From assembly GCA_028695135.1 (NCBI GenBank), contig JAQVJM010000006.1, forward strand, positions 1-35,721: 35,721 bases of DNA, read 5' to 3'. Position numbers and translations under genes: made by a program. The notes under the pieces are model-generated. The model saw nothing but the letters and a program-made list of their open reading frames with translations, searched no databases and was not told where the DNA came from. The stretch comes from Candidatus Moraniibacteriota bacterium. GTDB lineage: Bacteria > Patescibacteriota > Minisyncoccia > Moranbacterales > UBA9337. The stretch's first letter is position 1. Every line of letters starts with the position of its first letter. Shown here piece by piece: positions 1 through 35,721 of this stretch.

Positions 1-1
1 T

Positions 2-904
2 TTTTCATACCTACTTATTAAAAGCTCCAGGGAAACAGTCAAACAAAAAGAAGAGCTTGAAATTTTATCCAAAAAATTGGCCAAGAATAACAGAAAGCTC
101 AAGGAACTTGATGATGCCAAGAATGAATTCATCTCCATCACCGCCCATCAGCTGAGGACTCCGCCGACGGTCATCAAGGGATATATAAATATGGCGCAGG
201 AAGATCCCAACAATAAATTGGACGACGAGACGAGGGATGCTTTGGATAGGGCGCTGATTTCCAACGAAAGACTCATTGATCTTATCGAAGACATCCTTAG
301 CGTTTCTAGGATAGAATCGGGCAAGATGAGATATGAGATGAAGGAGGATCAAGATATAGAGGGAGTATTGGAAGAAATTTACGAGTCTTTTCTTTTACGG
401 GCGCAGGATAAGGGCTTGGAGCTGGTTTTAAGCAATCCGAAAGAACGCTTGCCTAAGATATTTATGGACGGAAAAAAGATCAGGGAAGTCATTTCCAACC
501 TGGTGGACAACGCCATAAAATATACCCGCGAAGGAAAAGTTGAGATTGTAGCTTCGGAAAGGGATGGGAATATCCGCATCGAAGTGAAAGACACGGGCGT
601 GGGAGTTCCTCGAGAAGAAATGCCTTATCTGTTCAAGAAATTTTCCCGGGGAAAAAATCCCGGCCGGCTGGGAGCCGAAGGCACCGGTCTGGGCATATTT
701 GTCGGCAAAAAAATTGTCGAAGACCATGGCGGAAAAATTTGGATCGAGTCCGAGGGAGCTAATAAGGGGTCGACTTTCATAATCGAGCTTCCCGTCAGAG
801 CCGTGGAGCAGGAAGAAAAAAGGATCATTGAGGAAGAAAGGCGGGAAAAAATAAAAGAAGCTCGGCAAGAAAAAGAAGTTGAAAAATTTGTGGAAGAGAT
901 TTAA
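2..904 (+). CDS. Sensor histidine kinase (HisKA + HATPase), truncated at the left window edge
   Basis: The frame is open from base 2 (FSYLLIKSSRETVKQKEELEILSKKLAKNNRK...), so the TTG at 77 is not a convincing start. H-box ITAHQLRTPPTVIKGY, N-box NLVDNAIKYT, G1 DTGVGVP, G2 GTGLGIFVGKKIVEDHGGKIW. Confidence 0.93.
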   Translation, partial: FSYLLIKSSRETVKQKEELEILSKKLAKNNRKLKELDDAKNEFISITAHQLRTPPTVIKGYINMAQEDPNNKLDDETRDALDRALISNERLIDLIEDILSVSRIESGKMRYEMKEDQDIEGVLEEIYESFLLRAQDKGLELVLSNPKERLPKIFMDGKKIREVISNLVDNAIKYTREGKVEIVASERDGNIRIEVKDTGVGVPREEMPYLFKKFSRGKNPGRLGAEGTGLGIFVGKKIVEDHGGKIWIESEGANKGSTFIIELPVRAVEQEEKRIIEEERREKIKEARQEKEVEKFVEEI

Positions 905-918
905 ATAAAAAATAATCA

Positions 919-957
919 CCCGGGCATTTTTTGATTTTTCATCAAAAAATTTACGGG
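919..957. other. Hairpin between histidine kinase and membrane protein genes
   Basis: CCCG-GGC-ATTTTTTGA-TTTTTCA-TCAAAAAAT-TTA-CGGG. 9-bp inner stem and 4-bp outer stem. Confidence 0.5.
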
Positions 958-965
958 ACAAAAAT

Positions 966-1646
966 ATGACAGCCTCAATATCCACCCTGGTTTTTTCTTT
1001 ACTTTCTTTGATCATTGCTTCCGGAATCTTTGGATCTTATCTGGGAAGCGGGAGAAAAAGCAAAAAATTAAAAAGGCTCTACATTTTTTTCGCGCTTTTT
1101 TCCGTCTATCAGTTGTGCTTTTCCTATTTCTTTTTTTTCGACAATCTCTACTTTGCCGCTTGGGCATATAATCTGGCGGTTGTGATTGTTTTTGCGATGA
1201 TTGCCTTGATTTTTGGGATAATTATGGACATATTCGATTTTACCTTGAGCGGCAGGAGGCTGACCTACGCTTTGATAATTTTCGTCGGAGCGTCCGTATC
1301 GGCTGTTCAAATATATGATCTGCACTTTCCCATAGTCGAGGAAGACGGAATTGTAAACTGGAACGCCAATGTCATTGCCGCCCGCGCCACTTCTCTTTCT
1401 GTTTTTTTCGTTTCCTTGACTTGGGTCTACGGAATTTTAAAGAACTTTTCGGCTTTTGAATATTTTTCTCAGAAGGCGAAGGCGATCTTTCTTTCTTCGG
1501 GAGGACTTTTTTTGGGATTATCCGGTCTTACCACTTACCACTCCTACGAAAGAGAGATAGCGATAATATCGCATATTTTTGCTTTTGTCGGAGGCTTCTT
1601 GATTTTGGCCACTCTTTTGATCTACGATAAAAATAAGGAGAAGTGA
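966..1646 (+). CDS. Polytopic membrane protein (about 7 TM, resembles N-terminal sensor modules of 7TM histidine kinases)
   Basis: 226 aa with regularly spaced hydrophobic segments. Lies just downstream of the kinase. Confidence 0.7.
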   Translation: MTASISTLVFSLLSLIIASGIFGSYLGSGRKSKKLKRLYIFFALFSVYQLCFSYFFFFDNLYFAAWAYNLAVVIVFAMIALIFGIIMDIFDFTLSGRRLTYALIIFVGASVSAVQIYDLHFPIVEEDGIVNWNANVIAARATSLSVFFVSLTWVYGILKNFSAFEYFSQKAKAIFLSSGGLFLGLSGLTTYHSYEREIAIISHIFAFVGGFLILATLLIYDKNKEK

Positions 1647-1647
1647 T

Positions 1648-2103
1648 ATGAAAAAAGTGATGGTTTTCGGAACTTTTGATATTTTTCATCCCGGCCATGA
1701 TAATTTTTTAAAGCAAGCCCGAAAGTGTGGGGATTATTTAATAGTTGTAGTAGCCAGGGACGAGACGGTTTTGGCCGTGAAAGGAAGACGGCCATTAAAT
1801 GATGAAAGTTTCCGGATAAAAAAAATCAGGGAGAGCGGATTGGCGGATGAAGTCGTACCGGGAAGATCCTTGGACAAAAAATCGCCCCTCTCCAACCCTC
1901 CTCTCAAGGAGGGGAAGGGGTCATCGAGGCAGTATGAGATTATCAAAAAATTCAGGCCGGATGTGATCTGTCTCGGCTATGACCAGAAATTCTTTGTCGA
2001 CGGGCTGGAGGATAAATTGGAAGAGTTCGGATTGGGCGGAACTGAAATAATAAGATTAAAGCCTTTCAAGCCTGATATTTATAAGTCGTCGAAATTGAGA
2101 TAA
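1648..2103 (+). CDS. Nucleotidyl/cytidylyltransferase family protein, archaeal-type FAD synthase (RibL)-like
   Basis: MKKVMVFGTFDIFHPGHDNFLKQARKCGDYLIVVVARDETVLAVKGRRP: HxGH motif and a RibL-like block. C-terminal RPDVICLGYDQ. Confidence 0.85.
   Translation: MKKVMVFGTFDIFHPGHDNFLKQARKCGDYLIVVVARDETVLAVKGRRPLNDESFRIKKIRESGLADEVVPGRSLDKKSPLSNPPLKEGKGSSRQYEIIKKFRPDVICLGYDQKFFVDGLEDKLEEFGLGGTEIIRLKPFKPDIYKSSKLR
1885..1920. repeat. Palindromic GC-rich element inserted in frame within the cytidylyltransferase ORF
   Basis: CCCCTCTCCAACCCTCCTCTCAAGGAGGGGAAGGGG. Inner stem CCCTCCT/AGGAGGG, outer CCCCT/AGGGG. Encodes SPLSNPPLKEGKGSSRQ between the family-typical ...RSLDKK and YEIIKKFRPD. Confidence 0.75.
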
Positions 2104-2113
2104 AATTTACAAA

Positions 2114-2150
2114 AACGTAGCATGTTAATGCGGTCGTATTTTGTTGCTAC
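2114..2150. repeat. Structured repeat copy R1 (two-step hairpin)
   Basis: AACGTAGCATGTTAATGCGGTCGTATTTTGTTGCTAC. Outer stem GTAGCA/TGCTAC, inner AATGCG-GT-CGTATT with one wobble. 34/37 identical to 2724..2760. Confidence 0.8.
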
Positions 2151-2158
2151 AATATTTT

Positions 2159-2722
2159 ATGCATAAGTTCGGTTCCACGCAAAAGAAGATCATGTTGATA
2201 TTTTTAGGAGGCTTGGCGCTAGGGACGTCCTCATCTCCCCGCCAATATTTTAGGAATCTCCGGCTGATCAGGAAGGAATGGAAGAATATAGATCAGCGCA
2301 CTTTCAATCATTCCATAGCCAGACTCTCTGAGGAGAAATTATTGGAAGAAAAGATCCTTCCGAACGGATCTTTCAAATTGATTCTGACAAAAGAAGGAAG
2401 GCGCCAAGCTGAAATACTCAGCATTCTTGGCAGTTCGATAAAATTCAATAAGCCGAAGCGTTGGGATAAAAAGTGGAGGATCGTCGTTTTTGATATTCCG
2501 GAGAAGGACAGGATTTTTAGAAATATTTTGCGAGGGCATCTTAGGGATCTTGAATTTTATAAGCTTCAAAACAGTGTTTTTGTCTCTCCTTATCCTTTTG
2601 AAAAATCGATTTTAGAATTAGTAGAGGTGTATTCGGCCGGAAAGTATGTTAGAGTTATTGTCGCTACGAATATCGATAATGAAAAAACTATTAAGAATTA
2701 TTTTTTTAGACGCAAAAAATAA
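2159..2722 (+). CDS. PaaX-like / Cas2-fold domain protein
   Basis: ATG at 2159 is preferred, because the ORF-track TTG start at 2141 lies inside repeat R1. N-terminal winged-helix-like region. C-terminal WDKKWRIVVFDIPEKDRIFRNILRGHLRDLEFYKLQNSVFVSPYPFEK is Cas2/PaaX-C-like. Confidence 0.8.
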   Translation: MHKFGSTQKKIMLIFLGGLALGTSSSPRQYFRNLRLIRKEWKNIDQRTFNHSIARLSEEKLLEEKILPNGSFKLILTKEGRRQAEILSILGSSIKFNKPKRWDKKWRIVVFDIPEKDRIFRNILRGHLRDLEFYKLQNSVFVSPYPFEKSILELVEVYSAGKYVRVIVATNIDNEKTIKNYFFRRKK

Positions 2723-2723
2723 T

Positions 2724-2760
2724 AACGTAGCATATTAATGCGGTCGCATTTTGTCGCTAC
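2724..2760. repeat. Structured repeat copy R2 (two-step hairpin)
   Basis: AACGTAGCATATTAATGCGGTCGCATTTTGTCGCTAC. Inner AATGCG-GT-CGCATT perfect, outer GTAGC/GCTAC. Confidence 0.8.
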
Positions 2761-2771
2761 TTTTTTGAGGT

Positions 2772-3371
2772 ATGAAAATAATCAGACTGGATTTGAAAAA
2801 TTTTTCTTCCAAGGATATCGAGACGATTTCTTCCGAATTGAAAAGGGGGAAAGTCTTGGTTCTGCCGACGGATACGATTTACGGATTAAGCGCTTTGGCG
2901 GAAAATAAAGAGGCTGTGGAAAAAATTTATCGGATAAAGAAGAGGGACTGGAATAAGCCCCTGGTCACGGTTATGAAAAACTTCCGTATGCTGAGGGATT
3001 ATTGCTATCTGAGCCGGAGGCAGTATGATTTTTTGAAAAAAGAGCTTTCAAAAACCCGGCCGGTGACGGTCATTCTGAAAGGAAGGAAAAATCTGCCTGA
3101 ATATCTGTCGGACAAAGAAGGGGGAGTTGCCGTGCGGATTCCTGCAGGAAGCGAATTTTTGATGAATATCTTAAAAAAAGTAGGTAGGCCTCTGGTTTCA
3201 ACCAGTCTGAACGTTTCCGGGGAGAAAGAGTTGACGAATCTCAACAGATTGGAAGAATATTTCAAATCTACAAGACCCGAGCTGGCGGTCGATGGGGGAA
3301 AAATTATCGGAAAATCCTCGAAAATTATCGATGTCAGGGAAATAAATGATGCAAAGGTTATCAGAAAATAA
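2772..3371 (+). CDS. tsaC: Sua5/YciO/YrdC family protein, L-threonylcarbamoyladenylate synthase
   Basis: GKVLVLPTDTIYGLSALAENKEAVEKIYRIKKRDWNKPL and the downstream RPVTVILKG...AVRIP...PLVSTSLNVSGE signature. Confidence 0.92.
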   Translation: MKIIRLDLKNFSSKDIETISSELKRGKVLVLPTDTIYGLSALAENKEAVEKIYRIKKRDWNKPLVTVMKNFRMLRDYCYLSRRQYDFLKKELSKTRPVTVILKGRKNLPEYLSDKEGGVAVRIPAGSEFLMNILKKVGRPLVSTSLNVSGEKELTNLNRLEEYFKSTRPELAVDGGKIIGKSSKIIDVREINDAKVIRK

Positions 3372-3409
3372 CGCAGTATCTCATGACGTTCGTTATTTGA
3401 TGCTGCGTT
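3370..3409. repeat. Structured repeat copy R3 (diverged two-step hairpin)
   Basis: AACGCAGTATC...GATGCTGCGTT 11-bp stem with one wobble, inner TGACG-TT-CGTTA. 25/37 ungapped identities to R1 by hand count. Confidence 0.6.
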
Positions 3410-3485
3410 TCTAGGTTCTGAATTATCTGAATTATTAATCACTAAATTATCGAATTTATCTAATCATTTTTTACTACGTATCATT

Positions 3486-4109
3486 ATGCCAAAAAGAAAA
3501 AGACAGCTATTCGTAATCCACGGCGGAATGACTTTCAGAAGCAAGAAAGATTATTTAAATTTTTTGAAAAGCAGGGAAATATCCGTCGAAAGGAAGACAA
3601 AATGGGCCGATGAATATCTGGACAAGAAACTAGGAAAATATTTTGACATAATAAGACCGAGGATGCCTCTTTCGGAGAATGCCAAATATGGGGAATGGAA
3701 GATGAATTTCGAGAGATATTTCCCTTATTTCAAAAACGGCGTTATGCTCATCGGTAATTCGCTCGGCGGGATTTTTTTGGCCAAATATCTTTCCGAAAAC
3801 GGATTTCCCAAAAAAATCTTGTCCGTTTATCTGGTCTGTCCTCCGTTTGACGGCAGTTTGTCGGAGGAGGATCTGGTCGGAGGCTTCAGGCTCAGGTCCG
3901 ATCTGTCGGCGCTGGAAGAAAAGACAAAAAATCTCAATCTGTTTTTTTCAAAAGATGACGACGTGGTTCCGGCCGAGCATGCGGAAAAATATCGCAAAAA
4001 ATTGAAAAATGCCCGAATCTTCATCTATGAAGGGAAAAACGGACATTTTAAAATTTCCGAATTTCCCGAAATAGTGAAAATGATAAAAGAAGAAGCAAAA
4101 ATAAAGTGA
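3486..4109 (+). CDS. Alpha/beta hydrolase (RBBP9/YdeN-like serine hydrolase)
   Basis: LFVIHGGM N-terminus, GNSLGG nucleophile elbow, DDDVVP acid region, NGHF catalytic His region. Confidence 0.8.
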   Translation: MPKRKRQLFVIHGGMTFRSKKDYLNFLKSREISVERKTKWADEYLDKKLGKYFDIIRPRMPLSENAKYGEWKMNFERYFPYFKNGVMLIGNSLGGIFLAKYLSENGFPKKILSVYLVCPPFDGSLSEEDLVGGFRLRSDLSALEEKTKNLNLFFSKDDDVVPAEHAEKYRKKLKNARIFIYEGKNGHFKISEFPEIVKMIKEEAKIK

Positions 4110-4137
4110 TTGAAATTGCCAAGAGAGTTTTTCTTTG

Positions 4138-4155
4138 ATACGATTATTATCGTAT
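4138..4155. other. Hairpin upstream of serS
   Basis: ATACGAT-TATT-ATCGTAT perfect 7-bp stem. Confidence 0.5.
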
Positions 4156-4162
4156 AGTGATT

Positions 4163-4186
4163 AATGTGCAACGCATAGCGCACATT
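4163..4186. other. Second hairpin upstream of serS
   Basis: AATGTGC-AACGCATAGC-GCACATT perfect 7-bp stem. Confidence 0.5.
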
Positions 4187-4188
4187 TC

Positions 4189-4221
4189 ATTCAAAATTCA
4201 TAATTCAAAATTCATAATTCA
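4189..4221. repeat. 14-bp tandem repeat (about 2.4 copies)
   Basis: ATTCAAAATTCATA x2 followed by ATTCA, ending 6 nt before the serS start. Confidence 0.85.
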
Positions 4222-4227
4222 CAAAAA

Positions 4228-5544
4228 ATGTTAGACATAAGATTCATCAGGGAAAATAAAAAGGCTGTAAAGAAGGCCATTGAGGATAAAAATGTCGATT
4301 TGGATCTGGATAAGCTTTTGGATTTGGACAAAAAAAGGGTCAGGGCCCTTCAGAAAATCGAAAAACTTCAGAAAGAAAGAAACCAGCTTAATGATAGAAT
4401 CGCAAAGGCTGAAAATAAAGAGGAAATTATTGCTGAAGGTTCAAAAATAAAAGAGCAGTTGGCCGAGCTCGATCCGGAATATAAAAAAATAAAAGACGAA
4501 TTTGATGATCTGATGGTAAGGGTTCCCACGATTCCTTCCAAAGATACTCCCAAAGGTAAGAGCGACGCGGACAATGTCGAAATTGACAAATGGGGAGAAA
4601 AGACCGAATTCAAATTCAAAGCGAAAGACCACATAGAGCTCGGAAAAGATCTGGATATTTTGGATCTCGAGAGGGGCTCGAAAGTAGGAGGATACCGGGG
4701 TTATTATCTGAAAAATGAAGGAGTTTCTCTGGTTATGGGACTGATGATGTACGCGATAAACAAGATGATTAAAAAAGGTTTTGCGCCGATGATTCCGCCG
4801 ACTCTGGTAAAGGAATTCGCGCTTTTTGGAAGCGGTTATTTCAAAGGGAAGAAATATGACGGAGAGACGGACGAGATCTATCAGGTCGCGACATCGGACA
4901 AAGAAGCTGATGGAAGCGAAAGCAAAGAAAAAAAATTTTTGGTGGGAACCGCCGAGCCGTCGCTTCTGGCTTATTATTCCGATGAACTTCTGGACGAAAA
5001 AGATCTGCCTATAAGGACCTGCGGTTATTCGCAATGCTACAGGAGCGAGATAGGGAGCTATGGAAAAGACACCAAGGGAATGTATCGGGTGCACGAATTC
5101 ATGAAAGTGGAGCAGATCATCGTTTCCAAGGCCGATATCGGAGAAGCCGATGCGCTTCAGCAGGAAATGGTTGGAATTACGAGGGAGATGCATGAGGAGC
5201 TGGGGCTTCCTTACAGGGTTCTTCAGATCTGTACCGGAGATATGGGAGTCGGGAAATACAAGATGTTTGACATAGAAGCCTGGATGCCGGGACTTGAACG
5301 CTGGGGAGAGACCGGAAGCGCTTCCAATTTTTTGGATTGGCAATCGAGACGGCTCAATGTAAAATATGTCGATAAAAAAGGAAAAAAGCAGCATGCTTAT
5401 CTTTTAAATAACACCGCCCTTCCCAGTCCGCGAATCTTTATCGCAATTCTGGAGAATTACCAACAAGCCGACGGAAGCGTGGTCATTCCGGAAGTTCTTC
5501 GCAAATGGATGCCAGGGAATATTGAAAGGATCGAAAGGAAATAG
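4228..5544 (+). CDS. serS: Seryl-tRNA synthetase
   Basis: N-terminal coiled coil MLDIRFIRENKKAVKKAIEDKN. Class II motifs (GTAEPSLLAYYSDELL, YSQCYRSEIGSYGKDTKGMYRVHEFMKVEQ, LNNTALPSPRIFIAILENYQ). Confidence 0.97.
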   Translation: MLDIRFIRENKKAVKKAIEDKNVDLDLDKLLDLDKKRVRALQKIEKLQKERNQLNDRIAKAENKEEIIAEGSKIKEQLAELDPEYKKIKDEFDDLMVRVPTIPSKDTPKGKSDADNVEIDKWGEKTEFKFKAKDHIELGKDLDILDLERGSKVGGYRGYYLKNEGVSLVMGLMMYAINKMIKKGFAPMIPPTLVKEFALFGSGYFKGKKYDGETDEIYQVATSDKEADGSESKEKKFLVGTAEPSLLAYYSDELLDEKDLPIRTCGYSQCYRSEIGSYGKDTKGMYRVHEFMKVEQIIVSKADIGEADALQQEMVGITREMHEELGLPYRVLQICTGDMGVGKYKMFDIEAWMPGLERWGETGSASNFLDWQSRRLNVKYVDKKGKKQHAYLLNNTALPSPRIFIAILENYQQADGSVVIPEVLRKWMPGNIERIERK

Positions 5545-5566
5545 AAGTTAATATTTGAATATATTT

Positions 5567-5604
5567 AAAGGGGTAACGCATCATTATTTACGTTACCTTT
5601 TTTA
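5567..5604 (+). terminator. Probable Rho-independent terminator of serS
   Basis: GGTAACG-catcattattta-CGTTACC followed by TTTTTT. Confidence 0.65.
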
Positions 5605-5876
5605 TTTGTATCTTTTGTGTTTGATCCACACCCTGATTCTACATTGCGCTACCGCTAAAGCTGCGGCGATACGCGGTCGAAGGTGGAAGGAGGTTATTTT
5701 TTAGAGTACAATTAAAACGCCGAGCTATTTCAGTTCCGATACCGCATCGGGGCGAGACAGAAACCGGTGGTGCTAGCAAATATTTTTGATTTTTTTAGAA
5801 GCCTATTAAAAAAACGTAAAATAATGTAGAATGATATAGGAATAAAAATTTCCAATAATTTTTTAAATACAAGAAA

Positions 5877-6290
5877 ATGTTTGGGAAAAATAAAAGAGGA
5901 AATCATAGCAAAGACCCTTTCGGTGACAGGGCGGCTGATAAGATAACGGAAATAATAGGAAGCTGGAAGTTTATAATAATCCAGAGCATCCTTTTGTTTT
6001 TGTGGGTAGCTGTCAATATAGTGGCGTGGATGAGCCATTGGGATCCTTATCCTTTCATCCTTCTTAACTTGGCCTTGAGTTTTCAAGCGGCTTACGCGGC
6101 TCCCATAATAATGATGAGCCAGAACCGCGTGGCTGATAGAGACAGAAAAAAGTGGGAACAGGATCTAGCTACTGACAGGCGGGCGGAAAGGAGGATTATC
6201 GAGTTGCAAAAACAATTAAATGGTATAGAGAGGAACAAGCTGGCAAGGATTTGCCAGGCGGTGGAAAAAAATAATAGAAAAATATTATGA
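5877..6290 (+). CDS. DUF1003 membrane protein
   Basis: FGDRAADKITEIIGSWKFIIIQSILLFLWVAVN ... YPFILLNLALSFQAAYAAPIIMMSQNRVADRDRKK is DUF1003-typical. Confidence 0.88.
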   Translation: MFGKNKRGNHSKDPFGDRAADKITEIIGSWKFIIIQSILLFLWVAVNIVAWMSHWDPYPFILLNLALSFQAAYAAPIIMMSQNRVADRDRKKWEQDLATDRRAERRIIELQKQLNGIERNKLARICQAVEKNNRKIL

Positions 6291-6769
6291 GAGATAAAAG
6301 CGGATCGGAGATGAGTTTTCCGGAAAAAAAAGCGGAAGAATCAGGAGTGAAGACAAGGCTTGAAAGCATCCGTGATTCAGTCGTAAATATCCATGACAAA
6401 TTGATCGAATGCGATAGAACGACGGACAACGCTCTTCCCGAATGTTTTACCGATTTGGTTACGGGAATCGTCATTAATGCGCAAATTATTTCGATGGAAA
6501 ATGGCAAAAATCCTTTTTTGTCAGATGAAGAAATCAAAATTTTAAACGAGCATGCTAAAAATTTAATCGACTTGGAAAAAGAAAGAAGAGAAAAAGTTAA
6601 AATCGAAGGAGGAACGTACAGCGTCTTGAAGAGCGGATCGACGAAAAAAGGAAAAATAGCAAACCCGGAAGAATATGAACCCATATTAATAAAAGCCATC
6701 GAGGAAATGGAATCTTTGAGCAATTATATTTCAAAAATTTTGGAATCCAGGAACGTAAAGGGAGACTAA
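6287..6769 (+). CDS. Hypothetical protein, translationally coupled to DUF1003 (ATGA overlap)
   Basis: 160-aa ORF overlapping the upstream stop by 4 nt. Confidence 0.7.
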   Translation: MRDKSGSEMSFPEKKAEESGVKTRLESIRDSVVNIHDKLIECDRTTDNALPECFTDLVTGIVINAQIISMENGKNPFLSDEEIKILNEHAKNLIDLEKERREKVKIEGGTYSVLKSGSTKKGKIANPEEYEPILIKAIEEMESLSNYISKILESRNVKGD

Positions 6770-6813
6770 TTTATCTCAACAACGGACATTTTTTAATAAT
6801 GTGATCTTTGAAG

Positions 6814-7998
6814 ATGGATAAAAAAATAAAATTTCCAAAAGATTTTTTGTGGGGATCGGCCGTTTCTTCTTATCAAGTTGAGGGATGGAATGATAATTCC
6901 GATTGGTATGAGTGGGAGAAATCCGGAAGGACAAAAGAGAAAAACGGAATAGCTTGCGATTATTGGAATCGGTATAAGGAAGATCATTCTATTATAAGCC
7001 AACTTGGGCAAAACGCTTTTCGCCTGTCTCTGGAATGGTCGAAAATAGAGCCGGAAGAGGGAAAATTTTCCGAGGAAGCCATAAATCACTACAGGGAAAT
7101 TCTGAAAGACTTAAAAAGCCGGGGAATAAAAACGGCCGTTACTCTTTGGCATTGGACTTTGCCGATTTGGCTTTCGAAAGATGGCGGGTGGCACAATTGT
7201 GATACTGTTGATTATTTTGTTCGATTCTGCGAGAGGGTGGTTAAGGATCTCGGAGAGGATATTGACCTCTTTATATTGATGAACGAGCCTAGAATACCTC
7301 TTAACAAAGGATATTTATGGGGCGTTTTCCCCCCAGGGAAAAAGAACCCTTTTCTATATTTCAAGGCCCGAAAGAATATGATAAGGGCTTGCATCAGAAG
7401 TTACGATGCGACAAAAAAAATCAATCCTGACGTAAAAATAGGAATTACTCAATTTACAAATGCTATTTACTATTTAGGTTCATCGAAAATTCTCAAAGGC
7501 ATCAGTAAAATTATAAGCAATCTATACAATTGGAGATTTCAAGACGGGATTGGTGAAAAGCAAGATTTTATTGGAGTTAATTATTATTTTGCAGTAGAAA
7601 CCAGAGTTGGGTATCCGTTTTTTAAGATGATAAATGACAACAAGTTCCCAACAAATATGGGCTGGGGAGTCTTTCCGGATGGACTAAGAGAGGTCTTGGA
7701 AGATGGTTGGAAAAGATACAAAAAGCCAATGTATGTTTTTGAAAACGGAATTGCGATTGACCAAGATGAAGTTCGCGCTGAATTTATCAAAGAACATATA
7801 AAGGCGATTGCGCAGGCGATCAAAAACGGCGCGGATGTAAGAGGATATTTTTATTGGTCTCTTATGGATAATTTTGAATGGAACGAAGGTTTCAAAATGA
7901 AGTTTGGCCTAGTTGAAATCGATCGCAAAACCCTCGAAAGGAAAATCCGCCCAAGCGCTTGGGAATATGCAAAAATCTGCAAAAACGGAGAGTTTTAA
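6814..7998 (+). CDS. Glycoside hydrolase family 1 (beta-glucosidase-like)
   Basis: FPKDFLWGSAVSSYQVEG, acid/base region LMNEP, nucleophile region YVFENG, terminal YFYWSLMDNFEWNEGFKMKFGLVEID. ATG at 6814 preferred over TTG at 6808. Confidence 0.93.
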   Translation: MDKKIKFPKDFLWGSAVSSYQVEGWNDNSDWYEWEKSGRTKEKNGIACDYWNRYKEDHSIISQLGQNAFRLSLEWSKIEPEEGKFSEEAINHYREILKDLKSRGIKTAVTLWHWTLPIWLSKDGGWHNCDTVDYFVRFCERVVKDLGEDIDLFILMNEPRIPLNKGYLWGVFPPGKKNPFLYFKARKNMIRACIRSYDATKKINPDVKIGITQFTNAIYYLGSSKILKGISKIISNLYNWRFQDGIGEKQDFIGVNYYFAVETRVGYPFFKMINDNKFPTNMGWGVFPDGLREVLEDGWKRYKKPMYVFENGIAIDQDEVRAEFIKEHIKAIAQAIKNGADVRGYFYWSLMDNFEWNEGFKMKFGLVEIDRKTLERKIRPSAWEYAKICKNGEF

Positions 7999-8041
7999 AA
8001 ATATTAATAAAATAGAAATAATCGATTAAGAAGCAAAAAGC

Positions 8042-8668
8042 ATGAGGAAAAACAAGAGTTATTTCAGTCTGAAAAAAGTCAACAGAATTATCAGGCTTTT
8101 GATCGTTTCCGATCTTTTTGTGGTGGGAGGATTCGCTTTGGTGGCGCCTATTTTTGCCATTTACATAACAAGGACCATTGAAGGAGCCGACTTGGCGGTA
8201 TTGGGGATAGCGGAGGCGATCTATCTGCTTACCAGAAGTGTTTTTCAAGTGCCTTTTGCTATGGTTGTCGATAGGATAAAAGGGGAAAACGATAATTTTT
8301 GGGCGGTGGTGATAGGGCTTTCGATTTATGCAATCGTGCCTTTGCTATATCTTTCGATATCTTTTTCTTGGCAGTTGTATGCGATCCAATTTTTATATGG
8401 CTTGGGTTCCGCCATAGCTGTTCCTTCGTGGATGGCGATATTTATAAAAAATGTCGACAAAAATCACGAAGGACTGGAATGGGGAGTTTACGAAATGTCC
8501 GTCGGTCTGGGCTCGGCGCTGGCGGCTTTTATGGGGGGAGTCTTATCCGAAATCCTCGGATTTGCTCCGGTGTTTTTGATGATTTCCTTCATGTCCTTGG
8601 CGGGAATCGCGATGATTTTTATGATAAGAAAAGATATATATTCGGGAAAATCCAAAATTGGCGGATAA
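8042..8668 (+). CDS. Half-size (about 6 TM) major facilitator superfamily protein
   Basis: 208 aa with MFS N-domain-like features. No continuing MFS C-half in the downstream frames. Confidence 0.7.
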   Translation: MRKNKSYFSLKKVNRIIRLLIVSDLFVVGGFALVAPIFAIYITRTIEGADLAVLGIAEAIYLLTRSVFQVPFAMVVDRIKGENDNFWAVVIGLSIYAIVPLLYLSISFSWQLYAIQFLYGLGSAIAVPSWMAIFIKNVDKNHEGLEWGVYEMSVGLGSALAAFMGGVLSEILGFAPVFLMISFMSLAGIAMIFMIRKDIYSGKSKIGG

Positions 8669-8701
8669 ATGATTTATTTTTTTTAGATTTTTTAGAAGGT
8701 G

Positions 8702-8710
8702 TGCTATAAT
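8702..8710 (+). promoter_or_regulatory. Extended -10 promoter element upstream of the ABC operon
   Basis: TGC-TATAAT about 80 nt upstream of the ABC ATPase start. The -35 is weak. Confidence 0.45.
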
Positions 8711-8790
8711 TACAAGTTAGAGCGATGAAAAAATTGCAATCCGTTTTTTTTATTTTTTAACTTGGTAAAGCTTATACTCAGAAAACAAAA

Positions 8791-10125
8791 ATGGAAGAAA
8801 TTACTACAAAATACGAAGAGGTTATCATTGAGTTGCAAAGTGTCAATTTTATCTATAACAAAGGAAAGGACAATGCCTATCAGGCTCTTTATGATATAAA
8901 CCTCAAAATAAAAAAGAATGACTTTTTGATAATATTCGGTCCGTCCGGATGCGGAAAATCAAGTCTTCTTAACGTCATATCCGGATTGGAATATCCCGAT
9001 GAGGGAGAGGTTTTTGTTCTGGATAAAAAGAGAAGTGAAATGACCAAGAAAGACCAAGTTCAATTTCACAGGAAAACCATAGGCATGATTTTCCAGGCCT
9101 ATAATCTGATTCCCACTCTTAATGTTTTGGACAATGTGGCTATCCCGCAAATTTTCATCAATAAAAGGAAAAAAGAAAGGGAAGCCAGAGCCATGGAGCT
9201 TTTGGATAAATTCGGAATAAAGGAATATGCTGAAAGGATTCCCACCGAACTTTCCGGAGGGCAGCAGCAGAGGATCGGCATTGCTAGGACGCTCATAAAC
9301 GATCAGCCGATCATATTGGCCGATGAGCCGGTGGGAAATTTGGATTCCAAGTCGGCTACCAACGTGATGCACATCCTTAACCGGCTCAATACGGAAGAAA
9401 ACAAAACAATAATAATGGTTTCCCATAATCCGGAAAACATAATCTGGGGAAACCATATCATATATATGAAGGACGGGAGGATCGAAAAAGAAGAATTCAG
9501 GGATATTAAGGGAGATATTACCGAAGTAAACAAGATGAAACAGCAAGATATCACCGATATCGAGGCGCTTCTGAGAAATTTCCAAGGGCTCACCAAAGAG
9601 CAGATCCGCATGATGATAGCTCCCATGAAGGCCAAAATATTGGCGCGGGCGGCCATCTTTGATCTGGAGGAGGATCAGCACAAAAAATTGGAGGATGGCA
9701 TAAGGCAGAGGATCTTAAATACCATCAATCCGAAAGAATTTTTTGACATATTGGACAGGCCGGAAGAGAGAGGAGGAGTGGAGTTAAACGCCAGAACGGC
9801 TCATAAGATATCCGAAAAGGTGGAGGAAATCATAAAGATCGCCCGCATTTCAGGGGACAGGGAGAAGTTTAGCGACGACGAAAGAGCCAGCATCGTTTCC
9901 AAATATATAAGCAATCAGGACGGAGTTTCCATCCAGCCCGATAAATTCAATAATTTGAGAGTCCTCATAAAAAACAGGCTCAACAGCGAAATAAATAGGA
10001 AGGAATTTTCCGAGCTTCTCGATAAGGACAAGGAAGATGGGGGCGCCGGACTGAATAAGCAGACGGCCAAAAAAATCGCCAAGCACATAGATCTGATCCT
10101 GATGATCAGCTACGGAATGACATAG
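8791..10125 (+). CDS. ABC transporter ATP-binding protein (MacB/LolD type) with a C-terminal extension of about 200 aa
   Basis: Walker A GPSGCGKSS, signature LSGGQQQR, Walker B ILADEP, then an unusual extension with two related segments. Confidence 0.93.
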   Translation: MEEITTKYEEVIIELQSVNFIYNKGKDNAYQALYDINLKIKKNDFLIIFGPSGCGKSSLLNVISGLEYPDEGEVFVLDKKRSEMTKKDQVQFHRKTIGMIFQAYNLIPTLNVLDNVAIPQIFINKRKKEREARAMELLDKFGIKEYAERIPTELSGGQQQRIGIARTLINDQPIILADEPVGNLDSKSATNVMHILNRLNTEENKTIIMVSHNPENIIWGNHIIYMKDGRIEKEEFRDIKGDITEVNKMKQQDITDIEALLRNFQGLTKEQIRMMIAPMKAKILARAAIFDLEEDQHKKLEDGIRQRILNTINPKEFFDILDRPEERGGVELNARTAHKISEKVEEIIKIARISGDREKFSDDERASIVSKYISNQDGVSIQPDKFNNLRVLIKNRLNSEINRKEFSELLDKDKEDGGAGLNKQTAKKIAKHIDLILMISYGMT

Positions 10126-10168
10126 TTTTATTTATTTTTTAAGACGAATTTATTTAATTTATTTTTTT

Positions 10169-11344
10169 ATGTTGATTACGGATGTATTCAAAATATCGGC
10201 GCGATCTTTCAAAAATAACCGTTTAAGGACATTTTTGACTGTCGCAGGAATCGGAGTGGGAATCGGATCCATATTCTTTTTGGTTTCCTTGGGATACGGA
10301 GTGCAGAAAGTGGTTTTGGAAAAGATAGCTACCAGCGATTCGCTGCTTTCCTTGGATGTTTTTTCCAGCGATAAGGAAAAACCGATTTCCAGCGAAGATG
10401 TAAATGTTTTGGAGCAAGTGGACGGAGTTTCCAAAATATCTCCGGTTATCAATCAAAAGACAAAGATAAGCGGAAATAATTTTACGACTGATTCCACAAT
10501 AAACATCGTCAACCAGAATTTTTTCAGCTTGGAAGGAATTACTGTGAAAGAGGGAGAGCTTTTTGAAGATTCTGACACGGACAAAATAGTGGTTACCCAG
10601 GCGGTTTTGGATCTATTGCATATCGGCGAAGATGATTTTGAAGGCAGGAAAATAACCATAGTCATAGAAGCGGCAGAGAACGGTTCGGCCAAAATGGTTG
10701 AAAGGACGTATGAGGTCATAGGATCCATAAAAGACAAATCAAAAGCCAATATCTACGTTCCCAGCAGTTCGGTCCGGGATCTCGGGTTTAGCAGTTTTAG
10801 CAGGATAAAGGTGAAAGCTTCTTCCGACGGGCAGGTTGATGCGGTAAGAAACTCTTTGATGGAGAAGGGATATTTTGTTTCTGCAATTTCCGATACGGTC
10901 GATCAGACGAGAAAAATATTCCGAGTGATCCAAATAGTTCTTCTCTCATTCGGAATGCTGGCTTTGATAGTAAGTGCCATAGGAATGTTTAATACTATGA
11001 CCATTTCTCTTTTGGAAAGGACCCAAGAGATCGCCATTATGAAATCTTTGGGGGCTTCGGTGATCGATATCTGGAGCATGTTTTTGGCGGAATCGGTCTT
11101 GATCGGATTTTCGGGAGGAACGATGGGAGTGGCGCTGGGATACGCGTCGACCGAAGCTTTTAATCTGCTTCTAAATTTTATAGCCACCCGGTTCGGGGGA
11201 GCGAGCGTCGATCTTTTCGCAATACCGATATGGTTCGTTTTCTTCATAGTGGTTTTTTCCACGGCAGTAGGATTGATTACCGGATTTTATCCGGCCAGAA
11301 GGGCGGCCAATCTGGACACTTTGGAGGCGCTCAGATATAAATAA
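10169..11344 (+). CDS. ABC transporter permease (MacB/FtsX family)
   Basis: N-terminal SFKNNRLRTFLTVAGIGVGIGSIFFLVSLGYG, periplasmic MacB_PCD-like region, C-terminal FtsX helices with LLERTQEIAIMKSLGAS and FYPARRAANLDTLEALRYK. Confidence 0.93.
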   Translation: MLITDVFKISARSFKNNRLRTFLTVAGIGVGIGSIFFLVSLGYGVQKVVLEKIATSDSLLSLDVFSSDKEKPISSEDVNVLEQVDGVSKISPVINQKTKISGNNFTTDSTINIVNQNFFSLEGITVKEGELFEDSDTDKIVVTQAVLDLLHIGEDDFEGRKITIVIEAAENGSAKMVERTYEVIGSIKDKSKANIYVPSSSVRDLGFSSFSRIKVKASSDGQVDAVRNSLMEKGYFVSAISDTVDQTRKIFRVIQIVLLSFGMLALIVSAIGMFNTMTISLLERTQEIAIMKSLGASVIDIWSMFLAESVLIGFSGGTMGVALGYASTEAFNLLLNFIATRFGGASVDLFAIPIWFVFFIVVFSTAVGLITGFYPARRAANLDTLEALRYK

Positions 11345-11365
11345 TTATTTTTTTAATCAAACAAT

Positions 11366-11938
11366 ATGAAATTTTACAAAGATACGTTGGAAATAATATT
11401 TTTTGCCAGAGCCGGTCAGGGAGCGAAAAGCGCGGCTGAGATTTTGGCGCAAGCGGCGGTTGCGGAAGGAAAACATATACAAGCCTTCCCTTATTACGGT
11501 CCGGAAAGGAGCGGTGCGCCTACGAAAGCTTACGTAAGAATCTCTTCAAGACCCATCCGAACCCATGAACCGATTACCGACCCCGATCTGGTGGTGGTGA
11601 TGGACGATACTCTTCTAAAAACCGAAAATGTTACCAAAAATCTTGATGAAAACGAATCTTTGATAGTGAACACCAAAAAGACGGAAGAAGAAATCCGTAA
11701 ATTGGCCAAAGGATTCAAGGGTAACATAAAAACCATCGATGCTATCGGAATAGCCGAAGACACCATCGGCCAGCCCCGCCCGAACGGAGTGATGCTGGGG
11801 AAAATAGTGAGCGTCATCAAGGTTGTCAAGCTGGAAAATGTTTTCGATCAGTTCAGGAAAATATTCGAGAAGAAAGTGGGCAAAGCGATCACCCAGAAAA
11901 ATATTCTGGCTATAGAGAGGGGGCACGATTCTTTGTAA
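11366..11938 (+). CDS. porG: Pyruvate/2-oxoacid:ferredoxin oxidoreductase gamma subunit
   Basis: EIIFFARAGQGAKSAAEILAQAAVAEGKHIQAFPYYGPERSGAPTKAYVRIS. Confidence 0.93.
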   Translation: MKFYKDTLEIIFFARAGQGAKSAAEILAQAAVAEGKHIQAFPYYGPERSGAPTKAYVRISSRPIRTHEPITDPDLVVVMDDTLLKTENVTKNLDENESLIVNTKKTEEEIRKLAKGFKGNIKTIDAIGIAEDTIGQPRPNGVMLGKIVSVIKVVKLENVFDQFRKIFEKKVGKAITQKNILAIERGHDSL

Positions 11939-11988
11939 TCTTTACTAATTACTAATAAAATACGAATATAACTAATTAGAATTTTTTA

Positions 11989-12375
11989 ATGGCCATGAGA
12001 AATTATTTAATTTATAAAGACGAATGTTATAGGATAATAGGTTTGATTTTTTAAATATTTAATGAAATAGGATAAGAGCACAAGGAAGAATTCTATCAAA
12101 AAGCTGTAGCGAATATTTTTTCGGAAAATAATATAAAATTTAAGGAGCAATTAAAATCCAAAGTTAAGTTTAAGGGCAGAGAAGCGGGATATTACATATT
12201 TGATTTCTTAGTTTTTGATAAAATAGTTGTTGAACTGAAACAGAAGAATTATTTTTCCAGTAAAGACATTGATCAATTATATTCTTATTTGAAAGCAAAA
12301 GACATAAAATTGGGCATTTTGGTCTATTTTACAAAGGAGGGGATACGTTATAAAAGAATAGTAAATTTAAATTGA
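11989..12375 (+). pseudogene. GxxExxY-family protein, disrupted by two in-frame TAA stops
   Basis: One frame reads MAMRNYLIYKDECYRIIGLIF*IFNEIG*EHKEEFYQKAVANIFSENNIKFKEQLKSKVKFKGREAGYYIFDFLVFDKIVVELKQKNYFSSKDIDQLYSYLKAKDIKLGILVYFTKEGIRYKRIVNLN*. Stops at 12052 and 12073. The rest resembles the GxxExxY family. Confidence 0.75.
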
Positions 12376-12414
12376 AATTAATATATTAGTAAAAATTAGT
12401 AATTGTAATAATTT

Positions 12415-12678
12415 ATGAATAAAGGATCAATCTTAAAGCACAAGATAAAAAATGCGGCAGATACTGGCGCGTGGAGGAACCAATCTCCTTATTTAGATAA
12501 GAAGACCTGTATCGGTTGCGGGAACTGCGTCAAATATTGTCCGGATGCCTGCATCGTTCTCAGAGAAGCCGTAAAAAAAGGGAAAAAAGTGAAATTCGCC
12601 AATATCGACAAAAAATTCTGCAAGGGTTGCGGGGTGTGCGCGCAAGTCTGCCCGGTAAAAGCGATTGCTATGAAGTAA
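12415..12678 (+). CDS. porD: 2-oxoacid:ferredoxin oxidoreductase delta subunit (2x[4Fe-4S] ferredoxin)
   Basis: CIGCGNCVKYCPDAC and CKGCGVCAQVCPVKA motifs, operon context. Confidence 0.95.
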   Translation: MNKGSILKHKIKNAADTGAWRNQSPYLDKKTCIGCGNCVKYCPDACIVLREAVKKGKKVKFANIDKKFCKGCGVCAQVCPVKAIAMK

Positions 12679-12740
12679 GAGGGAAAAATATGGCTCATGA
12701 TCCATGATTTTATATTTTAAAAAAATAAATAAGATAAAAG

Positions 12741-13907
12741 ATGAAAAATAATAAATACAAAAAAGCTTTAACGGGAGGCGCGGCAGCCGCCGAAGCTTTG
12801 CGCCAGATAAATCCTGATGTGGCGCCGGTCTATCCGATCACGCCCCAAACTCCGATAATAGAAACTTTTGCCAAATTTTGCGCCGACGGAAAAGCGCGGA
12901 CGGAAATAATGACCGCCGAGTCCGAGCACAGCGCCATAAGCGCGGCCGTGGGATCGCAAGCGGCCGGAGCCAGAACCGTCACCGCCACCAGCTCCCAAGG
13001 ACTGGCGCTTATGAACGAGATTCTCTATATCGCCAGCGGGATGCGCCTGCCGATCGTGATGCTTATTTCGGCCAGAGCCTTGAGCGCGCCGATAAATATC
13101 CATGGCGACCACAGCGATGTGATGGGTGCGCGCGATACAGGCTGGATACAATTATTTTCAGAAAATTCCCAGGAAGTCTATGATAATACCATCATCGGTA
13201 CGAAATTGGCAGAAAGATCAGAACTGCCGATCATGGTCATAATGGACGGATTCACCACTTCCCACAGCGTGGAAAATTTGGAAATGCTTCCTGACGGCAC
13301 GGTGAGAAAATTTGTCGGAAGATATAAGAATAAGGAAGCGCTTTTGAATGTAAAAAAACCTCATACTTTCGGCCCGGTGTCGCTTCCTGATTCGTATTTC
13401 GAATTAAAGATCGATCAGGATGAAGCTATGAAAGAAGTTTTAAAAAATTATGAGGAGACAGCCGGAGAATTCAAGGAAGTCTCCGGAAGAGACTATGAGC
13501 TTATTGAAGAATACAGAGCCAAGGACGCCGATCACATTCTTGTTTTGATCGGATCGACCGCCGGAACCGCCAAGGATGTGGTTGATAATATCAGGGAGAA
13601 AGGGGAGAAGGTCGGACTTGTGAAAATAAAACTTTTCAGGCCTTTTCCTTACAAGGAGGTTGCTGTGGCTGTTTCAAAAGCCAAAAGTATCGCGGTTATG
13701 GACAGATCTATATCTTTCGGCTCTGTTCCGCCTCTCTATTCTGAAATAATAAATAGCGTCAAAGATTGTGATCTGCGGGTTGCGAGCTACGTTTACGCTT
13801 TAGGCGGACGGGATATTTTTACCAAGGATATCGAGAGAGTCTTTGAAGATCTGATTTCTGGAAATATTTCTGATAAGACGGAATACTTAAACGCTAAGAC
13901 GCAATGA
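12741..13907 (+). CDS. porA: 2-oxoacid:ferredoxin oxidoreductase alpha subunit
   Basis: VYPITPQTPIIETFAKF, ESEHSAISAAVGSQAAGARTVTATSSQGLALMNEILYIASGMRLPIVM. Confidence 0.96.
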   Translation: MKNNKYKKALTGGAAAAEALRQINPDVAPVYPITPQTPIIETFAKFCADGKARTEIMTAESEHSAISAAVGSQAAGARTVTATSSQGLALMNEILYIASGMRLPIVMLISARALSAPINIHGDHSDVMGARDTGWIQLFSENSQEVYDNTIIGTKLAERSELPIMVIMDGFTTSHSVENLEMLPDGTVRKFVGRYKNKEALLNVKKPHTFGPVSLPDSYFELKIDQDEAMKEVLKNYEETAGEFKEVSGRDYELIEEYRAKDADHILVLIGSTAGTAKDVVDNIREKGEKVGLVKIKLFRPFPYKEVAVAVSKAKSIAVMDRSISFGSVPPLYSEIINSVKDCDLRVASYVYALGGRDIFTKDIERVFEDLISGNISDKTEYLNAKTQ

Positions 13908-13908
13908 T

Positions 13909-14187
13909 ATGGATAATATGCAAATTTGTCCTCAGGTTTGCGTGGAACAGATAAAAGTATCCTTTACTGTCATAGGATTTGTATTTGTCTTTTTTTCTTT
14001 TTTGACAATTTATTTATTGAAGAACAAATTGACTAGAAAAGCACTAATTTTCCTAGTTGCGGCTTCAACAATATTATTTATATTATTATTAAATTTTAAA
14101 TATGATGCATGCGCCAGCGGTTGTTCTTCTAGCGGTCTTAGCTTGGGAGAAATTAAACCTGTCCCATCATGGTTTATAAATCATTAA
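13909..14187 (+). CDS. Small Cys-containing membrane protein, hypothetical
   Basis: 92 aa with two hydrophobic helices, N-terminal CPQVC and C-terminal CASGC. Starts 1 nt after porA stop. Confidence 0.65.
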   Translation: MDNMQICPQVCVEQIKVSFTVIGFVFVFFSFLTIYLLKNKLTRKALIFLVAASTILFILLLNFKYDACASGCSSSGLSLGEIKPVPSWFINH

Positions 14188-14228
14188 TTTTAAGGATAAT
14201 TCTTATTAATATCTTTAATAAAAATAAA

Positions 14229-15149
14229 ATGAATAAAAAATTGACTGAAAAATTTTATCCGGGACACGCGACCTGCGCAGGATGCGGAATTCCGGCGATC
14301 GTGAGGCACGTCTTGGACGAAGCGGATTGTCCCGTGGTCGTGATAAACGCCACGGGTTGCCTTGAGGTGACTTCGACGCTTTATCCTTATAGCGCTTGGA
14401 AAGTTCCCTATATCCACAACGCTTTTGAAAACGCGGCGGCTACTGCGGCGGGAGTGGAAACCGCTTACCGGGCGCTCAAAAAAAAGGGAAAAATAAAAGA
14501 TAAGATGAAGTTCGTGGTGTTTGCAGGAGACGGAGGGACTTTTGATATCGGCCTGCAAGCTCTCTCCGGAATGCTTGAGCGCGGACACGATGTCCTTTAT
14601 GTGGCTTACGACAATGAAGGATATATGAATACGGGCGGACAACGCTCGAGCGCCACTCCCGTGGGAGCGGATATGGAAACCACTCCGGCGGGAAAGAAGT
14701 CCTCGGGAAACAAGCTTCCCAGAAAAGACATGATGGAGATAGTCAAAAGCCATCACATCAAATATCTGGCCCAGGCCAATGTCGCCTATATCGAAGATCT
14801 GAGGAAAAAGGCCAGAAAGGCGCTGGAAACGGAAGGACCGTCCTTCCTTCTGGTTCTACAGCCCTGCACCAATGTTTGGAAATTTCCGACTTCCGATTAT
14901 GTAAAAATCGGAAAACTTGCGACTGAGACCAATTACTGGCCTCTTTACGAGATCGAAGACGGAAGATATATTTTGAATCTAAAAATTGAAAAACCGAAAA
15001 AGATTGAAGAATATCTAAAGACGCAAAAAAGGTTCGGACATCTTTTGAGTCCCAAGAACAAAGAGCTGGTGAAAAATATCCAGGAAAATATAAACAGGGA
15101 ATGGGAAGGGTTGATTGAAAGGGAAAATGGTGGGATAGTAGAGCAGTAA
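14229..15149 (+). CDS. porB: 2-oxoacid:ferredoxin oxidoreductase beta subunit (TPP-binding)
   Basis: GHATCAGCGIPAIVRHV, GDGGTFDIGLQALSGMLERGHDVLYVAYDNEGYMNTGGQRSSATP. ATG at 14229 preferred over the ORF-track start at 14169, which overlaps the upstream gene. Confidence 0.96.
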   Translation: MNKKLTEKFYPGHATCAGCGIPAIVRHVLDEADCPVVVINATGCLEVTSTLYPYSAWKVPYIHNAFENAAATAAGVETAYRALKKKGKIKDKMKFVVFAGDGGTFDIGLQALSGMLERGHDVLYVAYDNEGYMNTGGQRSSATPVGADMETTPAGKKSSGNKLPRKDMMEIVKSHHIKYLAQANVAYIEDLRKKARKALETEGPSFLLVLQPCTNVWKFPTSDYVKIGKLATETNYWPLYEIEDGRYILNLKIEKPKKIEEYLKTQKRFGHLLSPKNKELVKNIQENINREWEGLIERENGGIVEQ

Positions 15150-15201
15150 GGCGGTAAAACTGCAATGCCATGTCGGCGATGCTTATTTTTTAAATTTTTT
15201 T

Positions 15202-15543
15202 ATGAAAATAGTAAGAGATAAAATTTCAGTCGAAGAGCTCAAGGAAATGTCGGAAAGGATGTTCGGCAATCTGGTCAAAGCGGTCGTAGATGTTAAGAAG
15301 GAAATTATGGCCGTGGACGCTGAACTGCATGCCGACCAGGAAGCTTTTCTTTTAGAAGAGGGATCCGAGCAAAAAGATTTGTGGGGAATAAACTTGTATC
15401 CGGAAATGAAAGGCGATGATTTTATCGAATTTGATTCGATGATAAATCTGCGTCCGTCGCAGGATAACAGGAGCCGAGGCGTAGATGATTCCGAACTGCA
15501 GAAAAGGATAATTGAAATAGTCTATAAATTAGTGGAAAGATAA
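15202..15543 (+). CDS. DUF5674 family protein
   Basis: MKIVRDKISVEELKEMSERMFGNLVKAVVDVKKEIMAVDAELHADQEAFLLEEGSEQKDLWGINLYPE...EFDSMINLRPSQDNRSR pattern. Confidence 0.8.
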   Translation: MKIVRDKISVEELKEMSERMFGNLVKAVVDVKKEIMAVDAELHADQEAFLLEEGSEQKDLWGINLYPEMKGDDFIEFDSMINLRPSQDNRSRGVDDSELQKRIIEIVYKLVER

Positions 15544-15548
15544 TTTTT

Positions 15549-15890
15549 ATGGAAGAGATCCAGCACAAAAATTTAGCCGGAGGAGAATGGCTCAAGCTTT
15601 CTTTTTTCGAGCAGATGGCCAATGTCGGAAGCGAGGTAGAAAGATCGATTATCTGGAAGGATAAGAATAATAGAGAATATAGCCGAATAGCATTTGAAAG
15701 AGCGCTGGAGCTTTTGGATCTGACGATTGCCGATCCCAAGAATAAAAAACGTCTCAAAGAGCTTCTGCGCGTGCGCGAATGTCTGGCCGACCATTTCGTC
15801 TTTGAAAATGAGTATGCTTCAACAGACAAAAACTGGCAAAATTATTTTTTCGTTTTCAACTGGGCGGCGAGGACAAGGAATAAAATGTAA
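15549..15890 (+). CDS. Hypothetical protein (short helical protein)
   Basis: 113-aa ORF immediately downstream of the DUF5674 gene. Confidence 0.65.
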   Translation: MEEIQHKNLAGGEWLKLSFFEQMANVGSEVERSIIWKDKNNREYSRIAFERALELLDLTIADPKNKKRLKELLRVRECLADHFVFENEYASTDKNWQNYFFVFNWAARTRNKM

Positions 15891-15927
15891 AATCGGAGTC
15901 AAATTTAAATTTTCCAGTTTTAACGCT

Positions 15928-15963
15928 TGAGCCATGAGCGAGATTCGAAATCGCGGCCTACGA
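15928..15963 (-). pseudogene. tRNA 3'-half-like segment (minus strand) without a recognisable 5' acceptor half
   Basis: Reverse complement TTCGT-AGGCC-GCGAT-TTCGAAT-CTCGC-TCATGGC-TCA has V-loop, T-arm and acceptor in the same spacing as the tRNA at 16338..16369. No GCCATGA 5' acceptor strand was found nearby. Confidence 0.5.
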
Positions 15964-15993
15964 ATGGAGTTTATCCGCTTGCCTCGGCGAGCG
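15964..15993 (-). repeat. 30-nt palindrome-containing repeat, inverted copy of 16304..16333
   Basis: Minus strand CGCTCGCCGAGGCAAGCGGATAAACTCCAT is identical over 30 nt to plus-strand 16304..16333. Confidence 0.85.
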
Positions 15994-16040
15994 GAAATGC
16001 TTTACCCCGCCAGCCCTGAGACTATAATCGGACTTGCTAT

Positions 16041-16074
16041 CAATTTGTCAAAATTTTAATTTTGCGACAAATTG
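16041..16074. other. Strong hairpin in the tRNA locus
   Basis: CAATTTGTC...GACAAATTG 9-bp stem with inner AAAATT-TT-AATTTT. Confidence 0.55.
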
Positions 16075-16200
16075 GAATCTGCCTCTGGCGGAAACCCTAT
16101 TTTTTCGTCTAGACTAATTTTTATTTTTATGCATAATTAAATAGAGCTGAGCGAATCAGCCACCTTAGCTCAGTTGGCAGACCTTCCCGCCATTGCCTAA

Positions 16201-16273
16201 GCCCACGTAGCTCAGTTGGTAGAGCGACGCACTCGTAACGCGTAGGTCATCGGTTCAATCCCGGTCGTGGGCT
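16201..16273 (+). tRNA. tRNA-Thr (anticodon CGT), nested inside the outer interrupted tRNA
   Basis: GCCCACG-TA-GCTC-AGTTGGTA-GAGC-G-ACGCA-CTCGTAA-CGCGT-AGGTC-ATCGG-TTCAATC-CCGGT-CGTGGGC-T. Full cloverleaf; one A/C mismatch at the base of the anticodon loop. Confidence 0.92.
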
Positions 16274-16303
16274 CAGGCTTAGGCAGGCGGGGCGACGCAC
16301 TTA

Positions 16304-16333
16304 CGCTCGCCGAGGCAAGCGGATAAACTCCAT
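16304..16333 (+). repeat. 30-nt palindrome-containing repeat at the anticodon-loop region of the outer tRNA
   Basis: CGCT-c-GCC-ga-GGC-a-AGCG hairpin followed by GATAAACTCCAT. Exact inverted copy at 15964..15993. Confidence 0.85.
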
Positions 16334-16378
16334 GCGTAGGTCATCGGTTCAATTCCGATAGGTGGCTCATAATTTTTT

Positions 16379-17305
16379 ATGAACAACAGAGATAAAAAAA
16401 ATATAAATTTGGAGGATTTCCTGAAAAATATAAATTCGGGAAAAAACAAGAGAATAAACCCTTTTATAACCGTAGTGCTGCTGATTTTCGTCTTTTTAAA
16501 TATTCTCGCCGACACGGGCGGGTTTAGCCTAATAATTAATCATCTAAAATCTATGGGAACACTCACGACGCTGATTATCATTGCGGCAGTGATCATATTG
16601 ATCTCCATCCGCCAGATCAATCAGTACCAAAAAGGTGTAAAATTCATGTTGGGAAAATATGTCGGTATCATGGAGCCTGGCTGGAGGCTGGTTTTTCCGA
16701 TAATCCAGGGCTATCAAAAAGTCGATATGCGCATCAAGGCGGTTGATGTGCCGGATCAGGAAGCTATCACTAAGGACAACATTTCCGTAACGGTCAACGC
16801 GGTGATATATTACAAGGTGGCCGATGCGGAAAAAGCGATAATCGAAGTGGAGGATTTTTATTATGCCGTATCCCAGCTGGCGCAGACTACGATGCGAAAC
16901 GTAGTCGGAGAGGTCGATCTGGACGAGCTTCTCTCCAATCGGGACGCGATTGCGGAGAAAATCAGAAAAATTGTTGATGAAGCGACGGACGCTTGGGGAG
17001 TGAAAGTCAACTCGGTGGAGCTCAAAGACGTCACTCTTCCCGAGGAGATGAAAAGGGTTATCGGAAAGCAGGCTGAGGCGGAAAGGGAGAAAAGAGCGGT
17101 TATAATAAAATCGGAAGGAGAGGTCGTGGCAGCCGGCAATATTTCCAAAGCGGCTGAAATGCTTTCTGCCAAGCCGGGGTCGCTTCATCTGAGAACGCTT
17201 CACACCCTTAATGATCTTTCATCTGATCAGTCCAATACGGTAATCTTTGCCGTACCCATAGAAGTTCTGAGGGCTCTTGAAAAAATAGGCGGTCAGGGGA
17301 AATAA
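16379..17305 (+). CDS. SPFH/Band 7 (stomatin/slipin-like) membrane protein
   Basis: IRQINQYQKGVKFMLGKYVGIMEPGWRLVFPIIQGYQKVDMRIKAVDVPDQEAITKDNISVTVNAVIYYKVADAEKAII. Confidence 0.94.
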   Translation: MNNRDKKNINLEDFLKNINSGKNKRINPFITVVLLIFVFLNILADTGGFSLIINHLKSMGTLTTLIIIAAVIILISIRQINQYQKGVKFMLGKYVGIMEPGWRLVFPIIQGYQKVDMRIKAVDVPDQEAITKDNISVTVNAVIYYKVADAEKAIIEVEDFYYAVSQLAQTTMRNVVGEVDLDELLSNRDAIAEKIRKIVDEATDAWGVKVNSVELKDVTLPEEMKRVIGKQAEAEREKRAVIIKSEGEVVAAGNISKAAEMLSAKPGSLHLRTLHTLNDLSSDQSNTVIFAVPIEVLRALEKIGGQGK

Positions 17306-17311
17306 CAAGAA

Positions 17312-17333
17312 CGTACTTACGTCCGTAATTACG
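17312..17333. other. Two-step hairpin downstream of the SPFH gene
   Basis: CGTA-C-TTACG-TC-CGTAA-T-TACG. Confidence 0.45.
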
Positions 17334-17340
17334 AAAAAAT

Positions 17341-17505
17341 ATGAAAAAAGAAATAAGGAAATTAAGCAAAACATCGACCCATAGCTACTCAATCGTTATC
17401 CCGAAAGCGATAATCGATAGATATGGATGGCGGGAAAAACAAAAACTTGTCATTGAAGACAAGGGCAGGGGAAAATTGGAAGTAAGAGATTGGCGGAAGC
17501 GTTAA
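17341..17505 (+). CDS. AbrB/MazE/SpoVT-like small DNA-binding protein (54 aa; absent from the supplied ORF track)
   Basis: MKKEIRKLSKTSTHSYSIVIPKAIIDRYGWREKQKLVIEDKGRGKLEVRDWRKR*. SpoVT/AbrB-like SxxIxIPKxxxxxxGW...L pattern. Confidence 0.75.
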   Translation: MKKEIRKLSKTSTHSYSIVIPKAIIDRYGWREKQKLVIEDKGRGKLEVRDWRKR

Positions 17506-17511
17506 GGCGTT

Positions 17512-17567
17512 ATAACAATTAAACAATATAACAATTAAACAATATAACAATTAAACAATATAACAAT
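17512..17567. repeat. 16-bp tandem repeat (3.5 copies) abutting the rubrerythrin start codon
   Basis: (ATAACAATTAAACAAT)x3 + ATAACAAT, then ATG at 17568. Confidence 0.95.
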
Positions 17568-18086
17568 ATGCGTACATTTATCTGTGAAATTTGCGGGGAC
17601 GCTTATCTGGGAACGGAGGCGCCTTCAAAATGTCCTTTCTGCGGGGCTGATCATTCTTATATAAAGCCGGGAGCCGAAGCCAATCCTGTTTTTAAAAGAG
17701 CGGGAGAAATAGGCGAAAAATCCAAGGAAAATTTGATGCTGACCTTAGATTTGGAAATGAAAGCCAGCGCCATCTATCTTTGTATGGCGGGAAAAACCGA
17801 AAAATTTGAAATTAAGCAGATGTATAAGCGTCTGGCCAAGGTTGAGCTGGAGCACGCGACGGTCGTGACGAAGCTTCTGGGGATAGAGATGCCGAAAAGC
17901 TCGGTCGAAGAGTGCGGAGACGAAGATCTGGAAAATTTCGAAAAAACCGTGGAGCTGGAAGAGCACGCCACGTCTCTTTACGGAAGATTCGCTGCGGAAT
18001 CCGAAGAAGAAAAAGTGAAAACTTTTTTCGTGGCTCTTATGAAGGTCGAAGCGGAGCATATCGAGCTTATAAGGAATTATATGTAA
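17568..18086 (+). CDS. Rubrerythrin with N-terminal rubredoxin-like domain ('reverse' rubrerythrin)
   Basis: N-terminal CEICGDAY...CPFCGA, then a ferritin-like domain with LDLEMKAS, ELEHATVV, EEHATSLYGRF, VEAEHIELI. Confidence 0.93.
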   Translation: MRTFICEICGDAYLGTEAPSKCPFCGADHSYIKPGAEANPVFKRAGEIGEKSKENLMLTLDLEMKASAIYLCMAGKTEKFEIKQMYKRLAKVELEHATVVTKLLGIEMPKSSVEECGDEDLENFEKTVELEEHATSLYGRFAAESEEEKVKTFFVALMKVEAEHIELIRNYM

Positions 18087-18128
18087 AAATATTTTAAATC
18101 CTGTTTAATCTTTTGATTTATAAAAAAT

Positions 18129-18150
18129 CGCCGGCTTTTCCGGCGTTTTT
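18129..18150. terminator. Rho-independent terminator between convergent genes
   Basis: AAAAAAT-CGCCGG-ctttt-CCGGCG-TTTTT. Flanking A- and T-tracts make it plausible in both directions. Confidence 0.85.
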
Positions 18151-18202
18151 CATTTTGCAACTATATAATTCCGCATATTTATATTTTAGAAAGAGATTTT
18201 TT

Positions 18203-20362
18203 TTAATCCTTATTTTCTTCTTCTTCCGAATATTGCCTTATCGCATCTTCCCATCTTTTGAGCATCTCTGGATCTACGTGCATCGTTTCGGACAGATAAT
18301 AAAGCAAAGAATGATTATCTTCGATTTCCACTTTTTCTTCAATCTTGTCGCTGTCTGTTTTTTCAGCTTTTTCAGCGCTTATTTTTTTCCCTGTTTTTAT
18401 ATTATAGTAAACAGTTTTCTTTTTAAGCCTGGAATCTCCGGAAATCATCGGAATATTTTTTATCTCAGGGACATACCCGATGAAATTTTCTTTAGGGACA
18501 TCAGTTATTATTTGCGAGATGAATTTATTCCAGATCGGCGCGGCGACATAAGAGCCGTCTGCTCCCATTTTCATAGGACGGTTATCATTGTTTCCTGCCC
18601 AGACCCCCACAGCTATTGAAGGCGTATACCCCACAGTCCAGGCATCTCTGTAATCCTGGGTAGTTCCCGTTTTGGCCGCTAGGGCATATCCGTCCAGATG
18701 CAGGAGATTATTCGGTCCGAAAATTGGCGTTCGCGCTGCATTATCGGATAAGATGGAATTTATCTTTCTGGCGATTTCCGGATCGATCGCCCTTATTTCT
18801 TCTTTTGTAAATGTCTGGATTTCTTTGCCGGAAGAATTTGTTATTTTTATGATAGGAGTCGCGGGATTTCTTATTCCGTCATTGGCGAAAACCGAAAAAG
18901 CAGAAGTTTCTTCCAATAATTTCATAGCGCCTCCGCCAAGGGCAAGCGCCAGGCCGTAGTTTCTATCGTCGTTCAATGTCGTTACTCCCAGCCTCTTTGC
19001 CAGTTCTATCGTTTCAGGAATTCCGGCTAAGTAGAGAGTTTGCACTGCCGGAATATTTAGCGACATTGCAAGAGCCTGTCGCATTGAAACTCGTCCATGA
19101 AATTTTCCGTCATAATTTCGGGGAATATAATCTTTGCCGCTTCCGTCCGGACCGAAGTTTGTGCGTGCGTCGAAAAGAAGAGTTTCTGGCTGGAAGCCTT
19201 TTTCGAAAGCCTTGGCGTAAACTATGGGCTTAAAGGATGATCCGGGCTGTCTTTCCCTTAATGAAACGTTTACTTGTCCGTCTATCGATTTGTCAAAATA
19301 ATCCAAGGATCCTGCCATCGCCAAAATCTGTCCTGTTTTAGGATCGATAGCCACCAGCGAAGCATTGGTCGCCCCATACCTATTGAGATGATCTTTGGAG
19401 TTTTTGAGAATTTCTTCCGCAAGCATCTGCTTTTCCCAATCAAGGGAAGTGATTATTCTCAGTCCTCCTTTTTCAAGAAAATCTCTTCCATATTCGCTTT
19501 CCATCTTTTCAAGGACATACATTACAAAATGGGGCGCTTTGATGTCGCGGTTAAGGGGCTGTATTTTTTCCTCTATATTTTCATTCAGCGCTTTTTCTGC
19601 CGTTTCTCCCGAGACCAGTCCCAATTCTCGAGTCCTTTCTATTATTTTGCGCTGTTTTTTTACCAGTTCTCCGATATTTTCTCCGTAAGGAAGATACAAA
19701 CTAGGTGCGTTGGGAAGGATCGCAAGCAACGAGGCCTCATCTAAGGTGAGATCTTTTGCGTCTTTTTTAAAATACGTCTGGGCGGCCGCTTGGATTCCGT
19801 AGGCGTTGGCTCCGTAAGGAACTTTGTTGAGGTACATATCAAGAATCTCGTCTTTGGAATAGATCCGTTCTATCTTTATAGCCAAGACCGCCTCTTTGAT
19901 CTTTCTTTTAAAAGTTTTTTCCCGGGTCAAAAAAACGTTTCTGGCCAGTTGCTGGGTTATGGTTGAAGCTCCCTGTTCGATGTTTTCCGCCTTTAGATTC
20001 TCTCTGGCAGCTCGAAGCGAGGATTTTATATCTATACCGAAGTGATGGTAGAAATTATCGTCTTCGGCCGCGATGGTCGCCCAGCGTATCGTGTCAGGTA
20101 TCTCGTCGTGAGAAAGAACTTTCCTATTTTCCTCTCCAAAAATTTTATAAAGGACATGCTTGCCGCTCCTGTCATAAATTATCGAAGTCTCATTCATCTC
20201 AAATTTTTTTTCCGTCACTTCTGAAGTATTGGTATAAAAATATATGAAAGTCAGGAGAAAGGCCAGAAAAATCGAAACTAGGACGTCAAATATTCCCAGC
20301 GCCGTCTGAAGCGCTAAGCGCGCGTATTTATTGCGGGGAGGATTTTTAGCTTTGCGGGTCAT
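18203..20362 (-). CDS. Penicillin-binding protein 1A-type bifunctional transglycosylase/transpeptidase
   Basis: GT51 motifs (AAEDDNFYHHFGID, GASTITQQLARNVFL, KRKIKEAVLAIKIERIYSKDEILDMYLNKVPYG) and transpeptidase (PGSSFKPIVYAKAFE, SLNIPAVQ, AKTGTTQDYRDAWTVGY). Confidence 0.97.
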   Translation of the reverse strand: MTRKAKNPPRNKYARLALQTALGIFDVLVSIFLAFLLTFIYFYTNTSEVTEKKFEMNETSIIYDRSGKHVLYKIFGEENRKVLSHDEIPDTIRWATIAAEDDNFYHHFGIDIKSSLRAARENLKAENIEQGASTITQQLARNVFLTREKTFKRKIKEAVLAIKIERIYSKDEILDMYLNKVPYGANAYGIQAAAQTYFKKDAKDLTLDEASLLAILPNAPSLYLPYGENIGELVKKQRKIIERTRELGLVSGETAEKALNENIEEKIQPLNRDIKAPHFVMYVLEKMESEYGRDFLEKGGLRIITSLDWEKQMLAEEILKNSKDHLNRYGATNASLVAIDPKTGQILAMAGSLDYFDKSIDGQVNVSLRERQPGSSFKPIVYAKAFEKGFQPETLLFDARTNFGPDGSGKDYIPRNYDGKFHGRVSMRQALAMSLNIPAVQTLYLAGIPETIELAKRLGVTTLNDDRNYGLALALGGGAMKLLEETSAFSVFANDGIRNPATPIIKITNSSGKEIQTFTKEEIRAIDPEIARKINSILSDNAARTPIFGPNNLLHLDGYALAAKTGTTQDYRDAWTVGYTPSIAVGVWAGNNDNRPMKMGADGSYVAAPIWNKFISQIITDVPKENFIGYVPEIKNIPMISGDSRLKKKTVYYNIKTGKKISAEKAEKTDSDKIEEKVEIEDNHSLLYYLSETMHVDPEMLKRWEDAIRQYSEEEENKD

Positions 20363-20389
20363 TTTTCTAAAAAATAAAAAATAAAAAAC

Positions 20390-20405
20390 GGCTTATCGAT
20401 AAGCC
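20390..20405. promoter_or_regulatory. Perfect 16-bp palindrome at the predicted PBP transcription start (possible operator)
   Basis: GGCTTATCGATAAGCC, directly downstream of the minus-strand -10. Confidence 0.55.
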
Positions 20406-20434
20406 ATTATAGACTTTTTTTTACGGCAAGTCAA
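20406..20434 (-). promoter_or_regulatory. Sigma70-type promoter for the PBP gene
   Basis: Minus strand TTGACT-N17-TATAAT. Confidence 0.75.
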
Positions 20435-20461
20435 TTTTCTTTCTTTAATGCCGGTTTTTAT

Positions 20462-20490
20462 TTGCATTTTTTAGGGAAGTTTATTATAAT
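20462..20490 (+). promoter_or_regulatory. Sigma70-type promoter for the Wzy/TPR gene
   Basis: TTGCAT-N17-TATAAT. Confidence 0.7.
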
Positions 20491-20573
20491 TCACTATGAG
20501 TTTTGAAGCTTTAAAACTGAATTTTTTAAAAGTCAGTTTTGTTTTTATTAAAAATTTAAATAAAGAAAAAAAT

Positions 20574-23135
20574 ATGAAAAACTATTTTACCGGAAAGGGG
20601 ATAAATCTCAGATCGCACGATTCTGAGGAGAGTGTCGCGAGCATTGCCAAAGAAACCGATCAAAGGAAAGAAAATATAGCGAAAAGCATAGACAAACTCA
20701 TGTCGTTCAGCCTTTTTATGATATTTTTCGGGTTGCCGTTGTTTTTTACCGGGCTGGCTTTTCAGGGAGTTGTTTTTGAAAAGCAAATATATTTCTATTT
20801 TTGGGCTCTTCTGGCTTTGGTTTCTTGGGCGGCCAAGGGAGTTATTTTGGGAAAGATGAAGATTCGGAGAACTCCCCTTGATATTCCGATTGTCGCTTTT
20901 TGGTTGACCTATGTCATATCTACGGTATTCTCTGTCGATAGATGGCACAGCATTTGGGGATTTTTTGGAGATCCTTCCAGGGGACTTATGAATGTGACGG
21001 CGATAATAGTAATTTATTATCTGATAATGAGTAACTTCACCAAGGAAAGAATGCGCTTGATGATAGGCGGACTGGTGTCGGCGGGAATCATATTATCCTT
21101 GTGGTCCCTTATTCTTTTTATGGGAATTGATATTGTTCCGGACAAAATTAAGCCGTTTATCCCTTTCAATATAGTCGGGACTTCTACCGGACTTAAGCTT
21201 CTTTTTGGCGCCATGATTCCTTTAATTATCCTGTTTTTATTCGAGATGGATACGGAAAAAAGCCGGCTTAAAAAAATTACTTCTTATGTCTTGCTCGCTT
21301 TCGTTCCGATAAACATATTTTTGACTTCGATTCTTTTTGATAAGACCGGAGCGATTATAATATTGATAGGCGTGGGAATTTTTCTTCTGTATATCCTTTC
21401 CAATATTGTGAGGCCGAAAGACAAGATGACGTGGGTTCCTATGGTTGCTTTTGTTTTGGTCATGATAGCCTTAATGGTGGGAAGAAATAATATCAGCAGA
21501 GTAGATATTCCTTTGGAGGTAAGTCCGAATGCCAAAATATCTTGGGAGATTGCCAAGGGAAGCCTGAAGGAAAATGCCTTTTTGGGTTCCGGTCCTGCTA
21601 CTTACGGATATAATTTTTCCATGTTCAAGCCCCAGGAATTCAATAATAATGTCTTTTTTGAATTGAGGTTCTATCAGGCGACCGGACTATTTTTCGAAGC
21701 TCTTTCGACCATCGGAGTTATCGGATTGGTAGCTTTTCTGATCGTGACAATCGCTTTTATAAATGTTTCGATTTATCTAGTGAGCAAAGATAAGGAGAAG
21801 AACAAAATTTATTCCCTGAGTCTTTTTTCGGCGGTTCTGATCCTTATGGCAGGCTCGCTTTTTCTCAGAGTGGAAGGAACGATATTGATTATCGGGGGAC
21901 TTTTGGGCGCTTTGGCTTTGGCAACTATATTTTGGGAAAGCGGAGTCGAGGAAAAATCAGTCAAGCTTTCTTTCAAGGCTTCTCCGAAGTTTGCCCTAAC
22001 ACTAGCTTTCATCTTTATAATGATAAGTTCAGGAGTGGCCGCTTTATTCGTCTACATCGGAAGGGCTTACGTGGCTGATATTCTCGCTGGAAAGAGCCTC
22101 AGAGAACCGGTTGTTTCAGAAAATTCCGTTTCCAATGTGGTAAAGGCCGTAAGTTTGAACAATAAGGAAGGAAGATATTATTCGAGAGCCAGCCAGGAGT
22201 TTATGGTGTTGGCCAATAATGAAGCTTTGAAGCCTGAAGAGGAGAGGGATATAAACTTTATAAGGGACAATATTAATAATGCTTTGGCTTACGGCAAAGC
22301 GGGAGTTGAGAATATGCCCAATGACGCTTTGGCCATAGCGGTGCTGGCTCAGATTTATGAAAATGCCGGCCTTTACGTTTCCGATACGCTGAATGATTCC
22401 ATAGAAACTTACAATAAAATTTTGGAAGTCGAGCCGCATAACCCGATTGCCTATATGAAAGCCGGACAGATAAAGATAACTATAGCATCGATGGAACAAG
22501 ATGAAGTCAAGAGAGAAGAATTGATAAAAGAGGCCAAAGATCTTCTTGAAACGGCAATAGAGAAAAAGCCCAGCTTGGATGCGGCCCATTATTATTTAGC
22601 TATCGCTCAAAACGCTTTGGGAGATAAAAAAGAATCAATCATATCCATGTCAAACGCCGTTTCCATCAATCCTAATAATATAACTTATCTTTTTAATCTG
22701 GGAAGGCTTTATCAGGACAGAAACGAAGGGGATGACAGCGAGAATGCCAGAAAGATATTTGAATATATCCTGACGGTCAATCCAGACGAAATCAACACTA
22801 ATTTTTCATTAGGTCTTATCTACGAAAGAGCCAATGAGGATAGCAAGGCCATTGAAAAATACAGGAAGGTCTTAAGTCTTGTGACCGGAGACGGCGAGAA
22901 CGAGAAAAATACCAGGGAACAGCTTGAAAAAATGATAAGCAATGTCCAATCCGGAATAAGCAATGAGGGAGGAGTGCAGGAGCAGGTCAATATTCCTCAA
23001 GAAGAAGAGCAGGTTCAGCCTGAAGAAATTGAGCTGATTGAAGCGAACAATCAGGCAAGTCAAGTCCAGGGTCCGGCCGAAGCTTCTCAAGAGGAAGAAC
23101 AGTCTGATCAGCCTGAAGAAAATATCGGGCAATAA
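20574..23135 (+). CDS. O-antigen ligase/polymerase (Wzy_C-like) membrane protein with C-terminal TPR repeats
   Basis: Many TM segments, GFFGDPSRGLMN and SWEIAKGSLKENAFLGSGPATYGYNFSMFKP, then TPR-like repeats. ATG at 20574 preferred because the track start (20496) falls at the predicted +1. Confidence 0.85.
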   Translation: MKNYFTGKGINLRSHDSEESVASIAKETDQRKENIAKSIDKLMSFSLFMIFFGLPLFFTGLAFQGVVFEKQIYFYFWALLALVSWAAKGVILGKMKIRRTPLDIPIVAFWLTYVISTVFSVDRWHSIWGFFGDPSRGLMNVTAIIVIYYLIMSNFTKERMRLMIGGLVSAGIILSLWSLILFMGIDIVPDKIKPFIPFNIVGTSTGLKLLFGAMIPLIILFLFEMDTEKSRLKKITSYVLLAFVPINIFLTSILFDKTGAIIILIGVGIFLLYILSNIVRPKDKMTWVPMVAFVLVMIALMVGRNNISRVDIPLEVSPNAKISWEIAKGSLKENAFLGSGPATYGYNFSMFKPQEFNNNVFFELRFYQATGLFFEALSTIGVIGLVAFLIVTIAFINVSIYLVSKDKEKNKIYSLSLFSAVLILMAGSLFLRVEGTILIIGGLLGALALATIFWESGVEEKSVKLSFKASPKFALTLAFIFIMISSGVAALFVYIGRAYVADILAGKSLREPVVSENSVSNVVKAVSLNNKEGRYYSRASQEFMVLANNEALKPEEERDINFIRDNINNALAYGKAGVENMPNDALAIAVLAQIYENAGLYVSDTLNDSIETYNKILEVEPHNPIAYMKAGQIKITIASMEQDEVKREELIKEAKDLLETAIEKKPSLDAAHYYLAIAQNALGDKKESIISMSNAVSINPNNITYLFNLGRLYQDRNEGDDSENARKIFEYILTVNPDEINTNFSLGLIYERANEDSKAIEKYRKVLSLVTGDGENEKNTREQLEKMISNVQSGISNEGGVQEQVNIPQEEEQVQPEEIELIEANNQASQVQGPAEASQEEEQSDQPEENIGQ

Positions 23136-23169
23136 AAAATAATTAGATTAAATATTTGAATATAAAAAA

Positions 23170-23484
23170 ATGTCAATAGAAATTACCGATAAAAATTTCA
23201 AGCAAGAAGTTCTGGAAAGCGACAAAGTCACTATGGTTGACTTTTGGGCGCCTTGGTGCGGACCTTGCCAGATGATGGGACCTATATTGGATGAGCTTTC
23301 AAAAGAGGTGGGAGATAGATTTAAGATCTGCAAGCTGAATGTAGATGAAAATCCTTCTTCGGCTTCGGAGTATGGAATTATGTCCATTCCGGCGCTGAAA
23401 ATATTCAAAGACGGAAAGGTCGTGAAGGAACTGGTCGGTCTGCAGAATAAGGATTCATTGAAAGATGAGCTGGAAAAAGCCTAA
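23170..23484 (+). CDS. trxA: Thioredoxin
   Basis: VDFWAPWCGPCQMMGPILDEL, cis-Pro SIPALKIFKDGK. Confidence 0.97.
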   Translation: MSIEITDKNFKQEVLESDKVTMVDFWAPWCGPCQMMGPILDELSKEVGDRFKICKLNVDENPSSASEYGIMSIPALKIFKDGKVVKELVGLQNKDSLKDELEKA

Positions 23485-23505
23485 AAAATAAATGCTTTTG
23501 AATTT

Positions 23506-23543
23506 AAGCGGGAACGGACATCGAAGTCTGTTCCCGCTTTTTT
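23506..23543 (+). terminator. Rho-independent terminator of trxA
   Basis: AAGCGGGAACGGAC-atcgaa-GTCTGTTCCCGCTT (one G-T wobble) followed by T-tract. Confidence 0.9.
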
Positions 23544-23688
23544 AATAAAATTTGTTCTATTCCTTGAGGGGCTATTAATTTTGGCAGAAATTTCTTTGCA
23601 GAAGCAGCGTAAAAAAGTGTCTGAATTGTCCACATGAGACAAAACAGGCAATGTTTTTTAGAAATACATTTTTATAATTGTCCGGTTT

Positions 23689-23735
23689 AAAAAAGTTGTC
23701 AAATATCGCACGTGCGTCCGGATGATAACTTTTTT
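23689..23735 (-). terminator. Probable terminator of gpmI (A/T-tract flanked hairpin)
   Basis: AAAAAAGTTGTCA...TGATAACTTTTTT 13-bp stem with one wobble, GCACGTGC in the apical region. Confidence 0.7.
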
Positions 23736-23787
23736 AATTTATTTTATTTTAAGTCCGGATATGATCGATTTTTAAAATCCAATTAAA

Positions 23788-25356
23788 TTATTTCAGCGCC
23801 TTGAGAAGACTTTCTCCGTTCATCTCCTCGGGCTTTTTTATACCCATAAGATCCAGCACGGTGGGCGCTACATCACTCAAAAGACCATGGATTTCGTTCC
23901 GGCTTTTGGCTATGTCAGATTCCGTTTTTTCCCTGTGATTATCTCCGGTGACGAACCAGAGGGGAACCGGATTGGTGGAGTGTTCCGTTACTGCTTGTCC
24001 CGTGTAAGGGTTTATCATTTCTTCCGCATTTCCGTGGTCGGCGGTTATTAGTAAGCATCCTCCGGCTTGAAGCACTTTGGGAACGAGGATGGATAGGCTT
24101 TTGTCTATGCACCGGACTGCTGTGATTGCTGCCTCCATATTTCCCGTATGCCCGATCATGTCGGCATTGGCGTAGTTCATCAATACGAAGTCATATTTTT
24201 TTAACTCGATGCTTTCCAAGGCTTTTTGGGTGACTTTGGCCGCGCTCATTTCGGGCTCTTCATCATATTTGGAAACTGAAGGGGAAGGCACGAGAATCCT
24301 ATCTTCCCCCGGCCAAGCATCTTCTTTTCCTCCATTAAAGAAATATGTCACATGGGCGTATTTTTCGGTTTCTGCGATGCGAAGTTGTTTCTTGTTGTTT
24401 TTGCTGAGTATTTCTCCCAGTCCATTGGTCGTTTTTTCCGGAGGAAAAACTACGAAGGCTGGCAGGTCTTTTTCGTATTCCGTCATAGTGGCGAAATATA
24501 CCTTGATTTTCTTTATATTTTTTATTTTATTGAATTCCGGAACAACGAAAGCCTTCGTTATCTGGCGAGCCCTATCTTCCCGAAAGTTGAAAAAAATAAC
24601 CGAATCGTTGTCCCTTATTATCCCAACAGGCTGGCCGTTTTTTTCCACTACTCCCGGCTCCATATATTCGTCGGTGATGTTCTTTTTATAAGACGCTTCC
24701 ATATAAGCGACGGGGTCGCTTGTTTTTTCTCCTGCTCCTTCCGTAAGCATGCGGTAAGCCTTCTCGGTCCTGTCCCAATTATTATTTCTGTCCATAGCCC
24801 AGTTTCTTCCGCAAACGCTGGCTATTTCTCCGATTTCCGCTTCGCTTATTTTCTTTTGGATCTTCTTGACAGTCTCAGTGCCTGATTTCGGAGGAGAATC
24901 TCTTCCGTCGGTAAATAGATGAAAAAAGACATTTTTTATCTTTTGAGACTTGGCCATCTCGATAAGCGCAAAAAAGTGATCCATGGATGAGTGCACCGAG
25001 CCTTCCCCTACCAGTCCCATTATATGGAGAGCGCTGTTGTTTTTATGGACGTTTTCCATGGCGGAAAGGAGAATTTTATTGGCAAAAAAACTCCTATCTT
25101 GGATTGACAGGGTTATTCTGGGAAGGTTTTGGTATATTATTTTTCCGCTTCCCAATATGGTGTGTCCGACTTCGCTGTTCCCCGGCTCTCCCCAAGGTAT
25201 GCCTGCGGATATCCCCGAGGCTTGAAGGGAAATGAGGGGGTAATTCCTGTCCAATTTGTCTATTGTCGGCAGGACGGCTTTTTTTATCGCATTTCCTTCT
25301 TCGCTTTCGCTGACTCCCCATCCGTCCAAAATCACTAAAAAAATCGGCTTGTGCAT
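23788..25356 (-). CDS. gpmI: 2,3-bisphosphoglycerate-independent phosphoglycerate mutase
   Basis: MHKPIFLVILDGWGVSESEEGNAIKKA, GNSEVGHTILGSG, DGRDSPPKSG, FNFREDRARQ, NYANADMIGHTGN, TADHGNAEEM. Confidence 0.97.
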   Translation of the reverse strand: MHKPIFLVILDGWGVSESEEGNAIKKAVLPTIDKLDRNYPLISLQASGISAGIPWGEPGNSEVGHTILGSGKIIYQNLPRITLSIQDRSFFANKILLSAMENVHKNNSALHIMGLVGEGSVHSSMDHFFALIEMAKSQKIKNVFFHLFTDGRDSPPKSGTETVKKIQKKISEAEIGEIASVCGRNWAMDRNNNWDRTEKAYRMLTEGAGEKTSDPVAYMEASYKKNITDEYMEPGVVEKNGQPVGIIRDNDSVIFFNFREDRARQITKAFVVPEFNKIKNIKKIKVYFATMTEYEKDLPAFVVFPPEKTTNGLGEILSKNNKKQLRIAETEKYAHVTYFFNGGKEDAWPGEDRILVPSPSVSKYDEEPEMSAAKVTQKALESIELKKYDFVLMNYANADMIGHTGNMEAAITAVRCIDKSLSILVPKVLQAGGCLLITADHGNAEEMINPYTGQAVTEHSTNPVPLWFVTGDNHREKTESDIAKSRNEIHGLLSDVAPTVLDLMGIKKPEEMNGESLLKALK

Positions 25357-25430
25357 ATTTTTTGTTTGTTATTTTTTTCTTTGTTTTTTAAGGATTGCAG
25401 TCAGATATATTTTAACACTTTTATTTTCCT

Positions 25431-25459
25431 TTGACAAAAGTCTTTTGTTGTAATATTAT
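25431..25459 (+). promoter_or_regulatory. Promoter with embedded inverted repeat upstream of rny
   Basis: TTGACA-N17-TATTAT. ACAAAAG-T-CTTTTGT (25434-25448) is a perfect inverted repeat overlapping the -35/spacer. Confidence 0.6.
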
Positions 25460-25688
25460 TTTTATGAGTAATTAATAATAATATTTTATCTGTTTACTCG
25501 TTTAATAGCTTTATAAAATTGAACTTTTTATAATAAATTTTTTGTTGAGAATGGAATATAAACTTGTTTTGATTTTTGAAAAAAGAATAAGATTTTGTAT
25601 CGGAATAACAGGAAATTGATTTTCCTTAGAAGTTATTTTGATGCAATATCCAAGCTATTTAAACAAGAAACATGACTAATTGCGTCGT

Positions 25689-27221
25689 ATGGAAATAAAT
25701 TTGGCGTTTATAGCCATTGGAATGATAATGCTTACATTGGGAGCGGTAGCCGGATATTATACTAGGCAGTCTATAGCTAGAAAACAGCTTTCTACTGCGG
25801 AAGGAAAAGCCAATAGCATTTTGGAAGAAGCTAATCAAAAGTACAAAGAAGAAACTCTTGAAGCGAAGAAAAAGGCTGTCAAAATACTTGAAGAGGCCAA
25901 GAAGAAAGAAGAAGAAAGAGAAAATCAGATAAGACAGATGGAAAAAAGGCTAGAAAGAAGAGAGGAAATGTTGGATAAGAAAATGGAAGAGCTGGATAAG
26001 GGTCGGGATTTGCTCGAGAAGAAAGTTGTGGATGTCAAAAAAATAAGAAAGGAAGCCGAATCCATAAAGAACAAAGAAATGGCTCGTCTGGAAAAAATTG
26101 CCGGATTGAGCAAAGATCAAGCTAAAAAAGTTTTATTGCAGCTCACGGAAGAGAATTGCAAAAGCGATTTGGTCGAAAGAATAAAGAAGATGGAGAATCA
26201 AGGGGCGGATGAGCTGAAGAAAAAAGCCCAAGGGATAATAGCCCAGGCTATCCAAAAATACGCCGGTTCTCATTCGGCGGAAATGACGACCTCGACCGTG
26301 TCCATTCCTTCGGATGAAATAAAAGGAAAAATCATCGGTCGGGAAGGAAGAAACATAAAAACTTTGGAGAGACTCACCGGAGTGGAGATAATAGTCGATG
26401 ATACTCCGGAAACCATAGTCGTTTCCAGTTTTGATCCGGTCAGAAGAGAAATCGCCAAAATGGCCTTGAACAAGCTGATCGAGGACGGGAGGATCCATCC
26501 GACACGGATAGAAGAAGCGGTCGAATATGCGAAAGGAGAAATAGACAATAAGATAAAAGAAGCCGGCGAAGCGGCGGTATATGACATTGGAATTGCCGGA
26601 TTGGAACCCAAGCTGGTGTATCTTATAGGAAGGTTGAGATACAGGACCAGTTTCGGGCAGAATGTGCTTATCCATTCGATGGAAGTCGCGCATCTGGCCG
26701 GAGCTTTGGCGGAGGAACTGGGAGCGGATGTTGCTGTGGCCAAAAAGGCGGGTCTCCTGCATGATATCGGCAAAGCGGTTGATCATGAAATTCAGGGCAC
26801 TCATGTTAAGATCGGAATTAAAATATTGGAGAAATTCAATATTGACAAGGAAGTTATCGATGCCATGAAATCTCATCACGAAGAATATCCTTTCGGAACA
26901 GCGGAATCTTTCATAGTGGCGGCGGCGGATGCTATTTCTGCCGGGCGTCCAGGCGCCAGAAAGGACACTCTCGAGCAGTATTTGAAGAGAATAGAGGAGC
27001 TTGAGGAAATCGTTAATTCTTTCGAGGCGGTAGAAAAAAGTTATGCCATCCAGGCAGGAAGAGAGATAAGGGTTTTCGTCGATTCGGAAAAATTGGATGA
27101 CTACGGATCAATAAAGCTTGCCAGAGAAATTGCCGATAAGATTGAAGAAGATCTGAAATATCCGGGAGAGATAAAAGTTAATGTTTTGAGGGAAACCAGA
27201 TCAATAGAGTTTGCTAGATAG
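25689..27221 (+). CDS. rny: Ribonuclease Y
   Basis: N-terminal TM + coiled coil, KH domain (GKIIGREGRNIKTLERLTGVEIIVDDTPETI), HD domain (GLLHDIGKAVDHE), C-terminal ARETRSIEFAR-like end. ATG at 25689 preferred over TTG at 25680. Confidence 0.97.
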   Translation: MEINLAFIAIGMIMLTLGAVAGYYTRQSIARKQLSTAEGKANSILEEANQKYKEETLEAKKKAVKILEEAKKKEEERENQIRQMEKRLERREEMLDKKMEELDKGRDLLEKKVVDVKKIRKEAESIKNKEMARLEKIAGLSKDQAKKVLLQLTEENCKSDLVERIKKMENQGADELKKKAQGIIAQAIQKYAGSHSAEMTTSTVSIPSDEIKGKIIGREGRNIKTLERLTGVEIIVDDTPETIVVSSFDPVRREIAKMALNKLIEDGRIHPTRIEEAVEYAKGEIDNKIKEAGEAAVYDIGIAGLEPKLVYLIGRLRYRTSFGQNVLIHSMEVAHLAGALAEELGADVAVAKKAGLLHDIGKAVDHEIQGTHVKIGIKILEKFNIDKEVIDAMKSHHEEYPFGTAESFIVAAADAISAGRPGARKDTLEQYLKRIEELEEIVNSFEAVEKSYAIQAGREIRVFVDSEKLDDYGSIKLAREIADKIEEDLKYPGEIKVNVLRETRSIEFAR

Positions 27222-27336
27222 CGTTTTTCCTTTTATATTGTGGATAAAATGCTTGCATTGTTTGGAATTAAGGTAGTAGACTTATCTAGAAGAAGGAAAA
27301 ATTTAATTTCGCAAAAAGAAAGGAGGTGTATGGAAA

Positions 27337-27618
27337 ATGAAAAACATTAACAAAGGGGAATTGATAGACGCAGTTGCGGCAAAGACTGACATGTCGAAAA
27401 AAGATGTCAGTTCAGTCTTGGAAGCTACTTTGGATAAAGTGACTGAAGAGATCAGAAAAGGAAACAAGGTCACCATTACCGGATTCGGAACATTCAAAAC
27501 AAGCAAGAGATCTGCCAGGCAGGGAAGAAATCCTCAAACTGGTGAGACTATCCAAATCGCAGCTTCCACTGTACCTAAATTTTCAGCGGGTAAAGCGCTT
27601 AAGGATGCTGTTAAATAA
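27337..27618 (+). CDS. HU-family DNA-binding protein
   Basis: MNKGELIDAVA-like start, VTITGFGTFKTSKRSARQGRNPQTGETIQIAASTVPKFSAGKALKDAV. Strong SD AAAGGAGG upstream. Confidence 0.97.
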   Translation: MKNINKGELIDAVAAKTDMSKKDVSSVLEATLDKVTEEIRKGNKVTITGFGTFKTSKRSARQGRNPQTGETIQIAASTVPKFSAGKALKDAVK

Positions 27619-27636
27619 AAATAAAAAGATAGCTTC

Positions 27637-27668
27637 AAAATCTCGTTCGCCTAGGCGAACGAGATTTT
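27637..27668. terminator. Perfect 32-bp palindrome, probable terminator of the HU gene
   Basis: AAAATCTCGTTCGCCTAGGCGAACGAGATTTT. Confidence 0.75.
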
Positions 27669-27715
27669 GTTATAGATTAAAATTTTCCGAGGAGCAAAGA
27701 TTGACGCGTTTGCTA

Positions 27716-27744
27716 TTGATGAAAATGTGAGTGTATTGTATAAT
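27716..27744 (+). promoter_or_regulatory. Promoter of the type IV pilus operon
   Basis: TTGATG-N17-TATAAT, 45 nt upstream of the pilM ATG. Confidence 0.65.
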
Positions 27745-27788
27745 TTAAGTGCTGAAAAACTTTTTTAAAATTAAAACAAAAAACAGCT

Positions 27789-28913
27789 ATGTTGAACCTG
27801 CCTTTTCTTTTCGGAAAAAATAATTTTTTAGGTATTGATTTCGGAACTTCTTCGATAAAGATTGTCGAGCTTACCTATAAGGATGAAAACACCCATCTTA
27901 TAAATTATGGGTGGGTCAATATGCCGACCAGGACCAAGACCAACGAATTGGAAGCTAAGACTAGGGAAAAAGATGACGCTCAGATCGTGTCTTCTCTCAA
28001 AAAACTTCTTGATAAGATGGACATCCAGAGCAACTCCGCCAATATATCCATCGGATCTTATCGGGGGCTCACTGCTTTGATAAAAGTCAATAAGGTCGAT
28101 GATGATGATGTGGCTGAAATAATAAAAGCGGAAGCCGGCAAACATATTCCAGTTTCTTTGGACGAAGTCTATCTCAGCTGGGATATCGTTTCCAAAAATA
28201 TTCCCAAAAAAAGCTTTCTGATTTCCGGCGACAGAGAAAGGGACGAATTGGAAGGGAAAAAAGAAAGCGCCGAGGTTCTTCTCGTAGCGGCGCCCAAAGA
28301 AGATGTGCGGAGATTCGAAGGAATTGTTTCCGAAGTCGATCTGAAAGTTGATTCTTTGGAGCTGGATATTTTTTCATCGGTGAGATCTCTCTTGGGCAAT
28401 GATTTGGGGGTTTTTCTGATAGTGGATGTGGGAGCCAGGGTGACTAATCTAGTTTTGGTGGAAAAAGGCATCGTGAGGGTAAATAGGAATATAAACATCG
28501 GCGGAGACGAAATTACCAAAAACATTTCTTCCGGCCTGAACGTATCATGGGAAAGAGCGGAGAGTTTTAAAAAGAAAAATGATTATCTTTCCAATGAAGG
28601 CAAACAGATGGTTTCTCCGGTCTTGGAAGTGATAGCCAAAGAAGCCAATCGGATAATAAGCGCTTATTTTGCGGAAGGCCAGAAGAACAAGATTGACAGC
28701 GTCATCCTGGTTGGAGGAGGAGCTGGAATAAACAAGATCGACGCACTTTTTGCTGAAATACTGGGCACCCGGGTCTCTATCGGTGATCCTTGGCAGAAGA
28801 TAACGATAGAAAACGAAAAAATAAAAAATAATTCAAAGATGATTTCCAGGTCTCTGGCGGTCGCCACGGGGTTGGCTCTCAAGGGCGTGGATAATTATAA
28901 GCGTAAGGAATAG
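27789..28913 (+). CDS. pilM: Type IV pilus assembly protein PilM
   Basis: FLGIDFGTSSIKIVEL, FLIVDVGARVTNLVLVEKG, VILVGGGAGINKID (actin-like ATPase fold). Confidence 0.93.
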   Translation: MLNLPFLFGKNNFLGIDFGTSSIKIVELTYKDENTHLINYGWVNMPTRTKTNELEAKTREKDDAQIVSSLKKLLDKMDIQSNSANISIGSYRGLTALIKVNKVDDDDVAEIIKAEAGKHIPVSLDEVYLSWDIVSKNIPKKSFLISGDRERDELEGKKESAEVLLVAAPKEDVRRFEGIVSEVDLKVDSLELDIFSSVRSLLGNDLGVFLIVDVGARVTNLVLVEKGIVRVNRNINIGGDEITKNISSGLNVSWERAESFKKKNDYLSNEGKQMVSPVLEVIAKEANRIISAYFAEGQKNKIDSVILVGGGAGINKIDALFAEILGTRVSIGDPWQKITIENEKIKNNSKMISRSLAVATGLALKGVDNYKRKE

Positions 28914-29020
28914 GAACTATAAAAACCTTTGAATTATTTATAAATATGTTATAATAATATAAAATAATCTTTCAAAACAAGAAATAAAATTTTTTAAAAT
29001 AATTATTAAACACAAACAAA

Positions 29021-29554
29021 ATGGTTGACGTAAATCTTCATCAAGCCGCCGAAAAGGAGTTGAGAATAAAAAGAAGCGTTCCTTTTTTCAAGACCAGTCC
29101 TTTTATTTCTTTTTCTCTGTTGGCGATAGTATTGATATTATATGGCGGAACGATCCTTTATCAGAAAGTTTTGGAAAGCAAAAGTGCTGAGTTGGCTCAG
29201 GCGAAGGAGCAGGAGCTTAAGACGATTAATGCTGATGCCGCCAATGAAGCGATTGATTTTCAAAATAGGCTCGATTCCTCTCTGAAAAACCTGGAAAAAA
29301 AAGTCAGCCCTAAAGATACTCTTGACGCTCTGGAAAGCATGATGGTCAAGGGAGTGTTTTTGAACAGCTTGGTCAATAATACGGATAGCAATAAGATGGA
29401 AATCGAAGCTGTTTCGGACGGATTTAAAACGACTGCCAGCCAGATGCTCAGTTTTAAAAAAAGCGACATCTTTACCGATGTGAGGATAAACGAATCCGGC
29501 CGGGACGAAAATGGCCGAGTGGTCTTTTCTATGGAAGCCGATCTTAAAAAATAA
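29021..29554 (+). CDS. PilN-like pilus assembly protein
   Basis: Operon position, single N-terminal TM, coiled coil. Confidence 0.7.
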   Translation: MVDVNLHQAAEKELRIKRSVPFFKTSPFISFSLLAIVLILYGGTILYQKVLESKSAELAQAKEQELKTINADAANEAIDFQNRLDSSLKNLEKKVSPKDTLDALESMMVKGVFLNSLVNNTDSNKMEIEAVSDGFKTTASQMLSFKKSDIFTDVRINESGRDENGRVVFSMEADLKK

Positions 29555-29577
29555 TTTTTTAGAATAAAAATAAAAAT

Positions 29578-30399
29578 ATGAAAATAAAATTTATATTAAT
29601 GCCGGCAGCCATAGTGGCTTCAATCATAATAATGATATGGCATGTCTGGCCCGCATGGTTCGATAAGAGTTTGGACAACAGCGTGGCTTCGCTGAATGAA
29701 GACATAAAGGCTCAGGAAGAAGAGATTGCGAAAATAAAAAATAAGAAAAACAACATTGAGAAGTTGTCGCAGACTTTGAGAAGCGATATCTCTAATAAGG
29801 ATCTTGTTTTTTCCTATTATCCCTTCATAAAGAAAGATGAGGACATAGTGAACAAGATAAATCATATCGCTTTTGGATCAGGAGTTTTTGTAACCGGAAT
29901 CAATGTCGAGTATGGAAAAATAGACAGCAAAAAGGACGACTCGGAAAAAATACTGGCCATTCCTGCCGATAAAAGCGACAGCGCTAAAGTAACCGATATA
30001 GAAAAAGCTATCTTATCCGCCGGAAAAACGGAAAAAACTCCGGGATTTCTTACTGCTAGCATAGGAGTCTATGGAGACTATCCTCAGATAAAGAATTTTC
30101 TCCATTCGCTTTATCTGACTGAATTTCTCAATAATATAAGATTGTTTGATATTCACAGAAGCAGTTCCGGCGCTGCCGGAGATTCGTCAGCCGGAAAGCT
30201 GGAAGCTGAGATAACGGTAAGCTTCGGATATCTGTCTAAGATGGAGGAAAAAAATCCTGATGTTATCATAAACAATCCCTTGTTCTCTTCCAGCAGTTTT
30301 AATCTGGGAGCATTGAATGAAAAAAGAGAGCTGATGTCCGAAAAATATCCCAATAGCGAAATGGGCGAAATCGGTACGGTTGACCTTTTCGTTCCCTAA
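29578..30399 (+). CDS. PilO-like pilus assembly protein
   Basis: Operon position, N-terminal TM + coiled coil, PilO-like core (YPFIKKDEDIVNKINHIAFGSGVFVTGI ... YGDYPQIKNFLHSLYLTEFLNNI). Confidence 0.75.
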   Translation: MKIKFILMPAAIVASIIIMIWHVWPAWFDKSLDNSVASLNEDIKAQEEEIAKIKNKKNNIEKLSQTLRSDISNKDLVFSYYPFIKKDEDIVNKINHIAFGSGVFVTGINVEYGKIDSKKDDSEKILAIPADKSDSAKVTDIEKAILSAGKTEKTPGFLTASIGVYGDYPQIKNFLHSLYLTEFLNNIRLFDIHRSSSGAAGDSSAGKLEAEITVSFGYLSKMEEKNPDVIINNPLFSSSSFNLGALNEKRELMSEKYPNSEMGEIGTVDLFVP

Positions 30400-30486
30400 A
30401 TAAATCTTTCAATTCTCTTGATAATTATTAACGTTCTGTCGTAGTGGTTTTTGCGAATTTTATTGCGTATACATATATAAACAAAA

Positions 30487-32175
30487 ATGCCTGAAAAAAA
30501 GATAAAAAAAAATGAAAAAAGAGAAGAATTGAAGGAGCTGGCTGAAGAATTAGGGGTTGGCTTTTTGGAAAAAGCTCCCGAAAGTGTCGACAGAAAAACT
30601 GTTAAAATAATCCCGGAGGAAGTGGGCAAGAAATATGGGATGGTTTCTTTCGCCAGGGAAGGGAAAAATATAGTCAAAGTTGTGATGTCTGATCCTCAGA
30701 ATGTGGAAGCCAGAAATATCCTAGGTTTTTTGGCGGAGAGGAATAAAGTCGAATTTGATGTTTCGATAGCGCCTCCGGATGTGATAAAGGAGATATTGGG
30801 CAAATATCATTCGGCGGAAAAAGCGGTAGAGGATGTGATGCTTTCCTTCCAAGATTCGGTAAAAGAAAGGGAGGAAGCGAGCAAAAAAAGAAAAAAAGTA
30901 GATTCCAATATAATTATCCAAGACGCTCCGGTTTCCAAGTTGGTAAAGGTAATAATCAATCACGCCATAGAAGGCGAGGCGAGCGATATCCATATCGAGC
31001 CCATAGACAACGAGTACAGAGTGAGATACAGGGTTGACGGCATGCTCCATTCCACTCTGGTTCTGCCCAAGAGCGTCGGAATGGCGGCCATATCCCATAT
31101 AAAAATATTATCCAATTTAAAAATAGATGAAACGAGAAAGCCCCAGGATGGAAGGTTTAAGGCGAACGATGAAAATATTATCACTTCCGAAGGAGTGGAT
31201 TTCCGCGTGTCGACTCTGCCCGTGATAGAAGGAGAAAAAGTGGCTATGAGGGTGCTCACCAAGGATGACCGGGTTTTTGACCTTAAAAAGCTCGGACTTA
31301 TGGGAAAGAATTTCGATGTGCTCAATAAAAAGATCAAAGAGCCGAACGGAATCATACTTAATACCGGGCCGACCGGATCGGGAAAATCCACCACGCTTTA
31401 TTCTTTTTTGCGCATTATCAATAAGGAAGAGAGAAACATTGTCACCTTGGAAGACCCGATAGAATATTCGCTGGAGGGGATAAATCAGAGCCAGATCAAT
31501 CCGGCTATCGGTTATACTTTTGCCAGCGGATTGAGATCCATATTGAGGCAGGATCCCAATGTCATAATGATAGGGGAGATCCGCGATAATGAAACGGCTG
31601 AACTGGCGATACACGCTTCTCTTACGGGTCATTTGGTTTTCTCCACTCTGCATACCAATAACGCCATAAGCGCCATTCCGAGGCTTATCGATATGGGAAT
31701 CGAGCCCTTTCTGCTTTCCTCTTCTTTGAGCGCGGTGGCCGCCCAAAGGCTTGTAAGAAGGCTTTGCGATAATTGCAAGAAAGAGATAAAGCTGCCGGAG
31801 AAAGTCTATGCCACAGCAAGAGAGGCTTTGGAAACTATAGACAATGAGGAGCTGAAAAAATACGATATCGATGGGCCGTTGGATCTGGACAATCTGAAAT
31901 TCTATACCAAAACTGGTTGCGAGGAATGCGGCAACACCGGATACAAGGGACGATTGGCCATTTTTGAATGCGTTGACGTGGATAACGATTTGAAAGAAGT
32001 TATTACGGAAAAAAATGAGATTCTTCTCAAAAAAGTCGCCCAAAAACAAAATATGCTCACCATGCGCCAAGACGGTTTTTTGAAAGCGGCAAAGGGATTG
32101 ACTTCGGTTTCGGAGGTTGAGAGAATGACGGAAGGGACGATGTCGGTGGGCGAACTGGAAGATGATATAGGATGA
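30487..32175 (+). CDS. pilB: Type IV pilus assembly ATPase PilB/GspE
   Basis: N-terminal GspE_N-like domain, GPTGSGKSTTLYSFLR Walker A, Asp/His boxes, CDNCKKE...CEECGNTGYKGRLAIFE zinc motif. Confidence 0.97.
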   Translation: MPEKKIKKNEKREELKELAEELGVGFLEKAPESVDRKTVKIIPEEVGKKYGMVSFAREGKNIVKVVMSDPQNVEARNILGFLAERNKVEFDVSIAPPDVIKEILGKYHSAEKAVEDVMLSFQDSVKEREEASKKRKKVDSNIIIQDAPVSKLVKVIINHAIEGEASDIHIEPIDNEYRVRYRVDGMLHSTLVLPKSVGMAAISHIKILSNLKIDETRKPQDGRFKANDENIITSEGVDFRVSTLPVIEGEKVAMRVLTKDDRVFDLKKLGLMGKNFDVLNKKIKEPNGIILNTGPTGSGKSTTLYSFLRIINKEERNIVTLEDPIEYSLEGINQSQINPAIGYTFASGLRSILRQDPNVIMIGEIRDNETAELAIHASLTGHLVFSTLHTNNAISAIPRLIDMGIEPFLLSSSLSAVAAQRLVRRLCDNCKKEIKLPEKVYATAREALETIDNEELKKYDIDGPLDLDNLKFYTKTGCEECGNTGYKGRLAIFECVDVDNDLKEVITEKNEILLKKVAQKQNMLTMRQDGFLKAAKGLTSVSEVERMTEGTMSVGELEDDIG

Positions 32176-32310
32176 GGAAATGTCGTAAAAAATAACAGAA
32201 TAATAATTAATCAAAGGGACAAAAACAAATTAACAAAGAGGTTTCTTCTCAAGGATAAAGCAATATTTGTGTTTCAATGTTAAATTGTTTCTTGTTAAGT
32301 TGATAAAAAT

Positions 32311-32718
32311 ATGGAAGAAAAAAGCAATGAAAACAAAGAAATAAACATCTTATTGGCGGAAGACGATGAATTTATAAGGGATATTTACAGCCGTATTTTT
32401 ACAATGAACGGATATAATGTTATAATTGCCAATAACGGGATAGAAGCGATGGAAAAACTGGAGAAGAACGCTCCCGATCTGATACTTCTGGATATAATGA
32501 TGCCTTATATGAATGGCAAGGAAGTTTTTAAAAAGATAAAAGCCAGCGACAAGCTAAAAAATATTCCGGTGGTTTTCCTGACCAATGTTTCCGCCCAGGA
32601 CGATATAGAGCAGGAACTTTTGGAACAGGCCGACAAATATCTGATAAAAGCCCATTTTACCCCCAAAGAAGTCATAGAAGAAGTCACTCCTCTTATAAAT
32701 AAAAATAAAAAAATTTAA
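32311..32718 (+). CDS. Single-domain response regulator (CheY-like)
   Basis: ILLAEDDEFIRDIYSRIF, LILLDIMMPYMNG, VVFLTN, YLIKAHFTPKEV. Confidence 0.95.
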   Translation: MEEKSNENKEINILLAEDDEFIRDIYSRIFTMNGYNVIIANNGIEAMEKLEKNAPDLILLDIMMPYMNGKEVFKKIKASDKLKNIPVVFLTNVSAQDDIEQELLEQADKYLIKAHFTPKEVIEEVTPLINKNKKI

Positions 32719-32796
32719 AAATAAAAATTTAATCCTGCCGAAGTGAAGAGCTTAAAATGATCAAGAAAGACAGGATAAAAAAATAAAAACAAAAAA

Positions 32797-33879
32797 ATGG
32801 CTGACACATTGCATGCGGAACAGAAGTTAAAAAGTTTTTTGTTGACGGTTGCCCAGCAGAATGCCTCGGATCTCCATCTGGTTGTCGGACGCTATCCGAC
32901 TATCAGGGTGGACGGGCGCCTTATCCCTCTTACTGAGGAGGAAGTCCTGACTCCCGAAAAGACAAAAGATTTCAGCAAAGTGCTTCTGACGGAAAAAGAC
33001 GAAAAAGAGCTTCTCGAAAAAGGGCAGTCGAATTTTTCTTATGATTTCGAAGGCAAAGCCCGCTTTAGGACCAGCGTTTATTTCCAGCAGGGAAAATTGA
33101 GCGTAGCGATGCGTCTTATCCAGACAAAAATCAGGACACTTGAAGAATTGGAAATAAATCCGAGCCTTTATGATTTTGCCCAGCACGGCCAGGGATTGGT
33201 TTTGGTCACCGGACCGGTGGGGCACGGAAAATCCACCACTTTGGCGGCCATCATCGATTATATCAATCATAATTTTGACAAGCACATAATGACTATCGAA
33301 GATCCGATCGAATATATATATCAGCAGGACCGCTGTCTCATAAACCAGCGGGAAGTCGGGCACGATACGGAGAGTTTCGCTCTGGGACTGAGGGGAATAT
33401 TCAGAGAAGACGTCAACGTGCTTCTTATCGGAGAAATGAGAGATCTCGATACCATTGCGACCACCATGACGGCCGCAGAAACCGGACATCTGATCTTTGC
33501 CACCCTTCACACCAATAACTGCGCCCAGACGGTGGACAGGATCGTGGATGTTTTTCCGGCCCATCAGCAGAACCAGATCAGGGCGCAATTAGCCAATGTC
33601 CTTCTGGGAGTCGTATCCCAACGGCTTATTCCAAAAATCGGGGGAGGAAGGACGCCGGCGGTGGAAATAATGATAAAGAATCACGCAGTGGGGAACCTGA
33701 TCAGAGAAAACAAATCCTATCAGATCGATTCGATCATAGAGACAAGCCTCAAGGAGGGAATGGTTTCGCTCGACAGGGCGTTGAGCCAATTGGTAAAAAA
33801 TGGTATAATTTCCATAGAAGATGCCTTTACCTATACGAACAACAAGGAATATCTAAAAACAATAATAAAAAATAAATAA
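32797..33879 (+). CDS. pilT: Twitching motility ATPase PilT
   Basis: ASDLHLVVGRYPTIRVDGRLIPL, GPVGHGKSTTLAAIIDYIN, LIGEMRDLDTIATTMTAAETGHLIFATLHTNN. Confidence 0.96.
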   Translation: MADTLHAEQKLKSFLLTVAQQNASDLHLVVGRYPTIRVDGRLIPLTEEEVLTPEKTKDFSKVLLTEKDEKELLEKGQSNFSYDFEGKARFRTSVYFQQGKLSVAMRLIQTKIRTLEELEINPSLYDFAQHGQGLVLVTGPVGHGKSTTLAAIIDYINHNFDKHIMTIEDPIEYIYQQDRCLINQREVGHDTESFALGLRGIFREDVNVLLIGEMRDLDTIATTMTAAETGHLIFATLHTNNCAQTVDRIVDVFPAHQQNQIRAQLANVLLGVVSQRLIPKIGGGRTPAVEIMIKNHAVGNLIRENKSYQIDSIIETSLKEGMVSLDRALSQLVKNGIISIEDAFTYTNNKEYLKTIIKNK

Positions 33880-33887
33880 AAATTTTT

Positions 33888-35149
<1,262 letters not shown>

Positions 35150-35156
35150 TAGGTAG

Positions 35157-35540
35157 ATGAAAAATAAAATTGAAAAGTTTACGGATTTGATAGCTTGGAA
35201 AGAAAACCATGAATTGACATTAATAGTTTATGATGTAACGAAAAAATTTCCGGAAGAAGAAAAATTTGGATTAACCAACCAGATGAGACGATGTGCCGTT
35301 TCGATTACCTCAAATGTTGCCGAGGGATTTAGCAGAAGTACGCCCAAAGATAAGAATAGTTTTTTCTTTAGGGCGTTAGGGTCGGTGACCGAGCTCCAGA
35401 ATCAATTGCTATTAAGCAAGGATTTAAAATATATAAAAGACGAGGATTTTCAGGTTTGCGCAGAAAAATCAGTCAGAGCTCACAAATTGATAAACGGTTT
35501 GATCAAAAGCAACAACAAGAGAGTAGCAAGTAAAAAGTAA
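35157..35540 (+). CDS. Four-helix-bundle / S23 (23S rRNA intervening-sequence-type) protein
   Basis: FTDLIAWKENHELTLIVYDVTKKFPEEEKFGLTNQMRRCAVSITSNVAEGFSRSTPKDKNSFFFRALGSVTELQNQLLLSKDL is typical of the TIGR02436-type family. Confidence 0.93.
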   Translation: MKNKIEKFTDLIAWKENHELTLIVYDVTKKFPEEEKFGLTNQMRRCAVSITSNVAEGFSRSTPKDKNSFFFRALGSVTELQNQLLLSKDLKYIKDEDFQVCAEKSVRAHKLINGLIKSNNKRVASKK

Positions 35541-35683
35541 AAAACATAAACTTAATATTTGCTACATTTTAATAGTAAAAATTAAATAAGTATAAATTAG
35601 GGACGTGGGATAGAATATAACATATTCTGCTTTCTACATACTACTTTATACTTACTACTTTATATGGAGGGAGGTGAAATGGA

Positions 35684-35721
35684 ATGAAAAAAGGTTTTAC
35701 ATTGATCGAGCTTTTGATCGT
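35684..35721 (+). CDS. Type IV prepilin / pseudopilin, truncated by the right window edge
   Basis: MKKGFTLIELLIV: prepilin peptidase site G/FTLIE. SD GGAGGGAGGTG upstream. Confidence 0.9.
   Translation, partial: MKKGFTLIELLI

Follow-up and report, generated by a model that had tools for sequence, protein, structure and literature searches.

Palindrome-borne tRNA cassettes nested within tRNA genes: a tRNA-Thr locus in a Moraniibacteriota genome and similar loci in other Patescibacteria

What is a complete tRNA-Thr gene doing inside another tRNA-Thr gene? The question is raised by the window, a 35,721-nt stretch of DNA from a Candidatus Moraniibacteriota genome (G000, a draft in 37 contigs), in which a 110-nt block carrying an intact tRNA-Thr(CGT) interrupts the D-loop of a second, outer tRNA-Thr gene, with GGCAGA on one side of the insertion point and GC on the other. 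The original prediction had left four options for this arrangement, namely an intron-like element, a mobile palindromic element that captured a tRNA, a decaying tandem duplication and an assembly chimera. The parts of the locus, together with its conserved neighbors, are as follows.

14169..15149, + strand: TPP-enzyme C-terminal domain protein, conserved neighbor of the Thr(CGT) locus
15931..16015, - strand: further tRNA-like 3' half, older, bearing the hairpin of the outer gene, GGCTGGCGGGG standing before the 3' half
16159..16181, + strand: outer (resident) tRNA-Thr, 5' part, comprising acceptor strand GCCACCT and the D-arm to GGCAGA
16182..16291, + strand: cassette insert, 110 nt, composed of palindrome half, tRNA and palindrome half
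16182..16200, + strand: cassette left arm, 19 nt, CCTTCCCGCCATTGCCTAA, which is the left half of the ~42-nt palindrome CCTGCCCGCCATAGCCTGAGCCGAAGGCGATGGCAGGCGGG
16201..16273, + strand: inner intact tRNA-Thr(CGT), called by ARAGORN and Rfam
16274..16291, + strand: cassette right arm, 18 nt, CAGGCTTAGGCAGGCGGG
16292..16369, + strand: outer tRNA-Thr, 3' part, comprising D-stem GC, anticodon stem ACGCA/TGCGT, variable loop, T-arm, acceptor strand AGGTGGC and TCA
16300..16332, + strand: outer anticodon loop, 33 nt, with the REP-like hairpin CGCTCGCC-GA-GGCAAGCG followed by GATAAACTCC
17568..18086, + strand: rubrerythrin-like protein, conserved neighbor on the other side of the Thr(CGT) locus

Direct reading bears out most of the predicted anatomy. 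The tRNA portion of the outer gene consists of 16159-16181 plus 16292-16366; its acceptor strands GCCACCT (16159-16165) and AGGTGGC (16360-16366) pair at 7/7 positions, and removal of 16182-16291 restores the D-stem GCTC/GAGC. The inner gene is a full tRNA-Thr(CGT), called by ARAGORN and scoring 64.4 bits (E=4e-13) in Rfam, and it is bracketed by the expected inverted arms (left, 16186-16203; right, 16276-16291), which are predicted to pair with each other and to stack on the inner acceptor stem. Outer and inner genes also have in common the anticodon 5' strand, the variable loop and the T-arm, as two repeats (D1 and D2). Detection of tRNAs with and without the insert had been suggested: with it, both programs report the inner tRNA and overlook what is left of the outer gene, and without it ARAGORN does not call the joined outer flanks either. 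Two features had been overlooked, a second insert in the outer gene, namely the hairpin in its 33-nt anticodon loop, and a 59-nt inverted copy (15957-16015, 88%) of 16282-16340, which is part of the outer 3' half.

Taking out the 110 nt does not revive the dead outer gene, because its anticodon stem ACGCA/TGCGT encloses 33 nt rather than 7, with the hairpin in the place of the anticodon and CGT gone. When the joined flanks are searched with the intron option, the sole ARAGORN call is Val(TAC), an implausible one. Apart from the inner gene, none of the 39 tRNA genes found in the window genome is a Thr(CGT); Thr(GGT) and Thr(TGT) are represented by intact genes elsewhere in that genome. The idea that the outer gene was a tRNA-Thr(TGT) fails on two counts, the presence of that intact Thr(TGT) gene and the match of the outer body to the Thr(CGT) of the family.

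Where the outer gene came from can be read from its relatives. With the anticodon loop masked, and measured against 31 Thr(CGT) genes from the order, the outer body is nearest to that of G003, a genome of the same family (64/66 positions, 0.970), followed by two other same-family genomes, G008 (0.909) and G009 (0.879), and by same-family G005 at 0.864, level with two others. Moreover, the outer 5' part (16159-16181) matches the intact Thr(CGT) of G003 letter for letter. In G003, as in many other genomes of the order, a Thr(CGT) gene is flanked by the same pair, a TPP-enzyme gene and a rubrerythrin gene. Since its intact gene sits in the same neighborhood, G003 is a good model of the empty site. 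It belongs to a different genus and its tRNA is oriented oppositely relative to the TPP-enzyme gene; a pair of genomes differing by the cassette alone was not found. By sequence and gene neighborhood, the outer gene is the lineage's original tRNA-Thr(CGT). As for the inner gene, its nearest match (97%) is in G014, from another family, which makes it a divergent and probably foreign tRNA, an assignment based on 73 positions. A decaying tandem duplication is only a partial description of the locus: decay of the outer copy is borne out, but the inner gene, divergent and probably foreign, occupies a fixed point of a palindrome. Separately, tRNA-Thr(CGT) points one way relative to the TPP-enzyme gene in some genomes of the order and the opposite way in others (14169-18086 and the orthologous loci L057-L085), possibly via inversion between repeats such as 15957-16015 and 16282-16340.

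The arrangement is not confined to the window. Nested copies in other families of the order appeared already in the first search of relatives, and 16 cassette loci were eventually found through arm or junction patterns, a number that is neither an unbiased count nor a frequency. In all the sequence read, arms stand on both sides of a complete tRNA for 16 of 210 distinct tRNAs. The insert measures 108-114 nt at 15 of the 16 loci and 120 nt at the remaining one, and the cargo comprises Thr(CGT), Thr(TGT), Thr(GGT), Arg(CCT), Arg(CCG) and Pro(TGG); in an Ala(CGC)-in-Ala case, the arms are longer. When the insert is removed computationally, four of the 16 emptied sites are called as tRNAs (Thr(CGT), Thr(TGT) twice and Pro(TGG)), each with the anticodon of its inner tRNA, and the other 12 yield no tRNA call. 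In the Arg-CCT and Arg-CCG targets, the outer anticodon is legible by eye and again matches the cargo. The two outer acceptor halves pair at 7/7 positions at 6/11 loci, against 7% of cross-pairs (permutation p=0.006); the remaining loci are mostly decayed, as expected for pseudogenes of different ages. The junction GGYAGA^CYTGCCYGCC occurs at 44 sites in 37 of the 392 genomes of the class (reversed-pattern control, 0); 31 of these sites come after a tRNA 5' half, and 11 of the 44 have a tRNA cassette, with a complete tRNA beginning 19-20 nt in. At one locus of a Falkowbacteria genome (L173) the nesting is double: one tRNA lies inside a second, which itself lies inside a third, and each insertion is at GGTAGA^CCTGCCCGCC. 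Another locus (L230, in G338) presents a different kind of multiplicity, a single outer tRNA-Thr whose D-loop and anticodon loop each hold a tRNA-bearing insert with Thr(TGT) as cargo.

We consider it likely that, at this locus, the insertion of a palindrome-borne tRNA broke a resident tRNA gene and replaced its function, after which the outer gene decayed. The inserted element, a ~42-nt palindrome that carries an intact, foreign tRNA-Thr(CGT) at its apex and measures 110 nt in total, would have entered the resident D-loop between AGA and GC, and the same insertion would have broken the resident gene and supplied a working copy. Because the working copy would have come with the insertion itself, the host would keep one tRNA-Thr(CGT) and the outer copy would be free to decay and could be struck again. 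Insertions costing the host a needed tRNA would be lost, and those bringing the same tRNA would survive; this is probably why the anticodons of cargo and target match wherever they are legible, since with any mismatch the host would be a tRNA short. We infer that the palindrome and its tRNA enter together, as a single unit, and that the cassette is mobilized by a single-strand (HUH-type) mechanism or by one driven by an endonuclease. The 110-nt insert contains no integrase gene, only the tRNA, and no enzyme tied to the cassette was found, the window genome offering a single partial match to a Y1 transposase (Y1_Tnp, 26 bits, in a 96-aa frame). Among the four options originally listed, the evidence, namely the recurrence of the cassette and the interspersed nature of its palindrome, singles out tRNA capture by a mobile palindromic element. 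A phage vehicle was considered and rejected: the exact junction is present in 48 viral contigs, in none of them beside a tRNA, and a search of viral DNA for the left arm followed by GCC revealed no tRNA among the 80 matches listed.

The palindrome also exists without its cargo. Joined directly, the arms form the ~42-nt palindrome, e.g., CCTGCCCGCCATAGCCTGAGCCGAAGGCGATGGCAGGCGGG, with the tRNA standing at its apex, and this bare form is an interspersed element with 20 copies in 16 of 244 genomes (no match for the reversed pattern), its exact form being rare per genome. Some copies lie far from tRNAs, others in the D-loop of a tRNA-Thr at the same AGA^GC point. The DNA flanking bare palindromes tends to self-pair (mean -5.9 kcal/mol, vs -3.3 for exchanged flanks, p=0.0006), and the palindrome therefore favors hairpin tips. 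A tRNA loop is a hairpin tip of the kind favored, and the tRNA cargo itself sits at the tip of the palindrome. The same preference is supported for the REP-like hairpin, and was not seen for a related 20-nt palindrome, CCTGCCTGCCGGCAGGCAGG, which is commoner (94 of 293 genomes). Such short hairpins and palindromes are interspersed in many genomes, with reversed-pattern controls at zero. Among the matches listed, the REP-like hairpin spans many phyla, and 8 of 80 such loci place it inside a broken tRNA-Thr beside a complete tRNA-Thr(CGT), the doubly nested L173 being one of the eight. As a high-copy repeat of the window genome, the arm was rejected, since with one mismatch allowed the right arm occurs at only four places.

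These bare copies lead to the main rival of a single mobile unit, in which entry took two steps: the palindrome would first have broken the D-loop, and an intact tRNA would later have reached its tip through template switching or through recombination of one palindrome with another, so that no mobile tRNA unit would exist. Both the tendency toward hairpin tips and the bare palindromes at the very same point of tRNA D-loops (L487, L239, L247 and L137) speak for such a sequence of events. We nevertheless find it unlikely, as arm and insert lengths hardly vary whether the cargo is Thr, Arg or Pro, and the inner tRNA has the identity of the gene that was broken, a coincidence for which a chance second insertion would need strong selection.

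A second rival, which we judge equally doubtful, treats the cassettes as cargo-only descendants of small GIY-YIG elements able to cut a tRNA gene and provide a substitute for it. At 11 junction sites there is a small ORF bearing GIY-YIG motifs, three of the GIY-YIG proteins from junction sites being confirmed by Pfam, and GIY-YIG ORFs lie between the 5' part of a broken tRNA and an intact tRNA of the same kind. The window locus has no GIY-YIG endonuclease ORF between its tRNA pieces, and other tRNAs of the same genome do: a small one comes directly after tRNA-Ile(GAT) and precedes a repeat of the tRNA 3' half (C14:11432-11770, L032), and another separates a tRNA-Trp 5' part, with a hairpin in its anticodon region, from an intact tRNA-Trp(CCA) (C29:20900-21320, L034). 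From these tRNA-adjacent genes, it seems that breakage of tRNAs with restoration occurs in this genome by other means too. However, the targets broken by the GIY-YIG insertions so far read are tRNA-Leu, Asn, Lys, Ile and Trp; no such insertion was seen with D-loop Thr cassettes, and copies of the palindrome also exist well away from any tRNA.

Three further observations are recorded here. In the window genome, tRNA-Arg(GCG) is followed by a palindromic insert ending in TAGGCAGGCGGGG and then by the 3' half of a second tRNA-Arg-like gene (C27:47357-47580, L033). On contig C26 of the same genome (L089, 1350-1530), a tRNA-like sequence just upstream of tRNA-Leu(CAG) has a palindrome-ended insert in its T-loop (GGTTC^CCTGCTCGCC...GGCAGGCGGG^GATTCC). 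One repeat, ATTAGTCGCCGAGTCCGCC...GGCGGATAAACTCCGCGAGGCGAAC, is shared by several Patescibacteria lineages (L105, L120, L123, L127 and L128), with some copies near tRNAs.

Far less probable is an intron-like RNA element, in which end processing of one transcript would release the inner tRNA and rejoining of its halves would give the outer one. The four emptied sites that form complete tRNAs would suit it, and in the predicted fold the arms and the acceptor stem could hold the outer halves together. Yet the outer anticodon is gone at the window locus, 12 of the 16 emptied outer copies are not called as tRNAs, most outer copies at the other loci bear further damage, and no intron family of Rfam matches the region, in which the inner tRNA is the sole confident match; we regard RNA splicing of the outer tRNA as unlikely. 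Weakest of all, and practically negligible, is an assembly chimera of two tRNA genes, for although the genome is a draft in 37 contigs, the nested arrangement is neither chance nor such an artifact because the cassette recurs, with identical boundaries and insert length, in independent and unrelated assemblies from several families.

If a tRNA-bearing palindrome does insert in this way, it would differ from most mobile elements, which usually avoid essential genes or merely patch them. The sole gene of the cassette is the gene that it destroys, and so a costly strike would become neutral and the element indispensable. Such replacement would explain why tRNA-Thr(CGT) diverges strongly among close relatives at one locus, would open a route for horizontal replacement of tRNA genes, and could leave, in the layers left behind, a record of tRNA turnover in reduced genomes. 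More tentatively, the cassettes might represent a class of selfish tRNA genes, that is, minimal mobile cassettes with a tRNA as their sole gene, spreading into resident tRNA genes of the same identity, made indispensable by replacing what they break, and leaving tRNA-in-tRNA-in-tRNA layers.

Several known systems resemble the cassette in part. Like the REPs and REPINs mobilized by RAYTs (Y1 HUH enzymes), it belongs among short interspersed hairpins and shows no duplication of the target at its junctions, and REPs have a GGAG or GTAG tetranucleotide; in related copies, the other strand of the outer-loop hairpin likewise reads GGAG-TTTA-hairpin. In contrast, REPs are without a gene, and the cassette carries a complete tRNA at its apex (16 loci) and has a tRNA loop as target. 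As for a RAYT, the window genome shows the one partial Y1_Tnp match, and no full RAYT was found in it. Rickettsia palindromic elements are palindromes that invade genes, RNA genes included, and can form double hairpins. Mitochondrial repetitive hairpin elements are gene-invading palindromes too, again with RNA genes among their targets and double hairpins possible (PMC2800124). Unlike the cassette, both kinds of element lack a tRNA cargo and do not replace the gene that they break. Among integrative elements and homing endonuclease genes, those aimed at tRNA genes restore the target with their own sequence, as the cassette would, but they encode an integrase or endonuclease, and the 110-nt cassette encodes a tRNA only. 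As for tRNA introns (group I or archaeal-type), they also interrupt tRNA loops; the cassette differs from them in its D-loop position, in matching no intron family and in an outer tRNA that is usually dead. Three ingredients are each known separately: short palindromes that are interspersed, elements with tRNA genes as targets, and elements that repair the tRNA into which they insert. In the open-licence papers searched, no earlier description was found of nested or mobile tRNA genes of this kind, nor of a mobile unit with a tRNA as its sole gene and the same tRNA as its target. Set beside these systems, the cassette has a real chance of deserving a class of its own.
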